Below, piece by piece: positions 1 to 64,000 of a stretch of DNA of 64,000 bases. Both the position numbers and the translations under genes were made by a program. Below the pieces are notes generated by a model. The model did no database searches, was not told the DNA's origin, and saw nothing but the letters and a program-made list of their open reading frames with translations. The DNA comes from Methanomassiliicoccales archaeon LGM-DZ1. GTDB lineage: Archaea > Thermoplasmatota > Thermoplasmata > Methanomassiliicoccales > Methanomethylophilaceae. The stretch spans positions 1,426,001-1,490,000 of the forward strand of contig CP115556.1 of assembly GCA_030168595.1 (NCBI GenBank), read 5' to 3'. Each line of letters opens with the position of its first letter. Within the stretch, counting starts at the first letter, position 1.

Positions 1-1
1 A

Positions 2-925
2 GCAGATGTTTCGCTCATGGCGGACAACCTCGTCGACAACTATGCCAGTAAATTCGGAGATTTCTATGTTGCCGACGGTGCAACCTCGGACAGCGCGACT
101 GTGATGACCGATACCGGTTCTGCGCGCCTGGCCCACACCCAGATCGTCTACAGGAATTCAGATAGCGCAAAGAGCGATTATGAGACCTTGGCCGCAGCAG
201 TTGCCGCCAAAGAAGGATTCATGGGGGCCACCCCCTCCCAGATCACCGGCATCGATACCGATGGATTCGAGGGATTCACGGCATACAAGATCGATGTTCA
301 GGTGGGCACCATGACCAAGTTCACCATAGTCTATTTTGCAGCCTATAGCGGGAATGTGGTATTGGACGGCACCAACAACGGGCTGTACCATGCAGGCTCG
401 CTTGCCACAGATTCCGAGTTCAAGAGCGTGTTCTCTGCCATTCAAAGTTCTCTTACCCAGTCATGCTCCAGGAGCGCGGCAAACATGGCGGCATATGTCG
501 ACGAATCCTACTCCGGAGGATTCGGCGATTTCTATGTTGTCGACGGTGCATCGGCCGATACAGCGTCTGCGCAGGCCGACACAGGCTCTGCCCGTCTGCC
601 CTACAGCACAGTTACCTTCACCCTCGCCGATGATGCTGAGGCCCAGTACAATACCCTCGCGTCAGTTGTTGCCGCCAAAGAAGGATTCATGGGAGCCACG
701 CCCTCCGAAGTGACGGGGATCTCAGGATTCGACGGCATCACAGCATACAAGATCGACGTTCAGGTGGGCACCATGACCAAGTTCACCATAGTCTATTTCG
801 CAGCCTACAGCCACGGTGTGCTGATTGATTGCAGTAACACAGGTCTGTACTTCGCAGGCAGCCTGGCCGGAGACAGCGACATCGCCTCCGTGATGCAGGC
901 GATATCCGATGCAGTCTATGCATGA
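2..925 (+). CDS. Tandem-duplicated hypothetical protein (5' end outside window)
   Basis: The frame is open to the left edge, so the first visible ATG (base 17) may be internal and the gene is probably partial. The visible protein holds two copies of a domain of about 150 residues. Each starts with a GDFYV(A/V)DGA motif, contains KEGFMGATPS, and ends with YKIDVQVGTMTKFTIVYFAA followed by a short acidic helix-like tail. DNA between the copies is nearly identical over the last motif (about 290-350 and 750-810), which suggests recent duplication or gene conversion. I see no signal peptide, membrane segment or catalytic motif in the visible part and do not recognise the family. The stop overlaps the next gene, so the two are probably co-transcribed. 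Confidence 0.6.
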   Translation, partial: ADVSLMADNLVDNYASKFGDFYVADGATSDSATVMTDTGSARLAHTQIVYRNSDSAKSDYETLAAAVAAKEGFMGATPSQITGIDTDGFEGFTAYKIDVQVGTMTKFTIVYFAAYSGNVVLDGTNNGLYHAGSLATDSEFKSVFSAIQSSLTQSCSRSAANMAAYVDESYSGGFGDFYVVDGASADTASAQADTGSARLPYSTVTFTLADDAEAQYNTLASVVAAKEGFMGATPSEVTGISGFDGITAYKIDVQVGTMTKFTIVYFAAYSHGVLIDCSNTGLYFAGSLAGDSDIASVMQAISDAVYA

Positions 926-1394
926 ACCGGCAACGGATGCCCTTTTGCTGAGAGATAGGTTCCTCAAAAGCTACAGGGGGCCTTTCGGCCCCTTCACGGC
1001 CGATGAGGGATCTGACGCAGGGTATGCCTCCGCTTCCTCTCCTGACGGGGAAAGCACGACCGCGGTCGTCTTCGAAATTTGTGCGGATCCGATCCCGGAA
1101 TTCGCATCCAAAAAGCAATTCATAGAGTCCAAGCGCAAACGCCTGGGCCCTATGGGCAAATTGAAAGAGTTCGTTACCCCGGCAGGTTTTGACGAGTCGT
1201 ACGGAGGCATACTCAATTATCACCTTCTCGGGAAGACGGGCGGATTCTTCTTCTACACGGGCCGGAAAGGGGACGTTGTCATCTTCATACAGGCATACCA
1301 TACGGCCGGAAAGGAAACCATATCAGATGCCGACCGCGACGGGCTGATCCAGGCCGTCTTCGACACCCTGGCACGACTGTCGCATTGGAAATAA
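909..1394 (+). CDS. Hypothetical protein, possible divergent homologue of the upstream repeat domain
   Basis: This 161-residue frame overlaps the end of the preceding gene. It could start at ATG 909 or at ATG 918, which nearly abuts the upstream stop. Its layout resembles one copy of the upstream repeat: a short N-terminal strand region, a TTAVVFEI strand, a lysine-rich middle, a YGGILNYHLL segment, a VVIFIQAY strand and a final helix ending VFDTLARL. The similarity is weak and by eye only, so a shared fold is inference. No signal peptide or membrane span is visible. Function unknown. Confidence 0.55.
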   Translation: MQSMHEPATDALLLRDRFLKSYRGPFGPFTADEGSDAGYASASSPDGESTTAVVFEICADPIPEFASKKQFIESKRKRLGPMGKLKEFVTPAGFDESYGGILNYHLLGKTGGFFFYTGRKGDVVIFIQAYHTAGKETISDADRDGLIQAVFDTLARLSHWK

Positions 1395-1414
1395 TCCTGT
1401 GAGGCGTTGAGTAG

Positions 1415-1432
1415 GCAGATTTACTTTTAATC
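1415..1432 (+). promoter_or_regulatory. Candidate TATA promoter of the arsA operon
   Basis: The segment TACTTTTAATCC lies about 25-35 bases upstream of the arsA ATG at 1455. That is the right distance for an archaeal TATA box giving a very short leader. Confidence 0.4.
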
Positions 1433-1454
1433 CTCATGCTGCATCCATGCAGCT

Positions 1455-2627
1455 ATGAGGCTCATCATCTACAACGGCAAGGGAGGCGTGGGCAAGACCT
1501 CTGTATCGGTCGCCACAGCGCTCCGTCTGGCACAGAAGGGCCACCGCACCATGCTCATGAGCGTGGACACCGCCCACTCGGTGGGGGATTCGCTCGATGT
1601 CAGGCTGGGCCCGGAGATTGTCAACGTGGCGCCCAACCTGGATGCCTTGGAGATCGATATCGTCCACGAGATGAAGACCAAATGGAACTCCATCAGCGAG
1701 TACCTTCAGGCCTTCATGCTCTCCCAGGGGCTGGACGGCATCACCGCCGATGAGATGGCCATCCTCCCGGGGATGGAGATGGTGGCGGCCCTGCTCTACG
1801 TCCTGACGTTCGAGAAGGAGGGCAGGTACGATGTCGTGGTCATCGATACCGCTCCGACCGGGGAGACCCTCAGGCTTCTCTCGTTCCCGGATGTCTCCAA
1901 CTGGTACATCGACAAGGTCTTCGCCGTCGTCTCCAGGCTCATGGGGCTGGCGAGGATGACTATAGGACATATGGTGGACTTCCCGCTGCCGACCAAGGAG
2001 GTAATGGACTCCGTCATGGTGCTCAAGGACCAGATGAAGCAGGTCAAGAGGATCCTCGAGGACCCCGAGAACACCACCGTCAGGCTCGTCCTCAACCCCG
2101 AGAGGATGGCCATCAACGAGACCCGCCGCTCGTACTCCTACATGTGCCTGTACAATAAGAACGTGGAGTGCCTGATCGTGAACAAGGTCATCCCGGCGGA
2201 CGCCGACGGGGAGTTCATGAAGACCAAGCTCTCCGAGCAGGACGGCTACATGAAGATGATCGATGAGTCCTTCTCCGGCCTGAAGGTGATGAAGGCATAC
2301 CTCATGAACACCGAGGTCCGCGGGAGGGACAGGCTGTGCATGCTGGCGGACCAGATCTTCGGCGATTCCGATCCCATAGAGACCTACAGCTCGGAGAGCC
2401 CGATGAAGTTCTCCACCGGCCCGGACGGCCTCACCGAGCTCAGGATCAAGATGCCCTTCGTCCCGAAGGACCAGGTGGAACTTTTTAAGGGCAAGGAGAA
2501 CACTATCATAATCCATGCAGGGAGCCAGAAACGCACCGTGTCCCTCCCGACATCCCTCTCCGGAGCGGATATCGTGGGAGCGGACTTCGGCGGCCAGGCC
2601 CTCATAGTGAAATTCAGGAAGGAATGA
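1455..2627 (+). CDS. arsA: ArsA/Get3-family ATPase
   Basis: A 390-residue member of the ArsA/Get3 family of deviant-Walker P-loop ATPases. The N-terminus has the signature GKGGVGKTS (residues 8-16) and a switch-I type SVDTAHSVGDS segment; VVIDTAPTGETLRLL is the family's DTAPTGHTLR-like motif. The last 70 or so residues form a beta-rich tail like the HSP20-type domain attached to some ArsA proteins. Archaeal homologues act in tail-anchored protein targeting (Get3-like) or metalloid efflux. No arsB or arsenic regulator is adjacent, so a targeting or chaperone role is more likely here, by inference. It is the first gene of a tightly packed set and its stop overlaps the next start as ATGA. Confidence 0.88.
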   Translation: MRLIIYNGKGGVGKTSVSVATALRLAQKGHRTMLMSVDTAHSVGDSLDVRLGPEIVNVAPNLDALEIDIVHEMKTKWNSISEYLQAFMLSQGLDGITADEMAILPGMEMVAALLYVLTFEKEGRYDVVVIDTAPTGETLRLLSFPDVSNWYIDKVFAVVSRLMGLARMTIGHMVDFPLPTKEVMDSVMVLKDQMKQVKRILEDPENTTVRLVLNPERMAINETRRSYSYMCLYNKNVECLIVNKVIPADADGEFMKTKLSEQDGYMKMIDESFSGLKVMKAYLMNTEVRGRDRLCMLADQIFGDSDPIETYSSESPMKFSTGPDGLTELRIKMPFVPKDQVELFKGKENTIIIHAGSQKRTVSLPTSLSGADIVGADFGGQALIVKFRKE

Positions 2628-3436
2628 CCATGGCAGACGGCGCGAACGACGAGGACATCAGGAAGTTCGAGGAAGAGAACAAGGAGATGATCGATAGGAT
2701 CATCGCCAAAAGGAAGGCCGAGGAGGAGGCCGCCGACAGGGCCCGCTTCGAGGAGATGCGCGGGCGCATAGAGGAGCAGGAGAGGCGCGCCTCGGCGGAC
2801 GAGAGGTACCGGGCGGCGATGGCCCGCGAGGCCGAGGAGGAGCAGCGCCGCACCGCCTACGACGATGCCGCCGACCGCGCCTACAGTGCGTTCGGGGACG
2901 CCAGGGACAGGGCGGCGGATTTCGCCCGCGACCAGGAGGAGTACGCCTACAGGCGCTCCCGCGAGGCCAGGGACCGCATCCGCGACAGGTACGCGGACGA
3001 GCGCCGCTACGCCTTCGATGCGGCGGACGAGGCGAGGGCGAACATCAGGGACGACGTTGACCGCATCCGCAGGTACGCCAACGAGGACATGGAGCGCGTG
3101 TTCAGCCCCTTCACCGACCCGAAGTTCCAGCAGCACCTGGTCGGGGCCGGCCTGGAGGCCTGGATGGCGCTCAACTCCCTTCTCAGGAGCAGCAACGCGC
3201 CCGAGTTCATGAAGGATTTCGCCGACAGCGCCGACCGCAGCAAGAACATCGAGTACTGCCGCAAGAACGAGTACTGCCGGAGCAAGAGGAACCCGGACGC
3301 GCCGCGCTACCGCGAGGAGAGCGGGAACGGCCGGACTGAAAGCGAGAGGCCCGCCGGCGGCCCCACACCCATATCGATCAACATCACGGACACTTCCGGG
3401 AAGAAGGAAAAGGACGGAGAGAGCAAGGAGGAATGA
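2624..3436 (+). CDS. Highly charged coiled-coil protein
   Basis: A 270-residue protein dominated by an Arg/Glu/Ala-rich stretch (about residues 10-155) with heptad-like periodicity, predicted as a long coiled coil or single alpha-helix. A less charged segment, AWMALNSLLR (about residue 185), could be an amphipathic or short hydrophobic helix. Two closely spaced cysteines lie in EYCRKNEYCRSK. The C-terminus is low-complexity and polar. ATG 2624 overlaps the arsA stop; ATG 2630 is an alternative. Translational coupling to arsA suggests a partner role, but I do not recognise the family. Confidence 0.7.
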   Translation: MTMADGANDEDIRKFEEENKEMIDRIIAKRKAEEEAADRARFEEMRGRIEEQERRASADERYRAAMAREAEEEQRRTAYDDAADRAYSAFGDARDRAADFARDQEEYAYRRSREARDRIRDRYADERRYAFDAADEARANIRDDVDRIRRYANEDMERVFSPFTDPKFQQHLVGAGLEAWMALNSLLRSSNAPEFMKDFADSADRSKNIEYCRKNEYCRSKRNPDAPRYREESGNGRTESERPAGGPTPISINITDTSGKKEKDGESKEE

Positions 3437-4038
3437 GCCTGCTCACGGACGACGAGGGGGCCGCCGTCGTCAGGGCGGCCAGGGCCATGGTGGAGGCCGA
3501 GGCGGCCGGCAGGGACATCGTCCCTCCGGAGGGCCTCCCGGCCTCCATGGATGAGAAGAGCGGCGTCTTCGTGACCCTGGAGAAGGAAGGCAGGCTCAGG
3601 GGATGCATCGGGATCGTCATGCCCGTCTATCCCGCCCGCCAGGCCCTGATGTACGCGGCGAGGGATGTCTGCCACGACCCCCGCTTCCCCGCGCTCAGGG
3701 AGAACGAGCCTGCCTTGTGCACCGTGGAGGTCTCGGTCCTCACCCCGCCCGAGAAGATAGAATATTCGGATCCCAGGGACCTTCCCGGGATGATCGTCCT
3801 CGGCAGGGACGGCCTGCTGCTGAACTGCCGGCGCAACGCCAAGTCTTGCCGCAGCGCCGTCTTCCTCCCGCAGGTCCCGGGGGAGCAGGGCTGGAACGCC
3901 GAGGAGTACCTCTCCAACCTCTGCGAGAAGGCCGGCCTGCAGGACGATGCCTGGCTCTCCGGGGTCATCGAGTTCAGCAGGTTCTCCGCCGAGGTGTTCT
4001 CCGAGGAGGCCCCGTGCGGGAAGGTCGTCAGGGTATGA
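3433..4038 (+). CDS. AMMECR1-domain protein
   Basis: A 201-residue AMMECR1-family protein (archaeal homologues such as PH0010 of Pyrococcus). It contains the invariant hexapeptide region LRGCIG (about residues 55-60), then ARDVCHDPRFPAL and the VEVSVLTPPEKI segment typical of the family. The length is normal for archaeal members. The biochemical role is unresolved; AMMECR1 is often linked to MEMO in fused or neighbouring genes, but no MEMO gene is visible here. Its start overlaps the preceding stop as ATGA and its own stop overlaps the pyrC start in the same way, so translation is probably coupled along the operon. Confidence 0.88.
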   Translation: MSLLTDDEGAAVVRAARAMVEAEAAGRDIVPPEGLPASMDEKSGVFVTLEKEGRLRGCIGIVMPVYPARQALMYAARDVCHDPRFPALRENEPALCTVEVSVLTPPEKIEYSDPRDLPGMIVLGRDGLLLNCRRNAKSCRSAVFLPQVPGEQGWNAEEYLSNLCEKAGLQDDAWLSGVIEFSRFSAEVFSEEAPCGKVVRV

Positions 4039-5321
4039 CCCAGGAGCCGGAGACCGTCCTCTGCGGCAGGATGTACCGCGGAGGGGAGCTGAAGTACACC
4101 GAGGTCGGGATAACCGACGGGAAGATAGTCACCGTCGGGAGCTTGGTGTCCGGAGGGGAGGACAGGATCGAGCTCGGGTCGAGCATGACCGTGCTCCCCG
4201 GGTTCATGGACCCGCACGTCCATTTCCGCGATCCTGGGATGACCCAGAAGGAGACCTTCTCCACAGGGTCCCTGTCGGCCCTCTGCGGGGGCGTCACCTG
4301 CGTCCTCGATATGCCGAACACCAAGCCGGCGGTCACGGACATCGATACCCTCATGCGCAAGAAGGCCGCGGTCGCCGGGCGCTCGTACACCGACTACGGG
4401 CTGTTCGCCGCCCTCACCCCGGGGTGCCAGGCATCTCTCCTGGCACCGTATGTGCCGGCCTTCAAGCTCTTCATGGGCTCCACCACCGGGAACATCCTCT
4501 TCAACGACGATTCGGAGATCCCGGACGTCATGGCGGAGGTCGCCCGCACCGGCAAGGTGGTCAGCGTGCATGCGGAGGATGATAATTTCATCGCGAAGGG
4601 CATCGAGGAGAGATGCTGCCAGGACCATCTCCGGGACCGCCCCGCCGAGGCGGAGTACTCGGCGCTCAGGCGCCTGGCGAGGTACTCCGGCACCAACAGG
4701 ATCAACATCTGCCACTGCACCAACGCCCCCCAGGCCGAGGAGGCGCACCGCCTGGGCTTCACCACCGAGGTGGCCATGCACCACCTCACTTTCTACACCG
4801 GGAGGTACGAGAGCGCCTTCTACAAGGTCAACCCGCCCATCAGGGACAAGGCGTCCCGCGACGGGCTCCGGGAGCTGTTCAGGCGCGGGGGGATCGACAT
4901 GTTCGGCTCCGACCATGCCCCGCACACCCTGGACGAGAAATCTGCTGATTTCGATTCGGCGCCCGGGGGCATCCCCGGCGTGGAGACCCAGATCCCCATG
5001 GCCGCCGAGATGGTGAGGTCCGGGGAGATACCCCTGCGGCAGCTGGTCTCCATGGGCGCCGAGAACCCCGGCAGGATATTCTCGCAGCCCAAGGGGAGGA
5101 TCGAGCCCGGGTACGATGCGGACTTCGCGATCTTCGACATGCGCAGGGTCACCGAGATAGACGCCTCCAAGCTGCATTCCAAGGCCGGCTTCACCCCGTA
5201 CCAGGGGATGCGCGCGGTGTTCCCCGATACCGTTATAATAAGGGGCCAGGTACAGGTCTCAGAAGGGGAGCCCTGCGCGGAGCCCCTCGGAAGGGATGTC
5301 TGTGGCCGATTACGTGGTTGA
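4035..5321 (+). CDS. pyrC: Dihydroorotase
   Basis: A 428-residue amidohydrolase that closes carbamoyl-aspartate to dihydroorotate in pyrimidine synthesis. The start at 4035 gives ATGA coupling to the AMMECR1 gene; a longer upstream open frame in the same phase is only read-through under AMMECR1. The zinc-binding motif is DPHVHFRDPG (about residue 57), followed by the MPNT segment. Further metal ligands fall in the SVHAED, ICHCTNA and FGSDHAPHT motifs, the last carrying the catalytic aspartate. The GADFAIFD-like end of the barrel is present as GYDADFAIFD. This is the class I type of about 430 residues. The 3' end overlaps the next gene by 26 bases. Confidence 0.93.
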   Translation: MTQEPETVLCGRMYRGGELKYTEVGITDGKIVTVGSLVSGGEDRIELGSSMTVLPGFMDPHVHFRDPGMTQKETFSTGSLSALCGGVTCVLDMPNTKPAVTDIDTLMRKKAAVAGRSYTDYGLFAALTPGCQASLLAPYVPAFKLFMGSTTGNILFNDDSEIPDVMAEVARTGKVVSVHAEDDNFIAKGIEERCCQDHLRDRPAEAEYSALRRLARYSGTNRINICHCTNAPQAEEAHRLGFTTEVAMHHLTFYTGRYESAFYKVNPPIRDKASRDGLRELFRRGGIDMFGSDHAPHTLDEKSADFDSAPGGIPGVETQIPMAAEMVRSGEIPLRQLVSMGAENPGRIFSQPKGRIEPGYDADFAIFDMRRVTEIDASKLHSKAGFTPYQGMRAVFPDTVIIRGQVQVSEGEPCAEPLGRDVCGRLRG

Positions 5322-6420
5322 TTACTCCGAGGTCGCCGGGAAGAAGGCGGAATGCATCGATGGCTGCGGCATGTGCTGCCTGTGCCAGCCGGAGGTACTG
5401 CCTTCCGAGCGCGTCTATTTCAAGGAGAACCATCCCAAGGACCTGGTGAGGACCAGGGGCCCCGAGCCCTACACCGCCCTCGCCCTCAAGAAAGGCTGCG
5501 GGTCCTGTGTCTTCCTGAACGGGGACCGGCGCTGCAGCGTGTACGATCACCGGACCACATACTGCAGGCAGTACCCGTACCATCTCTACGCCTCGGACCG
5601 CGTGCAGGTGGAGCTTGACCTCTCCTGCCGCGGGCTGTGGACCGGCCGCGGGGCCTCCGCCCTGGACGAGGCGAAGGCGATCGTGGCGGCCGCCTCCGGA
5701 CGGCTGTCCGAAGCGGTGAAGGACGCGTCCGCGGTCTACGAGGAGTTCTACGCCAACGCCCGCGCCGCCGGGGTCATGGCCGATTCGTCCATGCTCAGGA
5801 TGTCCGTCTCGGAGCACCTGGACGATTTCACGGACCTCGGGTTCATATCCCAGATCCTCGCCCTCTCGGATTCAGATTCCGAGATGTCCATCTCCGGGGC
5901 CCTCAGGGGAGCGGCCTACGACATCAACGACCTGAACGACGCCGCCCGCGCGGCCGCCATGGAGTCCCTGTCCTCGGAGGACCCGGTCAACCTTCCCGTG
6001 TACTGCGGCGAGGACCTCTCCTGGAACATATTCTCGGCCACCGAGACCGAGGTCGCATGGAATGTCCTGGACGGCGAAGGGAACCTGGAGAGGAAGGGGA
6101 CGGCGTCACCCAAGACGATAAGGATCAACGTCCCCAACGACGAGGGGAGGAAGGTCCTCGCCGACTACATCAGGGTGCTCAACGGCCGCGACAGCTTCCT
6201 CGGGAGCGTCTACTGGCTCATCGACGCCGACGGGTATGCTGACGACATGGCCAACGCCTATTACGGGAGCATCGCCACCGCCGTCCTCGACATCCTGTGG
6301 AGGACCGCCCTCCTGGACAGGTTCTTCGGCACAGGCTTCGGGGCCAGGGGCATCAGGGACGCGGTGATCTTCTACGACATGGACCGCCTGGACGCGCCTG
6401 CCATCGGAGCGTTCGTCTGA
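5296..6420 (+). CDS. YkgJ-type cysteine-cluster (CxxCxxCC) protein
   Basis: A 374-residue protein whose first 120 residues carry the cysteine pattern of the zinc- or iron-chelating YkgJ family: CIDGCGMCCLC (about residues 19-29), CGSCVFL, CSVYDHRTTYCRQYPYH. That pattern is known as a metal-binding domain of unclear function. The remaining 250 residues are unlike the short YkgJ proteins and contain mixed alpha/beta sequence with no motif I recognise. The gene overlaps the pyrC 3' end in another frame, consistent with the same transcript. It is followed by a short gap containing a promoter-like element, so it is likely the last gene of this operon. Confidence 0.72.
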   Translation: MSVADYVVDYSEVAGKKAECIDGCGMCCLCQPEVLPSERVYFKENHPKDLVRTRGPEPYTALALKKGCGSCVFLNGDRRCSVYDHRTTYCRQYPYHLYASDRVQVELDLSCRGLWTGRGASALDEAKAIVAAASGRLSEAVKDASAVYEEFYANARAAGVMADSSMLRMSVSEHLDDFTDLGFISQILALSDSDSEMSISGALRGAAYDINDLNDAARAAAMESLSSEDPVNLPVYCGEDLSWNIFSATETEVAWNVLDGEGNLERKGTASPKTIRINVPNDEGRKVLADYIRVLNGRDSFLGSVYWLIDADGYADDMANAYYGSIATAVLDILWRTALLDRFFGTGFGARGIRDAVIFYDMDRLDAPAIGAFV

Positions 6421-6435
6421 TCCCTGCCGGGGCCC

Positions 6436-6464
6436 CTTTTTAATAGGATAACCTTTAATACTGA
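6436..6464 (+). promoter_or_regulatory. Promoter-like region upstream of rpl37e
   Basis: Two TATA-like stretches, TTTTTAATAGG and ACCTTTAATACT, follow a GGGGCCCC patch just after the previous stop. The eL37 start lies about 110 bases further on, leaving an unusually long leader. That leader contains only a 28-codon frame (6477-6563) resembling nothing I know. Confidence 0.4.
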
Positions 6465-6576
6465 CTGCTTTATCGCATGCCTGATAGGCTGCGGCCATGG
6501 CGCACAGAGCGCCTGAAGGACGCGGAGACGGCACACCTGCGGGCGGGGCCGCATAAACGATAAAGGAGACTTCGAA

Positions 6577-6747
6577 ATGGGAGCAGGTACAGCAGCACAG
6601 GGAAGGCACAACAAATTCAAGACCCACATCCCCTGCCGCAGGTGCGGAAAGCGCTCGTACAACGTCAGGAAGGGCTACTGCGCTTCCTGCGGCTACGGCA
6701 AGACCGCCAGGATCAGGTCCTACGAATGGGCCAAGATCCGCGACTGA
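6577..6747 (+). CDS. rpl37e: 50S ribosomal protein L37e (eL37)
   Basis: A 56-residue basic zinc-ribbon protein, [20 protein letters not shown] at its start. Two CxxC pairs (CRRC at residues 20-23 and CASC at 35-38) bind zinc, and the ends [10 protein letters not shown] and [10 protein letters not shown] match the archaeal/eukaryotic eL37 pattern. A GGAG ribosome-binding sequence lies about eight bases before the ATG at 6577. It belongs to the large ribosomal subunit. In many archaea it follows an LSm gene, which is absent here. purF follows after 32 bases. Confidence 0.92.
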
Positions 6748-6779
6748 AAAGATCGGGAGAAACTGTTCAACGGATCATC

Positions 6780-8183
6780 ATGGGACCTCGGCATCACTGC
6801 GGAGTAGTCGGCATCGCTGCCGATCATAACGTGGTACCTTCTCTGCAGAAGGTCCTCATGATAATCCAGAACCGCGGACAGGATTCCGCGGGGATCTCCG
6901 TCTACGACGGGATGAAGATCAGCACGGTGAAGGACGTCGGCCTGGTCCAGACCGCGCTTCCCAAGAGCCGCATCGAGAACCTTTCCGGCAAGACCGGCAT
7001 CGGCCATGTCAGGTACGCCACCACTGGCTCCAAGGGGATCGAGAACGCCCAGCCGATGACCATGGTGGCCTCGGCGGGCATGATCGCTGTAGCGCACAAC
7101 GGCGACATCACCAACTATGACAAGCTGAAAGCGAAGTACATGGAGTCCGGGTCCGCTTTCCAGACCAGCTCCGATACCGAGCTCATCATCAAGATCCTCA
7201 GCAAGAACCTCGGGCAGAACGGGGACTACATCGCGGCCATCCGCGCCACCATGGGCGAGATCGGCTGCGCTTACGCCCTCGCCCTCATGATCAACGGGCG
7301 CCTGTTCGGGATCCGCGACCCCTGCGGGATCAGGCCCCTCATCATCGGGAAGCTGGACGACGGGTACATGGTGGTCTCCGAGAGCGCCGCCGTCGATGCC
7401 CTCGGCGGGGAGATCGTCAGGGATGTCATGCCGGGGGAGATAGTGGAGCTGACCAAGGACGGCATAAAATCCTATCCTCCCAGGATAAAGACCGACAGGG
7501 CGTACTGCATGTTCGAATGGGTCTATTTCGCGAGGCCCGATTCCGTCATCGACGGCATGTCCGTATACCAGGTCCGCAGGAACATCGGGAGGATCCTGGC
7601 CAGGGAGCACCCGTGCCCCGATGCCGACCTCGTCATGCCTATCCCCGATTCCGGGAGGGCGCACGCCATCGGGTTCTCGAACGAGTCCGGAGTCCCGTAT
7701 GAGGAGGGCTTCATGAAGAACCGTTTCGCCGAGAGGACCTTCATCCTCCCCGACCAGAAGGAGAGGGAGAAGGCCGTTGCGACCAAGATGAACCCCATCA
7801 AGAGCACGGTGAGCGGCAAGAAGATCGTCATCGTCGATGATTCCATAGTCCGCGGCACCACTCTGAAACAGCTTGTCACCATGCTCAGGAACGCAGGCGC
7901 CGTCGAGGTCCATGTCAGGATCGGGTGCCCGCCGATCATCGCCCCCTGCTATTACGGGGTCGATATGAAGACGAGGGACCAGTTCATCGCCAACAAGCAT
8001 GATGTCGAAGAGATCAGGAAGATAATCGGCGCCGACAGTCTCGGTTATATCAGCGTCCCCGGCCTGGTCGAGGCGTGCTGCAAGCCCGAATCGGAGCTCT
8101 GCCTCGCCTGCGTCACGGGCGGGTATCCTACCCGCATAGACGGCGAGGTCCAGCGTTTCCAAGCCCGTCTCGACACAGAGTGA
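6780..8183 (+). CDS. purF: Amidophosphoribosyltransferase
   Basis: A 467-residue glutamine PRPP amidotransferase, the committed step of purine synthesis, making phosphoribosylamine. The start at ATG 6780 yields a short leader MGPRHH before the N-terminal nucleophile in CGVVGI, which implies propeptide removal so that the cysteine becomes residue 1. Class II glutaminase motifs follow: NRGQDSAG, GHVRYATTG, AHNGDITN and SSDTE. The C-terminal half is the phosphoribosyltransferase, with the PRPP loop IVDDSIVRGTT. Cysteine-rich segments near the end (VEACCKPESELCLACVTG) resemble the Fe-S ligand region of Bacillus-type PurF. Confidence 0.94.
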   Translation: MGPRHHCGVVGIAADHNVVPSLQKVLMIIQNRGQDSAGISVYDGMKISTVKDVGLVQTALPKSRIENLSGKTGIGHVRYATTGSKGIENAQPMTMVASAGMIAVAHNGDITNYDKLKAKYMESGSAFQTSSDTELIIKILSKNLGQNGDYIAAIRATMGEIGCAYALALMINGRLFGIRDPCGIRPLIIGKLDDGYMVVSESAAVDALGGEIVRDVMPGEIVELTKDGIKSYPPRIKTDRAYCMFEWVYFARPDSVIDGMSVYQVRRNIGRILAREHPCPDADLVMPIPDSGRAHAIGFSNESGVPYEEGFMKNRFAERTFILPDQKEREKAVATKMNPIKSTVSGKKIVIVDDSIVRGTTLKQLVTMLRNAGAVEVHVRIGCPPIIAPCYYGVDMKTRDQFIANKHDVEEIRKIIGADSLGYISVPGLVEACCKPESELCLACVTGGYPTRIDGEVQRFQARLDTE

Positions 8184-8232
8184 GCCGGATACTGGCACTA
8201 TGTTCTCCCAGCAGCCTCCGCGGCTTGAGAAT

Positions 8233-8256
8233 CTATAAATACAACCATATAATCAA
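8233..8256 (+). promoter_or_regulatory. TATA region of the tRNA-Ala gene
   Basis: The sequence CTATAAATACAACCATATAAT sits about 15-37 bases before the mature tRNA 5' end. It contains two overlapping TATA-like boxes on an otherwise GC-rich background. Confidence 0.5.
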
Positions 8257-8269
8257 GGGTTCATCAACT

Positions 8270-8342
8270 GGGCAGGTAGATCAGTTGGAAGATCGCTACA
8301 TTGGCATTGTAGAGGTCGTGAGTTCGAATCTCGCCCTGTCCA
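8270..8342 (+). tRNA. tRNA-Ala (anticodon GGC)
   Basis: A full cloverleaf folds by hand. The acceptor stem GGGCAGG/CCTGTCC includes the G3:U70 wobble that identifies alanine tRNAs. The D stem is GATC/GATC, the anticodon stem CTACA/TGTAG with loop TTGGCAT (anticodon GGC), and the T arm is GTGAG-TTCGAAT-CTCGC. The discriminator is A and CCA is not encoded in full. A T5 run begins at 8345 and probably ends transcription. No intron is seen. Confidence 0.95.
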
Positions 8343-8344
8343 CC

Positions 8345-8820
8345 TTTTTATCACATCGATCGACGTCTGCTGACCGTATTGTCAGTCCGTTCCGATCAGA
8401 CTCTGTACAGATTCTGTTGCATGGCATCCATTCTCACGGTCCACATGTTCCAGAATGGATGTCTGGGTGCAGTGGGACACAATTGCGACGGGGAGGATCT
8501 GAAACAGACCAACATGGCCAGGGTCACGGACGGCGATGGGATATCGGTGATGTTCGCATGCCCCAGGAAGTATAGCCGATATGGCGGTGATGCAATAGAC
8601 AGTGCAGAACATTAAAGAGATGGAATGCAACGGTTCATGTTCATGGACAGGGTTCGAGGCTATGGCCAATATATCTGCCTTTAAATTCAGGTGCATAACT
8701 AATGTTATTCTCTATTAGCGTGATTGTGGGCTTCATGTAATTTTACTTCTTTCAACTGTCTATTTGGTTTTTTGAATTTTTTCATTCAATTCACTATACG
8801 ATTTGATCATCATAACAATA
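8345..8820. other. Intergenic region without a convincing gene
   Basis: About 475 bases between tRNA-Ala and the next gene's 3' end. Short frames exist on both strands (for example 8379-8615 plus and 8382-8696 minus), but they mirror each other and lack ribosome-binding sites or recognisable sequence. The composition drifts from GC-rich to AT-rich after about 8700. It may hold decayed sequence. Confidence 0.4.
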
Positions 8821-9384
8821 TCAATGCGTTATCTGTATTGAGATATCATCGTACGTCTTATTCGCTGTTAAAATGACGAAGTCCAACGAGTCGATATCTT
8901 CCAACTTAATTTTTCCGTTCAAATGGAGCTCTATCACAGCCGTTCCGGATCCTCCGACAGTAATTACTTCTGGAGATCCATTGGCCTTCGCTATGTAGAT
9001 GGAATGCCCACCGTCCGGCCACGCTCTAACGTAAGCATATTTTGATGAAGTGTCATCATTGAAACTGCATAGGACTTTGTCAACATCAAGTCCGGCAGGA
9101 ATGGAGAATTCTACCCCCATATCATCCGCCCCACCTACGATCAAATCGGCAACGATGGTTGCACTCAGTGAGTTCTTGTCCCGTGTAAGGAAGATTATTC
9201 CCTCTACAGAAGTGCCGGCATCGGAACATGCCGCATCAAATTTAGTGAGCGATGCGAGTCCGTTATTGACTGGATTCCGATACTCGTGATATCCTTCATC
9301 CTTATCCAATGCAATATACGCGATTGTTGTTATCAGGAGTACAAATGATAAAATTGTAATGTATATTTTATGATTCTTCTTCAT
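8821..9384 (-). CDS. Membrane-anchored exported hypothetical protein
   Basis: The start is taken at the ATG giving MKKNHKIYITILSF, six codons inside the longest frame, because it begins directly with a lysine-rich n-region followed by a hydrophobic helix (about residues 6-24). That is a signal anchor or signal peptide. The remaining 160 residues are polar, with beta-strand-like stretches (SLSATIVADLIVGG, SGTAVIELHLNGKI), and should lie outside the membrane. I do not recognise a family. The gene and its flanks are AT-rich compared with neighbours, and it stands alone between two GC-rich genes, which suggests acquisition by transfer. Confidence 0.55.
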   Translation of the reverse strand: MKKNHKIYITILSFVLLITTIAYIALDKDEGYHEYRNPVNNGLASLTKFDAACSDAGTSVEGIIFLTRDKNSLSATIVADLIVGGADDMGVEFSIPAGLDVDKVLCSFNDDTSSKYAYVRAWPDGGHSIYIAKANGSPEVITVGGSGTAVIELHLNGKIKLEDIDSLDFVILTANKTYDDISIQITH

Positions 9385-9682
9385 TATATCGCCTAATATC
9401 ACTATTCATACATATTGGAATATACATCCAACAATATTTAATCGTATCGTAAAACAGAATTGACAGATCAATTGTGTTTTATATTTCCGAGTCAGTCATA
9501 CGCCGTTATCTTCTTCTGATGTGCAGGAAATTCGGGCCATTTTTTTGATTATGGGTCGCCTTTCCGCCTCAAGAGATGCGGAAACGTTCGGTTGATTGAA
9601 GCGACCGCCGGCAGAAGCGGACACAGGTTCCGTTCTGTCCGTGCAGAAAATTAAAATCGGCCGGCGCATAGCCGCACTAAGC

Positions 9683-11122
9683 ATGAACAAGGAAAACCTC
9701 TCGCTTCTCTGCGATTTCTATGAGTACACGATGGCCAACGGTTACTTAGAATCCGGGATGGAGGATAGGAAGGTCTGTTTCGACATGTTCTTCAGGAATG
9801 TGCCGGACGGCGGCGGTTTCGCCATCATGGCGGGGCTCGAGCAGGCCATAGAGCGCATCGAGAACATGCATTTCGAGGAGGAGGACATCGAGTACTTCCG
9901 TTCCAAAGGAGTGTTCTCCGAGAGGTTCCTGGAATATCTCAGGAAGTTCAGGTTCTCCGGCGACGTGTACGCGGTCCCCGAGGGCACGCCCATCTTCCCC
10001 ATGGAGCCTATCGTCACCGTGGTCGCGCCCGCGCCGCAGGCCCAGATGCTGGAGACCCTGCTCCTGATGACGATCAACCACCAGTCCCTGATAGCCACCA
10101 AGGCCAACAGGATCGTCCGCGCCGCCGACGGGAGGGGCGTCGCGGAGTTCGGGTCCCGCCGCGCCCAGGGTTCCGAGGCCGCTATCCTCGGTGCTAGGGC
10201 GGCGTACCTCGGAGGGTGCGTCGGCACCGCCTGCACCCTGTCCGACGAGAGGTTCGGAGTGCCGGCGAGCGGCACCATGGCGCACAGCTGGGTCTTGATG
10301 TTCGACTCGGAGCTCGAGGCGTTCAGGCAGTATTGCCGGCTGTACCCGGACAACGCCGTCCTGCTGGTGGACACCTACGATGCCCTCGGGCGCGGTGTTC
10401 CTGATGCGATAAAGGCGTTCAAGGAGGCCGGCATAACCAAAGGCGGCATCCGCCTCGATTCCGGGGACCTCGCGTTCCTGACCAGGAAGGCCCGTGCCAT
10501 GCTCGACGAGGCGGGGCTGCCCGGCATCAAGATCGTGGCGTCGAACTCCCTTGACGAGTACATCATCAAGGACCTTATCGAGCAGGGTGCCTGCATCGAC
10601 TCCTTCGGTGTCGGGGACCGGCTGATCACCAGCCACAGCAACCCCGTGTTCGGAGGGGTCTACAAGCTCGCCGCCGTGGAAGAGAACGGGAAGATCGTTC
10701 CCAAGATGAAGGTCTCCAACAACGTCGTCAAGATCACCACCCCGGGGCTGAAGAGGACGTTCCGCCTCTTCTCCAAGAAAGACGGGAAGGCCCTGGCAGA
10801 CCTCGTCTGCCTCGCGGACGAGGAGATCGACCCGTCCCGGCCGCTGACCATCTTCGACCCAGACGCTCCGTGGAAGAAGAAGACCCTGACCGATTTCACC
10901 GTCAGGCCCCTGCAGGTCAAGGTCTTCGAAGGCGGGAAACAGGTCTACCAGAGCCCCGAGCTCAAAGAGATCAGGAGCTACTGCGCAGAGCAGATCGGCA
11001 CCCTGTGGGACGAGGTCAAGAGGTTCTCCAACCCCCAGACCTACTACGTCGACCTTTCCGAGAAGCTGTGGAAGCTCAAGCGCTCCATGCTCGATAACGG
11101 CGGGGTCTACAGGCCGGAATGA
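9683..11122 (+). CDS. pncB: Nicotinate phosphoribosyltransferase
   Basis: A 479-residue NAPRTase-family enzyme joining nicotinate and PRPP to give nicotinate mononucleotide (Preiss-Handler salvage to NAD). The start at ATG 9683 gives MNKENLSLLCDFYEYTMANGY, the usual family opening with the DFYEYTM motif. Later motifs include VAEFGSRRAQG, the SGTMAHSWV segment, IRLDSGDLA, ASNSLDEY and FGVGDRLITS, which line the substrate and phosphate site. The length matches the longer archaeal/Gram-positive form. An A/T-rich box at about 9645-9655 (GAAAATTAAAATC) lies about 30 bases upstream, pointing to a nearly leaderless transcript. It appears to be a single-gene unit. Confidence 0.92.
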   Translation: MNKENLSLLCDFYEYTMANGYLESGMEDRKVCFDMFFRNVPDGGGFAIMAGLEQAIERIENMHFEEEDIEYFRSKGVFSERFLEYLRKFRFSGDVYAVPEGTPIFPMEPIVTVVAPAPQAQMLETLLLMTINHQSLIATKANRIVRAADGRGVAEFGSRRAQGSEAAILGARAAYLGGCVGTACTLSDERFGVPASGTMAHSWVLMFDSELEAFRQYCRLYPDNAVLLVDTYDALGRGVPDAIKAFKEAGITKGGIRLDSGDLAFLTRKARAMLDEAGLPGIKIVASNSLDEYIIKDLIEQGACIDSFGVGDRLITSHSNPVFGGVYKLAAVEENGKIVPKMKVSNNVVKITTPGLKRTFRLFSKKDGKALADLVCLADEEIDPSRPLTIFDPDAPWKKKTLTDFTVRPLQVKVFEGGKQVYQSPELKEIRSYCAEQIGTLWDEVKRFSNPQTYYVDLSEKLWKLKRSMLDNGGVYRPE

Positions 11123-11129
11123 TCCGGCG

Positions 11130-11189
11130 CGGCCCGCCGTCCCTCGGAGGGGAAGCGGGCCGGAAAACGGAGGAGCGGACGCTCCTCCG
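11130..11189. terminator. Paired hairpins between convergent genes
   Basis: Two inverted repeats lie between the pncB stop and the MFS stop. The first is CGGCCCGC (11130-11137) with GCGGGCCG (11155-11162). The second is CGGAGGAGC (11168-11176) with GCTCCTCCG (11181-11189). Their position between convergent genes suggests a bidirectional terminator region. Confidence 0.45.
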
Positions 11190-11214
11190 GAATAGGTTTC
11201 GGTGTTCTCAGGTT

Positions 11215-12558
11215 TCAGTCGCTCTTCTCTGTCCTCCTCCCGAGCTTCAGTCCTTCGTCCTCATGCCCCTTCTCGACCGAGAGCAGAGCGCACACAAGGG
11301 CTATCACCATCATGACGAACGCCATGAGCCAGAGGTCCTGGAACTCGCCCAGGGTCTTGTCGGATATCACGAACCCTCCGATGGTGATGAGTATCGCGCC
11401 TCCGGCGAAGGGGAACAGGTTCAGGGCCGCCGTCGACGTTCCGGCCATGGCCACCGGGAAGAGCTCCTTGATCTGCGCGTAGGAGACCACGAAGAACCCT
11501 CCGAAGAACCCGAACAGGAAGTTGATGGCCCCCTGTATCGCCATATTGTCCATGCCGTCGTTGCCGGCTGTCAGCCATATGACCGCCCAGACCAGGGTGT
11601 ACACGGCCGTTCCGAACACCATGACCTTCTTCCTGGAATGGAACACGCGGTCGGACAGCATGCCTGCCAGGGGGCACCCGAACACCATCCCGATGCCGAC
11701 CATGGTGACCATGAGCGACGCCTCGGTGTTGGAGAAGTCGTAGATGTTCTTGTAGAACGATCCGGACTGGGACGCCTGCCAGAGCATGATGGTCCCGTAC
11801 ATGAAGAAGAACCATATCGCGAGGGGCCAGAACTTCCTGCCCCCGCCGAACGTCAGCTTCAGGGCCTCTACGGTGCCCATCTTGGCCGAGGTGGACTCGG
11901 TGATAGGCTCCCCGGTCTCCTCGGAGACGATCTCCTCGATGCTCGGGAGGCCGAGCTCCGAGGGGTGGTTCCTGACGAAGTACCAGCAGAGCAGCGAGAT
12001 GACAGCGGTGATGACGGCGAGGACCAGGTAGGTGTTCTGGATGCCCAGGCTGTCCATCATCACGACCATCGGCGTGGCCGCGGCGATCCCTCCGACGTTC
12101 CCGACCAGGAGCAGGACGCCGCTCATGGAAGCGAACTCGTTCTTCCTGTACCAGACGGCCAGGACCTTCATTATCGGAATGTAGACGACCGCTGCGCCGA
12201 TCCCTATCAGGAACTTCCCGGCGATCATCAGGTCGAACTCGCTGAAAGTGTCGGCCAGAGCGCTCAGCACAGAGCCCAGCGCGATCAGCATGACGAAGAT
12301 GCTGGCGGCCTTCCTGGGACCCATCTTGTCGGTGAGTATCCCGCTGGGTATCTGCATCAGAGTATAGGCGTATAGGTAGGCCGATGCGAGCAGGGCGATC
12401 GAGGAGGATCCCACCTCGAACGAGTCCTGCAGGGTATCGGATATCGCACCTCCTGTCGTACGGTGGAAGTAGACGAAGAAGTACGCGATAGCCAGGACAA
12501 TGAAGATGATCCATCTGTAGGACAGCATCTTCGTCTTCTGAGCATCGTCTATTGTCAT
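11215..12558 (-). CDS. MFS transporter (sugar-phosphate permease-like)
   Basis: A 447-residue major facilitator with twelve hydrophobic segments in a 6+6 arrangement and a hydrophilic central loop near residues 190-235. Visible features are the N-terminal VYFHRTTGGAIS segment and the TM2-3 loop signature GILTDKMGPRKAA. A second copy of that loop appears after TM8 as GMLSDRVFHSRKK. Resemblance is to the GlpT/UhpC/ExuT-like group; the substrate cannot be read from sequence. A strong GGAGG ribosome-binding site precedes the ATG at 12558, and the upstream 170 bases are AT-rich. It is transcribed alone, convergent with pncB. Confidence 0.82.
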   Translation of the reverse strand: MTIDDAQKTKMLSYRWIIFIVLAIAYFFVYFHRTTGGAISDTLQDSFEVGSSSIALLASAYLYAYTLMQIPSGILTDKMGPRKAASIFVMLIALGSVLSALADTFSEFDLMIAGKFLIGIGAAVVYIPIMKVLAVWYRKNEFASMSGVLLLVGNVGGIAAATPMVVMMDSLGIQNTYLVLAVITAVISLLCWYFVRNHPSELGLPSIEEIVSEETGEPITESTSAKMGTVEALKLTFGGGRKFWPLAIWFFFMYGTIMLWQASQSGSFYKNIYDFSNTEASLMVTMVGIGMVFGCPLAGMLSDRVFHSRKKVMVFGTAVYTLVWAVIWLTAGNDGMDNMAIQGAINFLFGFFGGFFVVSYAQIKELFPVAMAGTSTAALNLFPFAGGAILITIGGFVISDKTLGEFQDLWLMAFVMMVIALVCALLSVEKGHEDEGLKLGRRTEKSD

Positions 12559-12735
12559 ACATATTCCTCCATTGTATTTTTACGACGAGGCTATCCAACC
12601 TCGGACTGATATCAGAATGTGTGTAATTAACAGGGTTTGCGAACATGTCTCCAGTATGTTTGTCAATAATAATTGGAATATGATATTACTGACAGCCGAC
12701 ATGTAAAAACTCATTATCTGGGATATGCTGCGCGT
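12559..12735 (-). promoter_or_regulatory. AT-rich upstream region of the MFS gene
   Basis: This gap is AT-rich, with candidate TATA stretches (for example ATAATAATTGG around 12667-12675 read on plus). It separates the 3' end of the VTC gene from the MFS start. No coding frame is credible in it. Confidence 0.3.
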
Positions 12736-13452
12736 TCAGTCGCAGAGCTCCCAGTCGACTCTGTCGAAAAGGAGCTTCTTGTACGCATTGCCGTACTTCG
12801 AGAAGGACGACCTGAAGATCCTGTTCTCGGACATGGTATGTGCCAGCCACAGCGGGATAGCGGTCGCGGTCTTGATCTCCATGAGGGTCCCTCCGGGGAT
12901 GAGCTCGGTGCCTCCGGCCGGCAGGGATATGTCCAGGCCGTCCAGGCGGGCGGTTATGCGCTCGTCGAAGGTGATCCTCAGGTCGAGGGCATCGTCCAGC
13001 GGGCGCAGCGCCTCCCTCTCGTACGACAGGTACATCGCGGGGCCGAGGCCGGGGTAGTTCCTGAACATGTAGGAAATCTCCCTCCCCACCTGGGTATCGG
13101 GGCCGCTCCCTCCCCTGTCCAGCCATTCCTCGGCCTCCGCGATCGGAAGTGCCAGGCGTCTTTTGTAGACGATCCCGAGGTACTTCTTCTTGAGCTCCAC
13201 GAATATCCGGGAATCCGGCCCCGGGGCCCCGTAGGAACGGGTCCTGAGCTTCTCCTTGTAGGCGGGCTTCTCGATGGACCGGCGGGCGAGGATGAAATCG
13301 GGGGTGTCGTAGTAGATGTTGCGGATCTCGGTGCGCCCGTAGCTGTCGACGGCCATGCGCCCGTCCAGGACATCCAGGACGGCGCGCTTCTGCTCCGGGC
13401 TCATCACGTACTTCATCTCGACCCGCCTGAACGTAGACTGGTAGTCCGCCAT
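12736..13452 (-). CDS. VTC-domain protein (polyphosphate-polymerase-like)
   Basis: A 238-residue protein of the VTC-domain family, a triphosphate-tunnel-metalloenzyme fold whose eukaryotic member Vtc4 polymerises polyphosphate from ATP. Tunnel-lining motifs are visible: RVEMKYVMSPEQ at the start, IRNIYYDTPDF, AYKEKLRTRSYG, IFVELKKKYLGIVYKRR, then MYLSYEREAL, LRITFDERI and LMEIKTATAIPLWL. The alternating Lys/Arg and Glu pattern is intact, so activity is plausible. It is transcribed away from a membrane-protein / DUF4956 / CotH set that starts 65 bases upstream; these families are repeatedly found together, so I treat the divergent block as one module. Confidence 0.85.
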   Translation of the reverse strand: MADYQSTFRRVEMKYVMSPEQKRAVLDVLDGRMAVDSYGRTEIRNIYYDTPDFILARRSIEKPAYKEKLRTRSYGAPGPDSRIFVELKKKYLGIVYKRRLALPIAEAEEWLDRGGSGPDTQVGREISYMFRNYPGLGPAMYLSYEREALRPLDDALDLRITFDERITARLDGLDISLPAGGTELIPGGTLMEIKTATAIPLWLAHTMSENRIFRSSFSKYGNAYKKLLFDRVDWELCD

Positions 13453-13517
13453 GGTCCGACCCCCTTTCTATATCCGGAATGCGCACCCATTAATAATCTC
13501 CTGCCGTTAACCGCCCC
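13453..13517. promoter_or_regulatory. Divergent promoter region of the VTC / membrane-protein module
   Basis: The 65 bases between the divergent starts contain CCATTAATAATCTCC, a TATA-like element placed about 25-30 bases before the plus-strand GTG, and TATATCC for the minus strand. Shared control is plausible. Confidence 0.35.
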
Positions 13518-14369
13518 GTGGATTGGTACATAGGAATACCTGTAGGCATGGCCCTGGTCATCCTGGGTGCCGTCTGGGTCGCCAGGGGCGTCAAGTGGAT
13601 CTCGCCCAACAGCGGGGTCTCGCCGTATTATGTGGGGTTCCTCGCCGGCGGGCTGGTCTGCCCTCTCACGGTGTTCATCATCTCTGCGTTCTCCGATCCC
13701 GCCGCCGTGACCCGCAACACCTACGGGTCCGCCGTCGCCGCCCTGGTCCTCGCGCTCCTGATGGCGGTGCTGGTCATCGATGTGAACAACCTCAGCTTCA
13801 ACCGCAGGATCGAGACCGTCACGGTGGCCGCCGGCACGGTCATCCTGGAGTACATGGCGCTCGTCGGGGACATAGGGTTCGCGGAGGCGCAGGCGGCAGT
13901 GGTGCTGCTGTTCCTGTTCATGCAGTTCGTGCACAGGAATCGGAAAGGCGCGGTCAGCGATTTCAAGGAGGGGGACGCCCCTCGGGCGAGGCCTGCCGGC
14001 AGGGACATGACTCTCACCCTGGTCGTCCTGGTCTCGGGCCTGGCCGTGTTCATATCCGGCTTCTTCCTGGCAGTCGACGGCGGAACGGATCTGGCACATG
14101 TGATATTCGGTGCCGGAGGCCCCCTAGAGTCCTCCCGCGGCTTCGACAGCGCATCGATGTGCGGGTCCCTCTCGGACAACATCGGGCCCTTCGGGTACGC
14201 CATCGTCGCGGGAGCGGTGCTGTCCCTGTCCTCCGCCATCCTGACGCTTTCTATGAGGCATGCCGGACAGAAGGCGCTCGCCGCCGGGACTCTGTCCGGA
14301 ACGGTGTGCTTCACGTGCCTGTTCTCGCTTGCATCGGTCATGTTCCTCAATATGACGTTATACGGATGA
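13518..14369 (+). CDS. Polytopic membrane protein of unknown function
   Basis: A 283-residue protein with about seven or eight hydrophobic helices. The first spans residues 5-22 and the last residues 260-281. A short charged loop, RKGAVSDFKEGDAPRARPAGRD, lies near the middle. The start is the GTG at 13518, since no ATG occurs before the first helix. I do not recognise the family. Its position between a divergent VTC gene and the DUF4956 and CotH genes suggests a membrane partner of that module, by inference from context only. Confidence 0.62.
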   Translation: MDWYIGIPVGMALVILGAVWVARGVKWISPNSGVSPYYVGFLAGGLVCPLTVFIISAFSDPAAVTRNTYGSAVAALVLALLMAVLVIDVNNLSFNRRIETVTVAAGTVILEYMALVGDIGFAEAQAAVVLLFLFMQFVHRNRKGAVSDFKEGDAPRARPAGRDMTLTLVVLVSGLAVFISGFFLAVDGGTDLAHVIFGAGGPLESSRGFDSASMCGSLSDNIGPFGYAIVAGAVLSLSSAILTLSMRHAGQKALAAGTLSGTVCFTCLFSLASVMFLNMTLYG

Positions 14370-14400
14370 CCTGCTGACAAAGACGGCCGGCATGTCCACC

Positions 14401-14416
14401 GTGCGTCTTATTATCC
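14401..14416 (+). promoter_or_regulatory. Possible internal TATA box before the DUF4956 gene
   Basis: GTCTTATTATCCTT lies about 35 bases before the start at 14446. A very similar TCTTATTATCC precedes cfbC at about 31173, where it is clearly promoter-placed. Confidence 0.35.
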
Positions 14417-14445
14417 TTGACGATTTCCCTGAAAAAGGAGAGAGA

Positions 14446-15141
14446 ATGGGCGCGTTCTTCGACAACATCTTCAACAGTCCCTACATAAGCACCTTCACCG
14501 TCGAGCAGTTCCTGCTGGTGATGCTCTGCGCCGTGTTCGTAGGGATGATGATCTCCGTCGTCTACGCGTACAACAACGAGTACAGCGAGGGCTTCCTGAT
14601 CACGGTCGCCATCATACCGGCCGTCGTGGCGGTCATCATCATGGTGGTCAGTGACAGCATCGGCGTGGGTATAGCCGTCGCAGGGGCGTTCAGCCTCGTC
14701 AGGTTCCGTTCGGTCCCCGGGAAGGCCACGGAGATCGGGGCCATATTCATCGCTATGGCCTCCGGGCTGCTCATAGGCACCGGCTACCTGGGCTTCGGGA
14801 TACTTTTCGTCATGCTGATCGGGTTCTTCTACGTGGCCTATGAGCGCCTTTCCGGGAGGGAGCCCATCAGGAAGGACAACCGCAAGACCCTCAATGTCAC
14901 GATCCCGGAATCGCTCAACTATACCGGGCTTTTCGACGGTGTCCTGAAGAAGTACGCCACCGAGATCAAGCTGACCAAGGTCAGGACCACCAACATGGGG
15001 AGCATGTTCCGCCTGACGTACGAGCTGGTCGTGGCGGACGACTTCGATTCCAAAGCGCTGGTAGACGAGATACGCGTCATGAACGGGAACCTGGAGGTCT
15101 CCGTATCGGACACGAAGGAAACGGAGTGGCAGAGCCTGTGA
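14446..15141 (+). CDS. DUF4956 membrane protein
   Basis: The start at ATG 14446 is preferred over an upstream in-frame ATG because GGAGAG sits just upstream and the protein then begins MGAFFDNIFNSPYISTF. The 231-residue protein has three or four transmembrane helices (about residues 20-125), with the family's central motif SIGVGIAVAGAFSLVRFRS, followed by a soluble domain of about 95 residues containing an ACT-like beta-alpha-beta pattern. DUF4956 proteins commonly neighbour VTC-domain and CotH genes. No enzymatic activity is established. The stop overlaps the CotH start as GTGA, indicating coupling. Confidence 0.85.
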   Translation: MGAFFDNIFNSPYISTFTVEQFLLVMLCAVFVGMMISVVYAYNNEYSEGFLITVAIIPAVVAVIIMVVSDSIGVGIAVAGAFSLVRFRSVPGKATEIGAIFIAMASGLLIGTGYLGFGILFVMLIGFFYVAYERLSGREPIRKDNRKTLNVTIPESLNYTGLFDGVLKKYATEIKLTKVRTTNMGSMFRLTYELVVADDFDSKALVDEIRVMNGNLEVSVSDTKETEWQSL

Positions 15142-16469
15142 GAAGACCGGCGAAGGCAGCATTCGCTCTCATAGCCGCCGCGGCCGTGGTGACGGCGGGG
15201 CTGTGGGTATACAACGACGAGAGCTCATCGGAGCCGTACACCCTGCCGGCCATGACGATTGTGACGGACGGCTACGAGGACGTCGTCTCCAAGGAATACT
15301 ACCTGGACTGCAGCATCTCGGTGTCGAACTGCGACCCAGACTATGAGCTCAGCAATGAGGATGCGGAGATAAAGGGGCGCGGGAACACCACCTGGTACGG
15401 CAACGACTACCACTGGTACGATACCAAGAAGAAACCGTTCAAGATCAAGTTCAGCGATCCCGTCGATCTCTTCGGCAGCGGGTCTGCCAGGGAATGGACG
15501 CTCATCGCCAATTACACGGACCAGAGCCTGAGCAGGGATTATCTCGCGTACAACACCGCCCTCCTGATCGGCATGTACGCCAGCAGCACCCAGTTCGTCA
15601 ACCTCTGGCTCAACGGCGTGTACGAGGGGGTGTACCTGGTCTGCGACCAGATCGAGCTCGGGGAGGGGCGCGTGCAGGCCCTCGACGATTCGGGCGACCC
15701 GTACACGTACCAGTACCTCATGGAGCTCAACGGCTGGGTTCAGACGGACTACTCCGAGGGGGCGGTCGAGGGCAGGGACTATTTCGTGGCCGATGACCAG
15801 CCCTATGAGTTCAGCGACCCGGACGGGAGCGATCTGGAGGACGGCGTCTTCGAGACGGTCGAGGAGCTCTTCAACAAGGCCCTCTCCATGCTCCGGGCCG
15901 GGCCCGATTCATACAGTTTCAGCGAGATCCGGTCGGTCCTCGATACGGAATCCTTCGCCGAGACGTACATCATCAACGAGGTCTTCACGACGCAGGACAT
16001 CAACTGGTCCAGCTTCAAGTTCCTGGTCTACGGGAACGAATGCACGGCGGACGGACTGACGATCTCCAGCGGGCCTGTCTGGGACTTCGATACCAGCTCC
16101 GGGAACACCAGGAACGAGCACAGCAAGGACCCGGACAACCTCTGGGCGGCCGAGACCAACGCCTGGTACCATTACCTCCTGAAGTACGATGAGTTCCGGA
16201 CGCAGATCGCCGATATCCTGGAGGCCGACGAGATTGCGATCACGGAGCTCTGGGAGTCGCTGTACAGCGAGGAGATGACGCACAGCTCCGACTTCGATCG
16301 CAACTTCGACCGCTGGCCGGTCCTGGGAGTGTCCATCTGGTCGAACCCCCTCGAGTTCGTCCAGCTGAGGACGTGGGAGTCGCATATGGACTATCTCATC
16401 GACTGGCTGGAGCGCAGCCTGGACTACGTCGTGTCCTGCTACAGCGAGTATGCGGGCAGGACCTACTGA
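15138..16469 (+). CDS. CotH-family protein, exported
   Basis: The preferred start is the GTG at 15138, whose GTGA overlaps the DUF4956 stop; a GTG four codons earlier is the alternative. Residues 5-25 form a signal peptide or anchor. The rest has the CotH kinase-like pattern: IKGRGNTTW, KKPFKIKF, WTLIANYTDQSLSRDYLAYN, WLNGVYEGVYLVCDQIELG, then YIINEVFTTQDINWSSFKF and PVWDFDTSSGN. In Bacillus CotH these motifs build an atypical protein kinase that phosphorylates spore-coat proteins. Here an outward-facing modification of cell-envelope proteins is the likely role, by inference. Confidence 0.87.
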   Translation: MRRPAKAAFALIAAAAVVTAGLWVYNDESSSEPYTLPAMTIVTDGYEDVVSKEYYLDCSISVSNCDPDYELSNEDAEIKGRGNTTWYGNDYHWYDTKKKPFKIKFSDPVDLFGSGSAREWTLIANYTDQSLSRDYLAYNTALLIGMYASSTQFVNLWLNGVYEGVYLVCDQIELGEGRVQALDDSGDPYTYQYLMELNGWVQTDYSEGAVEGRDYFVADDQPYEFSDPDGSDLEDGVFETVEELFNKALSMLRAGPDSYSFSEIRSVLDTESFAETYIINEVFTTQDINWSSFKFLVYGNECTADGLTISSGPVWDFDTSSGNTRNEHSKDPDNLWAAETNAWYHYLLKYDEFRTQIADILEADEIAITELWESLYSEEMTHSSDFDRNFDRWPVLGVSIWSNPLEFVQLRTWESHMDYLIDWLERSLDYVVSCYSEYAGRTY

Positions 16470-16510
16470 CGGGATATCTCCCTGACGTTGTCAACCTCTA
16501 GTTCATAACA

Positions 16511-16518
16511 TTTATATA
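16511..16518 (+). promoter_or_regulatory. TATA box of htpG
   Basis: A clean TTTATATA on a GC-rich background, about 42-49 bases before the ATG at 16560. It implies a short leader of roughly 20 bases. Confidence 0.5.
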
Positions 16519-16559
16519 GAAGGGCATTTTAATATTGAGTCGTTCAGACAGTGATCCGA

Positions 16560-18470
16560 ATGGCGAAGAAACAGTTCAAAACGGAATCGAAGCGCATTCT
16601 GGATATGATGGTCAACTCCATCTACACGCACAAGGAGATCTTCCTCAGGGAGCTCATCTCCAATGCGTCTGATGCGATCGACAAGCTCAACTACAGGATA
16701 ATGCAGGAACCGGACTCCAAGGTGAGCAGGGACGACTTCCGCATCGATGTGAAGGTCGACCGCGACAAGAGGCTCATCACCGTGTCCGATAACGGTATCG
16801 GGATGACCGCCGACGAGTTGGAGAAGAACCTCGGCTACATCGCCCACTCCGGCACCCTCGAGTTCAAGAAGGAGATCGGGGACAAGGACAAGGACAGCGA
16901 GGCCATCGGCCAGTTCGGCGTCGGGTTCTACAGCGCGTTCATGATCGCGGACGACGTGAAGGTCGTGTCCCGCGCCTACGGCAGCGATACGGCCAACGAG
17001 TGGGAGTCCGACGGCGCCGACGGCTACACGATCAAAGAGGCCCAGAGGGACTCGTTCGGCACCGACGTCATCATGCATGTCAAAGCGGATGCGGAAGGCG
17101 AGGAATACTCTGAGTTCCTGGAGACCGAGAGGCTCAGGGAGCTCGTGGAGAAGTACTCTGACTACATCCGCTGGCCGATCCACATGACCGTGGACCAGAG
17201 CGAGTGGAAGGAGACCGGCGAGAAGGACGAGAAGGGCAATCCCAAGAAGGACTACGTCACCACCAAGGTCGACAAGGTCGTCAACTCCATGGTCCCCATC
17301 TGGAAGAAGTCCAAGGAGGAGGCTGACGACGAGAAATGCTTCCAGTTCTACCAGGACAAGTTCCATGACTACGAGAAGCCCATCTCGGTCATCCGCGTGA
17401 ACGCCGAAGGCACCGTCACCTACAGGGCCATGCTGTTCATCCCCTCCAAGGCCCCGTACGACTTCTACACCCGCGACTTCCAGCCCGGGCTGCAGCTGTA
17501 CTCCAACGGTGTGCTGATCATGGACAAGTGCTCGGACCTCGTCCCCTACTGCTTCAGGTTCGTCCGCGGAGTGGTGGACTCGCCCGACTTCAGCCTCAAT
17601 ATCTCGAGGGAGGTGCTGCAGCACGATTCCCAGCTGAAAGCGGTCGGCTCCAACCTGACCAAGCAGGTCAAGAAAGAGCTCGAGAGGCTCATGAAGGACG
17701 AGCCGGAGAAGTACCAGCAGTTCTACGGCAGCTTCGGGAGGCAGCTTAAGTACGGCTGCGTCGACCAGTACGGCAGGGATGCAGATCTCCTCAAGGACCT
17801 GATAATGTTCGGGTCCGCGAAGGAGGGCAAGCTCATCTCGCTCGCCGATTACGTGAAGGGCATGCCCGAGGGCCAGAAGAAGATCTACTATGTCTCTGCG
17901 GACACCGTTGAGCATGCGAAGGAGCTGCCCCAGGCGGAGCCTGTGCTCGCCAAGGGATACGACGTCCTCGCGTTCACCGATGAGATCGACTCCTTCGTAG
18001 CCAATGTGCTCAGGGAGTACCAGGAGAAGGAATTCTGCAACGTAACTAACGAGGACCTTGGCCTGGAGACGGACGAAGAGAAGAAGGCCGCCGAGAAGAA
18101 AGACGAGGAGTTCAAGGAGCTCACGGACTTCGCGAAACAGACTCTCGGCGACGGTGTTGCGGCGGTGAAGATCTCGCACAAGCTGAAGAACCACGCCGTG
18201 CTCCTGACCACCCAGGGCAGCATAACCTTCGAGGTGGAGAAGTACTTCAGGGAGATGCCCGGCGCGGCCGGCGACGGCGTGAAAGCAGCAAGGGTCCTGG
18301 AGCTCAACTCCGAATCGGATGCCTTCAAGGCCCTGAACGAGGCGTTCAAGACCGATAAGGACAGGGCCGCGAAGATCGTGAAGGTCATGTACGGCCAGGC
18401 ATGCCTGATGGCCGGCCAGCCGCTGGACGATCCTGTCGCGTACTCCGATCTCGTCCTCAGCATGCTCTGA
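16560..18470 (+). CDS. htpG: Hsp90-family chaperone HtpG
   Basis: A 636-residue full-length HtpG. I start it at ATG 16560 (MAKKQFKTESKRILDMMVNS) rather than the GTG three codons earlier. The GHKL ATP-binding motifs are intact: ELISNASDAIDKL, DNGIGMTADEL and GQFGVGFYSAF. The middle domain carries the catalytic-loop arginine motif SLNISREVLQ, and the C-terminal dimerisation domain ends at NSESDAF...LDDPVAYSDLVLSML. There is no MEEVD tail, as expected for the bacterial form. HtpG is rare in archaea, so bacterial origin is likely. The gene is monocistronic with its own TATA box. Confidence 0.95.
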   Translation: MAKKQFKTESKRILDMMVNSIYTHKEIFLRELISNASDAIDKLNYRIMQEPDSKVSRDDFRIDVKVDRDKRLITVSDNGIGMTADELEKNLGYIAHSGTLEFKKEIGDKDKDSEAIGQFGVGFYSAFMIADDVKVVSRAYGSDTANEWESDGADGYTIKEAQRDSFGTDVIMHVKADAEGEEYSEFLETERLRELVEKYSDYIRWPIHMTVDQSEWKETGEKDEKGNPKKDYVTTKVDKVVNSMVPIWKKSKEEADDEKCFQFYQDKFHDYEKPISVIRVNAEGTVTYRAMLFIPSKAPYDFYTRDFQPGLQLYSNGVLIMDKCSDLVPYCFRFVRGVVDSPDFSLNISREVLQHDSQLKAVGSNLTKQVKKELERLMKDEPEKYQQFYGSFGRQLKYGCVDQYGRDADLLKDLIMFGSAKEGKLISLADYVKGMPEGQKKIYYVSADTVEHAKELPQAEPVLAKGYDVLAFTDEIDSFVANVLREYQEKEFCNVTNEDLGLETDEEKKAAEKKDEEFKELTDFAKQTLGDGVAAVKISHKLKNHAVLLTTQGSITFEVEKYFREMPGAAGDGVKAARVLELNSESDAFKALNEAFKTDKDRAAKIVKVMYGQACLMAGQPLDDPVAYSDLVLSML

Positions 18471-18528
18471 GGGCAGGGAGCGATCTGACCAGGGTCCTGC
18501 TGAGGTTTCAGCCTTCATGGACGATCGG

Positions 18529-18555
18529 GCCGGAACCTCTTATCGGGATTCCGGC
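18529..18555 (+). terminator. Hairpin downstream of htpG
   Basis: GCCGGAA (18529-18535) pairs with TTCCGGC (18549-18555) around a 13-base loop, about 60 bases after the htpG stop. No long T run follows, so terminator function is uncertain. Confidence 0.3.
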
Positions 18556-18665
18556 CTAAGGATGAAATCCGCGATCGCCGAGGATTTCAGCCTGTGCGGT
18601 CGTGCGGGCACCGGCATCCCGGAGAGGCCAGTGCCCTAACTTTCAATATTCTGACGGAGCGGTCA

Positions 18666-18965
18666 TCAGTCGAAGATGTCCAGCAGGTCTCCGTCAGTGG
18701 CGATGACTGCGATTATCAGCAGGCCGACGACCACGACGATGATTCCTGCGATCAGGCTGAACGCCAGGGCCGCCAGGGATACAGCGATGTAAACTATCGC
18801 AATCAGGATGTAACCTGCTGCGACCAGACATTCCTTCACCAGGCTCTCGTTCCCTCTGTTCGTGGCGTACAGCATCAACCCGCCCAGGATACTGAGGATA
18901 ACCCAGGCCGCTAAAGCATATAGTGCGAACTCTCCGTATGTGTAACCGAATATCTCTCCTGACAT
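18666..18965 (-). CDS. Small three-helix membrane protein
   Basis: A 99-residue, very hydrophobic protein with three transmembrane helices (about residues 12-34, 48-66 and 68-90) and a short acidic C-terminus ending DGDLLDIFD. It begins seven bases after the stop of the repeat-bearing surface-protein gene on the same strand, so the two are probably one transcript. I do not recognise the family. Confidence 0.6.
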   Translation of the reverse strand: MSGEIFGYTYGEFALYALAAWVILSILGGLMLYATNRGNESLVKECLVAAGYILIAIVYIAVSLAALAFSLIAGIIVVVVGLLIIAVIATDGDLLDIFD

Positions 18966-18971
18966 AATGCA

Positions 18972-20217
18972 TCACCACCTGCCGTTGATTTCCTTCAGTG
19001 ATGCTTCGAACGAGTAAAGGCCCGTAACATCGCTGGAGATCATCACCGTTATGAGTGTGTCTTTGGAAACTGTGAAGTTTATGGGGGCCCCGTCGACCGT
19101 CACCGTGACCGACACTGCATCGATGGTTCCCAGGAAGCTGTTGTCTATCAATCTGTATACTGCCTCTGCCGAGGGGGTTATCTGAGCGACAGTGCATGTA
19201 AAGGACCCGTTCATGCCTATGGTCTTTTCATCGTTTGCATCGCCGACGAGCTTACAGTCGGTCCATGTATAGATGTAATCATTGTTACCGGCGTAAGCGC
19301 AGCCTACTTTCTCGGACGTCAATACCGCTTTAATCAATTCCGCGCTCAAGCGGGAGTATGATTTGTTATCGTGATCGGCGGAGATATGGAACTTAAGCGT
19401 CACTGCCGCGGACCCGTCGCGCGAGTAGGTGAAGGAATCGTCGTCATTGCTATCAGTCCCGTTATCACTGAATGCCGTGATCTTCTGGGTATATTCTCCG
19501 ACGAAAGATGTGCTGTCTACGCCGAAATCGATCTTCCAGCCCGTGTGCGCCGACAGTGCGATGTTGATCGCGTCCCTGATGGACGTTATCTTATCCTCTA
19601 TCCATTCGTGGCCTTGGGGGTCGACATCTCCGCTTATGCTGTATACTAGCTCGGTGCCGACACGGGCGTTCAGCAGGCCCCATTCAGCCCATTGCGCATA
19701 GAGGATTGTGTCGGATGCAGGAACAAATCCTGTTCCGGAGGCATAGGATTCTCCGGAACCATCTTCTCTGGTGTTCCATCCCTTGAAGTACATGCCGTTT
19801 TTGACGGCTGGGGGTAAGACGTACGGCTTCCCGTCTACCACGTCTGCAGAATCAATGCCGTTCCCGCCGCTGGTGTTGAAGGAGATGGTGTAGACGTTGT
19901 TCCAGATTGCATGAAGAGTGAGGCCGGAGGTGAAATTGTATTCATTTCCCGGAAGGAATGAATCGCCGGTCCCGTCAGATCTGGTGTTCCATTCTTTGAA
20001 AGAGTGTTTGGCGAATGTCGGAACTGCGGCAGGTATCTTGGTCTTGCCATCTTCGTTTACTGCGACATTCCCGATATAGGAGCCGCCAGCAGAGTCGAAA
20101 GTCAGTTCCTCTTCGGCGGAACTGCCGTCATCTCCCCCCCCCCACGACGACGTATGCACCGGTTCCGACGCATACGGCCGCTGCGAGCAGGGCACCTATG
20201 ATGTATATGGAATTCAT
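18972..20217 (-). CDS. Exported InlB-B-type repeat protein, interrupted by a frameshift at a G10 tract
   Basis: Read from the ATG at 20217, the gene starts MNSIYIIGALLAAAVCVGTG, a good signal peptide, but hits a stop soon after a run of ten G. The long frame that follows (from the tract to 18972) is intact. Removing one G joins both parts into a protein of about 414 residues. After a Gly/Asp/Ser linker come two Listeria-Bacteroides (InlB B, Flg_new) repeats, each with FKEWNTR or FKGWNTR and ending in a short W-terminated strand (LHAIW, LYAQW), then about 250 residues of unknown fold. It is presumably a surface protein. The break may be phase variation, a real mutation or a homopolymer read error. 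Confidence 0.65.
20134..20143 (-). repeat. G10 homopolymer (C10 on plus strand)
   Basis: Ten consecutive C on the plus strand lie within the signal-peptide/linker junction of the surface-protein gene. Nine would restore the frame. This is the longest GC homopolymer I noticed in the window. Confidence 0.85.
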
Positions 20218-20260
20218 CAAATCCAGGCGACAATCGCTGACACTATTTTAATAATTTCCT
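20218..20260 (-). promoter_or_regulatory. Promoter region of the surface-protein operon
   Basis: On the minus strand the sequence GAAATTATTAAAATAGTG lies about 20-45 bases before the ATG at 20217. It is the only strongly AT-rich patch in the gap to the symporter gene. Confidence 0.4.
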
Positions 20261-20400
20261 CGGATTCTCCCATCCAGTGGTTCTGCATCCGGAGGCATCT
20301 GCTCTCTGGCCACCTGATCTGGATGCCGGATCAATCCATGTCTCGATACGGTGCTTTCAGGCCCTTTTCCGGACTGTGCAGGCCGAGGATTGTTTAGGAA

Positions 20401-20420
20401 AGGCGGGCGAATGCCCGCCT
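20401..20420 (-). terminator. Hairpin terminator of the symporter gene
   Basis: AGGCGGGC and GCCCGCCT form a perfect 8-bp stem with a 4-base loop, located five bases beyond the symporter stop in its direction of transcription. Confidence 0.5.
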
Positions 20421-20425
20421 TCGTT

Positions 20426-22033
20426 TCACTGGCCCTTTTCCTTGAGAGTCGTCTGGGGCCCAGAGACCTTGGGGTCGGATCCCCAGTCCGGGTCGTCCAC
20501 GGCCGCCTCATAATCGTCGAACTCCTTCTCGATCTCTTTGCCCGCGCCGCCGGTCTTCACAGAGACGGCAACGGTGACGATGAAGGAGAGGACGAAGCCG
20601 GGAACGAGCTCATAGAGCTGGGAATCCCAGATGAGCCAGTCTCCTCCGGCGATGATCCCTCCGGCGATGAAGAACGTGTTCCAGATGATGACAGTGGCGA
20701 ACCCTGTGGCCATCCCCCACATAACCCCCTTCGCATTGGTCTTCTTCCAGTACAGAGATAGGATCACAGCAGGGCCGAAGGCCGCTCCGAATCCTGCCCA
20801 TGCGTAGGAGACGAGGTCCATGATGGCGCCGTCCTTATCGAGCGCCAGCAGCGCGGCGATGACGGCGATGACGATCACGACGCCCCTGGCGACCCACATG
20901 AGCTTCCTGTCGTCGGCCTTTTTCTTGAATATGTGGGTATAGAGGTCGTTCGATACTGCGCCCGAAGCGACCAGCAGCTGAGAGTCTGCAGTGGACATAA
21001 TGGCCGCCAGCAGCGCAGCGTATATGATGGCCGCCAGGGCTGCCGGGAACATGGAGTCTGCGAGGACGATGAAGATGTTCTCCGGGTTGTCCAGCGCGGT
21101 TCCGCTGTCGGAGATGTACGCCCTGCCGATGATGGCCATGGCGCACGCGGCCGCAAGGCATATGACCACCCAGACCGTGGCGACACGCCTCGAGATCTTC
21201 AGGTCGGCGGGGTTCTTGATGGCGGTATACCTGACTATGATGTGGGGCATCCCGAAGTATCCCAGGCCCCAGGCGAGGCAGGATATGACCGTCGCGGCGG
21301 CGATCCCGGTCCCGCCGCTGTACAGCAGGCTGGTGAAGTGGTCCGGAGCGCGTCCGGTGCTCATCATGTCATCGAGGATGTCCGCCGTGCTGTCCCAGCC
21401 GCCGAGTTCGTTGACAGCGGCCAGGGGGACCAGTACGATGGCGAATATCATGAGTATCGCCTGCAGGAGGTCGGTCCAGCAGACCGCTCTGAACCCTCCG
21501 AGGAATGTGTAAACGATCAGAACGACCGCCCCGATGATCATGGCGGCCGTGTAAGTGAAGTCGGGGAAGATCATCCTGAACACATTGCCGGCCCCGACGA
21601 ATCCGGATGCGACATAGATGGTGAAGAAAACGAGGATGATGACTGCGCTCACGGTCCTCAGGGCGCCGGTATCGTCGTGGAAGCGGTTTTCGAAGTATTC
21701 GGAGAGGGTAAGGGAGTTCTTCGCTTTTTCAGAATAGATCCTAAGCCTTTTGGCTATGAACAGCCAGGCAAGATAGGAACCGATCGCGAGTCCGATCCCG
21801 ATCCACACCTGCCCCATGCCTGCCACGTAGATCGACCCGGGCAGTCCCATGAGCAGCCACCCGCTCATGTCCGATGCCTGCGCCGACAGCGCGGTGACGT
21901 AAGGGTTGAGGGAACGCCCGCCAAGGATGTAGTCCGACAGGTTCGTGGAGCGGTGGTAGAAGTAGTACCCGACGCCGATCACGATTATGAAATAGATGAT
22001 GACGACGGCGAGCGTGACAGATTGGTCGCTCAT
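20426..22033 (-). CDS. Sodium/solute symporter (PutP-like)
   Basis: A 535-residue member of the sodium:solute symporter (SSS) family, with about thirteen transmembrane helices. The region YILGGRSLNPYVTALSAQASDMSGWLLMGLPG and the later TADSQLLVASGAVSNDLY are characteristic of PutP, the Na+/proline symporter, and include the serines around the second sodium site. The cytoplasmic tail ends in an acidic stretch. Proline is the best substrate guess but related carriers take pantothenate or other solutes. The promoter region upstream holds GATTATATAAC (about 22070-22080, minus strand). It is a single-gene unit with a hairpin downstream. Confidence 0.85.
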   Translation of the reverse strand: MSDQSVTLAVVIIYFIIVIGVGYYFYHRSTNLSDYILGGRSLNPYVTALSAQASDMSGWLLMGLPGSIYVAGMGQVWIGIGLAIGSYLAWLFIAKRLRIYSEKAKNSLTLSEYFENRFHDDTGALRTVSAVIILVFFTIYVASGFVGAGNVFRMIFPDFTYTAAMIIGAVVLIVYTFLGGFRAVCWTDLLQAILMIFAIVLVPLAAVNELGGWDSTADILDDMMSTGRAPDHFTSLLYSGGTGIAAATVISCLAWGLGYFGMPHIIVRYTAIKNPADLKISRRVATVWVVICLAAACAMAIIGRAYISDSGTALDNPENIFIVLADSMFPAALAAIIYAALLAAIMSTADSQLLVASGAVSNDLYTHIFKKKADDRKLMWVARGVVIVIAVIAALLALDKDGAIMDLVSYAWAGFGAAFGPAVILSLYWKKTNAKGVMWGMATGFATVIIWNTFFIAGGIIAGGDWLIWDSQLYELVPGFVLSFIVTVAVSVKTGGAGKEIEKEFDDYEAAVDDPDWGSDPKVSGPQTTLKEKGQ

Positions 22034-22150
22034 TGGTTATGCCTCAATGTGCGCTCGGGATGGATTCATTGTTATATAATCAGATAGGCGCGTTCAGGCT
22101 GCGGCTGGATGACTTTATGCAGGCGGCAGGGCCCGATGATGTAATATGTT

Positions 22151-22182
22151 GGATGGATGGTTCGTCCATTATTTTAAATACC
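22151..22182 (+). promoter_or_regulatory. Promoter element copy 1 (GGATGGATG...TCCATTA plus TATA)
   Basis: A 32-base element with ATGGA/TCCAT inverted halves directly followed by the TATA-like TTTTAAATAC. It matches the element at 22410-22441 at 25 of 32 positions without gaps. It stands about 20 bases before the proposed start of the first small RNA. Confidence 0.55.
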
Positions 22183-22194
22183 CTGAGTTCTTAA

Positions 22195-22312
22195 ACGGAA
22201 TCAAGGAAGGCCCGAGGTCTTCCCTCCTCTAGAAGCCGGTTCGGCTGAACGATGAATCCGTTCGCACCACATAACCCGTCCGAACCGGCATAGTCTTCAC
22301 GTCGTTTTTTTA
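22195..22312 (+). ncRNA. Candidate small structured RNA 1
   Basis: No credible protein frame exists here, but the segment folds well by hand. GGAAG (22205-22209) pairs with CTTCC (22219-22223). A perfect 10-bp stem, GCCGGTTCGG (22235-22244) with CCGAACCGGC (22280-22289), encloses a second hairpin, GAACG (22247-22251) with CGTTC (22259-22263). A T7 run at 22304-22310 supplies a natural archaeal end. A TATA box at about 22172-22181 predicts a start near 22200. It does not look like a tRNA, 5S, SRP or RNase P RNA. Function unknown. Confidence 0.5.
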
Positions 22313-22409
22313 TTGTTTTCCGGCGGGAATGCTCGAGGATCCGGTCTTTGTCGGTTGCCGATACCGGGCAGCGCATGATCCGCAGTGCATTCCGTATCGG
22401 CCTTATAAT

Positions 22410-22441
22410 GGATGGATGCTATATCCATTAATTTATATACG
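22410..22441 (+). promoter_or_regulatory. Promoter element copy 2 with perfect 8-bp inverted repeat
   Basis: The inverted repeat TAATGGAT (22406-22413) / ATCCATTA (22423-22430) runs straight into the TATA box TTTATATAC (22432-22440). The whole block matches copy 1 at 22151-22182. It looks like an operator or activator site for the second small RNA. Confidence 0.55.
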
Positions 22442-22461
22442 CGCTATACATTATGCTCTAT

Positions 22462-22590
22462 AGAAGGGACGGAATGCCTCTTCCTCCTCCAGACGCGTCC
22501 GCGGAGGCGGCGTTTGCCATTCGCCGCCGATTGCACAACCGCCGCGGATCTATTCGCACTCACCTGGCATTCCGTTCCCCTCTCCTCTGT
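22462..22590 (+). ncRNA. Candidate small structured RNA 2
   Basis: The TATA box at 22432-22440 predicts a start near 22462, exactly where a nested structure begins. The closing stem is GGGACGGAATGCC (22466-22478) with GGCATTCCGTTCCC (22566-22579), thirteen pairs with one bulged T. Inside it, TCCGCGG (22498-22504) pairs with CCGCGGA (22542-22548), and inside that GGCGGCG (22506-22512) pairs with CGCCGCC (22522-22528). All stems are perfect apart from the one bulge. The 60-codon frame across this segment (22412-22594) looks like chance. The RNA class is not one I recognise. Confidence 0.55.
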
Positions 22591-22646
22591 CTAAACGGCC
22601 CTTTCCGTTACGTATAAATCCGCTTTTCTGCATGAGCGCATGAAGG

Positions 22647-23258
22647 GTGGATGGGATGGATGGCAGCATTGCTGAGTATGTTCTCCTGGCGGCCGGTGTA
22701 TCCGCGTTGCTGATAGTGTTTCTGTACCTCAAGCACAGGGATTCCGCAGCGTACAAACTGATGGTGCTGGTCGGTATGGCCGCGGGCGCCGCCGCGATCT
22801 ATACGGCCGCGATCAATTACGGGGAATGGACCGACGAGTGCGTCGTCATCTGCATCGTCGCTGGATATGCGATGGTGATCCGTCCGTTCAAGAACATCGA
22901 TTTCGCAGCTGTGCTCGGAATCTTGGCTGTTTTGCTCGCGTATGCATACCTCGGCGAGATGACCGGGGACCTTGAGGGCCTCTCCCACGGAGCTCCGAGG
23001 ATCATTGTCGCAGTCCTCGCGGGATCGGTCGTGTACATGATATTCAATTTCATCACGAAAGCGGCCATATTCATAGGGAAGGTCCTCAACTGGTGGCCTT
23101 TCCTGTTCATCATCGCTGTCCTCTGCATAACCGAGGCCGCATTGATCATGTCGGGTTCCGGCACCATGGTGGATCTCTATCACAAGTACTACGGGAGCGC
23201 ATCGGGCGATCTGGCCTCTTTGGAGGCCCTGAAGTCCGCTGTGGTAAGTTTTAAATGA
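22647..23258 (+). CDS. Polytopic membrane protein of unknown function
   Basis: A 203-residue protein with five or six transmembrane helices, starting with an exported-type N-terminus at about residues 9-28. ATG 22647 is the longest start; ATG 22656 is equally possible. A TATA-like GTATAAATCC lies at about 22612-22621, about 30 bases upstream, giving a nearly leaderless transcript. Short charged loops (HRDSAAY, RPFKNID) fall between helices and the C-terminus is soluble. No family recognised. tRNA-Arg begins 22 bases after the stop. Confidence 0.65.
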   Translation: MDGMDGSIAEYVLLAAGVSALLIVFLYLKHRDSAAYKLMVLVGMAAGAAAIYTAAINYGEWTDECVVICIVAGYAMVIRPFKNIDFAAVLGILAVLLAYAYLGEMTGDLEGLSHGAPRIIVAVLAGSVVYMIFNFITKAAIFIGKVLNWWPFLFIIAVLCITEAALIMSGSGTMVDLYHKYYGSASGDLASLEALKSAVVSFK

Positions 23259-23280
23259 TAGTACCAGATGGTGGTGCTAA

Positions 23281-23377
23281 GGGCCCGTGGCTTAGCCAGG
23301 ATATAGCGCTGGCCTTCTAAGCCAGACGCCTCGGGTTCGAAAGTAGTGGCAAGCTACCGAAAGTCCCGACGGGCCCG
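23281..23377 (+). tRNA. tRNA-Arg (anticodon TCT) with a 22-nt T-loop intron
   Basis: The acceptor stem GGGCCCG/CGGGCCC is perfect, the anticodon stem is CTGGC/GCCAG, and the loop CTTCTAA gives anticodon TCT. The T arm is interrupted: removing 23342-23363 restores TCGGG-TTCGAAT-CCCGA. The junction forms a textbook bulge-helix-bulge: TTCG (23336-23339) pairs with CGAA (23358-23361) as the 4-bp central helix, with 3-nt bulges AAA (23340-23342) and AGT (23362-23364), and an inner GTAG/CTAC hairpin. The intron therefore lies between positions 59 and 60. The discriminator is G and CCA is not encoded. Confidence 0.95.
23342..23363 (+). other. tRNA-Arg intron at position 59/60
   Basis: The cleavage sites expected of the archaeal splicing endonuclease, after the second base of each 3-nt bulge, give exactly this 22-base intron and a standard 7-base T loop. 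Confidence 0.9.
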
Positions 23378-23420
23378 CTCAGAGTCCGTCTGCGCCAAAA
23401 GGCGCCCAGAGAGGAATAAC

Positions 23421-23528
23421 ATGAAGAGAAGCTCACGCGCCTGGAAGAAACGCGGCAACCAGCGTTGGAAATGGCGCAAGAAGAAGATGAGGAGAAGAAA
23501 GAGAGCTGCAAAGATGCGCAAGCAGTGA
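23421..23528 (+). CDS. rpl41e: 50S ribosomal protein L41e (eL41)-like peptide
   Basis: A 35-residue, extremely basic peptide. The last 19 residues (KWRKKKMRRRKRAAKMRKQ) match the eL41 pattern, a single arginine/lysine-rich helix that sits at the ribosomal subunit interface. The first 16 residues (MKRSSRAWKKRGNQRW) are an N-terminal extension compared with the usual 25-residue protein. AGAGAGG lies about ten bases before the ATG. It is placed between two intron-containing tRNA genes and may share transcription with tRNA-Arg. The gene is too small for most gene finders. Confidence 0.78.
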   Translation: MKRSSRAWKKRGNQRWKWRKKKMRRRKRAAKMRKQ

Positions 23529-23555
23529 CGCCGACGCTCTCGGCGCCGCTCAATT

Positions 23556-23730
23556 GGGGATTTAGGCTAACCTGGTAGACTAGCGGGCTCCAGTTATGAG
23601 CGTGATTTGACTGAGTTTGCTGAAGTTATGATGAATAACTGGAGCGATGACTCATCAATTTCATGGGGAGGTAGCTCCTCCCCGTGGTGGAAACCCGCCC
23701 ATGGGGGTTCAAATCCCTCAGTCCCCACCA
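23556..23730 (+). tRNA. tRNA-Trp (anticodon CCA) with a ~99-nt intron
   Basis: The exons give the acceptor GGGGATT/AGTCCCC, anticodon stem GCGGG/CCCGC with CCA at 23590-23592, T arm GGGGG-TTCAAAT-CCCTC, discriminator A and an encoded CCA (23728-23730). The intron lies after the anticodon, about 23594-23692, the usual euryarchaeal place; its ends are uncertain by a base or two. It contains box C-like ATGATGA (23628-23634) and CTGA boxes at 23611 and 23620. An 11-base guide (23635-23645) is perfectly complementary to the pre-tRNA at 23587-23597, across the anticodon. Confidence 0.95.
23594..23692 (+). ncRNA. tRNA-Trp intron with box C/D-like guide
   Basis: In several euryarchaea the tRNA-Trp intron is itself a box C/D RNA that directs 2'-O-methylation of its own pre-tRNA. 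Here the C-like box, two D-like boxes and an anticodon-complementary segment are visible, plus a near-perfect hairpin CATGGGGAGG/CCTCCCCGTG (23662-23685). Exact box assignment is uncertain. Confidence 0.65.
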
Positions 23731-23874
23731 TACCGCATCTATGAGCGCTGCCCCGTATCGACGGGGAGACAAACTTTTCCTCCCGCACGGGACTTTTGAG
23801 ATTTCTGCTTTTCTTTCCTGGACGCGAACCTGTGCGCGGTTCCGTTTAATTCTCCGTTCGGACATATTGAAATC

Positions 23875-24303
23875 ATGTACGGCAAGATTCTCATCGCAGT
23901 CGACGGCAGCGAATCGAACAAGGCAGCGGTAGATCAGGGCCTCGGAATGGCCAAGATCTTCGGGTCCAAGGTCACCGCGGTCTCCGTGGCCGATCCGGGG
24001 CCGTCTTCCACCGTCCCCCGCGACAGCACGGCGGCCTACCGCAAGTCCATCCACGATGAATCCAGGTCCGCGCTCTGTTATGTCAAGGAGAAGGCGGATG
24101 CTCTGGGAGTGGATGCCGAATACAAGGTCGTCGAGGGGCATCCCAGCGAAGTGATCGTGTCGATGTCGGCGGATTTCGACCTCGTGGTGCTGGCCACCCT
24201 CGGCAAGACCGGGTTCCGCAGGCTGGCCCTCGGTTCGGTCGCGGAGACTGTCATCAGGTCTGCCAAGTGCACCGTGGTCGTCTGCCGCCCCTCGGAGAAC
24301 TGA
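23875..24303 (+). CDS. Universal stress protein (UspA family)
   Basis: A 142-residue single-domain UspA protein. It opens with KILIAVDGSESNKAAVDQGL and ends with the nucleotide-binding pattern LGKTGFRRLALGSVAETVI followed by CTVVVCRP, which fits the G-2x-G-9x-G(S/T) motif of ATP-binding members. These cytoplasmic proteins respond to stress, but no specific role can be read here. A paralogue lies at 30641-31099. A TATA-like TTTAATTC lies about 30 bases upstream of the ATG. Confidence 0.9.
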   Translation: MYGKILIAVDGSESNKAAVDQGLGMAKIFGSKVTAVSVADPGPSSTVPRDSTAAYRKSIHDESRSALCYVKEKADALGVDAEYKVVEGHPSEVIVSMSADFDLVVLATLGKTGFRRLALGSVAETVIRSAKCTVVVCRPSEN

Positions 24304-24348
24304 GGCCGGCCGCAGTTCCCTGCTGTATTATCTTAAAACGATCCGGAT

Positions 24349-24375
24349 CCTCGGACGGGCAGTGCCCGCCCGAGG
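24349..24375. terminator. Hairpin between convergent genes
   Basis: CCTCGGACGGGC (24349-24360) pairs with GCCCGCCCGAGG (24364-24375) around a 3-base loop, nearly perfect. It lies between the uspA stop and the stop of the minus-strand PFL gene. Confidence 0.5.
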
Positions 24376-24400
24376 CTGTTCCGGCAGATGTGCCGGACGT

Positions 24401-25765
24401 TCAGTTCTTGAAGCTGTGTATCGGCGCGGGGATCCTTCCGCCGCGGGCGATGAAGTCAAGGCATCCGTAGCGGTTGACCGGCATGATCTTCGCGCTCCCC
24501 AGGAGGCCTCCGAGCTCGATGGAGTCGCCGGCCCTCTTGCCGATGACCGGTATGACTCTGACGGCGGTGGTCTTCTGGTTGACCATCCCGATGGCCATCT
24601 CGTCGGCGATGATCCCGGAAATGGTGGATGCGGGGGTATCGCCGGGAATGGCGATCATGTCGAGGCCGACAGAGCATACGCAGGTCATGGCCTCGAGCTT
24701 CTCGAGGGTGAGAGCTCCGCAGGCGGCGGCCTCGGCCATGGATGCATCCTCGGTCACGGGGATGAACGCGCCGGACAGTCCGCCTACATATGAAGATGCC
24801 ATTATGCCGCCCTTCTTCACCTGATCGTTCAGGATGGCCAGCGCCGCCGTGGTGCCGGGGGCTCCGCAGCGTTCCATCCCCATCTCCTGGATGATGTCCG
24901 CGATGGAATCCCCGACGGCGGGGGTGGGGGCGAGGGAGAGATCCACGATGCCGAACGGGGTGTTCAGCCTCTTTGAGGCCTCTTTGGCCACCAGCTGGCC
25001 GACGCGGGTGATCTTGAACGCGGTCTTCTTGATGGTCTCGCAGAGGACCTCGAAGCTCTCCCCGTGCACCTTGGACACCGCAGTGCGGACGACGCCCGGT
25101 CCGGAGACGCCGACATTGATGACGCGGTCCCCCTCGGTCACGCCGTGGAAGGCGCCGGCCATGAAGGGGTTGTCGTCGGTGGGGTTGCAGAACACGACGA
25201 GCTTGGCGCAGCCGATGGAATCCCTGTTCTTTGTGGCCAGAGCGGTCTCTACGACCTTCTGCCCCATCAGCCTGACCGCATCCATGTCGATCCCTGTCTT
25301 GGTGGAGCCCAGGGATACGGACGAGCAGACGTGCTCGGTCTCGGCGAGGGCGTCGGGTATGGAGTCGATGAGGAGGCGGTCCGCCGACGTCATCCCCTTC
25401 TGGACGAGCGCGGAGTATCCTCCGAGGAAGTTGACCCCGACCTTCTGCGATGCCTTCTCCAGGGCCTTGGCGATCTCCACGAAATCTCCGGGGGTCTTGC
25501 AGGCGGGGGACCCGACGATGCCGATGGGGGTGACGGACACCCTCTTGTTGATCACCGGGATGCCGATCTCCAGGGCGATCTCGTCGCCGACCGAGACCAG
25601 GTCCTTCGCGCTGTCCGATATCTTGGAGTAGATGTTCTGGCACAGGTCGTCCAGGTCAGGTGTCATGCAGTCAAGGAGCGAGATCCCCATGGTGATGGTC
25701 CTGACGTCCAGGTTCTCTGCCGAGACCATCTGGTTGGTCTCGATGACCTCGTTCAGGTCTACCAT
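24401..25765 (-). CDS. PFL-family protein (DUF711 / UPF0210)
   Basis: A 454-residue protein of the UPF0210 family, distantly related to pyruvate-formate-lyase folds. Visible family segments are [88 protein letters not shown] and the C-terminal [21 protein letters not shown]0210 genes are typically next to a small ACT-domain UPF0237 gene, as here (4-base gap). The reaction is unknown; the ACT partner suggests control by an amino acid. It is the last gene of the minus-strand hom-cimA operon. Confidence 0.88.
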
Positions 25766-25769
25766 GGTC

Positions 25770-26045
25770 TCAGATCCTGTGCATCATGTTGAAAACGTCT
25801 TCGTGCTGGGCCTTGATGGAGCATCCGACCTTCTTGGCGATGGAGTCCAGGTCCTCGGTCAGCTGCGGGAACGATTTCGAGTACTTGTCGAGGTCGACGA
25901 TGAGCATCATGTTGATGTAGTCCTCGACGGTGGTCATGCTCAGGTCCAGGATGTTGATGTCGTTCTCTGCGAAGTAATTGCAGACGGCGGCGATGATTCC
26001 TGTGTGGTCCTTACCGACGAGGGTGACTACGGTTCTGCTGGTCAT
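25770..26045 (-). CDS. ACT-domain protein (UPF0237)
   Basis: A 91-residue protein consisting of one ACT domain: [38 protein letters not shown], with the glycine at the first strand-helix turn that forms the ligand site in this family, followed by a second strand and helix. UPF0237 is usually paired with UPF0210, which follows four bases downstream. The start overlaps the cimA stop (ATGA). It is likely an amino-acid-sensing partner of the PFL-family protein. Confidence 0.88.
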
Positions 26046-27601
26046 TTGGTTCTCCCTTCCTTCTCTTTATACACGGCGTATTCGACCGAATCCAATAATG
26101 CGTATAGCGAAGCTTCTATAACATTTTCCGATACGCCAACTGTGGTCCAGCTGCGCACCCCGTCCGAAGTGGTTATCAGCACCCTGACGGTGGATGCCGT
26201 GGCGGCCTTGGCATCGAGGACGCGGACCTTGTAATCGGTCAGCTTCATGCTGTCGATGACTGGGAAGAAGCGCGAGAGCGCTTTACGGATGGCGTTGTTG
26301 AGGGCGTCCACCGGTCCGTGGCCGTCGGCGGCGGTGTGCTCCGTCTCCCCCCGCAGGTCGGAGACCTTGATGCTGGCCTCGCTGGTTATGCCCCCGCCGG
26401 CGCCTGCATCGATGAAGAGGCGGAATCCGTCGAGGCGGAAGGCCGGCCTCAGCTCTCCGCGCATCTTCCTCACCAGGAGCTCGAAGCTGGCATCGGCGCC
26501 TTCGAACTGGTATCCCTCAGCCTCCAGGCCCTTGACGCGGTCGGCGATGGCGCCGGAGTCGGCGCCCTCCTCGATCCCGAGCTCGCGGAGCTTCTCGGCG
26601 ATGCTCGCCTTCCCGGCCATGTCGGAGACCAGCACGCGGCGGGAGTTCCCGACCGAGGACGGGTCGATGTGCTCATAGGTGCGCGGGTCGCGGACCAGGG
26701 CGGAGACGTGCATCCCGCCCTTGTGCGCGAAGGCGTCCTCGCCCACGAACGGCAGGCCCGGAGGGCGGACGAGGTTCTCCACGTCGGCGATGCCGGCGGA
26801 CAGCTGGGTCAATCTCTTCAGGTCCACGCCGAGGTCCATGCCCATTTTGGTCCCCAGGATCCCGGCGACGGTGCAGAGGTCGGCGTTCCCGCAGCGCTCC
26901 CCTATCCCGTTGACCGTTCCCTGGACCATCTCCGCGCCGGCCTTGACGGCGGCGACGGAGACCGCGGCGGCGAGGCCGCAGTCGTTATGGGCGTGAATGC
27001 CGACGGGGGCATCGAACTCTCCCGAGACCTTCTTCACGATCTCGGATACGCGGTCGGGAAGGGTCCCGCCGTTGGTGTCGCAGAGCACAAGCCAGTCGGC
27101 GCCTGCCGATACGGCCGCCCCGAGGCACTGCATCGCGTAGCCGGGGTTGGCGGCGTACCCATCGAAGAAATGCTCAGCATCGAACACGGCCTCTTTGCCC
27201 CTGTCTTTCAGGAAGCGGACGGAGCCGGAGATCATCTCCAGGTTCTCCTCCAGGGTCGTGCGGAGCGCCTTCTCGACATGGAAGTCCCAGGTCTTTCCGA
27301 ACACGGTGCAGACGGTGGCCGGCGACGAGGCGAGGGCGGACAGGCAGGCGTCCTCGCTCTCCGGCACCCCAGCGCGGCGGGTGCTCCCGAAAGCGCAGAG
27401 CCTGGACCTTCTCAGTTCCGGCGGGTCTCTGAAGAACTCATCGTCGACAGGGTTGGAGCCCGGCCATCCTCCTTCGATGTACGGTATCCCGAAGGCGTCA
27501 AGCCGGCGGGCGACCTCGCGTTTGTCGGCGGCGGAGAACGATACTCCGTCCCCCTGGGCCCCGTCGCGGAGGGAAGTATCGTAGAGCCAGACGTCAGGCA
27601 T
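26042..27601 (-). CDS. cimA: (R)-citramalate synthase
   Basis: A 519-residue protein of the HMGL/LeuA superfamily, matching the long citramalate-synthase subtype. It starts with WLYDTSLRDGAQGDGVSFS, has YIEGGWPGSNP, and metal-site motifs LCDTNGGTLP, GIHAHNDCGLAAAVSVAAVKAGAEMVQGTVNGIGERCGNADL and the HKGGMHVSA loop. The C-terminal 130 residues form the LeuA allosteric dimerisation domain. It condenses acetyl-CoA with pyruvate to citramalate, giving 2-oxobutyrate for isoleucine without threonine deaminase. It overlaps hom upstream by 8 bases and the ACT gene downstream by 4. Confidence 0.9.
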   Translation of the reverse strand: MPDVWLYDTSLRDGAQGDGVSFSAADKREVARRLDAFGIPYIEGGWPGSNPVDDEFFRDPPELRRSRLCAFGSTRRAGVPESEDACLSALASSPATVCTVFGKTWDFHVEKALRTTLEENLEMISGSVRFLKDRGKEAVFDAEHFFDGYAANPGYAMQCLGAAVSAGADWLVLCDTNGGTLPDRVSEIVKKVSGEFDAPVGIHAHNDCGLAAAVSVAAVKAGAEMVQGTVNGIGERCGNADLCTVAGILGTKMGMDLGVDLKRLTQLSAGIADVENLVRPPGLPFVGEDAFAHKGGMHVSALVRDPRTYEHIDPSSVGNSRRVLVSDMAGKASIAEKLRELGIEEGADSGAIADRVKGLEAEGYQFEGADASFELLVRKMRGELRPAFRLDGFRLFIDAGAGGGITSEASIKVSDLRGETEHTAADGHGPVDALNNAIRKALSRFFPVIDSMKLTDYKVRVLDAKAATASTVRVLITTSDGVRSWTTVGVSENVIEASLYALLDSVEYAVYKEKEGRTK

Positions 27602-28601
27602 GCCCGCGCCTCTCGTCCAGAATGGCGATGAGGTCGCTGAGGATTGCGGAGGCGGTCTCGATCTTACCGGCCCCTCTGCCGGTGATGGTGATGGGCCCGG
27701 CCAGGTCTGCTTCGATCTGGGCGATGTTCAGCGTCCCGCTGATGCTGAGCGGATGGCCGACAGGTATGAGCCTGGGACTTACTTCCAGCTTGGTCTCGGA
27801 CACCTCTCCGATGAGGCGTATGACCATGTTGTGGGATGCGGCCTGGGCAACGGCCTCGGCCGTGATCTTGCTTATACCGGTGATCTTGACGTCGTTCACG
27901 GTGACCTTCTTGTGGAAGACCGAGTTGGCGAGGATGGTGACCTTGGCGGCGGTGTCGTAGCCTTCGACGTCGTTGGTCGGGTCGGTCTCCGCATAACCGA
28001 GCTGCTGGGCTTCCTTGAGCGCCTGCTCGTAGGGCTGCCCTTTGTCCATCTTGCTGAGTATGTAGTTGCAGGTCCCGTTGAAGATCCCGCGGATGGAACG
28101 GATGTGCTCCCCCACGAGGTTCTCGTGGCAGAGGTTGATGATCGGCATGGCGCCGCCGACGGTGCCCTCGAAGCGGAACTTGCAGCCGTTCTTCCTGGCA
28201 AGCCCGATGAGCTCGCAGAACCTCAGTGCCAGCGGGCCTTTGTTCACCGTGATCACATCCTTCCCGGATTCCAGGGCGCGGGTGATGTTCTTCAGCCCCG
28301 CACCGCCGGTCTTGATGTCAGTCGGCGTGACCTCGATCAGCATATCGTAGTCCGTCCGGGAGAGCAGCTCGGCAGAGTCGGAGTATCCGGTCTTGCCTAC
28401 GGATCCGGTCTCCTTCTTCCGGTCTATAAGGGCCTGCAAATCCAGGCCTTCCGGGTCCGCCGCATATGTCCTCGAATCCATGGCGAGGACGATCTGCGGC
28501 ATCTCCCCGTAGCGGCCGGTGAGGAAATCCCTTCTCCTGAGGAGGACCTCGGCGACCCCCTGGCCGACGGTGCCGAAGCCGGAGACGGCGATCTTAATCA
28601 A
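27594..28601 (-). CDS. hom: Homoserine dehydrogenase
   Basis: A 335-residue NAD(P)-dependent dehydrogenase reducing aspartate semialdehyde to homoserine (threonine and methionine branch). The best start is the TTG at 28601, overlapping the preceding stop by 8 bases, because it gives MIKIAVSGFGTVGQGVAEVL with the Rossmann glycine loop directly at the N-terminus; no ATG is available nearby. Further motifs are VITVNKGPLAL, FRFEGTVGGAMPII, GIFNGTCNYILSKM and the catalytic YAETDPTNDVEGYDTAAK. It lacks a C-terminal ACT domain; the separate ACT-like gene immediately upstream probably provides regulation. Confidence 0.92.
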   Translation of the reverse strand: MIKIAVSGFGTVGQGVAEVLLRRRDFLTGRYGEMPQIVLAMDSRTYAADPEGLDLQALIDRKKETGSVGKTGYSDSAELLSRTDYDMLIEVTPTDIKTGGAGLKNITRALESGKDVITVNKGPLALRFCELIGLARKNGCKFRFEGTVGGAMPIINLCHENLVGEHIRSIRGIFNGTCNYILSKMDKGQPYEQALKEAQQLGYAETDPTNDVEGYDTAAKVTILANSVFHKKVTVNDVKITGISKITAEAVAQAASHNMVIRLIGEVSETKLEVSPRLIPVGHPLSISGTLNIAQIEADLAGPITITGRGAGKIETASAILSDLIAILDERRGHA

Positions 28602-29097
28602 AGCCCAGCCCCCTGATGAGCATGAGGCCGTCCCTTTCCGAGGATGAGAAGAGGAACCTGTCGAGCTTGTCGCGGTCCTCATGGTCCCTGAGTTCAGCGG
28701 TGATGAGCGCCGTCCTCGAGTCGTCGGCGGAGTTTTTCGAGGTGTACGAAACATCCACGCTCTCGAAGTCGACAATTTTCGAGGCATTGTCGATGATGTC
28801 GTCCACGTATGCCGCCCCGAACTTGCCGAGGAGCATGTACTCGGCTGTGACCGTCTCGTAGACGGAGCCGAGCTTCGAGATGACGATGTCCTTGGACCTC
28901 CAGATGGCCTTAAGCTGGTCCAGCTCGCGGGTGGTCGAAACTTCGAAGGTAACGCTGACCAGGATCCTGTTGTTGACCTTCTGCTCGCGGTCGTGGACGA
29001 CGCCCACGATGTTCCCGTCGACCATGGATATGGGCTCGAGGGACCCGACCAATTGGCCGGGGAGATCGCGGACGTACAGTTCGGCATTAACCATCAT
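28594..29097 (-). CDS. ACT-like regulatory protein
   Basis: A 167-residue protein with an ACT-type first half (NAELYVRDLPGQLVGSLEPISMVDGNIVGVVHDRE, then VSVTFEVST) and a second alpha/beta half. GAGGTGA lies six bases before the first ATG at 29097, which decides the start. It is the first gene of the operon with hom and cimA and overlaps hom, so it is most likely the detached regulatory subunit for homoserine dehydrogenase. That role is inferred from position. The operon's promoter region lies just left of the IS element. Confidence 0.75.
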   Translation of the reverse strand: MMVNAELYVRDLPGQLVGSLEPISMVDGNIVGVVHDREQKVNNRILVSVTFEVSTTRELDQLKAIWRSKDIVISKLGSVYETVTAEYMLLGKFGAAYVDDIIDNASKIVDFESVDVSYTSKNSADDSRTALITAELRDHEDRDKLDRFLFSSSERDGLMLIRGLGFD

Positions 29098-29154
29098 GGG
29101 GGCTCACCTCTTCGGTAACAGGCGTGTATGGCAGAGGGCATATTAAATAAGTGA

Positions 29155-29162
29155 CAGGAAGG
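29155..29162. repeat. Target-site duplication of the IS element (left copy)
   Basis: CAGGAAGG here is repeated exactly at 30499-30506, immediately outside the two inverted repeats. Eight bases is the usual duplication length for ISL3-family elements. Confidence 0.8.
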
Positions 29163-30498
29163 GGTTCTCTTTCATTTTGAGTGGAAACGATTTGGGGAAG
29201 GAACGCGCTCACCTCGGAGCCCCGTACAGATCCACTTTGCCTCTGGCACCGGTGAGATAACAAACGGCTATCAGGTTCTCGACCCGCTTGAATCCCCTGG
29301 CGCGCCTCTTGATGAGGGAGATCAGCGAGTTGGTCCCCTCCAGGAGGGCGTTGGACATCCCGGTGGAGAACCACCGGAGTATCCCCTCGATGTTCGCCTC
29401 CACGGTCTTGGCCAGCCTGGCGAACGGGCGGAAGCCCGAGCGCCCGGCCCAGGAGACCCATCCCAGGAGATGGTCCCTCGCGATGTCGGCATCCCCCATC
29501 GAGTACACCGACACCAGCGACTCCTTGAGCCTGTACGCATGGCCCAGTTCCTCGTTGTCCTCGCAGATCCTGTCCCTCAGCTCCTTCTCCCCGTCGGTCA
29601 GGCTGCCGGAGTTCCGGACCATCATGTACTTGACCTTCATGCGGTTGACCGCCAGCTTCATCTTCCCGAAGTTCACGTCGTTCATGGCGTCGTTGGCCAG
29701 CTTCACGAGGTGGAACCTGTCGAAGGTTATCCGCGCCCTCTTGAAGTAGCGCCCGATGCCTGAGACGTACGCCGCTCCGAAGTCGCAGGTGAAATCGGCG
29801 ATGTTCGCCGCACGTCCCCCGTGCTCCGTCAGGAAATCCCTGAACTCCCCGACGGCGCCGGAGCCTTTGCCGGGGGTCACGAAGAGCACCCGATGCCGCA
29901 CGATGTCCGCGAAGACGGTCACGAACGCATCGTGGCCGGAGAAGCACTTCTCGTCGACACCGACCGCCGTCACGTGCGACAGGTCCATGCCTTCCACCAA
30001 CTTCCTGGCACTGTGCCTCACAAGGCGCCATATGCGGTTCGCGTCCTCGTGTATGAGGGCGGCCGCCGCGGATACCGCCATCTCCCTGCACATGGCCATG
30101 ATCATGGACTCCATGGAGAGGGTGAAGTGCGAGTGGGGGCGGGCCCACGGGACGTCCGCCCTCCTGACGCCGCAGTCCGGGCAGTCCGTGCGCGGTATCC
30201 GCGCATGGATGTACAGGCGCCTGGACACGACGTCCAGGCTCCTCCAGGCCCTCTCCGGAGTACGGTCGTGTATCCGGCACATGCGCCCGCACTGCGGACA
30301 GGGCATACAGCTCCCGGGCGGCACCTCCACCCGCAGGTGGTCGTCCAGCTCCCCTCTCGCGTTCGGTTCGCTCCAGAACTCGGTCGCTTTCCAGGGAGGC
30401 ACCAGTCCCAGGTGCTCCCCCATCATTTCGCATACGTCCATCGGACGTTGTACCGCGTTCCTTCCCCAAATCGTTTCCACTCAAAATGAAAGAGAACC
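29163..30498 (-). mobile_element. Complete ISL3-family insertion sequence
   Basis: A 1336-base element bounded by perfect 45-bp inverted repeats (29163-29207 and 30454-30498) and an exact 8-bp direct duplication. Its single transposase gene is intact. The identity of both ends and of the duplication points to recent insertion. It sits between the divergently oriented hom operon and a uspA paralogue and may separate either from part of its promoter. Confidence 0.9.
29209..30480 (-). CDS. ISL3-family transposase
   Basis: A 423-residue transposase. The N-terminal zinc finger is CMPCPQCGRMCRIHDR...TDCPDCG (about residues 58-105), typical of ISL3. A helix-turn-helix region follows, then the DDE-type catalytic domain: the first Asp in AVGVDEKCF, the second in ITFDRFHLVKL, and the Glu in NALLEGTNSLISLIKRRARGFKRVENLI. 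No stop or frameshift is visible, so it is probably active. The ATG lies inside the right inverted repeat, and the promoter may come from that repeat. Confidence 0.92.
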   Translation of the reverse strand: METIWGRNAVQRPMDVCEMMGEHLGLVPPWKATEFWSEPNARGELDDHLRVEVPPGSCMPCPQCGRMCRIHDRTPERAWRSLDVVSRRLYIHARIPRTDCPDCGVRRADVPWARPHSHFTLSMESMIMAMCREMAVSAAAALIHEDANRIWRLVRHSARKLVEGMDLSHVTAVGVDEKCFSGHDAFVTVFADIVRHRVLFVTPGKGSGAVGEFRDFLTEHGGRAANIADFTCDFGAAYVSGIGRYFKRARITFDRFHLVKLANDAMNDVNFGKMKLAVNRMKVKYMMVRNSGSLTDGEKELRDRICEDNEELGHAYRLKESLVSVYSMGDADIARDHLLGWVSWAGRSGFRPFARLAKTVEANIEGILRWFSTGMSNALLEGTNSLISLIKRRARGFKRVENLIAVCYLTGARGKVDLYGAPR

Positions 30499-30640
30499 CA
30501 GGAAGGGGCCCGCAGCTTCTTGTCCTGTGGGCCTTCCTTCCCTGAATGTGTTCGGTATTTCCATTGTTTCACTGAATTGTCGGACACGGCTCCGTTCAGG
30601 GATGGTTTGATATCCGCGTATCGGATATCATGCTCCGAAT

Positions 30641-31099
30641 ATGACCGAAGAAACCAGCGCAACACCGCTCTTCAAGAGAATCCTCATCGCGGTCGACGGG
30701 AGCAACAGCAACCATGCCGCCGTCGATACCGGCCTCGCCCTTGCCAAGCGCCTCGGGTCCAGTGTGACCGCGCTCTGCGTCTTCGACATCGGCAGCTACG
30801 GCAACTATGCCTCCTCAGACGGCAGCAGCCAGGAGCGCGACTACATCATAAAGATCTCCGAGGAGTCCCTCGAGTACATCATCCAGAAGGGGAAGGAGAT
30901 GGGGGTCTGCGTCACGCCCAAGATCGTTTCGGGCCATCCGTATGAGGCCATCGTCGCCGAGTCCGAGAATCACGACCTTGTGGTGACCGGGACCCTGGGA
31001 CGCACCGGCATGAGGCGGGCCATCATCGGTTCCGTCGCCGAGAAGGTCGTCAGGCTGTCCAAGTGCCCCGTCCTGGTCTGCCGCAGCCCCGAGGACTGA
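30641..31099 (+). CDS. Universal stress protein (UspA family), second copy
   Basis: A 152-residue UspA paralogue of the protein at 23875-24303. It has ILIAVDGSNSNHAAVDTGLALAKRLGSSVTALCV at the start, GHPYEAIVAE in the middle and the ATP-binding GTLGRTGMRRAIIGSVAEKVV near the end. An N-terminal extension of about 11 residues precedes the first strand. It is a single-gene unit; the insertion sequence ends 142 bases upstream of its start, so its control region may have been altered. Confidence 0.9.
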   Translation: MTEETSATPLFKRILIAVDGSNSNHAAVDTGLALAKRLGSSVTALCVFDIGSYGNYASSDGSSQERDYIIKISEESLEYIIQKGKEMGVCVTPKIVSGHPYEAIVAESENHDLVVTGTLGRTGMRRAIIGSVAEKVVRLSKCPVLVCRSPED

Positions 31100-31163
31100 T
31101 CCTGCCGAGAGGCCGCCCCATACGCGGCCCGGCAGGGCCTGTGCCCGCCGGTAACACGGGCAT

Positions 31164-31183
31164 AGGTTAATCTTATTATCCAA
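31164..31183 (+). promoter_or_regulatory. Promoter of the F430 gene cluster
   Basis: GGTTAATCTTATTATCCAAG lies 19-38 bases before the cfbC start. The spacing implies a leaderless or nearly leaderless transcript. Confidence 0.45.
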
Positions 31184-31201
31184 GCGGTCATAACTCGACG
31201 C

Positions 31202-31999
31202 ATGCGCAGGATCGCCGTGTACGGCAAAGGCGGCATCGGCAAATCTACGACGTCCTCCAACGTCTCCGATGCTCTGGCCGAGAAGGGCCTCAGGGTCATG
31301 CAGATCGGGTGCGACCCGAAAGCGGATTCTACGCGCCTGCTCACCGGCACGGAGAGGCCGGCCACCGTCCTCCAGAAGATGAGGGACGGAGGGGAGCTGG
31401 AACTCGATGACATCGTCGCCGAGGGGAGGCACGGCGTCCTCTGCGTGGAATGCGGAGGCCCCAGGCCCGGTATGGGGTGCGCGGGAAGGGGGATCATGGC
31501 CGCCTTCGCGGAGCTCGAGAGGCTGGACGCCATGGACGTCTGCCGCCCGGACGTCATCGTGTACGACGTCCTCGGCGATGTCGTCTGCGGAGGCTTCGCG
31601 ATGCCCATAAGGAACGGCTACGCCAGGGACGTTTTCGTCGTCACCTCCGGCGAGATGATGTCGCTCTATGCGGCGAACAACATCGCCGAGGCCGTCGCCG
31701 GGTTCAGGGAGGACGGCTATGCTAGGTTCGGGGGGCTCATCCAGAACTCCCGCGGCGTGGCCGGGGAGGACGGACTGGTGGACAGGGCGGCGGCCGAGAT
31801 GGGGTCCCGCACGGTCTACCGCGTCCCCAGGAGCCCGACCGTGCAGGAATGCGAGGCCCGGCTCACCACTGTGGTGTCCGGCGCCCCGGAGTCCGCCCAG
31901 GCGGACGAGTACAGGAAACTGGCGCAAACGCTTTACGACCTGTCCGAGGATGTCGCCGGCGCCATGCGCCTGGGTCCTCCCGGAGGATGTGATTGCTGA
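31202..31999 (+). CDS. cfbC: Ni-sirohydrochlorin a,c-diamide reductive cyclase, NifH-like subunit
   Basis: A 265-residue NifH/BchL-type ATPase and the reductase of the CfbCD complex, which performs the six-electron reduction and lactam cyclisation in coenzyme F430 synthesis. The P-loop is GKGGIGKST (residues 8-16). The two cysteines that hold the shared [4Fe-4S] cluster between subunits are C93 in MGCAGRG and C129 in [10 protein letters not shown]. It is shorter than nitrogenase NifH at the C-terminus. It starts the cfbC-A-E-D-B run and its stop overlaps the cfbA start. The presence of CfbD three genes on excludes true nitrogenase. Confidence 0.93.
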
Positions 32000-32781
32000 T
32001 GGCAAAGGGTATACTTGTTGCAGGGTACGGAACCAGGAAAGGGAACCTCGAGGAGGTCATGGAGAAGCAGGCCGCGAGGATGAGGGCCAGGGGGATCCCC
32101 GACGTTTACATCGGGTACTTCCGCGTGAGCTCTCCGTCTATCCCCGAGGCCATGGAGAAGATGGTCGCCGCCGGCATCGACGATGTCCTCGTCATCCCCT
32201 ATTATATCGCCGAGGGGAAGATGACCCGCACCCTGATCCCGGAGAAGCTGGGCCTCCCGTGCTCTTACGGTGTCACCGAGAAGTTCGGGAAACCGGTAAA
32301 AGTACGCACCGCCCCCGCTTTCGGCGCCGGCGACCTGCTCGCCAACATCCTCTGCGACAAGCTTGCCGATGCGGGCGCTTCCAAGGACGACGGAATCCTC
32401 GTGCTGGGACACGGGACCCTGGACCCCCTGTCCGGCAACACCGAGGCCGTTGCGGACGCCGAGGAAAGACTGAAGAGGTACGGGTTCAGGAACGTCGCCC
32501 ACGCGTACAACGAGTTCAACGAGCCCAGCGTCGCGGACGCGGTCGCAGAGCTCGTCTCCAAGGGAGCGGACCGCATCGTCGCCGTCCCGATGTTCATCGC
32601 TATGGGCCTCCACCTCGGCGAGGAGATCCCGGAGCAGATCGGCATCCCGCCGTACTCCCCCGGAGGAGACATCGAGGCCGGCGGCCGCAGGGTCCATGTG
32701 GATTATCTCAGGCCGGTCGAGGACGACCCCCGCCTGTGCGATGTGATGATCAAGCTTGCCAGGGATTTCTACGGTATGTGA
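31999..32781 (+). CDS. cfbA: Sirohydrochlorin nickelochelatase, two-domain form
   Basis: A 260-residue CbiX-type chelatase that inserts nickel into sirohydrochlorin, the first dedicated F430 step. ATG 31999 overlaps the cfbC stop. CfbA is usually a single domain of about 130-145 residues working as a homodimer. Here two such domains are fused. The second keeps both metal-site histidines (H138 in VLGHGT and H205 in AMGLHLGEEIP). The first has lost both (Y10 in VAGYGT and M75 in AEGKMTRTLIP). A single active face per fused dimer is inferred. Confidence 0.85.
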   Translation: MAKGILVAGYGTRKGNLEEVMEKQAARMRARGIPDVYIGYFRVSSPSIPEAMEKMVAAGIDDVLVIPYYIAEGKMTRTLIPEKLGLPCSYGVTEKFGKPVKVRTAPAFGAGDLLANILCDKLADAGASKDDGILVLGHGTLDPLSGNTEAVADAEERLKRYGFRNVAHAYNEFNEPSVADAVAELVSKGADRIVAVPMFIAMGLHLGEEIPEQIGIPPYSPGGDIEAGGRRVHVDYLRPVEDDPRLCDVMIKLARDFYGM

Positions 32782-32793
32782 GGTACAGGGAAC

Positions 32794-34005
32794 ATGAAGG
32801 TTCTGGTTCTCGATCTGGTCCACGGGGGCAAGGTCCTCGCGGAGGAATACCTGAAGAGAGGCGACGATGTCACCGCCACGGACGTGTACCACGTCACGCC
32901 CCGCGACATCATGGGCGACCTGAAGCACAAGGGCGCCAGGGTCATGCTGGATCCCCCGGCCGAGCATTTCGACCTGCTGGTCCAGCCCTGCCACTGCGCC
33001 GACGCGTTCATCGGGCAGGCCACTTACGATAAGAGGATCTGGTACTCCGAGGCCGTGGGGGAGTTCATCCGCGACAAGAGGTTCCGCGTGGAGATCACGG
33101 GGGTCAAGGGCAAGACCAGCACCGCGTACATACTGGCACATATACTCTCGGAGCAGGGGAAGCACGTTTACCTGCACTGCTCCCGCGGCATGGGGCCGTA
33201 CGCCAAGGGGAAGCATTTCATCACCGAGTTCAAGTCGATCGCCCCGCCGATGCTCCTGACCATGCCCAAGGGCGAGTACGACGTCATGGTCTGCGAGGTG
33301 TCCCTGGGAGGATCCGGGAAGGCGGATATCGCCGCCATCACCAACCTGGTCGGCAACCCCGGGATAGCCAAGAATACCCGGACTTCGGAGGACGCCAAGA
33401 AGTACGTGCTGACAGACAGGGGCGTGAACATCGTCGCCGAGGAGGAGCAGGGCATCTGGTCGAAGTACGGGAAGCCGCTGCGCACCTACGGGCACCGCGT
33501 GACGCCGATCGGCAAACCTGTGTTCGGGGAGCCCCTGAAGGTCTCCGTGGACTACCGCGGCCGGCACGAGGCCACTCTCAGGGCGGACTATCTGGCACTT
33601 CAGTACCTGAGGTCCTTCGACATCGCCTTGGAGATATGCGACGCCATGGGCGTCCCCGCCGAGACCGTTATCGATGCGATGGAATCGTTCCCGGGCGTCC
33701 CGGGCCGCGGGGAGGTCTCCGTCGAGAACGGGATCAGGTACCTGAAGGACAGGAACCCCGGGATATCCCACATGAGCATCGATTACCTGTTGTCCTGCCT
33801 GAAGCAGATGGACGTCCTGGGCAATGCCGTCATCATGATGGACCCGGTGAACCGCAAGGTCTGCGACAAGCTCGACAAGGACGAGATCGGGGAGGTCTGC
33901 GCCCGCTACGGGGTACCGATCGTGCTGACCCAGCCCGGAGAGGAGCAGAAGGTCCCCGAAGGGAAGGACACGGTCATCTGCATGGTCAAAGAGGGGTACC
34001 AGTGA
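32794..34005 (+). CDS. cfbE: Coenzyme F430 synthetase (Mur-ligase-like)
   Basis: A 403-residue Mur-ligase homologue that converts 15,17(3)-seco-F430-17(3)-acid into F430 by closing the last ring with ATP. The ATP loop is TGVKGKTSTAY (about residue 106), followed by the family segments CSRGMGPYAKGKHF, MVCEVSLGGSGKADIAAITNLVGNPGIAKNTRT, and a C-terminal ligase domain with PGVPGRGEVS. The length fits CfbE and not peptidoglycan ligases. It begins 12 bases after cfbA and overlaps cfbD by GTGA. Confidence 0.93.
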   Translation: MKVLVLDLVHGGKVLAEEYLKRGDDVTATDVYHVTPRDIMGDLKHKGARVMLDPPAEHFDLLVQPCHCADAFIGQATYDKRIWYSEAVGEFIRDKRFRVEITGVKGKTSTAYILAHILSEQGKHVYLHCSRGMGPYAKGKHFITEFKSIAPPMLLTMPKGEYDVMVCEVSLGGSGKADIAAITNLVGNPGIAKNTRTSEDAKKYVLTDRGVNIVAEEEQGIWSKYGKPLRTYGHRVTPIGKPVFGEPLKVSVDYRGRHEATLRADYLALQYLRSFDIALEICDAMGVPAETVIDAMESFPGVPGRGEVSVENGIRYLKDRNPGISHMSIDYLLSCLKQMDVLGNAVIMMDPVNRKVCDKLDKDEIGEVCARYGVPIVLTQPGEEQKVPEGKDTVICMVKEGYQ

Positions 34006-35087
34006 GCGTCCCGGCCGTGATCCACCCCCGGCCGAACCCCATCGTGGCGGCCATGTACACCCTGCGCGACATGGACGTCGACGTCATCGTCCTGCACGGC
34101 CCGGCCGGGTGCAGCTTCATGGCCTCCCGCCCGCTGGAGAACGCCGGCGTCAGGGTGGTGACCTCCGCGCTGAAGGAGGACGACCTCATCTTCGGGGGCT
34201 CCGAGCCCCTGATACGCACGCTCAAGGAGGTCCGCGCCAAGTTCGACCCGAAGACCGTCGCCGTCGTAGGCACCTGTGCCAGCTCCATCATCGGCGACGA
34301 CATCGCCGCCTCCATCCGCCGCGCGGGCATCGGAGGCACCGTGTTCGCCGTGGACTGCCACGGATGCCTTCCGGCCAACACCGAGGGGGCCATCCGCGCC
34401 CTGAAGGCGGGCGCGGCGGCGGGCATCATCCCCCAGGCGGAATGCGACCGGCAGACCGCCCTGCTGAAGGCCGCCACGGAGCTGGAGAAGCGCAGGGGGA
34501 TGGCCGCGAGGACGTACCTGTCACCGGCGGTCAGCCCGACCAAGCTGCATGTGTGCAGGGAGATCGCGCAGGCCCTGAAGGACGGGAAGAAGGTGGCCGT
34601 CGTCATGAACGCCAAGAAGGAGCTCGCCTACCGCTTCGCCGACATGTTCGTGGCCGTGGAGGAGGCCCGCCGGAAGCTGGGCGGGAGCACGTTCTTCATG
34701 GCCAACATGGACAGGAATCTCGGCCTGCCCCGCATCCGCAGGTACTGCGACAACATCCTCGCCGAGCTCGATTCCGACGGCGTGAAGATAGACCGGATCG
34801 TCGGCGGCCTCGACGAGTACGCGGTGGTCGGCGACCGCATGCAGGCGGAGCTGGACGCGCAGAAGCCCGACCTCACCGTGGTCCTGGGAATCTGCCACGC
34901 CCTCCCCGGCCTGAAGAAGGAGGACATCCTCATCACCGACCAGCCCAGGGAGCTCGCGAACTACCTGAACCAGAACTTCCTGCAGGCGGTGGGCGAGGTT
35001 TCCAGCCACAACATGGTCATGGGCGCGACCGGCATAGTCCACCTGGAGACCGCAGACACCCTCAGGGAGATCGTCAGGGAGATGTGA
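34002..35087 (+). CDS. cfbD: Ni-sirohydrochlorin a,c-diamide reductive cyclase, NifD-like subunit
   Basis: The start is the GTG at 34002 (GTGA overlap with cfbE), giving MSVPAVIHPRPNPIVAAMYTL; a longer open frame upstream is read-through under cfbE. The 361-residue protein is the catalytic NifD/BchN-like partner of CfbC. Cysteines likely to hold its cluster are in HGPAGCSF, VGTCASSIIGDD and DCHGCLP. It is a homodimer in characterised systems and shorter than nitrogenase NifD. With CfbC it reduces Ni-sirohydrochlorin a,c-diamide. Confidence 0.92.
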   Translation: MSVPAVIHPRPNPIVAAMYTLRDMDVDVIVLHGPAGCSFMASRPLENAGVRVVTSALKEDDLIFGGSEPLIRTLKEVRAKFDPKTVAVVGTCASSIIGDDIAASIRRAGIGGTVFAVDCHGCLPANTEGAIRALKAGAAAGIIPQAECDRQTALLKAATELEKRRGMAARTYLSPAVSPTKLHVCREIAQALKDGKKVAVVMNAKKELAYRFADMFVAVEEARRKLGGSTFFMANMDRNLGLPRIRRYCDNILAELDSDGVKIDRIVGGLDEYAVVGDRMQAELDAQKPDLTVVLGICHALPGLKKEDILITDQPRELANYLNQNFLQAVGEVSSHNMVMGATGIVHLETADTLREIVREM

Positions 35088-35091
35088 TCCC

Positions 35092-36426
35092 GTGAAGGGG
35101 ATCGTCATATCGGGCACCGGCAGCGGGGTCGGCAAGACCAGCATAGCCACCGGCCTGATGTCGAAGCTGTCCAAGCAGTACAGGGTGCAGGCCTTTAAGG
35201 CCGGCCCTGACTTCATCGACCCGATGTACCACACGGCGGCCACCGGCCGCCCCGGCAGGAACATCGACTCGTTCATGATGGACGACGGCACCATCAGGAA
35301 CCTCGTCGGCTGGGCCTCCCGCGATGCCGACCTCTGCATCGTCGAAGGGGTCCGCGGGCTGTACGAGGGGTTCACCGGCGACGGCGACATCGGGTCCACT
35401 GCGTACCTGGCCAAGCTCCTGGGCTTCCCGGTGGTCCTCATCGTCGACGCCGGGTCGCTGACCAGGAGCGCCGCCGCCATCGTCCGCGGGTTCAGGGACT
35501 TCGATCCCGGCGTGAAGATCGCCGGCGTGATCCTCAACAAGGTCTCCGGGAAGCAGCATGCGGACAAGCTCGATGCCGCCATGCGCGAATACTGCCCGGA
35601 CATCAGGGTCCTCGGCAAGATACGGAAAGACAGGGAGAACACCCTGGGCCAGAGGTACCTCGGCCTCAAGACCCTGCATTCGTTCGAGAAGGGGGAGATC
35701 GAGCCCCTCGAGAGGCTGGCCGACGGGGTGGACACCGACATGCTCATGGGGATCGCCGAGGACAGCCCCGCCGACCTCCCGGACAGGTGTCCGTATACGG
35801 TCAGGAAGGCGGGCATGAAGGCCGCCGTCCCCGCCGACGATGCGTACTCGTTCTACTACCGCGAGAACCTGGAGTGCCTGGAGGCATCCGGGATAGAGGT
35901 CGAGACCTTCCGGCCGGCGGACGGGGAGGGCATGCCCGACGCCGACATGGCCTACCTCGGGGGCGGGTACCCCGAGCTGTACGCCGATGCGATCTCCGCC
36001 AACACCGATTTCCTGGAGGGCCTGAAGCAGATGTCCCTCGAGGGGAAGCCGGTCCTGGGAGAATGCGGCGGCCTGATGACCATGTGCCGGAGCATGAAGC
36101 TCAAGGACGGCTCCGTCCGCAGGATGGCCGGGGTCTTCGATGCCGAGTCCGTGTTCGTGGACGTCCGCCATGGACCCACGTACATGCTGGCGGAAGGACT
36201 GGAGAACAATCCCTTGTTCAGGGGGCCGATGAAGGGCCACGAGTATCATTATTCCGAGGTCGTCCCCGGGAAGGACGCGGAGCTCTCGGTCAAGGTGGAC
36301 CGCGGCCTGGGGATCCGTGACGGGATGGACGGGCTGACAGTCCGCCGGAGCCTGGGGACCTACATGCACCAGCACGCGCTGTCCTATTCAGACTGGGCCA
36401 GGGGCTTCGCCGAAGGCTTCGAATGA
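35092..36426 (+). CDS. cfbB: Ni-sirohydrochlorin a,c-diamide synthase
   Basis: A 444-residue CobB/CbiA-type amidotransferase with a GTG start at 35092, four bases after the cfbD stop. The N-terminal synthetase domain has the P-loop SGTGSGVGKTS and the KAGPDFIDPMYH motif. The C-terminal class I glutaminase has the nucleophile in LGECGGLMTMC (about residue 325) and later histidines in GHEYHYSE. It amidates the a and c acetate side chains of Ni-sirohydrochlorin. In another genome it could be read as cobyrinate a,c-diamide synthase; the cfb context settles it here. Confidence 0.92.
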   Translation: MKGIVISGTGSGVGKTSIATGLMSKLSKQYRVQAFKAGPDFIDPMYHTAATGRPGRNIDSFMMDDGTIRNLVGWASRDADLCIVEGVRGLYEGFTGDGDIGSTAYLAKLLGFPVVLIVDAGSLTRSAAAIVRGFRDFDPGVKIAGVILNKVSGKQHADKLDAAMREYCPDIRVLGKIRKDRENTLGQRYLGLKTLHSFEKGEIEPLERLADGVDTDMLMGIAEDSPADLPDRCPYTVRKAGMKAAVPADDAYSFYYRENLECLEASGIEVETFRPADGEGMPDADMAYLGGGYPELYADAISANTDFLEGLKQMSLEGKPVLGECGGLMTMCRSMKLKDGSVRRMAGVFDAESVFVDVRHGPTYMLAEGLENNPLFRGPMKGHEYHYSEVVPGKDAELSVKVDRGLGIRDGMDGLTVRRSLGTYMHQHALSYSDWARGFAEGFE

Positions 36427-36498
36427 CGGCATGAGCGTCCGGGCCGGCAGGATTGGGGAATCGAACAGATAATATGCCCAGACTTCCAAACCCTTCTC

Positions 36499-38871
36499 AT
36501 GGCGCGGAGGTTCCCGTACGCATCCGATACTGTGAAGGAGATACGCCGCAGGATCTCCGCAGCGAACGCCATGGTGCCTCCGAAAGGGGAGTTCCTGGAG
36601 CCGGACGAATGCGACCGCATGCTCGATGAGGCCGGCCGGCTCATGGATATGAGGGGCTTCTCGCTGTCCTCGGCCGCCGCCAAGGAGGCATACTCCGACC
36701 TGAAATTCGCCGTGAGAGGAGCGGTCGGCAGGATAGAGAGGCACAACGAGACCCTGGGGAAGGCCGAGGCCTCGGAAGTGGGCAGGATCATCAACCCGGT
36801 GGAAGGCCGCGACCTCGATGAGCAGCAGCTGCAGGCCATCGCCACCGATGTCAGGAGCAGGCTGGTGGTCGCCGGTGCCGGCACGGGGAAGACCACCGTC
36901 ATCGTCGGGCTGGTCAAGTACCTCCTGGCCGCCGGGAAGGCCCGCCCGGAGGAGATACTGGCACTGTCATTCACCAACGCCTCCGTGAACGAGCTCAGGG
37001 CCAGGCTGCTCGCGGAGACGGGGGAGGAGGTGAAGGTTTCCACCTTCCATTCCCTGGGCATGGGGATCATCGAGGCCGCCGAGGGTTCCCGCCCGTCAGT
37101 GTCGAAGCTGGAGATGAGCAGGTTCGTCAGCGACTCCCTGGACATCCTCTCCGACGTTCCCGGGTACCTGGAGGAGGCGGCCGAGTTCATCTCCCTCTCC
37201 CGCGGGGAGAGGGACGAGTCCTCGTTCGGCAGCTGGGAGGAGAGGACGGCCTGGTACCGCCGCACCCCTCTGAAGACCCAGAAGGGGGAATCGATGAACC
37301 TCTCGGGCGAACGGGAGATCGCCGATGCGCTCTATTTCGGCGGGATATCCTACCGTTTCGACGGGCCGGGGGCGGGGTTCCTCCTCAACGGCAGGAAGGT
37401 CCGCGTCCTCTATGCGGGGACAGGAAGCGACGGGAAACCGTGCAGATGGTTCCTGAAGAACCGTCCGGGCGCCGAGGGCGAGTACATGAACGAGCTCGCG
37501 AAGAGGCGGAAGTCGGCCGAGGCGGAGGGGTGCAGGGTGATCGAGGTCACGGCAGGGGAGCGCCTGGCCGGGAACCTGAGGCCCCTGCTGAAGAAGAGGC
37601 TGGAGGCCACTGGTATATCTTTCTCCGACATCCACAGCGACCGCCTCGAGGCCGCCGTCAAGGACCCGGTCGTCCGCCTGCAGCTGGTGTCACGGCTGTC
37701 GTCATCGCTCATCCTCCTGCGCGATACCGGCAAACCTCCCGAGGAGGTCTATCCCGACGGGGGACCGCCCGCCGAGAGGCTGATGCTGATGTCGCTCAGG
37801 AAGCTGCTGGAGCCGATGATCTCCGCGTACACCGAGTACCTGCGCCGGGAGGGGGCGGTCGACTTCTCTGACATGCTCAACCTGGCCGCCGAGGAGGTCC
37901 GCAGCGGCAGGTACCGCAACCCGTACCGCTGGGTCATTGTCGACGAGTACCAGGACCTGGCCGGGCCGTCGTTCAGGCTGCTGAAGGAGCTCCGCGCCAG
38001 CTCCGATTATCATCTGTTCTGCGTGGGCGACGATTGGCAGTCCATCTACCGCTTCAACGGCTCGGATGTAGGCTACATCATGGATTTCGAGAACCACTGG
38101 GGAGGGGCGGAGGTGCTCAGGATCGAGCGCACGTACCGCTTCTCGGGGGAACTGCTCAATGCGAGCGGGAATTTCATCATGCGCAACCCCCGGCAGATCC
38201 CCAAGTTCCTGCAGGGAGGAGACGGGAACACGTTCCTGGAGGGCCTGTGGGTGCGCCACGGCGGCCCGCCGTTCCCGGAGCTGTCGGATGCGCTGGGGAA
38301 GCTTCCGCAGGGCGCCTCCGTCCTCCTGCTGGGGAGGTACACCTTCGACGAGAAGCTCCTGGAGTACACAGGCATCACCGCAGGGGATTCGGGCGACGAT
38401 GCAGTGCTCTTCGAGGCGCGCCCGGACCTGAAGATCAGGTTCCTCACCGTGCACCGCTCCAAAGGCCTGGAGGCCGACTACGTGTTCGTCATCAACTGCC
38501 GGGACGGCCTCCTGGGGTTCCCGAACCTCATGGACGATTCTCCCCTGGCGAAGTTCCTGATGGCCGGGAAGGACGAATTCCCGCTCGCGGAAGAGAGGAG
38601 GCTGTTCTATGTGGCGGTCACGCGCGCCAGGAAGGGAACGTTCCTGGTGGTGGACCCGAAGTTGGAATCCCCGTTCGCGATCGAGATACTGGCCTCGGTC
38701 GCTGCGGAGAGGGGAGAGGAATCGCATCTCTGCCCCAAATGCGGGGCGCCGCTGACGCTCCGCGAGAGCAGGTTCGGAACGTTCTGGGGATGCAGCAGGT
38801 ACCCGGACTGCACCTACACCCTGAACGTGGAGAGGAAGTCCCCGCGCCCCCGGAGAAGAGGGCGCAGATGA
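36499..38871 (+). CDS. UvrD/HelD-like superfamily I helicase with C-terminal zinc ribbon
   Basis: A 790-residue SF1A helicase. The order is an N-terminal extension of about 100 residues, then motif I VVAGAGTGKTTV (about residue 129), motif Ia FTNASVNELRARL, and an inserted region (about 270-380) resembling the degraded nuclease-like insert of helicase IV enzymes. Motif II is WVIVDEYQDL, followed by GDDWQSIYRFNGSD, the VHRSKGLEADYV segment and RRLFYVAVTRAR. The last 55 residues hold a topoisomerase-type four-cysteine zinc ribbon, CPKCG...GCSRYPDC. A DNA-repair role is likely. It is placed after cfbB and is probably separately transcribed. Confidence 0.88.
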   Translation: MARRFPYASDTVKEIRRRISAANAMVPPKGEFLEPDECDRMLDEAGRLMDMRGFSLSSAAAKEAYSDLKFAVRGAVGRIERHNETLGKAEASEVGRIINPVEGRDLDEQQLQAIATDVRSRLVVAGAGTGKTTVIVGLVKYLLAAGKARPEEILALSFTNASVNELRARLLAETGEEVKVSTFHSLGMGIIEAAEGSRPSVSKLEMSRFVSDSLDILSDVPGYLEEAAEFISLSRGERDESSFGSWEERTAWYRRTPLKTQKGESMNLSGEREIADALYFGGISYRFDGPGAGFLLNGRKVRVLYAGTGSDGKPCRWFLKNRPGAEGEYMNELAKRRKSAEAEGCRVIEVTAGERLAGNLRPLLKKRLEATGISFSDIHSDRLEAAVKDPVVRLQLVSRLSSSLILLRDTGKPPEEVYPDGGPPAERLMLMSLRKLLEPMISAYTEYLRREGAVDFSDMLNLAAEEVRSGRYRNPYRWVIVDEYQDLAGPSFRLLKELRASSDYHLFCVGDDWQSIYRFNGSDVGYIMDFENHWGGAEVLRIERTYRFSGELLNASGNFIMRNPRQIPKFLQGGDGNTFLEGLWVRHGGPPFPELSDALGKLPQGASVLLLGRYTFDEKLLEYTGITAGDSGDDAVLFEARPDLKIRFLTVHRSKGLEADYVFVINCRDGLLGFPNLMDDSPLAKFLMAGKDEFPLAEERRLFYVAVTRARKGTFLVVDPKLESPFAIEILASVAAERGEESHLCPKCGAPLTLRESRFGTFWGCSRYPDCTYTLNVERKSPRPRRRGRR

Positions 38872-38873
38872 AG

Positions 38874-39524
38874 TCAAAGATATTTTTCCATTAACTTCTT
38901 GGCTTCCCTTTCAGCGCCGGCCTTGTCGCCGTTCCTGAGAAGATTCCAAACAGCTTCGTCGGCGAGCACCTCGGCGAGGTACTTGGCCCGGTCGGGCTGC
39001 CTGGACATCCTCTCCTTCAGGCCCTTCCTGAGCTCTGTGAGCAGGTCGAGCATATCCTCGTACTCGGGCCCCAGGAAGGCGTCGATCTTCGATGCGACGT
39101 AAGGGGGGAACGCGGGCGCCGAGCCCTCCGAGGACACGGCCACGGTGAAGTTCCTCTTCCTGACCGAGGACGGCAGCAGCAGGTCGCCCCCGCCGTGGGC
39201 GGAGTTGGCCAGCACCCCGCATCTAAGCGCCTCGTCCCTTATGGCCGCGTTGAGCTCCTGCGAGTTCGTGGCGGCGACCGCGGCGAAGGCGCCGTCGAGG
39301 TACCCTGCGACATCCTCCGGGACGACCTCGGCGAGGATCAGCCGGTCAACGACCTCCGATATGCCGTCGACGGCATCCTCGGCGATGACAGTGATGTCGA
39401 ATCCTCTGAACTGCCTGCATTTGCGGTACGCGACCTCCCCTCCGCCGAAGACCACGATCCTGCGGTCCTTCGACGGCTTCAGGAAGACCGGCACCATCCT
39501 TGTACGCTCGTTTTCCTCTGCCAT
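38874..39524 (-). CDS. Precorrin-2 dehydrogenase (siroheme synthase N-terminal type)
   Basis: A 216-residue protein of the Met8/CysG-N family that oxidises precorrin-2 to sirohydrochlorin using NAD. The start at 39524 (MAEENERTRMVPVFLKPSKDRR) is preferred over a longer frame because the family opens with a P-x-FL segment followed by IVVFGGGEVAYRKCRQF. VAATNSQELN and the AVSSEGSAPAFPPYVASKI segment follow. It lacks a ferrochelatase or methyltransferase domain. Its product is the substrate of CfbA 6 kb away, so it links general tetrapyrrole synthesis to F430. It follows a nitroreductase-type gene by 5 bases. Confidence 0.9.
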   Translation of the reverse strand: MAEENERTRMVPVFLKPSKDRRIVVFGGGEVAYRKCRQFRGFDITVIAEDAVDGISEVVDRLILAEVVPEDVAGYLDGAFAAVAATNSQELNAAIRDEALRCGVLANSAHGGGDLLLPSSVRKRNFTVAVSSEGSAPAFPPYVASKIDAFLGPEYEDMLDLLTELRKGLKERMSRQPDRAKYLAEVLADEAVWNLLRNGDKAGAEREAKKLMEKYL

Positions 39525-39529
39525 ATAGA

Positions 39530-40330
39530 TCAGCTCCAATGCACCGCTGTGCTCCGCGGCGGGACGGTCCTCGCGAACCTGATCCTGGGGTGCCCGCAGA
39601 CGAAGACGCACTTCAGTTTCTTATCCCGCGGAACCTCCGGGAAGAATGCGGCGAACCTCTCCGGGTCCCTTTCGGCGGCCATGTTCATGAACAGGGAGTA
39701 GAACCCTCCCAATCCTTCTGCGCAGAGGGCTAGTTCCACCCGGGCCATGGCGATGAACGCATTTGCGTCTACCTTCGCGAACGTCAGTATGAGCTGCCTC
39801 CCCTCCCAGAGGAACGGGTGGCGCTTCGGGTCGGGACGGTCGCCTTCCATCCAGCGGCAGAACTCCCCGATCCTGGGGAGATTCCCGCGGATCGGCTTCA
39901 GGATCCCGTACACCATCTGCATGAAATCATCGAGCCTGTTCTCCAGGACCACGAACTCGACATCCTCGTAGTTCATTGCGGTCGGGCTCAGCGCCCCGGC
40001 CGCCAGCGCCGGTCTCAGTTCGTCTTCGGTCAGGTTCCTGTCGAACCAGCGGATGCTCCTCCTCTGCTCCAGGAAGTCCATGAACCGCCCGTAATCGACG
40101 GCAGGTTCCTTCCGGACCGGTTTCGGGTCGTAGTCCGAGCCCTTCACCGATATCGCTCCCTTCGGGCAGACGGCGAAGCAGTGGAAGCAGGCGAAGCACC
40201 TGTCGCCGGTGTAGACGGCCTTCTTCCCGCGGATCTCTATTGCGTTCCTGATGCAGACAGACACGCATCTCCCGCAGCCGACGCATTTCGAGGGGTCGGC
40301 CTCCAGGATATCAGATGCAAGGAACTCCAT
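39530..40330 (-). CDS. Ferredoxin-nitroreductase fusion protein
   Basis: The start at 40330 gives MEFLASDILEADPSKCVGCG; the longer upstream frame lacks support. Residues 15-60 hold two [4Fe-4S] motifs, CVGCGRCVSVC and CFACFHCFAVCPKG. The remaining 200 residues are a nitroreductase-like FMN domain beginning FLEQRRSIRWFDRNLTEDEL and containing SPTAMNYEDVEFVV. Such fusions are common in anaerobes; substrates are mostly unknown. Tight linkage to precorrin-2 dehydrogenase suggests, but does not show, a role near tetrapyrrole metabolism. Confidence 0.87.
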   Translation of the reverse strand: MEFLASDILEADPSKCVGCGRCVSVCIRNAIEIRGKKAVYTGDRCFACFHCFAVCPKGAISVKGSDYDPKPVRKEPAVDYGRFMDFLEQRRSIRWFDRNLTEDELRPALAAGALSPTAMNYEDVEFVVLENRLDDFMQMVYGILKPIRGNLPRIGEFCRWMEGDRPDPKRHPFLWEGRQLILTFAKVDANAFIAMARVELALCAEGLGGFYSLFMNMAAERDPERFAAFFPEVPRDKKLKCVFVCGHPRIRFARTVPPRSTAVHWS

Positions 40331-40371
40331 GGCGGATAATCGGCTTCCAGATATAGAAATACGGACACGGC

Positions 40372-41034
40372 ATGACCGGGAGCATGGATGCGGACTGGGA
40401 GGCCAAGGCGGAGGCGTACATAACAGGCGTGTTCGCGGCAGATTCATCGGGGCACGACGTCTGGCACAGCATCAGGGTGTACAGGACGGCGATGTCCATC
40501 TGCTCGGAGGAGAAAGGAGCCGACCCGGTCATCGTCTGGGCCGCCGCCCTGCTGCACGATGTCGACGACAGGAAGCTGGGAGGGGACCCTGCGGGCCAGC
40601 CGAAGGCCAGGTACTTCCTTTTGAAGGTGCATGCGACCGAGGAGGAGACGGAAGCGGTGCTCAGAGCGATTTCCGAGGTCCCGTTCAAGGCATCCGGAAC
40701 CGTCGTCCCTTCTTCGTTGGAAGGCAAGATCGTCCAGGATGCGGACAGGCTCGATGCAATAGGGGCGATAGGGATAGCGAGGGCCTTCGCCTACGGAGGG
40801 GCCCACAAGAGGCCGATGTACGACCCATTCGCGAAGTACAGCGGGGATCCGACCGAGGAGGAGTACCTGAGAGGGTCTCCCGATACCATATCCCACTTCC
40901 GCCAAAAGCTGCTGAAGCTGAAGGGCATGATGAACACGGAGGCAGGGAAGAGGATTGCGGAGCACCGCCATGAGGTGCTGGAGAGTTTTCTTGAGGAGTT
41001 CGCCGACGAGTGGGAGGGGAAGTTCCGAACGTAA
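40372..41034 (+). CDS. HD-domain phosphohydrolase
   Basis: A 220-residue HD-superfamily protein. The metal ligands are visible in order: HDVWHSIRVYRTA (first His), LLHDVDDRKLGG (the HD pair) and VQDADRLDAIGAIGIARAFAYGG (last Asp). This matches the small uncharacterised YedJ-like group, predicted to act on nucleotides or phosphate esters. It is divergent from the nitroreductase gene, with starts 41 bases apart, so promoters must be very close. A single-gene unit. Confidence 0.85.
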   Translation: MTGSMDADWEAKAEAYITGVFAADSSGHDVWHSIRVYRTAMSICSEEKGADPVIVWAAALLHDVDDRKLGGDPAGQPKARYFLLKVHATEEETEAVLRAISEVPFKASGTVVPSSLEGKIVQDADRLDAIGAIGIARAFAYGGAHKRPMYDPFAKYSGDPTEEEYLRGSPDTISHFRQKLLKLKGMMNTEAGKRIAEHRHEVLESFLEEFADEWEGKFRT

Positions 41035-41277
41035 CAGGTCTGGATCCCCGGAAAGAGCATGCTGCCGCGGCACAGCATATGCTACGAGTTTCATGGATCG
41101 CTCATTCCGGATGTGCCAGACGCAGTTATATGCTATGAATCTGAAATTCAGCATCTGAAGAAATCCGGTCACAGCGATATTGGATCAGAGGCTGAGAGGA
41201 CCCGGAATTTTGTTCGGCGCCGATGCTGAGTTCCCGCTGACTGCCGCATCCGGGTTATAAGTAAACCGTTTCCGCGT

Positions 41278-43014
41278 ATGCTCTCCATGGGACATCTCGG
41301 TTCCGAGGATCAAAGAGAGAAAGGGAAGGACAGTGATTTAAACACGGCAATCGATTGGAAGTCCATGGAAGCGGCGATCGGCATCCAGAACTTCAGCGAG
41401 GTACGCGACAAGGGAGCGTACTACGTCGACAAATCGGAGCTCATCGGCAGGATCCTCGAAAAAAGGTCCACGAAGGCCTTCCTGTTCACAAGGCCCAGGC
41501 GCTTCGGGAAATCGCTAAACCTCAGCATGCTGGACGCCTACCTGAACCTGAAATACAAAGGGAATTCCTGGTTCGACGGGCTGAAGGTCTCCGAGCTCAG
41601 ACCGGACGACCCGATGAAGAACTCCTTCCCGGTCATCTGCGTCGACATGAAGGGGATGTACGGATACGATTATTCCATGACCGTCGATTGCGTAAGCTCC
41701 CAGATGGCGAAAGTGTTCTGGAGGCATAATGAGTTGAGGGACTCCGAGGCCCTCAGTCCGGAACAGAGGGACGTCTTCCGGAGGCTGGCCGGCGGTAAGG
41801 GGAGCGAAGGCGAGCTCGAATCGTCTCTCCAGACGCTATCGATGCTGCTGGAGATTCATTATGGCAGGAAAGCGGTCATCCTCATCGACGAGTACGACAC
41901 GCCCATCAACAGCACCTGCAGCCTGGACGATTCGAAGCGCATCCTGGGCTTCTTCCGCAGGTTCCTGTCGGACGCCCTCAAAGGGAACGACTCGCTGGAG
42001 TTTTCGGTCATGACCGGCATCATGCAGATATCGAAGGAGAGCATCTTCAGTGGGCTCAACAACCTCAGAGCAGACAGCATCCTGTCCGCCGGGTTCGACG
42101 ACATGTTCGGGTTCACGGAGCCGGAGGTCCGGAAGCTATGCGCGGACTTCGGGCGGCCGGAGAGGTTCGCCGAGGCCAAGGAATGGTACGACGGCTACCG
42201 CTTCGGGAACGCAGACTTGTACAATCCGTGGAGCATCCTCATGTACGTCAGCGAGAAGTTCACGCCCGGGAAGTATTGGGCAGGAACCAGCGGCAACAGC
42301 ATCATAGCGGATCTGGTGAACAACGTCGATCATGATATGTTCGGGGATCTCAAAATACTTGAATCGGGAGGTTCGATATCTGCGGATATCGAAATGTCCG
42401 TTACGTTCGAAGGTCTCCGCGACCCCGGCGGCAAGGACATCTACTCCGTTCTGGCCGCGTCGGGATACCTCCGCGCGGAGATGGACGGAGGCCATTACAG
42501 GCTCACCATCCCTAACAGGGAGATGCAGAAGGTCTACTGCGACGCCGTCATCGGGGCTCTTGGGAGGTTCAGGGACGTGAGGAAGCCGGTCGATGGCTTC
42601 TGCAGCGCTGTGCTGAAAGGAGACGTGAAGGCGATGGAAGAGTCTCTGCAGAATGTTCTGGACGCTCTTGCGAGCATTAGGATCCTCGATTCGGAGCACG
42701 TCTATCAAATGATGGTCCTCATGATGCTTGCTCGCCTCAGAGGCACCTGCGAGGTTGATTCCGACCATGAGGCAGGGGACGGCTACTACGATATCCGTGT
42801 CCTGAGCCTCGTCCCGAGGAGTCCGAGCATCATCATCGAGATCAAGCGCTGCAGAACCGCCAAGCAGGCCGAGACGGCGGCGAAGGCGGCGATAACTCAG
42901 ATCCGCGACAGACGGTACTTCTCAGGTCTGAAGGGTGAGGCCATCCTTTACGGCGTTGCCTTCTTCGGGAAGAAGACGAAGATTGCCGTCGAGCGCATTT
43001 CCTGCGGTAGATGA
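41278..43014 (+). CDS. AAA-type ATPase with C-terminal PD-(D/E)XK nuclease domain
   Basis: A 578-residue protein of the AAA-ATPase-like / PDDEXK_9 type. The N-terminal domain opens IGIQNFSEVRDKGAYYVDKSELI and has the P-loop TRPRRFGKSLNLSML (about residue 78), a Walker B VILIDEYDTPIN (about residue 200) and an FSVMTGIMQISKESIF sensor region. The last 100 residues contain the nuclease pattern: an acidic GDGYYDIRVL, then SIIIEIKRC. These genes are often multicopy in gut archaea and bacteria, and their roles are unclear; defence or selfish behaviour is suspected. The start could be the first ATG or a later one near residue 30. A TATA-like GTTATAAGTAAAC lies just upstream. Confidence 0.85.
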   Translation: MLSMGHLGSEDQREKGKDSDLNTAIDWKSMEAAIGIQNFSEVRDKGAYYVDKSELIGRILEKRSTKAFLFTRPRRFGKSLNLSMLDAYLNLKYKGNSWFDGLKVSELRPDDPMKNSFPVICVDMKGMYGYDYSMTVDCVSSQMAKVFWRHNELRDSEALSPEQRDVFRRLAGGKGSEGELESSLQTLSMLLEIHYGRKAVILIDEYDTPINSTCSLDDSKRILGFFRRFLSDALKGNDSLEFSVMTGIMQISKESIFSGLNNLRADSILSAGFDDMFGFTEPEVRKLCADFGRPERFAEAKEWYDGYRFGNADLYNPWSILMYVSEKFTPGKYWAGTSGNSIIADLVNNVDHDMFGDLKILESGGSISADIEMSVTFEGLRDPGGKDIYSVLAASGYLRAEMDGGHYRLTIPNREMQKVYCDAVIGALGRFRDVRKPVDGFCSAVLKGDVKAMEESLQNVLDALASIRILDSEHVYQMMVLMMLARLRGTCEVDSDHEAGDGYYDIRVLSLVPRSPSIIIEIKRCRTAKQAETAAKAAITQIRDRRYFSGLKGEAILYGVAFFGKKTKIAVERISCGR

Positions 43015-43241
43015 TGTTTCCCGGGATTACCTTTCCGAAAGTCGTCCGAGGGCGGTGCCCTTTTCTGCGCAACGACGAATCATGGAACGGCGGAGATACA
43101 AAAGTGTGGCTTCTGCCACATGCCTGCTGTCGAGCACTGACAGATTGTTTCTGGGATCAGATTTCAGCAATGCCTCGGGGCCTGGTTCACGGTTCTTCCA
43201 GCGTAACTATTATAAACAACATCTGAATGTGGAAGAATACT

Positions 43242-43317
43242 GCTCCTGTAGTGTAGCGGCCAATCATGAAGCCCTCTCGAGGCTTCGACATGGGTCCAAA
43301 TCCCATCGGGAGCACCA
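43242..43317 (+). tRNA. tRNA-Glu (anticodon CTC)
   Basis: The acceptor stem is GCTCCTG/CGGGAGC with one G-U pair; the anticodon stem GAAGCC/GGCTTC encloses CTCTCGA (anticodon CTC). The T arm reads ATGGG-TCCAAAT-CCCAT, so the usual TTC is replaced by TCC. The discriminator is A and CCA is encoded (43315-43317). A TATA box, ATTATAAACAAC (43209-43220), precedes it. No intron. It is flanked on both sides by ATPase-nuclease genes. Confidence 0.94.
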
Positions 43318-43604
43318 TTCTACTTTTCTTTGCTGGCTGTTCTGTGGCTTGTTTGCTGTCCGGCCCGTCTCGGATTCTGTTCCATGCGCTCTCGGATCTG
43401 TTCGAAAAGTATCTTGAATGCATTTGATTTAGTGGATCAAATGTCTTCTTGTTCGAAACACGGTGATTGATCGCTTGGGTTCATCAACCGCATTGCATAG
43501 AGACAATTCCTTCTGACTCTTGTTTCCAAAGCGGATCTATCGGATATTCTCTGGGCATGATTACATTCTCGTTCAAGGATTAGAGAAGTTCATATACAAT
43601 TAAT
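43318..43604. other. Intergenic region without a convincing gene
   Basis: About 290 bases between tRNA-Glu and the operator-like repeats. The composition is mixed and becomes AT-rich towards the repeats. I see no coding frame or stable structure. Confidence 0.4.
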
Positions 43605-43649
43605 CTAATACAGATTAGACTAATTTAAATTAGACTAATATAGATTAGA
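43605..43649 (+). repeat. Three tandem 15-bp palindromic repeats (operator-like)
   Basis: Three abutting 15-base units follow the pattern CTAAT-NNNN-ATTAGA: CTAATACAGATTAGA, CTAATTTAAATTAGA and CTAATATAGATTAGA. Each contains a dyad; the middle one is a perfect 14-base palindrome. They end 14 bases before the ATG of the downstream ATPase gene and overlap the only TATA-like sequence available. Confidence 0.85.
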
Positions 43650-43663
43650 AAGTTGGCAGCACT

Positions 43664-45025
43664 ATGGAATTCATCGGAAGGAAAGAGGAATCGTCCATAT
43701 TGGAGGACGAATATGGGAAGAGAAGCAGTCTCGTGATAATATATGGCCGTCGCAGGGTAGGCAAGACCGCTCTGATTGATAATTTTTTGAGGAATAAGGT
43801 TAATTCATTATATTTTCTGGCCACAGAAGAATCGTCGCCTTTGAATCTGGAAAGGTTCTCTTCATCTGTATCAAAGCTTCTGGGTATTCCGAGCGCCATG
43901 TTCCGGGATTGGGAGTCCGCTCTTGATGCGGCCACCAAAGGCAGGAAGACAGTCGTTGCTATTGATGAGTTCCAGTATCTGGCACAGGCCGATCCTGCTC
44001 TCCCTTCCGTATTCCAGCATGCATGGGATACAATCCTTTCCAAAAGGGGTGTCATGCTCATCCTGTGCGGTTCGTTCATAGGTATGATGGAGAAGTACAC
44101 TCTGAACTACTCGAGCCCCCTGTACGGCAGGAGGACTGCATCCATCAAACTGGGCCCTCTGACGTTCTCGGACGTGTGCTCCGTCTCGAAGGGAATAGCG
44201 TACCGCAGTCTGGTGGAACGTTATGCCGTGACCGGAGGGGTTCCCCGCTATATGGAGATCATGAACGGAACTTCTCTGGAAGAGGATGTACGCCGTCATA
44301 TCTTCAGCCGCAACGGCATTCTGCACGAGGAGCCTTTGTTCCTGCTCAAGGACGAGGTGAAGGACCCAGTAAACTACATCAGCATCCTCCGTACGATTGC
44401 TGCCGGTAACCGCAAAGTCTCTGACATCGCCGGCAGGATGGAGGTTCCCAGCAACCGCCTCAGCCCCTATCTCAGTACGCTGACGGATATGGAAATCTTG
44501 GAGCGTGCGGTTCCTGTAACGGAGAACAATCCCGAAAGATGCCGCAACGGGATCTATCGCATAAAGGATGGGCTGATCGGCTTCTGGTTTGCTTTTGTCT
44601 ATCCATACATGGAGTATCTGGACAAGGGACATGCGGATGCGGCCATGGAGAACTTCCGCGCCCGTTTCGATGAGAGTTTCGCAAGTTTCGCTTTCGAGAA
44701 CATATGCCGTGAAATCGCTGCGAATGAGCTGAAGGGATACCGGAAGACTGGTTCGTACTGGGACAGGGATACGGAGATCGATGTCGTGGCCGTGGATCCC
44801 GACGGAAGGAGGATATTCGCAGGCGAATGCAAGTTCCGCAGGGAGGAGAAGGTCACGGTGAAGGTGCTGGAATCCCTTAAGGCGAAATGTGCGAAAGTAC
44901 GCGATTTCGAGGGATATTCTCTGGAGTACGGCATGTTCTCTGTATCGGGTTTCGATGAGAACCTCAAGGCAGAGGCTGAGAAGGAGGGCGTGAGGCTCTT
45001 CGACCTCTCGGGATGTCCGCAATGA
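43664..45025 (+). CDS. Archaeal ATPase with DUF234 nuclease-like domain
   Basis: A 453-residue protein. Residues 1-230 are an STAND/AAA-type archaeal ATPase: EFIGRKEESSILE, P-loop IYGRRRVGKTALI, Walker B VVAIDEFQYLA and sensor LILCGSFIGMM. A winged-helix region follows (about 240-290, SDIAGRMEVPSNRLSPYLSTL). The C-terminal DUF234 domain has PD-(D/E)XK-like residues: YWDRDTEIDVVAVD then FAGECKFR. Such genes are common in archaea with unknown function, often mobile or defence-associated. The tandem palindromes immediately upstream suggest tight, possibly self-regulated, expression. Confidence 0.88.
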   Translation: MEFIGRKEESSILEDEYGKRSSLVIIYGRRRVGKTALIDNFLRNKVNSLYFLATEESSPLNLERFSSSVSKLLGIPSAMFRDWESALDAATKGRKTVVAIDEFQYLAQADPALPSVFQHAWDTILSKRGVMLILCGSFIGMMEKYTLNYSSPLYGRRTASIKLGPLTFSDVCSVSKGIAYRSLVERYAVTGGVPRYMEIMNGTSLEEDVRRHIFSRNGILHEEPLFLLKDEVKDPVNYISILRTIAAGNRKVSDIAGRMEVPSNRLSPYLSTLTDMEILERAVPVTENNPERCRNGIYRIKDGLIGFWFAFVYPYMEYLDKGHADAAMENFRARFDESFASFAFENICREIAANELKGYRKTGSYWDRDTEIDVVAVDPDGRRIFAGECKFRREEKVTVKVLESLKAKCAKVRDFEGYSLEYGMFSVSGFDENLKAEAEKEGVRLFDLSGCPQ

Positions 45026-45078
45026 GGGTGCGGTTTCGGACCTCTCGGATGTGCATGCCGCCGCACAGGATATGCTCA

Positions 45079-45894
45079 TCAAGCGGTTTCCCGCCCTCGC
45101 TTCTTCTGGGACCTTTCCTTCTGGATCCTCTCGAACTCCCTGACGGCCGGGATGAACCCCGCCGCCGCGCCCTTCCTGAGCAGTTCCAGGGCCAGGGCCC
45201 TGTTCGGAGGCTTGATCTCGCCGTTCAGGTGCATGAGGGCCAGCCTGAACTGGGCGCGTTCGTCGCCCTTGCCGGCGGCCGACCTGAGCCAGCGCTCGGC
45301 CCTCGCCGTGTCCTTGTCGGTCCCTTTCCCGTCATGGTACATGTTGCCGACGGCCGTCTGGGCCCGGGGGTGCTTAAGCTTCGCAGCCTCGTAGTACCAT
45401 CTGAACGCCTCGCGGTAGTCCTTGAACGTCCCTTCGCCGCGCTCGTACATCTGCCCCAGCTGGTACATCGCCTCCGCGGTGGAATGGGGCGCGGCCTCCT
45501 TCAGGATGGAGAACGCTTTATCGGGGTCCCGGGGGCAGCCTTTCCCGCGGCGCATCATGATCCCGGTCATGGCGCGCGCATCGATGTCCCCTTTGGCACC
45601 GGCCTCGGAATACCACCTGAACGCCTCCACATCGGAGGCCGGGACGCCGTACCCTCCGAGGCAGCGGTCGCCCATGTCGTGGCAGGCGTCCGCCAGACCG
45701 CCTTCGGCGGCCAGGCGGACCCATTCCGCGCACTGGTCGTCGGACAGGAGCCTGTACTCGGCGCCGATGAGGGCGACGGCGTACTCTGTCTCCGGGTCGC
45801 CCTCGGCGCGGATCCTGGCGAAGCAGCGGTCGGCGGCCTCCCCGTCGCCCCTTCCGACGGCGCCCAGCGCCTCTTCGACCAGGTCCCTGTTCAT
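45079..45894 (-). CDS. Sel1-repeat protein A
   Basis: A 271-residue protein built from about six Sel1-like (TPR-related) repeats of roughly 36 residues, recognisable from A-x-x-W-Y/R-x-x-A-A-x-x-G and G-x-M-Y-x-x-G-x-G patterns such as EAFRWYYEAAKLKHPRAQTAVGNMYHDGKG. The C-terminus is basic. No signal peptide is seen, so a cytoplasmic scaffold or protein-interaction role is likely. It is the last of a run of similar genes on this strand and starts 33 bases after the previous gene. Confidence 0.82.
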   Translation of the reverse strand: MNRDLVEEALGAVGRGDGEAADRCFARIRAEGDPETEYAVALIGAEYRLLSDDQCAEWVRLAAEGGLADACHDMGDRCLGGYGVPASDVEAFRWYSEAGAKGDIDARAMTGIMMRRGKGCPRDPDKAFSILKEAAPHSTAEAMYQLGQMYERGEGTFKDYREAFRWYYEAAKLKHPRAQTAVGNMYHDGKGTDKDTARAERWLRSAAGKGDERAQFRLALMHLNGEIKPPNRALALELLRKGAAAGFIPAVREFERIQKERSQKKRGRETA

Positions 45895-45927
45895 CGGGAG
45901 GTCTTGATGGAGCCTGCCGTTAAAAAC

Positions 45928-46755
45928 TCACTGCTCGGAGCCGGAGAGCCTTTCCCTGGCCAGCTTCATGGCGTCCTTCGCGTCCTGCACTCCGGCCTTG
46001 GCGGCCTTCTCGAACAGCGACAGCGCCTTCTGCGGGTCTGCGGGGATCTCGTTGCCGTAGAGCAGCATGAGGCCGAGGTTGTACTGCGCCTCGGGGTGGC
46101 CGGCGTCGGACGCTTTCCCGTACCATTCGGCGGCCTTCTGCGGGTCCTTGGGGACGCCCTCGCCCTCATGGTACATGACGGCGAGGTTGTACATCGCGCG
46201 GGTCTCACCCGCCGCGGCGGCCTTGGAGCACCATTCGAACGCTTTCGCGTGGTCCTGAGGCACGCCTTCCCCGTTCTCGTAGAGGACGGCGAGGTTGAAC
46301 TGGGCCCCGGAATAGCCCTGCTCTGCGGACTTCGCGATCATCTCGGCCGCGAGGGCATCGTCCCTCTTCGGGCCGGAGCCGTCCAGCAGCATGATCCCCA
46401 TCTGGTTCTGGGCGCGGGCGTGCCCCTGCTCCGCGGCCCTGCTGTACCAGACGTAAGCTTTGGACAGGTCCTTGGCGGTGCCGTATCCCAGGGAATAGTA
46501 GTTGCCGAGGTGGTACTGAGCCTCGGCGTAGCCCTGCTCTGCGGAGTCGCTCATGAGCTCGAACGATTCCTCCGCAGTGTGCCCCAGTTCCGGGAAGTCG
46601 GAGATCACCGCGGCGGCCGCGAACTGGGCGACCGCATCGCCGTCGGCGGCAGCGGCCATGAACTCGGAGAGGGCACCGGAGTAATCGGAGGACGCCAGCA
46701 GCTCGGCGCCCTTCTTCAGGCGGGGGCTGCGGGCCCCGGGAGGATCGGAGGGCAT
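45928..46755 (-). CDS. Sel1-repeat protein B
   Basis: A 275-residue protein with about six regular Sel1 repeats, for example KAYVWYSRAAEQGHARAQNQMGIMLLDGSG and KAAEWYGKASDAGHPEAQYNLGLMLLYG. The first 35 residues are a non-repeat cap starting MPSDPPGARSPRLKKGAEL. No export signal. It abuts Sel1 protein C (one base between the genes), so the two are co-translated. Repeat order is well conserved within the protein, consistent with internal duplication. Confidence 0.83.
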   Translation of the reverse strand: MPSDPPGARSPRLKKGAELLASSDYSGALSEFMAAAADGDAVAQFAAAAVISDFPELGHTAEESFELMSDSAEQGYAEAQYHLGNYYSLGYGTAKDLSKAYVWYSRAAEQGHARAQNQMGIMLLDGSGPKRDDALAAEMIAKSAEQGYSGAQFNLAVLYENGEGVPQDHAKAFEWCSKAAAAGETRAMYNLAVMYHEGEGVPKDPQKAAEWYGKASDAGHPEAQYNLGLMLLYGNEIPADPQKALSLFEKAAKAGVQDAKDAMKLARERLSGSEQ

Positions 46756-46756
46756 G

Positions 46757-47509
46757 TCATTCTCCCTTCCCGGACCCGTTCATCTCCCTATCTATCCTGG
46801 CTATGATGGGGGCGGCGTCGGTGCGCCCGGCGGCGAACGCCTTCATGAAGTATTCCCGCGCGGTCTTCAGGTCCCTCTCGCACCCGTCTCCGGTCAGGAA
46901 GAGCTCGGCGGTGTCGAACTGGGCGTTGGCGAGGCCGCGGTCGGCGGCCGCCTTGCAGTAGGCGAACGCTTTCTCCCTGTCCTTCTCCACGCCTGCGCCC
47001 TCATGGTAGAGGTGCGCGATGGCGTATTCCGCCTCCACGACCCCTTCGCGCATGGCGTTGTGGTACAGCGCCGCCGCCTTCGCATAATCGCGGTCGCATC
47101 CGACCCCGTGCTCGTACATGGACCCGAGGTTGTAGACGGCGACCTTGCTCCCGGCCTCGATCGCCCTGCAGGTCCAGTACATCCCCCTCTCGGGGGAGTG
47201 CTGTACCTCCTTGTCGGAGCAGTACATCAGCCCCAGCTCGCACATGGCGTCCGCGCTGCCGTTCTCCGCGCCTTTGCGGAACCACATGAACGCCTTCTTC
47301 CTGTCCTTCGGGCATCCGATCCCGAAGTACAGCATGTTCCCGACGCGGAACTGGCACTCTGCGTCGCCGGCCTCCGCTCCCTCGGAGAAGAGCGAGAACG
47401 CCTTCCCGAAGTCCCTCTGCATGAAGGCCTCTTTGCCCTCTGCCAGGGGGCCCTCTGTCTCAGTCATGGGCGAATGATGGCGCGGGTTGTAGATAATACG
47501 TTCCCGCAT
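46757..47509 (-). CDS. Sel1-repeat protein C
   Basis: A 250-residue protein with about six Sel1 repeats, such as KAFMWFRKGAENGSADAMCELGLMYCSD and KAAALYHNAMREGVVEAEYAIAHLYHEGAG. A capping segment, ERIIYNPRHHSPMTETEGPLAEGKEAF, precedes the repeats. It ends one base from the start of protein B and follows a hypothetical gene by 10 bases, within one minus-strand transcript. No catalytic motif is present. Confidence 0.83.
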   Translation of the reverse strand: MRERIIYNPRHHSPMTETEGPLAEGKEAFMQRDFGKAFSLFSEGAEAGDAECQFRVGNMLYFGIGCPKDRKKAFMWFRKGAENGSADAMCELGLMYCSDKEVQHSPERGMYWTCRAIEAGSKVAVYNLGSMYEHGVGCDRDYAKAAALYHNAMREGVVEAEYAIAHLYHEGAGVEKDREKAFAYCKAAADRGLANAQFDTAELFLTGDGCERDLKTAREYFMKAFAAGRTDAAPIIARIDREMNGSGKGE

Positions 47510-47519
47510 GCGGGAGCCG

Positions 47520-47981
47520 TCAGAGACGGCCGTTCCGACCCTCGTCCCACTCTCTGAATCCGAATCCGTAGAGCCTCTCGTTCCAGTCCTCCCACTCGTG
47601 GTGCTCCTCCTGAACAGCGTCGAGGTCGAGCATCTTGGATATGCCGTAGAGGGTGATGAACCAGAGCTTGTAGTCCGATTCCTCGCAGCCGTCCTCGGTC
47701 TCGTGCACGTCCGTACTGTAGAGAAGGCCTTCCTTCTCTCCGCGCTCCAGGACTTTCTTGAACCAGGCGGGGCCGTGATGCCCGTCCCTGAGCCATTTGC
47801 GCTTGCCGAAGACGGCCTCAGCGTCGAATATGGACAGCGATCTGTCCCTGAAGTCCGCGTCGCGGTAGCAGTAGCAGAACCATACTGCCTCCAGCAGGGG
47901 GTCTGTCTGCCCCATCTTCCCGTCCTTGTACCTGATGGGCACGGAATCTTCCGTGGCCTTCTTTCTGTTGTTCCCGGCCAT
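47520..47981 (-). CDS. Hypothetical protein within the Sel1 operon
   Basis: A 153-residue polar protein starting MAGNNRKKATEDSVPIRYKDGK, with an aromatic-rich middle (EAVWFCYCYRDADFRDRSLSIF) and an acidic C-terminus rich in Trp/Glu (EEHHEWEDWNERLYGFGF). It has no membrane helix, signal peptide or motif I recognise. It lies 10 bases upstream of Sel1 protein C and 24 bases after the small Sel1 gene, so it is probably co-transcribed with them and might be a client or partner. Confidence 0.6.
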   Translation of the reverse strand: MAGNNRKKATEDSVPIRYKDGKMGQTDPLLEAVWFCYCYRDADFRDRSLSIFDAEAVFGKRKWLRDGHHGPAWFKKVLERGEKEGLLYSTDVHETEDGCEESDYKLWFITLYGISKMLDLDAVQEEHHEWEDWNERLYGFGFREWDEGRNGRL

Positions 47982-48005
47982 GGCCTCTCCTCCTTCGGCA
48001 GGCGC

Positions 48006-48314
48006 TCATTCTGCGGCGGCCTTCCCGCGCTCGGTCTTCCGGAGCGCCGCGATCTCGAGCTCGTCGGCCCTGAGCATGAGCTCGCGGGCGCGGACCGGGT
48101 CCTCGGTGCTGCAGTCCCCTTCCTCGTACATGCGGGCCATCTCGCGCACGGCGCTCGGGTCGTCGGAGATCTCGGCGCTGTAGTAGAGGGCCCTGGCGAA
48201 GCTTATGTCGCGGGGGACGCCGTTCCCCGACCAGTACATCCTGCCGAGGATGATGCAGGAGCGTGCATCCCCTATCCTCGGCATTACCGGAGTGTTCTTA
48301 GTTACGTTTTCCAT
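48006..48314 (-). CDS. Short Sel1-repeat protein
   Basis: A 102-residue protein with two Sel1-type repeats (ARSCIILGRMYWSGNGVPRDISFARALYYSAE and AVREMARMYEEGDCSTEDPVRARELMLRAD). It is the first gene of the minus-strand Sel1 operon. A TATA box on the minus strand (AATTATAAATAC, about 48338-48349) is about 25-35 bases before the ATG at 48314, implying a leaderless transcript. Confidence 0.7.
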   Translation of the reverse strand: MENVTKNTPVMPRIGDARSCIILGRMYWSGNGVPRDISFARALYYSAEISDDPSAVREMARMYEEGDCSTEDPVRARELMLRADELEIAALRKTERGKAAAE

Positions 48315-48337
48315 GTAAGATAGATGGCGCCCGGAGT

Positions 48338-48349
48338 ATTTATAATTAC
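48338..48349 (-). promoter_or_regulatory. TATA box of the Sel1 operon
   Basis: AATTATAAATAC read on the minus strand, placed at the canonical distance for transcription to begin at or near the start codon at 48314. Confidence 0.45.
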
Positions 48350-48375
48350 TTGTTATTACGTTTTATTTGTATTAT

Positions 48376-48391
48376 GATTCCCGCGGGAATC
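48376..48391. repeat. 16-bp perfect palindrome
   Basis: GATTCCCGCGGGAATC is a perfect dyad located between the Sel1 operon promoter and the 3' end of the flavodiiron gene. It could be an operator or part of a terminator; nothing else marks its role. Confidence 0.5.
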
Positions 48392-48489
48392 CCGGGAAGG
48401 ATCGCGGGAAAGAGGCCTGCGGAACGGAAACGGGCACAGAACGGAATGCCGGGAGAGGGCTGAGATCCGTCCCTCCCCCGGCGGCCGCT

Positions 48490-49650
48490 TCATTCAAGGA
48501 GGGATTTCGTCAGGCTCTCGATCTGCGCCATGTTCTCCTCGGTAGGCGCTGAGGAGATGGTAACATTATTCTCGGCTGCGGAGATGCCTTCGGCCTCGGA
48601 CAGGATCTCCCTCATGATCTTCCCGGAGCGGGGGCCGAAGGAACCGTTCTCGATGATGCCGACCCGGCGGGAGCCGTACTTCTTGGAGACCAGCTCCTCC
48701 AGGAAGATCTTCATGCGGGGGTTGAGCCCGCCCTCGTAGGTGGTGGCGGCGACGATCATCGCCGGGTGCCTGAAGGCCGCTTCGATCGCGTACGAGGCGT
48801 CCTGCTCCATGAGGTCGACGAAGGTGGCGGGCCTGCCCATCTTCCTTGCAGTTTCCGCCGCATGCTCGGCGGCCCTCTTCGTGTTGCCGTAGAAGGAGGC
48901 GCAGATGACGGCGATGCCGTCATCCTCGGGCTCGTACGACGCCCATCCCCTGTAGATGGAGACGTACTTCCCGATGCCCTCCTCCAGGGGGCATCCGTGC
49001 AGGGGGCAGATCCTGGCTATGTCCAGCCCGGAGGCCTTGTCCAGGACCTTCAGCACGGCGGCGCCGAACTTCCCGACGATGTTGAAGTAGTACCGGCGGG
49101 CCCCTGCCATCCACTCGTAATCTGCTGAGCCGGGGCCGAAACGGCCCCAGGCGTCCACCGAGAACAGCGTCCTCTCGGCCGGAAGGTACGACATGATCAC
49201 CTCGGGCCAGTGGACGTTGGGGGCCTCGATGAACTTCAGCTGCGTCCCCCCGCCCAGGTCGAGGACGTCGCCCTCCTTCACGGTGTCCGTCACCGCGGAC
49301 ATGTCGGCGTTCAGGAACTGGTTCATCATCCTCAGGGCCTTGGCCGAGGCGACGATCCTCGCCCCGGGGAACATGGAGAGCACCCTCTTCATGCTCGAGG
49401 AGTGGTCGGGCTCCATGTGGTGGACGACGTAGTAGTCCACGGTCCGCCCGCCGAGCGCTTCGAGGAGCTCCTCCGCCCACCTGTCCGCCACGGACTCGTC
49501 GGGGGCGTCGAGGAGGGCGGTCTTCTCCCCTTTCACGATGTAGGTGTTGTACGCCATGCCGTCGGGGACGGGGTACTGGGACTCGAAAGGGTGCCCGCTG
49601 AGGTCGTCCTCGGAGACTAGCGTGACGGAATCGGAGATCTTCCTGATCAT
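48490..49650 (-). CDS. fprA: Flavodiiron protein (FprA, F420H2 oxidase type)
   Basis: A 386-residue A-type flavoprotein. The N-terminal beta-lactamase-like domain has the diiron ligand motif HHMEPDHSS (H78, E80, D82, H83) and further ligands in APNVHWPEVIM, SVDAWG and LHGCPLE. The C-terminal flavodoxin domain has the FMN phosphate loop ASFYGNTKRAAE (about residue 250). In methanogens FprA reduces O2 to water with reduced F420, protecting anaerobic enzymes. It is a single-gene unit, with the TATA-like GTTTAATACATC on the minus strand at about 49677-49688. Confidence 0.92.
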   Translation of the reverse strand: MIRKISDSVTLVSEDDLSGHPFESQYPVPDGMAYNTYIVKGEKTALLDAPDESVADRWAEELLEALGGRTVDYYVVHHMEPDHSSSMKRVLSMFPGARIVASAKALRMMNQFLNADMSAVTDTVKEGDVLDLGGGTQLKFIEAPNVHWPEVIMSYLPAERTLFSVDAWGRFGPGSADYEWMAGARRYYFNIVGKFGAAVLKVLDKASGLDIARICPLHGCPLEEGIGKYVSIYRGWASYEPEDDGIAVICASFYGNTKRAAEHAAETARKMGRPATFVDLMEQDASYAIEAAFRHPAMIVAATTYEGGLNPRMKIFLEELVSKKYGSRRVGIIENGSFGPRSGKIMREILSEAEGISAAENNVTISSAPTEENMAQIESLTKSLLE

Positions 49651-49813
49651 GGTTAACGCCGAGGGGATTCGTCATGATGTATTAAACGGAACCGCGGAAG
49701 GACGGGGGCGCATGTCGCGGGAACAAGGAAAGGTCTCGGGCCTGCGCCCGCGGCCCGGGCAGAAGTCAGAGATAGGTCTGGAGGGAGGAAGGGCCGGCGC
49801 AGGGGGAGCGGTA

Positions 49814-50536
49814 TCAGCGGATCCCCTTGGCCATCTCTCCTTTCACGAAGGCGATCCTGGGCTCGGCGTCCTTCACCCCGAGCGACCGCGCCTTCTCGAA
49901 ATACTGCAGCGCGGTTGCATACGACCTCTGCACGCCGTCCCCCTCGAGGTACAGCACGCCGGTGTCGTAGCAGGCGTCAGGGTGGCCGGCATCTGCGGCG
50001 GCCCGGCACAGCTCCGCGGCCTTCGCGAGGTCCTTCGCGCACCCGTACCCGTTGTGGTACATGTGCGCGAGGCAGTATTCCGCCTGGACCACGCCGCGGT
50101 CGGCGGCCTGCTCGTAGAGCGCCACCGCCTGCGCGTAGTCGGTGTCCACGCCCTGCCCCCTCTCGTAGAGGGTCCCGAGGTTGTAGAAGGCCTGGGGGTA
50201 GCCGGCGCCGGCGGCGGCCTTCAGCCATTCGAAGGCCTTCCTGTCCGACTGCTGGACCCCGTTCCCGAGATGGTACAGCATCCCGGTCTCGTTCATCGCT
50301 GCGGGGGACCCCGCCTCGGCGGCCTTGCGGTACCAGATCAGCGCCTTCTTGGTGTCCGCCTCGGTCCCGCGGCCGTAGTAGTAGAGGCCGCCGAGGCGCA
50401 CCATCGCCTCCGGGTTGCCCGCAGCGGCGCTTTCGAGGTAGTACTCGAACGCGCCCTTCCAGTCCTCTTTCTTGAAGCACTCAATGCCTGCCTGGAGGTC
50501 TCCGTCCTTCAGGTATGAATCGATGTCGTATGCCAT
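49814..50536 (-). CDS. Sel1-repeat protein D
   Basis: A 240-residue protein with about six Sel1 repeats, including KALIWYRKAAEAGSPAAMNETGMLYHLGNG and QAVALYEQAADRGVVQAEYCLAHMYHNGYG. It is similar to protein C in several repeats, suggesting paralogy by duplication. The N-terminal cap is MAYDIDSYLKDGDLQAGIECF. It lies upstream of fprA in the same direction, separated by a 163-base gap that includes a promoter-like element, so it is probably its own transcript. Confidence 0.82.
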   Translation of the reverse strand: MAYDIDSYLKDGDLQAGIECFKKEDWKGAFEYYLESAAAGNPEAMVRLGGLYYYGRGTEADTKKALIWYRKAAEAGSPAAMNETGMLYHLGNGVQQSDRKAFEWLKAAAGAGYPQAFYNLGTLYERGQGVDTDYAQAVALYEQAADRGVVQAEYCLAHMYHNGYGCAKDLAKAAELCRAAADAGHPDACYDTGVLYLEGDGVQRSYATALQYFEKARSLGVKDAEPRIAFVKGEMAKGIR

Positions 50537-50612
50537 CCGAACCGCTCTCTTCTGACGGGGATAAAGGCGGAGGTTGATATCATAGGTTGCGGACGTGTGC
50601 GGCCCGGCGCTC

Positions 50613-51152
50613 TCAGCGCCTGCCCGAGGCGGACTTCGCCAGCCCTGCGAGCGAGAGGATGAAGACCAGGGCGAAGCACGCCAGGGCCATCCATGCTCCG
50701 AGCTCGGGGGAGACGTCGTATGCGGTCTTCACGCCGAGGATGCTGTATTCGGTGGTGCCGAACCTGTCCCAGAGGACGAAGGCCGCGGTGACCCCGGCCC
50801 CGGCCAGGCCGAGGACGGTGCCGGCGGCCAGGGAGCCGGCGCCTTTGGATCCTCTTGCGAGCCCGGCGGCGCAGGCGATGACGGTCAGCGCCGCGATGAT
50901 GATTGCGGCATAAGGCACGTAAACGTGCCAGTCGTCGACGGCGACGGTGTTCCCATCGCTGTCGATCTCGGTGAAGAACTTCTTCCCGGCGACATCGAGG
51001 CCTGTGCTGGAATCGGTGCTGGTCGCGTTCCCCAGCAGGCTGCTGCTCACGGTGACGGTCTCGGACGCCCAGTCGGCGAACACCGAGAACGCGGCCGCGG
51101 CCGAGATGACGATGACCAGCACGGCGATCATGGCGGATGCGTTGCCTTTCAT
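50613..51152 (-). CDS. Four-helix membrane protein of unknown function
   Basis: A 179-residue protein with an N-terminal signal-anchor helix (about residues 7-27), an extracellular segment of about 60 residues (SETVTVSSSLLGNATSTDSS...), and three further helices (about 75-95, 100-125 and 150-172). The topology suggests both ends in the cytoplasm. No family recognised. It is divergent from the WG-repeat gene. Confidence 0.6.
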   Translation of the reverse strand: MKGNASAMIAVLVIVISAAAAFSVFADWASETVTVSSSLLGNATSTDSSTGLDVAGKKFFTEIDSDGNTVAVDDWHVYVPYAAIIIAALTVIACAAGLARGSKGAGSLAAGTVLGLAGAGVTAAFVLWDRFGTTEYSILGVKTAYDVSPELGAWMALACFALVFILSLAGLAKSASGRR

Positions 51153-51300
51153 TTCCCATCACATTCTCCCATCATGTTATCAGAGAGAGGCGATGCTGTC
51201 CGTGTTTATCAAACAGAGCCGGCGGCCGCCTCAGGTCATGGGAAATTGCCGCACGGAATGGGACCCGGCGCAACAGTGATTAACCGCCCCGACATGGCCC

Positions 51301-53241
51301 GTGCATATGGAAGAGCGGCCGGCGCTGGTTTCCCGTGACGGGAGGTACCACACGGACCTGCTGAGCGTGCCGCTCTACGGCAGGAGGTTCGGCAGGGTCC
51401 TGCCGTTCTCGGAGGGGCTGTCGGCCGTCAGGGACGGGGCCTCCGCGTACCACATCGGATACGATGGGGAGCCCGCCTACAGTGCCAGATTCCTCGATGC
51501 ATACTCCTTCTTCGAGGGTCTGGCCGCCGTCAGGGATGGTTCGGGCTGGTTCCATATCCGGAAGGACGGCTCGCCCGCGTATCGGATGAGGTTCCGCTGG
51601 TGCGGGAGCTTCAGGGAGGGGATGTGCGCCGTCCGGAAGGAGGGCGGGAGGTACGCGTTCCTCGATCAGGGATTCAATGTCTCAGGGGATTTTCTTTGGG
51701 CGGGGGATTACTCGGAAGGTTATGCTCCGGTAATCTCCGCGGACGGGAAGGCGTTCCACGTCCGGAAGGACGGGGAGCCCCTCTACTCAGAGAGGTTCCT
51801 GGAGTGCGGGGATTTCCATGAGGGGATGGCTCCGGTCAGGGACGGCAGGGGATGGTTCAGGATCGACGCCTCCGGGAAGGAGATCGACCGGGAGCGTTAC
51901 GGCAGCATCGTCTGCAAGGGCTGCGGGGAATGGAGGGCGGTCCGCGGGAAGGAGGCGCTGCTGCTGGCAGGCGGGAGAGTACATCATCTTCTTGACCTGC
52001 CCGGGAGAACCTCCCCGACGTACAGCGGCGATCCCTGGTGGTTCTCCGACATCTCCGGGATGCGCTGGGACTCCTGCGTGCTGGTCATGAGGCACTCGGC
52101 CAGGGACCGTTTCTCCCGCGCCGACTTCCAGATCCACTCCCCGTCCCTGAACGCGCAGGGGGAGTCGCTGGCGCGCGCCGCCGGCAGGGCCGTGAGGAAG
52201 GCGCTGGAGTATCACGGCTGCCGCCTCGAGGTGTTCTCCAGCCCGGTGCAGAGGTGCATGCAGACGGCAGGGTTCATCTCGGACGAATGCGGCGGCCCGG
52301 GCCCGGTGCCGTCGGAGGTCCTCGGGGAGCCCGGGACGCCGTTCGTGTCCGATGAGACCGCCGTCGAGCAGACATGGAAGGATTACCCCGTGTCCGAGAT
52401 CACCTTCTGCGACCTCGCGGGCGCAGGCACGCCCGGGCTGTTCCCTCCTGAGAAGAACGCCGAGCTCCTGCTGAAGGCGCTGAGGCCGAAGCTGGAGGAG
52501 GGCGGGCTGCTGACCGTGTGCGTGACCCACGACCTGTACCTGATGAGGGTCATCGGCTACCTCGCGGGGAGGTACCCGGACGACACCTGGGCGGATTTCT
52601 GCGAGGGGTTCATGCTCATCAGGCGCGGGAAGGAGGAGCTCTTCGTTTGGAAGGGGAAGGAATACCCGCTGCCGGACAGGTTCCCGCGGAAGGAGATCGA
52701 CACGGCGCCGCTGTGGAGAAGGAAAGAGCTCCCTTCCGAAGCATCTGGATCGTATGATCTCGGAGAAGGCATGAGGTTCGAGGGCGGATGGATCCTCGAT
52801 GCCTCCGGGAGGAGGATCGGCGGGCCGTACGCCTGGGCCGGGAAGGCGGAGAACGGCATGGTGCCGTTCCGGCGGGAGGACGGCAGCTGCGGGCACATCG
52901 GGGACAATGGGATGCAGCCGTACCGGTTCAGGTTCGATGATGCCGATCCCTTCTCGGGGACGGCGGCGCCGGTATGGAAGGACGGCCTCGGGTGCACGTT
53001 CATCTCCGACGCGGGAGAACTGCTGCTGGATGACTGGCACATCGAATGCAGGCCTTACTCTGAGGGATATGCGGCCGCCAGGGATGCGGACGGGTGGCAC
53101 CACATCGATGCTTACGGGAGGCCGCTGTACTCCGAGAGGTATGATGAAGCGGGGGAGTTCAGGAACGGGGAAGCGCTGTGCAGGGACGCCGGCGGGGATC
53201 TGTGGCTGGCAGACTCCGAAGGCAGAAGGACAAGACTGTAA
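51301..53241 (+). CDS. WG-repeat protein with embedded histidine-phosphatase domain
   Basis: A 646-residue protein in three parts. Residues 1-240 are WG (KWG-type) beta repeats, for example EGLAAVRDGSGWFHIRKDG and EGMAPVRDGRGWFRIDASG. Residues about 258-430 look like a phosphoglycerate-mutase/histidine-phosphatase domain: CVLVMRHSARDRF supplies the catalytic RH, SSPVQRCMQTAGFI the second arginine, and VCVTHDLYLMRVIGY the last histidine. Residues about 475-640 return to WG repeats. There is no signal peptide. Insertion of an enzyme between two halves of a repeat array is unusual. The substrate is unknown. Confidence 0.78.
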   Translation: MHMEERPALVSRDGRYHTDLLSVPLYGRRFGRVLPFSEGLSAVRDGASAYHIGYDGEPAYSARFLDAYSFFEGLAAVRDGSGWFHIRKDGSPAYRMRFRWCGSFREGMCAVRKEGGRYAFLDQGFNVSGDFLWAGDYSEGYAPVISADGKAFHVRKDGEPLYSERFLECGDFHEGMAPVRDGRGWFRIDASGKEIDRERYGSIVCKGCGEWRAVRGKEALLLAGGRVHHLLDLPGRTSPTYSGDPWWFSDISGMRWDSCVLVMRHSARDRFSRADFQIHSPSLNAQGESLARAAGRAVRKALEYHGCRLEVFSSPVQRCMQTAGFISDECGGPGPVPSEVLGEPGTPFVSDETAVEQTWKDYPVSEITFCDLAGAGTPGLFPPEKNAELLLKALRPKLEEGGLLTVCVTHDLYLMRVIGYLAGRYPDDTWADFCEGFMLIRRGKEELFVWKGKEYPLPDRFPRKEIDTAPLWRRKELPSEASGSYDLGEGMRFEGGWILDASGRRIGGPYAWAGKAENGMVPFRREDGSCGHIGDNGMQPYRFRFDDADPFSGTAAPVWKDGLGCTFISDAGELLLDDWHIECRPYSEGYAAARDADGWHHIDAYGRPLYSERYDEAGEFRNGEALCRDAGGDLWLADSEGRRTRL

Positions 53242-53270
53242 ATGTTGAGGGAACAGGGGTTTTAAGGATC

Positions 53271-53306
53271 AGATGCCCGGTCCCGGCGGCAGGGGCCCGG
53301 GCATCT
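53271..53306. terminator. Hairpin between convergent genes
   Basis: AGATGCCCGG (53271-53280) pairs with CCGGGCATCT (53297-53306), a perfect 10-bp stem with a GC-rich loop, between the WG-repeat stop and the 3' end of the minus-strand propeller gene. Confidence 0.5.
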
Positions 53307-53315
53307 GAATTTCAT

Positions 53316-55262
53316 TCAGTCTTCTTTTTCTCCGCAGACCCAGATCGAGAACGGCCCTGCATCGCAGAACTCTTCGGACCATTCTTCGGCGGCCCTCTTC
53401 GCCTGATAGTCTGCATCATCATCCGGATGCACTGCCTCCGATACGATGTTCATCTTCCCATCGACCGCGATGGTCCTGTCTCCGTCCCTGACGAACGCCC
53501 CGTCCGGGCCGTTCCTGCCGGCGAGCGTCCCGCGGACCGTGCTTCCGTTCCGGGGGTACACCTTCCCGTCGGCCAGGTCGATGCAGACGATCCTGGAGGC
53601 GCTGTTCCAGACTGTTTCCCCGGTACCCTTCTCCGAAAGCCTGAGGAAGATGCGCTTCCCGTCTTCCGAGACCATCGCGTTGCCGGCGTTGCCTGATTCG
53701 GCATACGCGCCGGAATCATGGATGAACGTCAGCCCGTCAGGGGCGTAGAGCGTGTTCCTGCGGCCTTCTCCGGCGTTTATCCGGGAGAGCGTTCCCGTCT
53801 CCCTGTCGATCATCCTGACGCAGACGAGGGAGCCGGCCTCGCTGTCATCCTTGCCGAAGCAGCCGACCGCCGCATACTCGCTTCCGGTCCCGGGATAGAC
53901 AGACGTGCTGCCCGGAGCGCTCGGCAGGAGCTCCCTGACGGCCTTGAGTCCATCTCCGGCCAGCTTCATGTAGGTGAAGCGGCGGGGGCGCTCGCGGTTC
54001 CCGGTAGGCCTGCAGGCGATCATGCGCGGCCCGCTTACCGCGAGCACCTCATCCGCAGGCACCCAGTCGGAGTACGGGCCCGCATCGACGGCCACGGACG
54101 CACCTTCCGCCGGCCTGATCGCGAGATCATCCAGGGACATCCTGCCGGGGGTGAGGATCACGGTCCCGTCTCCGATCTTCGGCACGCGCTCATTGACCAA
54201 TGACAGCATCCCGCCGCCGCTGTACCCGCAGATCTGCCAGATCCCCTTGGCGGAGATATCGGTTCCCAGGCCGAGGAAGAGGATCGGCCTGCGCTCGGAG
54301 GGCCTTTTCATGAGCATCTCGGGCAGATGCATCTCCTCGGCATCTCCGTCCGGGCCTACAGTGAAATTCCTGTAAGTGTCGAAGACCCAGAACCTTCCGT
54401 TGTGCCAGATGGCGCGGGCGCCGGGGCTGAGCTCTTTATTCTTCGCGGCAGCCCCTTCCGCGCATGCTTTCGATCCGGAGGCGATGTCCAGGACCGCGAT
54501 GTTTTTCCCTCCGCAGAAGAGCAGGCTCCCGTCGCTGCTCAGCGCCGAGACGCAGAAGCCCGAGCCGTCGGGGCCGTCAAGCCTGAAGCCTGCCGTCTGC
54601 TCGGGCTCCTCCCCGTCGATTCTGTAGGCGTACGCCCGCCCGCCGATGCAGAACGACACGCTGCGCCCGTCGTCCGACCAGGATGGCTCGGAAGGCTCTC
54701 CTTCGCAGTTGCTGAGCAGCTCAGCCATCTCCATGGTCTCGATGTCCCAGACCGAGACGCTGTCATGGTCTGCGACGGCGATGAGGGACGAGTCCGGAGA
54801 GAAAGAGTACTTCCTGCCCGGCCCGCGGGAGGGTATCGTGAAGAGGGGCATCATGGAGCCGACGGAGATGACCGTCAGCTCCCCCCTCCTTTCAAGGTTG
54901 GCCGCGAGGGCGCCGTCGCGGGAGAGGCCGATCTTCCCTGCTTTCATCGGGTATTCGGGGAAGATGCCGTACTGCGGGACGAACCCGAAGCGCCTGCAGA
55001 TCTCCAGCAGCCTCGCGGTCTTCTCGGAGGGGAGATCGCCCTTGGTCTCTGAAGTGCTGTCCTTCTGCCTGCTCCAGGTCCTGAGGAGGCGGTCGGCGGC
55101 GCTGGCGGCCGCGCGGAAAACATGGTCCTCTTCCGGAAGGTTCTCGGGGTCGTCCCAGCTGCAGCAGGAGAAGACCACTTCCAGGCGGGCCTCGATGTTC
55201 TGGATCCTGAGCTCGTCGCTGTCGAGCCTCTGGGCCAGAGTGAGCTTTGAGAAGTCTGCCAC
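53316..55262 (-). CDS. Beta-propeller (WD40-like) protein
   Basis: A 648-residue protein. Residues 1-100 form an alpha-helical N-terminal region (MADFSKLTLAQRLDSDELRI...). The rest has repeated four-stranded blade patterns such as KYSFSPDSSLIAVADHDSVSVWDIETMEM and CVSALSSDGSLLFCGGKNIAVLDIASG, typical of WD40 or Tolb-like propellers. There is no secretion signal. It is likely a protein-interaction scaffold; no enzyme motif is visible. It is convergent with the WG-repeat gene, and a decayed transposase lies beyond its start. Confidence 0.7.
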   Translation of the reverse strand: MADFSKLTLAQRLDSDELRIQNIEARLEVVFSCCSWDDPENLPEEDHVFRAAASAADRLLRTWSRQKDSTSETKGDLPSEKTARLLEICRRFGFVPQYGIFPEYPMKAGKIGLSRDGALAANLERRGELTVISVGSMMPLFTIPSRGPGRKYSFSPDSSLIAVADHDSVSVWDIETMEMAELLSNCEGEPSEPSWSDDGRSVSFCIGGRAYAYRIDGEEPEQTAGFRLDGPDGSGFCVSALSSDGSLLFCGGKNIAVLDIASGSKACAEGAAAKNKELSPGARAIWHNGRFWVFDTYRNFTVGPDGDAEEMHLPEMLMKRPSERRPILFLGLGTDISAKGIWQICGYSGGGMLSLVNERVPKIGDGTVILTPGRMSLDDLAIRPAEGASVAVDAGPYSDWVPADEVLAVSGPRMIACRPTGNRERPRRFTYMKLAGDGLKAVRELLPSAPGSTSVYPGTGSEYAAVGCFGKDDSEAGSLVCVRMIDRETGTLSRINAGEGRRNTLYAPDGLTFIHDSGAYAESGNAGNAMVSEDGKRIFLRLSEKGTGETVWNSASRIVCIDLADGKVYPRNGSTVRGTLAGRNGPDGAFVRDGDRTIAVDGKMNIVSEAVHPDDDADYQAKRAAEEWSEEFCDAGPFSIWVCGEKED

Positions 55263-55524
55263 GGAGTTCCCTCCTCAGAGGTTCCTGCCGTGTCCGCGGC
55301 CGGAGTCGTTCGTGAGCAGTACGTATCCTGTCAGATAGAATTTTGCAATCATCTTAACCAGTTCTCGCAGCGGTTGTTTCCAACCGCCACGGACAAACCG
55401 GACCACTCCCGCAAACCGGGAGTGAGGATGCGCACGGTCTTCGAAATCGCTGATTGCAGTATCGGCGGAGACGGTATAAAAAATTGACGAAAATGAGCGA
55501 TTTTTCTCGGGAACTATCGCGTAA
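55263..55524. other. Intergenic region beside a decayed transposase
   Basis: It contains the hairpin CACTCCCG/CGGGAGTG (55404-55424) and moderately AT-rich sequence. It may include the lost 5' part of the transposon, but no terminal repeat could be matched by eye. Confidence 0.35.
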
Positions 55525-56453
55525 TTGATGAGAATAAAGGACGAAACCCGACCGTCATCCCAGTCAAAGAGGCAGGTGGGATGCGAGAAGGATTTGATGT
55601 CCGAGCTCATAAAGGTCTGGGATTCCCCGGACCGGGTGATGATCCACGGCGGCACGGTTTACTCGGTCATCGAGACCGAGACCGCCATAGTGCGGAAGGC
55701 GTCCGGCAGCCGGAATCTCGGCGATCTGGATGACCCAGACGGCGAGTGGGAGATCATGCTCCCCAGGGACCCCCGCTTCGCGGAGGTCCCGGAGAGCATG
55801 AGGATGAAGGCGTGCGCCTGCTACGATGCCAAGAGCGCAGCAGAGGAGCGCGACAAGATGCAGAAGGCGCTCAAGGGCATCGAGGCGAAGCTCAGGGCGA
55901 CGGACCCCTGGGCGGCCGTGAACAGCCTGAAGGGCATCGCGGCGGCTATGCCGAGTTCTTCGACCTGAAGGCCGAGGGCGGGAAACTGATCATCGGGAGG
56001 AAGCGCAACGCCGTATCGTTCGCGATGAACCGCGAGGGCATGTTCGTGATGTTCTCCTACGGCGTGGGATCGTGGGAGGAGATGATATCCGACTACGACT
56101 GCCGGGCCTATGTGGAGCAGGCGTTCCACGTCCTCAAGAACGACCTGGACGGCGGGCGCTGGCGCACCGCCGACCCTCAGACGGCCAGGGGCCGCCTGGC
56201 GGTCAAGTTCGTAGCGCTGATACTCTGGTTCACCCTGTCGGGGAAACTGCGGGACGCGGAAGGAAGGGTCCCGGTGCAGTCGGCGCTGCAGTCCCTGGAC
56301 ACGGCGATGGCGATAGGGGACGGCAGGAAGTGGAGGGTGACCGAGATCACGGCCAGGAGCCGCAGGCTCCTGGCGACCCTCGGCGTCCCGATGCCGGGGA
56401 GGATCGTCGAGACGGAGCCTTATGACTTCATCCCGAAGAAGTACCTAGATTGA
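55525..56453 (+). pseudogene. Degenerate IS4/IS1634-type transposase
   Basis: Two frames together give the C-terminal half of a DDE transposase. The first (55525-about 55945) encodes the region ending LRATDPWAAVNSLKGIAA. A frameshift near 55945 passes to a second frame (to 56453) that continues YAEFFDLKAEGGKLIIGRKRNAVSF. The catalytic Y-2-R-3-E-6-K motif of the IS4 superfamily is intact in YDCRAYVEQAFHVLKNDL (about 56095-56147). The N-terminal half with the two aspartates is missing, so the gene cannot be active. It marks the left edge of the AT-rich island. Confidence 0.8.
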
Positions 56454-56626
56454 GTGAGAATTTCGGAGTGAGAGCAGGGCGCAGGCCTCTGGCAATGAGC
56501 GGACCCAGCGGAAACTGGGCTTTGGTAAAGCGTATGTCAAACTCGGATTTTTACCACAAAAAAAGAACATCCAGAACCAACATCATATCTCCAGACATGT
56601 TGAAGAATCTCTGAATAAATCGAATA
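56454..56626. other. Junction between transposase remnant and restriction operon
   Basis: A sharp change in base composition happens here: GC-rich up to about 56520, then AT-rich for the rest of the window. It contains an A-rich stretch after 56560 but no gene. Confidence 0.5.
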
Positions 56627-57727
56627 TCAATCAATCTTAGTCAAATCATGGTTGTATTTTTTAGAGTCAGGCACACGCACTTTATAATTTTTAATCTCTT
56701 TTTTCGATTTCAAACTCTTCATCATCTCGAGACCGACATAGTAAACAACATCTATCGCCACGGAGTTTCCGAAAAGTTTGTATGCGTATGTTTTTGAGAC
56801 ATCGATTTTGAAATCATCAGGAAATCCCTGAATTCTTGCAAATTCTCTAGGCGTCAGGGCCCTTATATTCTCGCTGTTGATCGGAGTTTTCCTGTGTGTT
56901 TTGGTTGTCCGGTCATTGCCGATTTTATCATCACGGATAAGATTTCTTTCTCTTCCCATACCGCCGCCCATCAGTGTATTGGGAATGTCGCCTGGTTTCA
57001 AAATACAATAGCCGAAACCGCGGCCTTCCTCATGCTGTTTTTTCTTATGATTTTTCAGACAATCTAGATATCCTTGTGACAGATAATATTCGTTCGGAAC
57101 CCTGACAGCAGTCATAACCGATTCCAGAGTTTTCTTGTCTTCCTCATTCGGAGTCGTCGGTTTCGGATAATCGAATTTATCTATTCCTAAATCCTCTCTA
57201 AAACCTACGATGTAAATCCTCTTCCTTTTCTGTGGAACCCCGTAATCCGAAGCATCCAAGATTTGAGGATCTGGTACATAATAACCTAATTTATTCAGGC
57301 GGCTCAGAATGTGTTCCAGGGTTTTTCCTTTATCCTGAGAGACAAGGCCTACCACGTTCTCGAGCAGGAAAGCTTTCGGTTTACATATTCCTAAGATTTT
57401 ATCAATATAGTCGAAGAGTTTTCCCCGATCGTCCTTAAACCCATTTCTTTTTCCAGCCATGGAAAAGGCCTGACAGGGGAACCCTCCAACAAGGATGTCG
57501 AACTCGCCTAATTCTTTCTTAACTTGATCGGTTTTTTCCCACGGCAGTTTTGTAATATCTCCGTAGAGTTTGGGCTCGTCTCCGAAATTATCTTCGTAAA
57601 CTTTTGCAGCATTCGGCTCTATTTCCGAAGCGAATACGCATTTTCCGCCGAGATCCTCCATGGCCATGCGCATCCCGCCAATTCCTGCGAAAAGGTCGAT
57701 GAATCTGAAGTCGGGACTGTCTGCCAT
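56627..57727 (-). CDS. DNA (cytosine-5)-methyltransferase
   Basis: A 366-residue C5 methyltransferase with all main motifs: I FIDLFAGIGGMRMA (residues 9-22), IV with the catalytic Cys85 in GGFPCQAFSMAGKR, VI ENVVGL (from residue 123), VIII QKRKRIYIVGF, and a C-terminal GNSVAIDVV motif X. The target recognition region between VIII and IX (about 200-290) is short and includes the segment LMGGGMGRERNLIRDD. It is the last gene of the six-gene operon and supplies the modification activity. Its start lies inside the 3' end of the preceding gene (109-base overlap), and motif I so close to the N-terminus rules out a much later start. AT-rich. Confidence 0.94.
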   Translation of the reverse strand: MADSPDFRFIDLFAGIGGMRMAMEDLGGKCVFASEIEPNAAKVYEDNFGDEPKLYGDITKLPWEKTDQVKKELGEFDILVGGFPCQAFSMAGKRNGFKDDRGKLFDYIDKILGICKPKAFLLENVVGLVSQDKGKTLEHILSRLNKLGYYVPDPQILDASDYGVPQKRKRIYIVGFREDLGIDKFDYPKPTTPNEEDKKTLESVMTAVRVPNEYYLSQGYLDCLKNHKKKQHEEGRGFGYCILKPGDIPNTLMGGGMGRERNLIRDDKIGNDRTTKTHRKTPINSENIRALTPREFARIQGFPDDFKIDVSKTYAYKLFGNSVAIDVVYYVGLEMMKSLKSKKEIKNYKVRVPDSKKYNHDLTKID

Positions 57728-58749
57728 GAATCACTTTCCTCACATACCGCAATGCTATTAATTCGTTGCTTATGATTTAAATCGAGTACATGGGACGTTT
57801 TGAGTCCTGATAAATCAATCTCGTAACTGATTTTTCCGATATTCTTCGGCTTCTTTCCGTCGACGAACGCCTTGGTAATGTCAGGGAAATCTTCGTCAAC
57901 TGGGAATACTTTCTCTTCAATCAGATTGTAAGCAAGTTTGTGTTCGCTGCTGTTTTTCACATTCAGTTTGTTTTCAATTTTGGAACAAAGATCATCTTTG
58001 CTGAATCCCAGGTTGACGAGACTGCTTACTACACTCTTTAAAGTCAGGTTACCGGTAGGCGTTGACTCGAACCTATAGAAAACTAGTGTCCCCGCCTTCA
58101 TTACCTGATATTCTTCCGAAACGATAATCGACATCCCGCTGCGTTGAATTGTCGATTTAACTTCGAAATTCAGATTTTGAGTTCCGTTGGAGGCTATAAC
58201 ATCATTGATGTCGCCGTCTGGACCTACCCAAATGATATTCTGATATCCTTTGATTTTCAATTCTTTAAGGAGAAGAAGTTCTCCGATGATTTGATACGTT
58301 CTAGAATGCTTTTGTTTGTTTCCCACCAGTTTTTTCCAATTATCCGCCCATTCATCTGGATTGGCGATGTTGTTTTCCAGTGTCCCCGAACTGGGAAAGA
58401 GGAAAGATTCGCATACGCAGAGGAAGGAATTCTTCACATACCTTTCATTGCGGCAGCATAACATCAATCCCGAATGAACGGATCCGCTGAAGGAAATCTG
58501 CTCCGAATGTATCGACATACCGGAGAATTCCTCGTTGAAATCCTTATCTCCCGTACTGCATTCAATCAGGAAGCCTATTGTGCTGGAATTGTAGATTCCG
58601 AATAGAGCATGACCTCCGACAGTATTCTCAAACGGGTAATCCTTGCCTTTCACCGCATCAACAAGGAATGAATCCAGTTCACTCATTATCTTTGAACGGA
58701 CATCCTCTAATCCAATCTCGTCATCGGAGATAATTGCTTTCTTGTTCAT
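57619..58749 (-). CDS. PD-(D/E)XK-motif protein (DUF4420)
   Basis: A 376-residue protein of the DUF4420 family, known from restriction-modification and defence loci. The nuclease-like core is visible: E157 in IIGELLLLKEL, an acidic turn GDINDV (D180-D183) and E196-x-K198 in LNFEVKST. It is the predicted endonuclease of the system. The start at 58749 overlaps the preceding stop by 4 bases. The last 36 or so codons overlap the methyltransferase gene in another frame; family members usually need no such tail, so an earlier stop may have been lost. Confidence 0.85.
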   Translation of the reverse strand: MNKKAIISDDEIGLEDVRSKIMSELDSFLVDAVKGKDYPFENTVGGHALFGIYNSSTIGFLIECSTGDKDFNEEFSGMSIHSEQISFSGSVHSGLMLCCRNERYVKNSFLCVCESFLFPSSGTLENNIANPDEWADNWKKLVGNKQKHSRTYQIIGELLLLKELKIKGYQNIIWVGPDGDINDVIASNGTQNLNFEVKSTIQRSGMSIIVSEEYQVMKAGTLVFYRFESTPTGNLTLKSVVSSLVNLGFSKDDLCSKIENKLNVKNSSEHKLAYNLIEEKVFPVDEDFPDITKAFVDGKKPKNIGKISYEIDLSGLKTSHVLDLNHKQRINSIAVCEESDSWQTVPTSDSSTFSQELAGCAWPWRISAENAYSLRK

Positions 58750-59507
58750 TTGCTCACTTCCTGAAACAGCTGTGAAACATATTCTGAGACTCCCCCGCTC
58801 ATAAGTTCGGGCTCGGTTATCTGCATCCGGGCGATGTTAAGGTGGAGGACCCGACTCAGTAGATTGCCCGGCGCCATATCCTGCCTCATCATTCCAGAGT
58901 AATGGGTGATTATCTCATTGTATACTACAATTGGATACCCCTCACGTCCCGAACGCTCAACAATCTGGGAGATGTCGTCCGACTGATTGTACCTCAAAAG
59001 CTTCACCGTAGCGACCAGGTCGGCATCGAATCCCTCTCCTGTGTTCTGCCAGCTGAGGTAGAGATACCACCAGAGCATCTTACCGTAATATCTGCGTCTG
59101 TTGGCATAGAACCTATCAGGATTAAGCCCCGCTTTCCCGTCTTTCGTATAATAGGGAAAACGATCCATGATAATATCTGGAATGACAAATCTGTTTATAT
59201 ATAGCCAGATTTCATCATCGGAAGCATCGCGAACAGTGAATCCGTTTCTGTTGAGGATGCTCATGAACGTCCCCGCCATCTCTAGGTCCATGCCGTATTG
59301 CTGAGAATGGGCAAAGTAACTCCTGGTTGTGATCTTCTCTTTACAGACGTCGTACGCTTTTTTGATGTCGCTGCGGATTTCAGAATATTCGGCAGGGATT
59401 TCCGGATTCCTGATCAGTTCGATATTTTCATCATAGTACTCAGAATCCGAGTTCATCCGATTGACGAAATTCTTCATCTGGACCATTTTGTAGCGGCCCC
59501 AGTTCAT
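58746..59507 (-). CDS. Restriction-system-associated protein of unknown function
   Basis: A 253-residue, mainly alpha-helical protein rich in Tyr/Arg/Trp (FYANRRRYYGKMLWWYLYLSWQNTGEGF). It may belong to the DUF6339 type found in similar loci, but I hold that assignment loosely. No nuclease or ATPase motif is seen. It overlaps the DUF4420 start by 4 bases and follows the 337-residue gene by 24 bases, so it is firmly within the operon. A DNA-recognition or assembly role is a guess. Confidence 0.65.
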   Translation of the reverse strand: MNWGRYKMVQMKNFVNRMNSDSEYYDENIELIRNPEIPAEYSEIRSDIKKAYDVCKEKITTRSYFAHSQQYGMDLEMAGTFMSILNRNGFTVRDASDDEIWLYINRFVIPDIIMDRFPYYTKDGKAGLNPDRFYANRRRYYGKMLWWYLYLSWQNTGEGFDADLVATVKLLRYNQSDDISQIVERSGREGYPIVVYNEIITHYSGMMRQDMAPGNLLSRVLHLNIARMQITEPELMSGGVSEYVSQLFQEVSK

Positions 59508-59531
59508 CTTTTCATCTCCGAATACAACTTG

Positions 59532-60545
59532 TTACGTATCTTTTCGGAAAGATAGATTGCATTGTTCCCGTCTGTTTTGAAGTTCTTCAGCATTAACCAA
59601 CATTCGGAAAGACTGTTGCTTCCCGACCCTGTCGGGATTTTGATTCAGTTTCAGCATATAACCAACATAAAGTGAAACACTGTCGGGTTCGACCCTGTCG
59701 GGATTCAGATTCAGGATTTCCTTCCATGATGCTTCATCCATCTCTGATTTCACTTTCTCTATTATTTGTAAAATCGCTTCGGCATAGATTTCCGACAGAG
59801 CCCATCTGTCTCCGCTTTTGCGTTCTGGATTGAGGCTTTCGAATCTTTGATGATTTGAATTCAGAAACAGGCACACACTGTCATTGAAACTGTCTTTGAA
59901 CGGATCCGTCCATTCTGTTTCCAGTTTCCAGAGGAGATGGCTCTTCGAACTCTCGAAGGGAATCACCCGAGTCGGGAAATCATTAGGCTCTTTGTCCAGC
60001 ATTACCGTGATGGGGACCCCGACATGTGCCAGAACTGTTCCTTCCATGTCTGCGTAGCCGGGGAGGACCGAATCTTCCCTCGTCTTCTTCAGATATAAGA
60101 TGAACCTCATTGTAAATGAATCAAGAACCGTCTTAGGAGGTATTCTGAAGGAAAATGCCAATTCCGACCGTTCCTGCATTTCAGAGATCGATCCATCGAA
60201 GTGGATTGTTCTGCGCAGCGATGTTTTGATTGACGATATCACTGCTGCCACACCCAGTTCCGTTCCCGGTCCAGCTATTCCTGATTTTTTATCGAAAAAA
60301 ACATTTGGCTTAGAGACCGTGCATTTACAGGAAACGCAGATTTCATCATCCTTAGTCCATTCGCTGTCAGCTCCCGGAAGTTCTATCATATCATCAGTTG
60401 ATTTTTTCGACTTCGATATTTTGAGAATCTTCCCTTCTTTTTCAAACTCGAATTCCGGTTCTGTCAGAATGATCCCAGACCTGTCCAGAAGGACAGGACT
60501 TAGCTGTTTGTAGAAAGAGAATGAAACGTCCGGCATACCTGTCAT
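59532..60545 (-). CDS. Uncharacterised protein of the MutL/Z1 restriction operon
   Basis: A 337-residue protein with a beta-rich N-terminal two-thirds (strands such as VSFSFYKQLSPVLL, FEFEKEGKILKISKSKK, ELAFSFRIPPKTVL) and a helical C-terminus. A short repeated phrase, LNPDRVEPDS and LNQNPDRVGKQ, lies near the end. It has no recognised catalytic motif. It overlaps the MutL-like ATPase stop by 4 bases, implying a stoichiometric partnership. I cannot assign a family. Confidence 0.65.
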   Translation of the reverse strand: MTGMPDVSFSFYKQLSPVLLDRSGIILTEPEFEFEKEGKILKISKSKKSTDDMIELPGADSEWTKDDEICVSCKCTVSKPNVFFDKKSGIAGPGTELGVAAVISSIKTSLRRTIHFDGSISEMQERSELAFSFRIPPKTVLDSFTMRFILYLKKTREDSVLPGYADMEGTVLAHVGVPITVMLDKEPNDFPTRVIPFESSKSHLLWKLETEWTDPFKDSFNDSVCLFLNSNHQRFESLNPERKSGDRWALSEIYAEAILQIIEKVKSEMDEASWKEILNLNPDRVEPDSVSLYVGYMLKLNQNPDRVGKQQSFRMLVNAEELQNRREQCNLSFRKDT

Positions 60546-62527
60546 CTCCTCCCGACAATGCTTATGATTGGCTCAATTGCGAACTCTGAACGGTGGATTT
60601 TGATTTTCAGGTAAATGGTTGCATGCGCATGCTCGGTACATACGAGCACCTCTGTGTTGTTAATCTCCGACCTTGCTTTCGAGACACCATTGCTTCTGAG
60701 AAAATCATTATCCCTATCCCCGCATTCTACGCTGAGAATCTCTGTGCTGAGAACCCAATACGGAAACTCGGTGCCGATGCTTTTTTTCCACTCCGCCTCT
60801 CCTACAAATGAACCGTCATCGCCCTGACCTGCAACTCCAAATTCGATGTTTACAGACTGGTAGGAATTCATATCAACTTCGACTGTCAATATTGTGCAGT
60901 CACAGGCCTGTTCGGTTCCGACAATTTTCAGTGCAGGTTCAGTCTTGATGTTCTTTGTTTTTCTGGAGGTGTTCCCTCCTTCCGAAGCGGGCACTGCACT
61001 CTGCCAGATGGAAAATCCTTCTGGAGGGAACAGAGCTTCTGCAACTCTCCTGCCATAAGTGATTTTTCTGCCGCGTTCCAGATCCCCGTCATCCCCAGCC
61101 AGACTTTCTTTGAGTGATCTGATTACACCTGAACGAATCCTGGAAATCAAATCTCCAATTTCCAGATTTCTTTTGTCTTCCCAATAATAATGGTCAGATT
61201 TCTCACAATCGCGGACGCATTCCTCGATTGTGCGATATTTGCTTCCTGGATATTCTTCGTTCTGATTCAATCTGAATACTGCAATGAGATATTGATTCTC
61301 ATCCGTCTCAGGGATTGATTTGATGAATTTTTCATCATCATACGAATTGAACATCCCAGATTGTCTCACATAAAGGACGATGGGTCTGTTCCCTTTGATT
61401 CCCTCGCGATTGATTCCGCAAACGAGATAGGGGTTGTCGAATGTCTGTCCGCTGATTAAATTTTCTTTCGTTAGGACAGCCCATGCCAGATAGCCGACTT
61501 CAATCAATTTCTTTTTTTTGTTTATTGTCTGGATCGAGATTTTTTTCGATTCAATACGGAAATCCTCAATAGTTCCGCTGATGCCTGGGAATGTATGGTT
61601 ATATATCTGCTGTACGGCTTTGAATGTCGGGAATTCCAGAATCACCGGCTTTCCATTGACCGATGGAAGCAGTAGCGGGGGATCGTGTTTTGTTCCCAAC
61701 ATCCTCGGGCAGTACCACTTTTGGATCTGCATACCAATATACGACTCTACAGAATTGGTCCACCAAGCTTTTCTGGCTTCGACATCATCTTCTGGCCAGG
61801 TTTCCCTCAGCAAGCCTCCGATGTCAACTGATGGAATGATGATTGACGTGCCAGTGTCCTCACCTTCATATGGCCTGAGTCCGAATATATCCAGTATATC
61901 AGAAATTTCCCTTTCATCGGTAATCGGGAGAACATCTGATATTCCTGAGTCTTCGACGACATTGCCCCATAGTGTTATCCCTAGCCAATTTTTCTCTTCG
62001 CAGATGCGAATGTCATCATTGATCCATACGCCAATCAGCCTGGATTCAAAAGCATCTTTAGTTGTGATGCGTGTATAGAAAATCGCCATGCCGCAGCCCA
62101 GGGAATAATAGATTGTTTTCCCTATACCCCAAGAGCCGCCGGATTCTTCGTGTTTCGAACTGTCCATTATCCCTTTGACCAGGTTGATAAAATTGCAGTC
62201 TTCCGGTGACTTTTCAGCATCTTTCATGGCCGTCGGGCCAGTAAGTCCAGTTGTTCCTCTGTCACGTATGCACAGAAAGTCCCCTGTCATTTTCAGAGCA
62301 GCCTGTTCCAGTGAATCGAAATGTGGGACCAATTCGAAGGGAGAGTACTTTCCGATGGTGAAATCTACCTGCACCGGCCCTGATTCTCTGTCGGCGGCAT
62401 CGAGGCTGTTTTGAATGGATTCCCTGACCAACAGTTCTAGTCGTATCCTGTCTCCTGATTGGTTGATGTTTCTGATGGATGATGCTTTCAGAGAATAAAT
62501 CCCTCTTTTCAGGTTGTATGCATCCAC
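60542..62527 (-). CDS. MutL/MORC-like GHKL ATPase
   Basis: A 661-residue protein with a GHKL ATP-binding domain at the N-terminus: N-box ELLVRESIQNSLDAAD (E36, N40), G1 box IRDRGTTGLTG (D89, G91, G94) and G2 box ESGGSWGIGKTIYY (G130-K137). A transducer-like second domain and about 250 C-terminal residues of unknown fold follow. The order and neighbours fit the MutL homologues described in restriction-modification systems and related to eukaryotic MORC ATPases. It probably acts as an ATP-driven clamp that controls the nuclease. AT-rich, with 4-base spacing to the Z1 gene. Confidence 0.85.
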   Translation of the reverse strand: MDAYNLKRGIYSLKASSIRNINQSGDRIRLELLVRESIQNSLDAADRESGPVQVDFTIGKYSPFELVPHFDSLEQAALKMTGDFLCIRDRGTTGLTGPTAMKDAEKSPEDCNFINLVKGIMDSSKHEESGGSWGIGKTIYYSLGCGMAIFYTRITTKDAFESRLIGVWINDDIRICEEKNWLGITLWGNVVEDSGISDVLPITDEREISDILDIFGLRPYEGEDTGTSIIIPSVDIGGLLRETWPEDDVEARKAWWTNSVESYIGMQIQKWYCPRMLGTKHDPPLLLPSVNGKPVILEFPTFKAVQQIYNHTFPGISGTIEDFRIESKKISIQTINKKKKLIEVGYLAWAVLTKENLISGQTFDNPYLVCGINREGIKGNRPIVLYVRQSGMFNSYDDEKFIKSIPETDENQYLIAVFRLNQNEEYPGSKYRTIEECVRDCEKSDHYYWEDKRNLEIGDLISRIRSGVIRSLKESLAGDDGDLERGRKITYGRRVAEALFPPEGFSIWQSAVPASEGGNTSRKTKNIKTEPALKIVGTEQACDCTILTVEVDMNSYQSVNIEFGVAGQGDDGSFVGEAEWKKSIGTEFPYWVLSTEILSVECGDRDNDFLRSNGVSKARSEINNTEVLVCTEHAHATIYLKIKIHRSEFAIEPIISIVGRR

Positions 62528-62531
62528 AGAA

Positions 62532-64000
62532 TCATCTCATAGAATCCAGATACACGTAACCAGTATCCGTTGTATCGACTTCTCTGTCATCCCTTACGCC
62601 TGTCGGAATCAAGACTGTCAGTGTGACCACGTTAGATGGATATTCTTTTTCTTCATCGTTTGCTATGCCTATCAAAAGCAGGGGGGTTTTGTCCCAACCC
62701 GACTCTTTTCTGGCGATGTCTCTTTTGCCGACATCCCCGCTCTGGATGGCATCTTTGAACGTTCTGTTGTTTCCTTTGTTCCAATCAATATCGGCGGTCA
62801 GATGAATTTTATCTCTCACTGTTTTTATTTGTATAAGTTTATCATTGCGAATCTCCGCGCGCCTGTTTACAACATTGACCGTCTTTCCGTTTCCGAGATC
62901 AAAAATAGGATTGCTGAGAGTGACCAATTTATTCTTCCTGCCGGCAAGTACGATGTTGAAATCTTTGATTATTGAACGATCAATCATGCGCAACCAATGG
63001 AAACAACATTCTCCTGATTTTACATTCACTGGACCCGAGTCCGAATCGCCCTTCCTAAAGTCTGCCAAATAGTCCAATACTGCATTTTTATCTACCCCTC
63101 TGTAAAGGAGAACGGCGCCATCCATTGCCGGAGTGATTGAGGATTCAGAAATTCCGTTGAGAAGTTTTCTGGTTATCTCCAGATTATAGTCCAGGGATTC
63201 TTTGTCGCCGCGATATTTGCTGATTGACTTATCGAGTCCGTTTCCGAAAGACACTTTGATTCTAGTGTGCGCGGCGTTCTGCATTTTGTTTCTGGATGTC
63301 AAAGACTTCAGCATATGCGCCTCGGGAACGTCTTTTATTCTCACTGCAAACTCTCTGGGGGATATCGATTCGCGGCTGTGTTCAACAATCTCCGCCCTCA
63401 GGGAATCGTTGATGTCGTTCAGATCTTCATATGAAGTTATGGCCGTTCTGTCCATCCAGATTCTCGGCAGAAGCTCATACCCTTTCCTAAAGCCAAACCA
63501 TCTGGCCATCTGAAGGAGAGTATCGGCCTGTTTCACTGTCCTCCTGAAATATGAAACCACCAGTCCTTCGATGGTTAATCCACGGGACAGTGTATTCCCC
63601 CCTATTACGATAAATGCGGGGGCATACTCTTCCACCTTATCTTTTTCGCTCGGATACACTATCCGAATGGTAAAATTGATTTCATTCCTGATTGGGTCGC
63701 TGTTTTTCGATGAGTTATCGACACATATGTGAATCTGTCTTGTATAAGTGTTGATTTTTTGTCCCGTTTCCTCGTCCTGAACAAAGTTGATGCGAGTAGG
63801 ATCGGAATCGATGAGATAATCTATTTCAGACTTAATTCTCTCGAATTTCGGATAATCTCTGATCTCTGCGGTTGAATTATCATCTTCAGAATTTTCGATA
63901 CCGTAATCGGGGACGCATTCTCTGAATGATTCGGGAGTCAGTGCTTTTGTCTGTATCTCATACTGTTCTCTGCAGAGGCTGCGGAGCTCGTCCTTGCAAT
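62532..64000 (-). CDS. Z1-domain protein (partial at the window edge)
   Basis: The frame is open to the right edge, so the N-terminal part, which in this family carries the SF2 helicase-type ATPase, lies outside. About 489 residues are visible. The Z1 signature is clear: FIVIGGNTLSRGLTIEGLVVSYFRR, followed by QADTLLQMARWFGFRKGYELLPRIWM. Z1 proteins are predicted DNA translocases or helicases linked to restriction. The 3' end is 4 bases from the start of the MutL-like ATPase. It is the most upstream visible gene of the operon. Confidence 0.85.
   Translation of the reverse strand, partial: CKDELRSLCREQYEIQTKALTPESFRECVPDYGIENSEDDNSTAEIRDYPKFERIKSEIDYLIDSDPTRINFVQDEETGQKINTYTRQIHICVDNSSKNSDPIRNEINFTIRIVYPSEKDKVEEYAPAFIVIGGNTLSRGLTIEGLVVSYFRRTVKQADTLLQMARWFGFRKGYELLPRIWMDRTAITSYEDLNDINDSLRAEIVEHSRESISPREFAVRIKDVPEAHMLKSLTSRNKMQNAAHTRIKVSFGNGLDKSISKYRGDKESLDYNLEITRKLLNGISESSITPAMDGAVLLYRGVDKNAVLDYLADFRKGDSDSGPVNVKSGECCFHWLRMIDRSIIKDFNIVLAGRKNKLVTLSNPIFDLGNGKTVNVVNRRAEIRNDKLIQIKTVRDKIHLTADIDWNKGNNRTFKDAIQSGDVGKRDIARKESGWDKTPLLLIGIANDEEKEYPSNVVTLTVLIPTGVRDDREVDTTDTGYVYLDSMR

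What the first reader, a model, noticed from the sequence alone, without database searches (positions are those of the whole stretch)
56627..64000. AT-rich six-gene operon combining Z1, MutL/MORC-like ATPase, DUF4420 nuclease and C5 methyltransferase
Six genes run on one strand with 4-base overlaps or very short gaps. They encode a Z1 helicase-like protein, a GHKL ATPase, two unrecognised proteins, a PD-(D/E)XK protein and a complete cytosine methyltransferase. Published comparative work described MutL homologues in restriction-modification systems as relatives of MORC ATPases; this locus fits that class, but as far as I know the mechanism has not been worked out in an archaeon. The strong AT bias against a GC-rich genome points to lateral transfer.
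Basis: partly seen in the sequence, partly recalled or inferred. Interest (0 to 1): 0.85.

Follow-up and report, generated by a model that had tools for sequence, protein, structure and literature searches.

The report
Archaeal six-gene predicted restriction-modification system
A gut-type methanogen carries an intact copy of a predicted but biochemically unstudied six-gene system that probably tags its own DNA and cuts foreign DNA with an ATP-driven motor; the kind was already predicted in bacteria, but comparison of relatives shows that the motor genes stay together while the cutting enzyme can be swapped for one whose mechanism is known.

Summary
Six genes on the minus strand (window 56627 to 65438, past the window end) encode a Z1 helicase, GHKL ATPase, beta-sandwich protein (U337), DUF6339 protein, DUF4420 PD-(D/E)XK nuclease and HhaI-like C5 methyltransferase; Vsr lies beyond an intact ISL3 insertion. 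Catalytic motifs are intact. The same genes recur in the same order in other Methanomethylophilaceae and across Bacillota, Pseudomonadota and Chlorobiota, so this is a conserved system. It is already predicted: the Z1 operon class of Iyer 2008 and 'Type I' of Miller 2022. The GHKL protein is paraMORC2 (ExxxH invariant in 28/28), not MORC (motif absent in 28/28), and matches no Pfam GHKL model. New here: (1) five Bacilli loci hold an NgoFVII/CglI-type PLD nuclease in the DUF4420 slot, so Z1-GHKL-U337-DUF6339 looks like a motor chassis with an exchangeable nuclease, anchored to the characterised CglI/NgoAVII enzymes; (2) another genome of the same species carries a strongly diverged allele at the same site. 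Lateral exchange is supported, but the archaeal copies group together (weakly), so a recent bacterial donor is not shown. Best reading: ATP-dependent multi-subunit restriction-modification, apparently untested. New member of a known kind.

The parts
62532..64000 (-). Z1 (PF10593) SF2 helicase/translocase, first gene of the operon; continues outside the window to window-equivalent 65438 (968 aa in all). Further out: ISL3 element at window-equivalent 65600-66983 with 8-bp target duplication ATTATTTT, then divergent Vsr gene at 67654-68073 (+).
   Evidence: Z1 8e-51; Walker A, DEAD, TAT, motif VI invariant; IS ends and duplication; DTLLQMARWFG motif.
60542..62527 (-). GHKL/Bergerat-fold ATPase of the paraMORC2 family (661 aa)
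   Evidence: N box E36/N40, D89, GGxxGxGK 130-137, TGT 225-227 and E442xxxH446 conserved in 28 relatives; PADLOC PDC-M33A; MORC motif absent.
59532..60545 (-). U337: conserved chassis subunit, Ig-like beta-sandwich plus C-terminal helices, no known family (337 aa)
   Evidence: Relatives at the same place in the operon in 28 loci; AF2 mean pLDDT 86; no convincing PDB match; related to the gene after GHKL in PDC-M33-like loci (hhalign 98.9%).
58746..59507 (-). U253: all-alpha DUF6339-family chassis subunit (253 aa)
   Evidence: 18 of 28 relatives match PF19866 (best 1.6e-7); AF2 mean pLDDT 95; no PDB match.
57619..58749 (-). DUF4420 PD-(D/E)XK nuclease, the predicted cutting subunit (376 aa, with a C-terminal extension overlapping the MTase gene by 109 bases)
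   Evidence: PF14390 4e-16; E157, D183, E196-x-K198 invariant in 21 relatives.
56627..57727 (-). HhaI-like C5-cytosine DNA methyltransferase (366 aa), all catalytic motifs present
   Evidence: PF00145 5e-91, closest solved structure M.HhaI 4e-61, motifs I, IV, VI, VIII, IX, X found.
55746..56453 (+). Remnant of a DDE transposase next to the 3' end of the operon (boundary mobile element)
   Evidence: Weak PF01609 match 0.0067; 69% identical to three further copies in the same genome.

Best explanation
It is an intact ATP-dependent restriction-modification system of the Z1-paraMORC2 kind. The C5 methyltransferase marks a specific sequence in the host genome (inferred from intact motifs). A complex of the Z1 SF2 motor, the paraMORC2 GHKL ATPase clamp, U337 and the DUF6339 protein acts on unmodified target DNA, translocates or loops it at the cost of ATP, and activates the DUF4420 PD-(D/E)XK subunit to cut (inferred by analogy with CglI/NgoAVII, where a Z1-domain ATPase drives a separate nuclease). 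Vsr, on the other side of the intergenic region, repairs the T:G mismatches that deamination of 5mC leaves (inferred from its family). Shown here: gene content, intact catalytic residues, conserved order, nuclease exchange in relatives and allele replacement at the same site. Inferred: the complex, recognition, translocation, cleavage and any effect on viruses.
For: Catalytic residues are invariant in the predicted enzymes. The chassis Z1-GHKL-U337-U253 is found in 28 loci, in this order in nearly all; an MTase is linked in 26, DUF4420 in 21 and Vsr in 19 (loci were selected on U253). In five Bacilli loci the DUF4420 slot holds a PLD nuclease with the NgoFVII N-terminal domain (PF09565, 5e-15 to 3e-20), with the B3-like DNA-binding domain above or near cut-off in three. 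That is the nuclease type of CglI/NgoAVII, which needs a Z1-domain ATPase, cuts only unmodified DNA and is proposed to translocate (PMC4267653, PMC5737866). The same protein families occur in another order in PDC-M33-like loci. The chromosomal site behaves as an exchange site.
Against: No experiment on any member was found. No target-recognition domain was identified outside the methyltransferase. The chassis proteins U337 and U253 have no structural match that suggests a role. The GHKL assignment rests on motifs; profile comparison with Hsp90/MORC-type proteins gave only a weak score (E 0.008, probability 5%), though with the motifs in register. AIPR, present beside three of the other four archaeal copies, is absent from this genome, and the ISL3 insertion 160 bases upstream of Z1 might affect expression.
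Confidence: 0.72

Rival explanations
1. A non-cutting or abortive defence system: the methyltransferase provides self-recognition and the ATPases sense unmodified invading DNA, but the outcome is replication arrest or cell shutdown (as in BREX or AIPR-linked systems) rather than specific restriction.
For: AIPR genes sit beside three other archaeal copies and some bacterial ones; the five-gene MZA system shares Z1, MutL-like and AIPR parts (PMC9523054; composition of MZA partly from my own knowledge).
Against: AIPR is missing from this genome and from most relatives (5 of 28 loci have it); the nuclease residues are invariant, and the nuclease slot is filled by a proven restriction-nuclease type in five relatives.
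Confidence: 0.15
2. A methylation-linked DNA repair module: the GHKL ATPase, Z1 helicase, nuclease and Vsr act on deaminated 5mC as a MutL-like repair path, and defence is secondary.
For: Vsr is linked in 19 of 28 loci; this genome has no MutL by PF01119, so a MutL substitute is conceivable; Iyer 2008 suggested that some paraMORCs were recruited to repair.
Against: Patchy distribution (6 of 390 genomes of the phylum), allele replacement at one site and exchange of the nuclease with its methyltransferase partner are marks of restriction systems, not of housekeeping repair.
Confidence: 0.07
3. A decaying passenger: the operon is silenced by the ISL3 insertion and only the methyltransferase remains active, as an orphan.
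For: IS inserted 160 bases upstream of Z1; the copy in the same-species genome has GHKL in four pieces, Z1 in two and MTase in two.
Against: All six ORFs here are full length with intact catalytic residues, and 160 bases upstream of Z1 are left, enough for an archaeal promoter. The other genome also has a broken flanking gene, so its broken frames may be assembly errors.
Confidence: 0.06

Closest known systems
Z1-helicase operons with paraMORC2 (Iyer, Abhiman and Aravind 2008, PMC2292703)
   Same: Z1 helicase with the DThhQXuRhFG motif, RE-fold nuclease with E-D-ExK, C5 methylase, Vsr, GHKL ATPase with the ExxxH motif.
   Different: No difference in kind found; the two small chassis proteins are not described in the text I could read.
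Type I of the six-gene predicted defence system of Miller et al. 2022 (PMC9523054)
   Same: Z1 protein of about 925 aa, PD-(D/E)XK protein, cytosine methyltransferase, three further genes, association with repair endonucleases.
   Different: That report describes bacteria; this is an archaeon. The identity of their three further genes could not be checked (supplement not available).
CglI and NgoAVII (PMC4267653, PMC5737866)
   Same: C5 methyltransferase plus a separate ATPase with a Z1 domain driving a separate nuclease; in five relatives of this locus even the nuclease family is the same.
   Different: CglI has three genes, no GHKL, U337 or DUF6339 subunit, and a PLD-B3 nuclease instead of DUF4420.
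mzaABCDE (MZA) and PADLOC candidate PDC-M33
   Same: Z1, GHKL and DUF4420-type parts; PDC-M33A matches all 28 GHKL relatives.
   Different: MzaC score 201 against a cut-off of 1500; no AIPR in this genome; gene order in PDC-M33-like loci is Z1-DUF4420-GHKL-U337-U253.

Membership tests
Iyer 2008 Z1/paraMORC operon class | SF2 helicase with C-terminal DThhQXuRhFG motif | tested here: met
   DTLLQMARWFG at residue 639; PF10593 8e-51.
Iyer 2008 Z1/paraMORC operon class | RE-fold nuclease with E-D-ExK | tested here: met
   E157, D183, E196-x-K198 invariant in 21 sequences.
Iyer 2008 Z1/paraMORC operon class | DNA methylase and Vsr in the neighbourhood | tested here: met
   PF00145 and PF03852.
paraMORC2 | GHKL motifs plus conserved ExxxH in the S5 region | tested here: met
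   E442/H446 in 28 of 28; N box, D, GxGK, TGT conserved; the S5 fold itself was not modelled.
MORC | GhXhhpXXRhl motif in the S5 domain | tested here: not met
   Pattern absent in 28 of 28.
Miller 2022 Type I | Z1 of about 925 aa, DUF4420 nuclease, C5 MTase, six genes, repair endonuclease nearby | tested here: met
   description.
Miller 2022 Type I | Homology of the three additional genes to theirs | not testable with these tools
   Their sequences are in supplementary files, which were not available.
mzaABCDE (MZA) | MzaC equivalog score and AIPR present | tested here: not met
   NCBIfam MzaC 201 bits against 1500; no AIPR in the genome.
PDC-M33 (PADLOC) | PDC-M33A and PDC-M33C proteins | tested here: inconclusive
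   GHKL matches M33A at 9e-16; U253 itself does not match M33C, 5 of 28 relatives do.
CglI/NgoAVII | PLD-B3 nuclease | tested here: not met
   This locus has DUF4420; five relatives have the PLD nuclease.
Functional restriction-modification system | Sequence-specific modification and ATP-dependent cleavage | not testable with these tools
   Needs methylation data and biochemistry.

The most novel reading that the evidence does not exclude
The locus belongs to a separate, unrecognised type of ATP-dependent restriction enzyme: a four-subunit motor (Z1 translocase, paraMORC2 clamp, U337, DUF6339) that accepts interchangeable nuclease-methyltransferase pairs (PD-(D/E)XK DUF4420, or PLD-B3 of the CglI kind), with the GHKL clamp doing the looping step that eukaryotic MORC proteins later took over.
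Probability: 0.35. Interest if true: 0.7.

Novelty: new member of a known kind. Interest (0 to 1): 0.45.

Why it matters
The class has been predicted since 2008 without biochemistry that I could find. The nuclease exchange reported here ties it to CglI/NgoAVII, whose assays (site-specific ATP-dependent cleavage, triplex displacement) can be applied directly, and gives a minimal five-protein set to purify. If the paraMORC2 protein proves to clamp or loop DNA in this setting, it would be a prokaryotic model for eukaryotic MORC proteins.

Tried and rejected
MORC membership (motif absent). MZA membership (score and AIPR absent). MutL identity (no PF01119 in the genome; no PDB sequence match for the GHKL profile). 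Structure search for U337 and U253 gave only low TM-score or non-significant matches. The GHKL protein found no match in phage genomes and one partial match in plasmids; a viral-contig scan with the Z1 profile found none. The single-sequence genome-contig scan found nothing; the alignment-based scan worked. An hhalign run for U253 failed on file format, and the line first printed for it was a stale result, so it is not used.
Full report
OBSERVATION. The six ORFs described are present and open on the minus strand of window 56627-64000. The window cuts the first gene: in the whole genome (one contig of 1,768,094 bases) the Z1 ORF is 968 aa and starts at window-equivalent 65438. Gene order 5' to 3' is Z1, GHKL, U337, U253, DUF4420, C5 MTase with junctions of +4, -4, +24, -4 and -109 bases. 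DUF4420 here has a C-terminal tail beyond the family's end that runs through the spacer into the MTase start, while the MTase ATG keeps a GAGG sequence nine bases upstream; in the closest relative the two genes are 9 bases apart. GC is 0.44 in the operon against 0.61 in the rest of the window. Beyond the window lie an intact ISL3 element (1384 bp, 8-bp target duplication ATTATTTT) and a divergent Vsr gene.

IDENTITY OF THE PARTS. Z1: PF10593 8e-51, with Walker A, DEAD, TAT and the DTLLQMARWFG motif. C5 MTase: PF00145 5e-91, closest solved structure M.HhaI, motifs I, IV, VI, VIII, IX and X all found. DUF4420: PF14390 4e-16, with E157, D183 and E196-x-K198 invariant in 21 sequences. GHKL: no Pfam GHKL match in any of 28 relatives and no PDB sequence match, but the N box (E36, N40; a gap in one row), D89, G131/134/136-K137 and T225/T227 are conserved throughout; a comparison with Hsp90 and MORC-type proteins places these motifs in register at a weak score. 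E442 and H446 are invariant: this is the ExxxH signature that Iyer et al. give for paraMORC2. The MORC-specific motif is absent in all 28. U253 belongs with DUF6339 (18 of 28 relatives; the window protein itself is below threshold) and is modelled as an all-alpha protein with pLDDT 95. U337 is modelled as a beta-sandwich with C-terminal helices, pLDDT 86. Neither has a PDB match that suggests a function.

RELATIVES. Within the phylum the GHKL protein is rare: 6 of 390 genomes, four of them (the window's own included) with long matches. The same order, Z1-GHKL-U337-U253-(DUF4420)-MTase with Vsr, stands in three other genomes of the same family at 22-58% protein identity. A scan of GTDB genomes with the Z1 alignment returned 80 bacterial loci. 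Counting the archaeal ones, 28 loci hold the chassis; an MTase is linked in 26, DUF4420 in 21, Vsr in 19 and AIPR in 5. These 28 were chosen by the presence of U253, so that gene's 28/28 is by construction; the co-occurrence of Z1, GHKL and U337 is not (Z1 was the search bait for the bacterial ones). They cover Bacillota, Mycoplasmatota, Pseudomonadota, Chlorobiota and Ignavibacteriae. Two close Z1 relatives in Bacteroidota (L042, L045) lack the chassis, so Z1 alone does not define it. More distant Z1 loci carry the same GHKL (hhalign 100%), U337 (98.9%) and, in some, U253-like genes in the order Z1-DUF4420-GHKL-U337-U253; PADLOC's candidate PDC-M33 models match these proteins.

EXCHANGE OF THE NUCLEASE. 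In five Bacilli loci (L018, L027, L034, L041, L050), which form one clade of the Z1 tree with L025, the gene after U253 is not DUF4420 but a protein with the NgoFVII PLD nuclease domain (5e-15 to 3e-20), with the B3-like DNA-binding domain above cut-off in L018 and L050 and just below it in L034. It is followed by its own C5 MTase. This is the nuclease type of CglI and NgoAVII, in which a DEAD-Z1 ATPase and a PLD-B3 nuclease act together, hydrolyse ATP on unmodified target DNA, are proposed to translocate, and cut at a fixed distance (PMC4267653, PMC5737866). The swap argues that DUF4420 is the cutting subunit here and that Z1 with its partners is the motor. I found no report of this exchange in the papers I could read; a figure in Iyer 2008 may show something similar. 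On the tree it needs only one event.

EXCHANGE OF THE WHOLE LOCUS. A second genome assigned to the same species (G418) matches the left flank at 87-97% up to window 53183 and resumes at 1,502,114 of our contig; between these points it has different DNA. There, in inverted orientation, lies another six-gene allele with 27-45% identity for most proteins (61% for one MTase fragment), a Vsr at 79%, an AIPR gene and a separate PLD nuclease-MTase pair. Several of its genes are broken into pieces, but so is a flanking gene, so assembly error cannot be told from decay. The site is thus an exchange site for diverged systems of one kind. In the Z1 tree the window copy pairs with G154 and the same-species copy with G025 and G387, each at full or near-full support; all five archaeal copies lie on one side of a branch, without significant support (59/75). 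Lateral movement among these archaea is supported; a recent bacterial donor is not.

MECHANISM. The best-supported reading is ATP-dependent restriction-modification: methylation of self by the C5 MTase, ATP-driven scanning or looping by Z1 and paraMORC2 with U337 and DUF6339 as partners, cutting by DUF4420, and Vsr repairing T:G mismatches at deaminated 5mC. The anatomy, intact catalytic sites, conserved order and both exchanges are shown; complex formation, recognition, cutting and effects on viruses are inferred. This genome lacks MutL, so Vsr must act without it or with another partner; that paraMORC2 is this partner is only a suggestion.

NOVELTY. The kind was predicted by Iyer et al. 2008 and again, as Type I, by Miller et al. 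2022. It is not MZA. A 2023 survey of archaeal restriction systems does not contain the word helicase in its main text. I therefore file it as a new archaeal member of a known, untested kind, with the nuclease exchange and the allele exchange as the points worth a specialist's time.

Noticed in passing
Window-equivalent 65600-66983 (L002:13601-14984): Intact ISL3-family insertion element with 48-base terminal inverted repeats and an 8-bp target duplication, between the operon and Vsr.
   Followed up: yes
L139 (G418 contig C50, 56991 down to 37676): The same chromosomal site in a same-species genome holds a different defence island: a diverged six-gene allele, Vsr, AIPR, a transposase and an NgoFVII-type nuclease with its own C5 methyltransferase.
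   Followed up: partly
L003:4152-7606: A NifH-like domain joined to a NifD-like domain in one 717-aa ORF followed by a NifK-like ORF (read by eye from the sequence), between ABC transporter gene sets; a nitrogenase-like cluster of unknown role.
   Followed up: no
L002:16886-18304, L003:621-2027, L003:8893-10236: Three paralogous substrate-binding proteins with an N-terminal dockerin-like calcium-binding repeat (read by eye), each followed by an ABC permease; ATPases nearby.
   Followed up: no
window 51301-53241: A WG-repeat-like protein that also holds a histidine-phosphatase-like (RHG) stretch (read by eye); the corresponding gene is split in the same-species genome.
   Followed up: no
G000:C1:942201-943391: A second, unlinked C5 cytosine methyltransferase of about 430 aa in the genome.
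   Followed up: no
L031 (Chlorobiaceae contig): Two tandem, partly duplicated sets of GHKL-U337-U253-DUF4420 around one Z1 gene.
   Followed up: no
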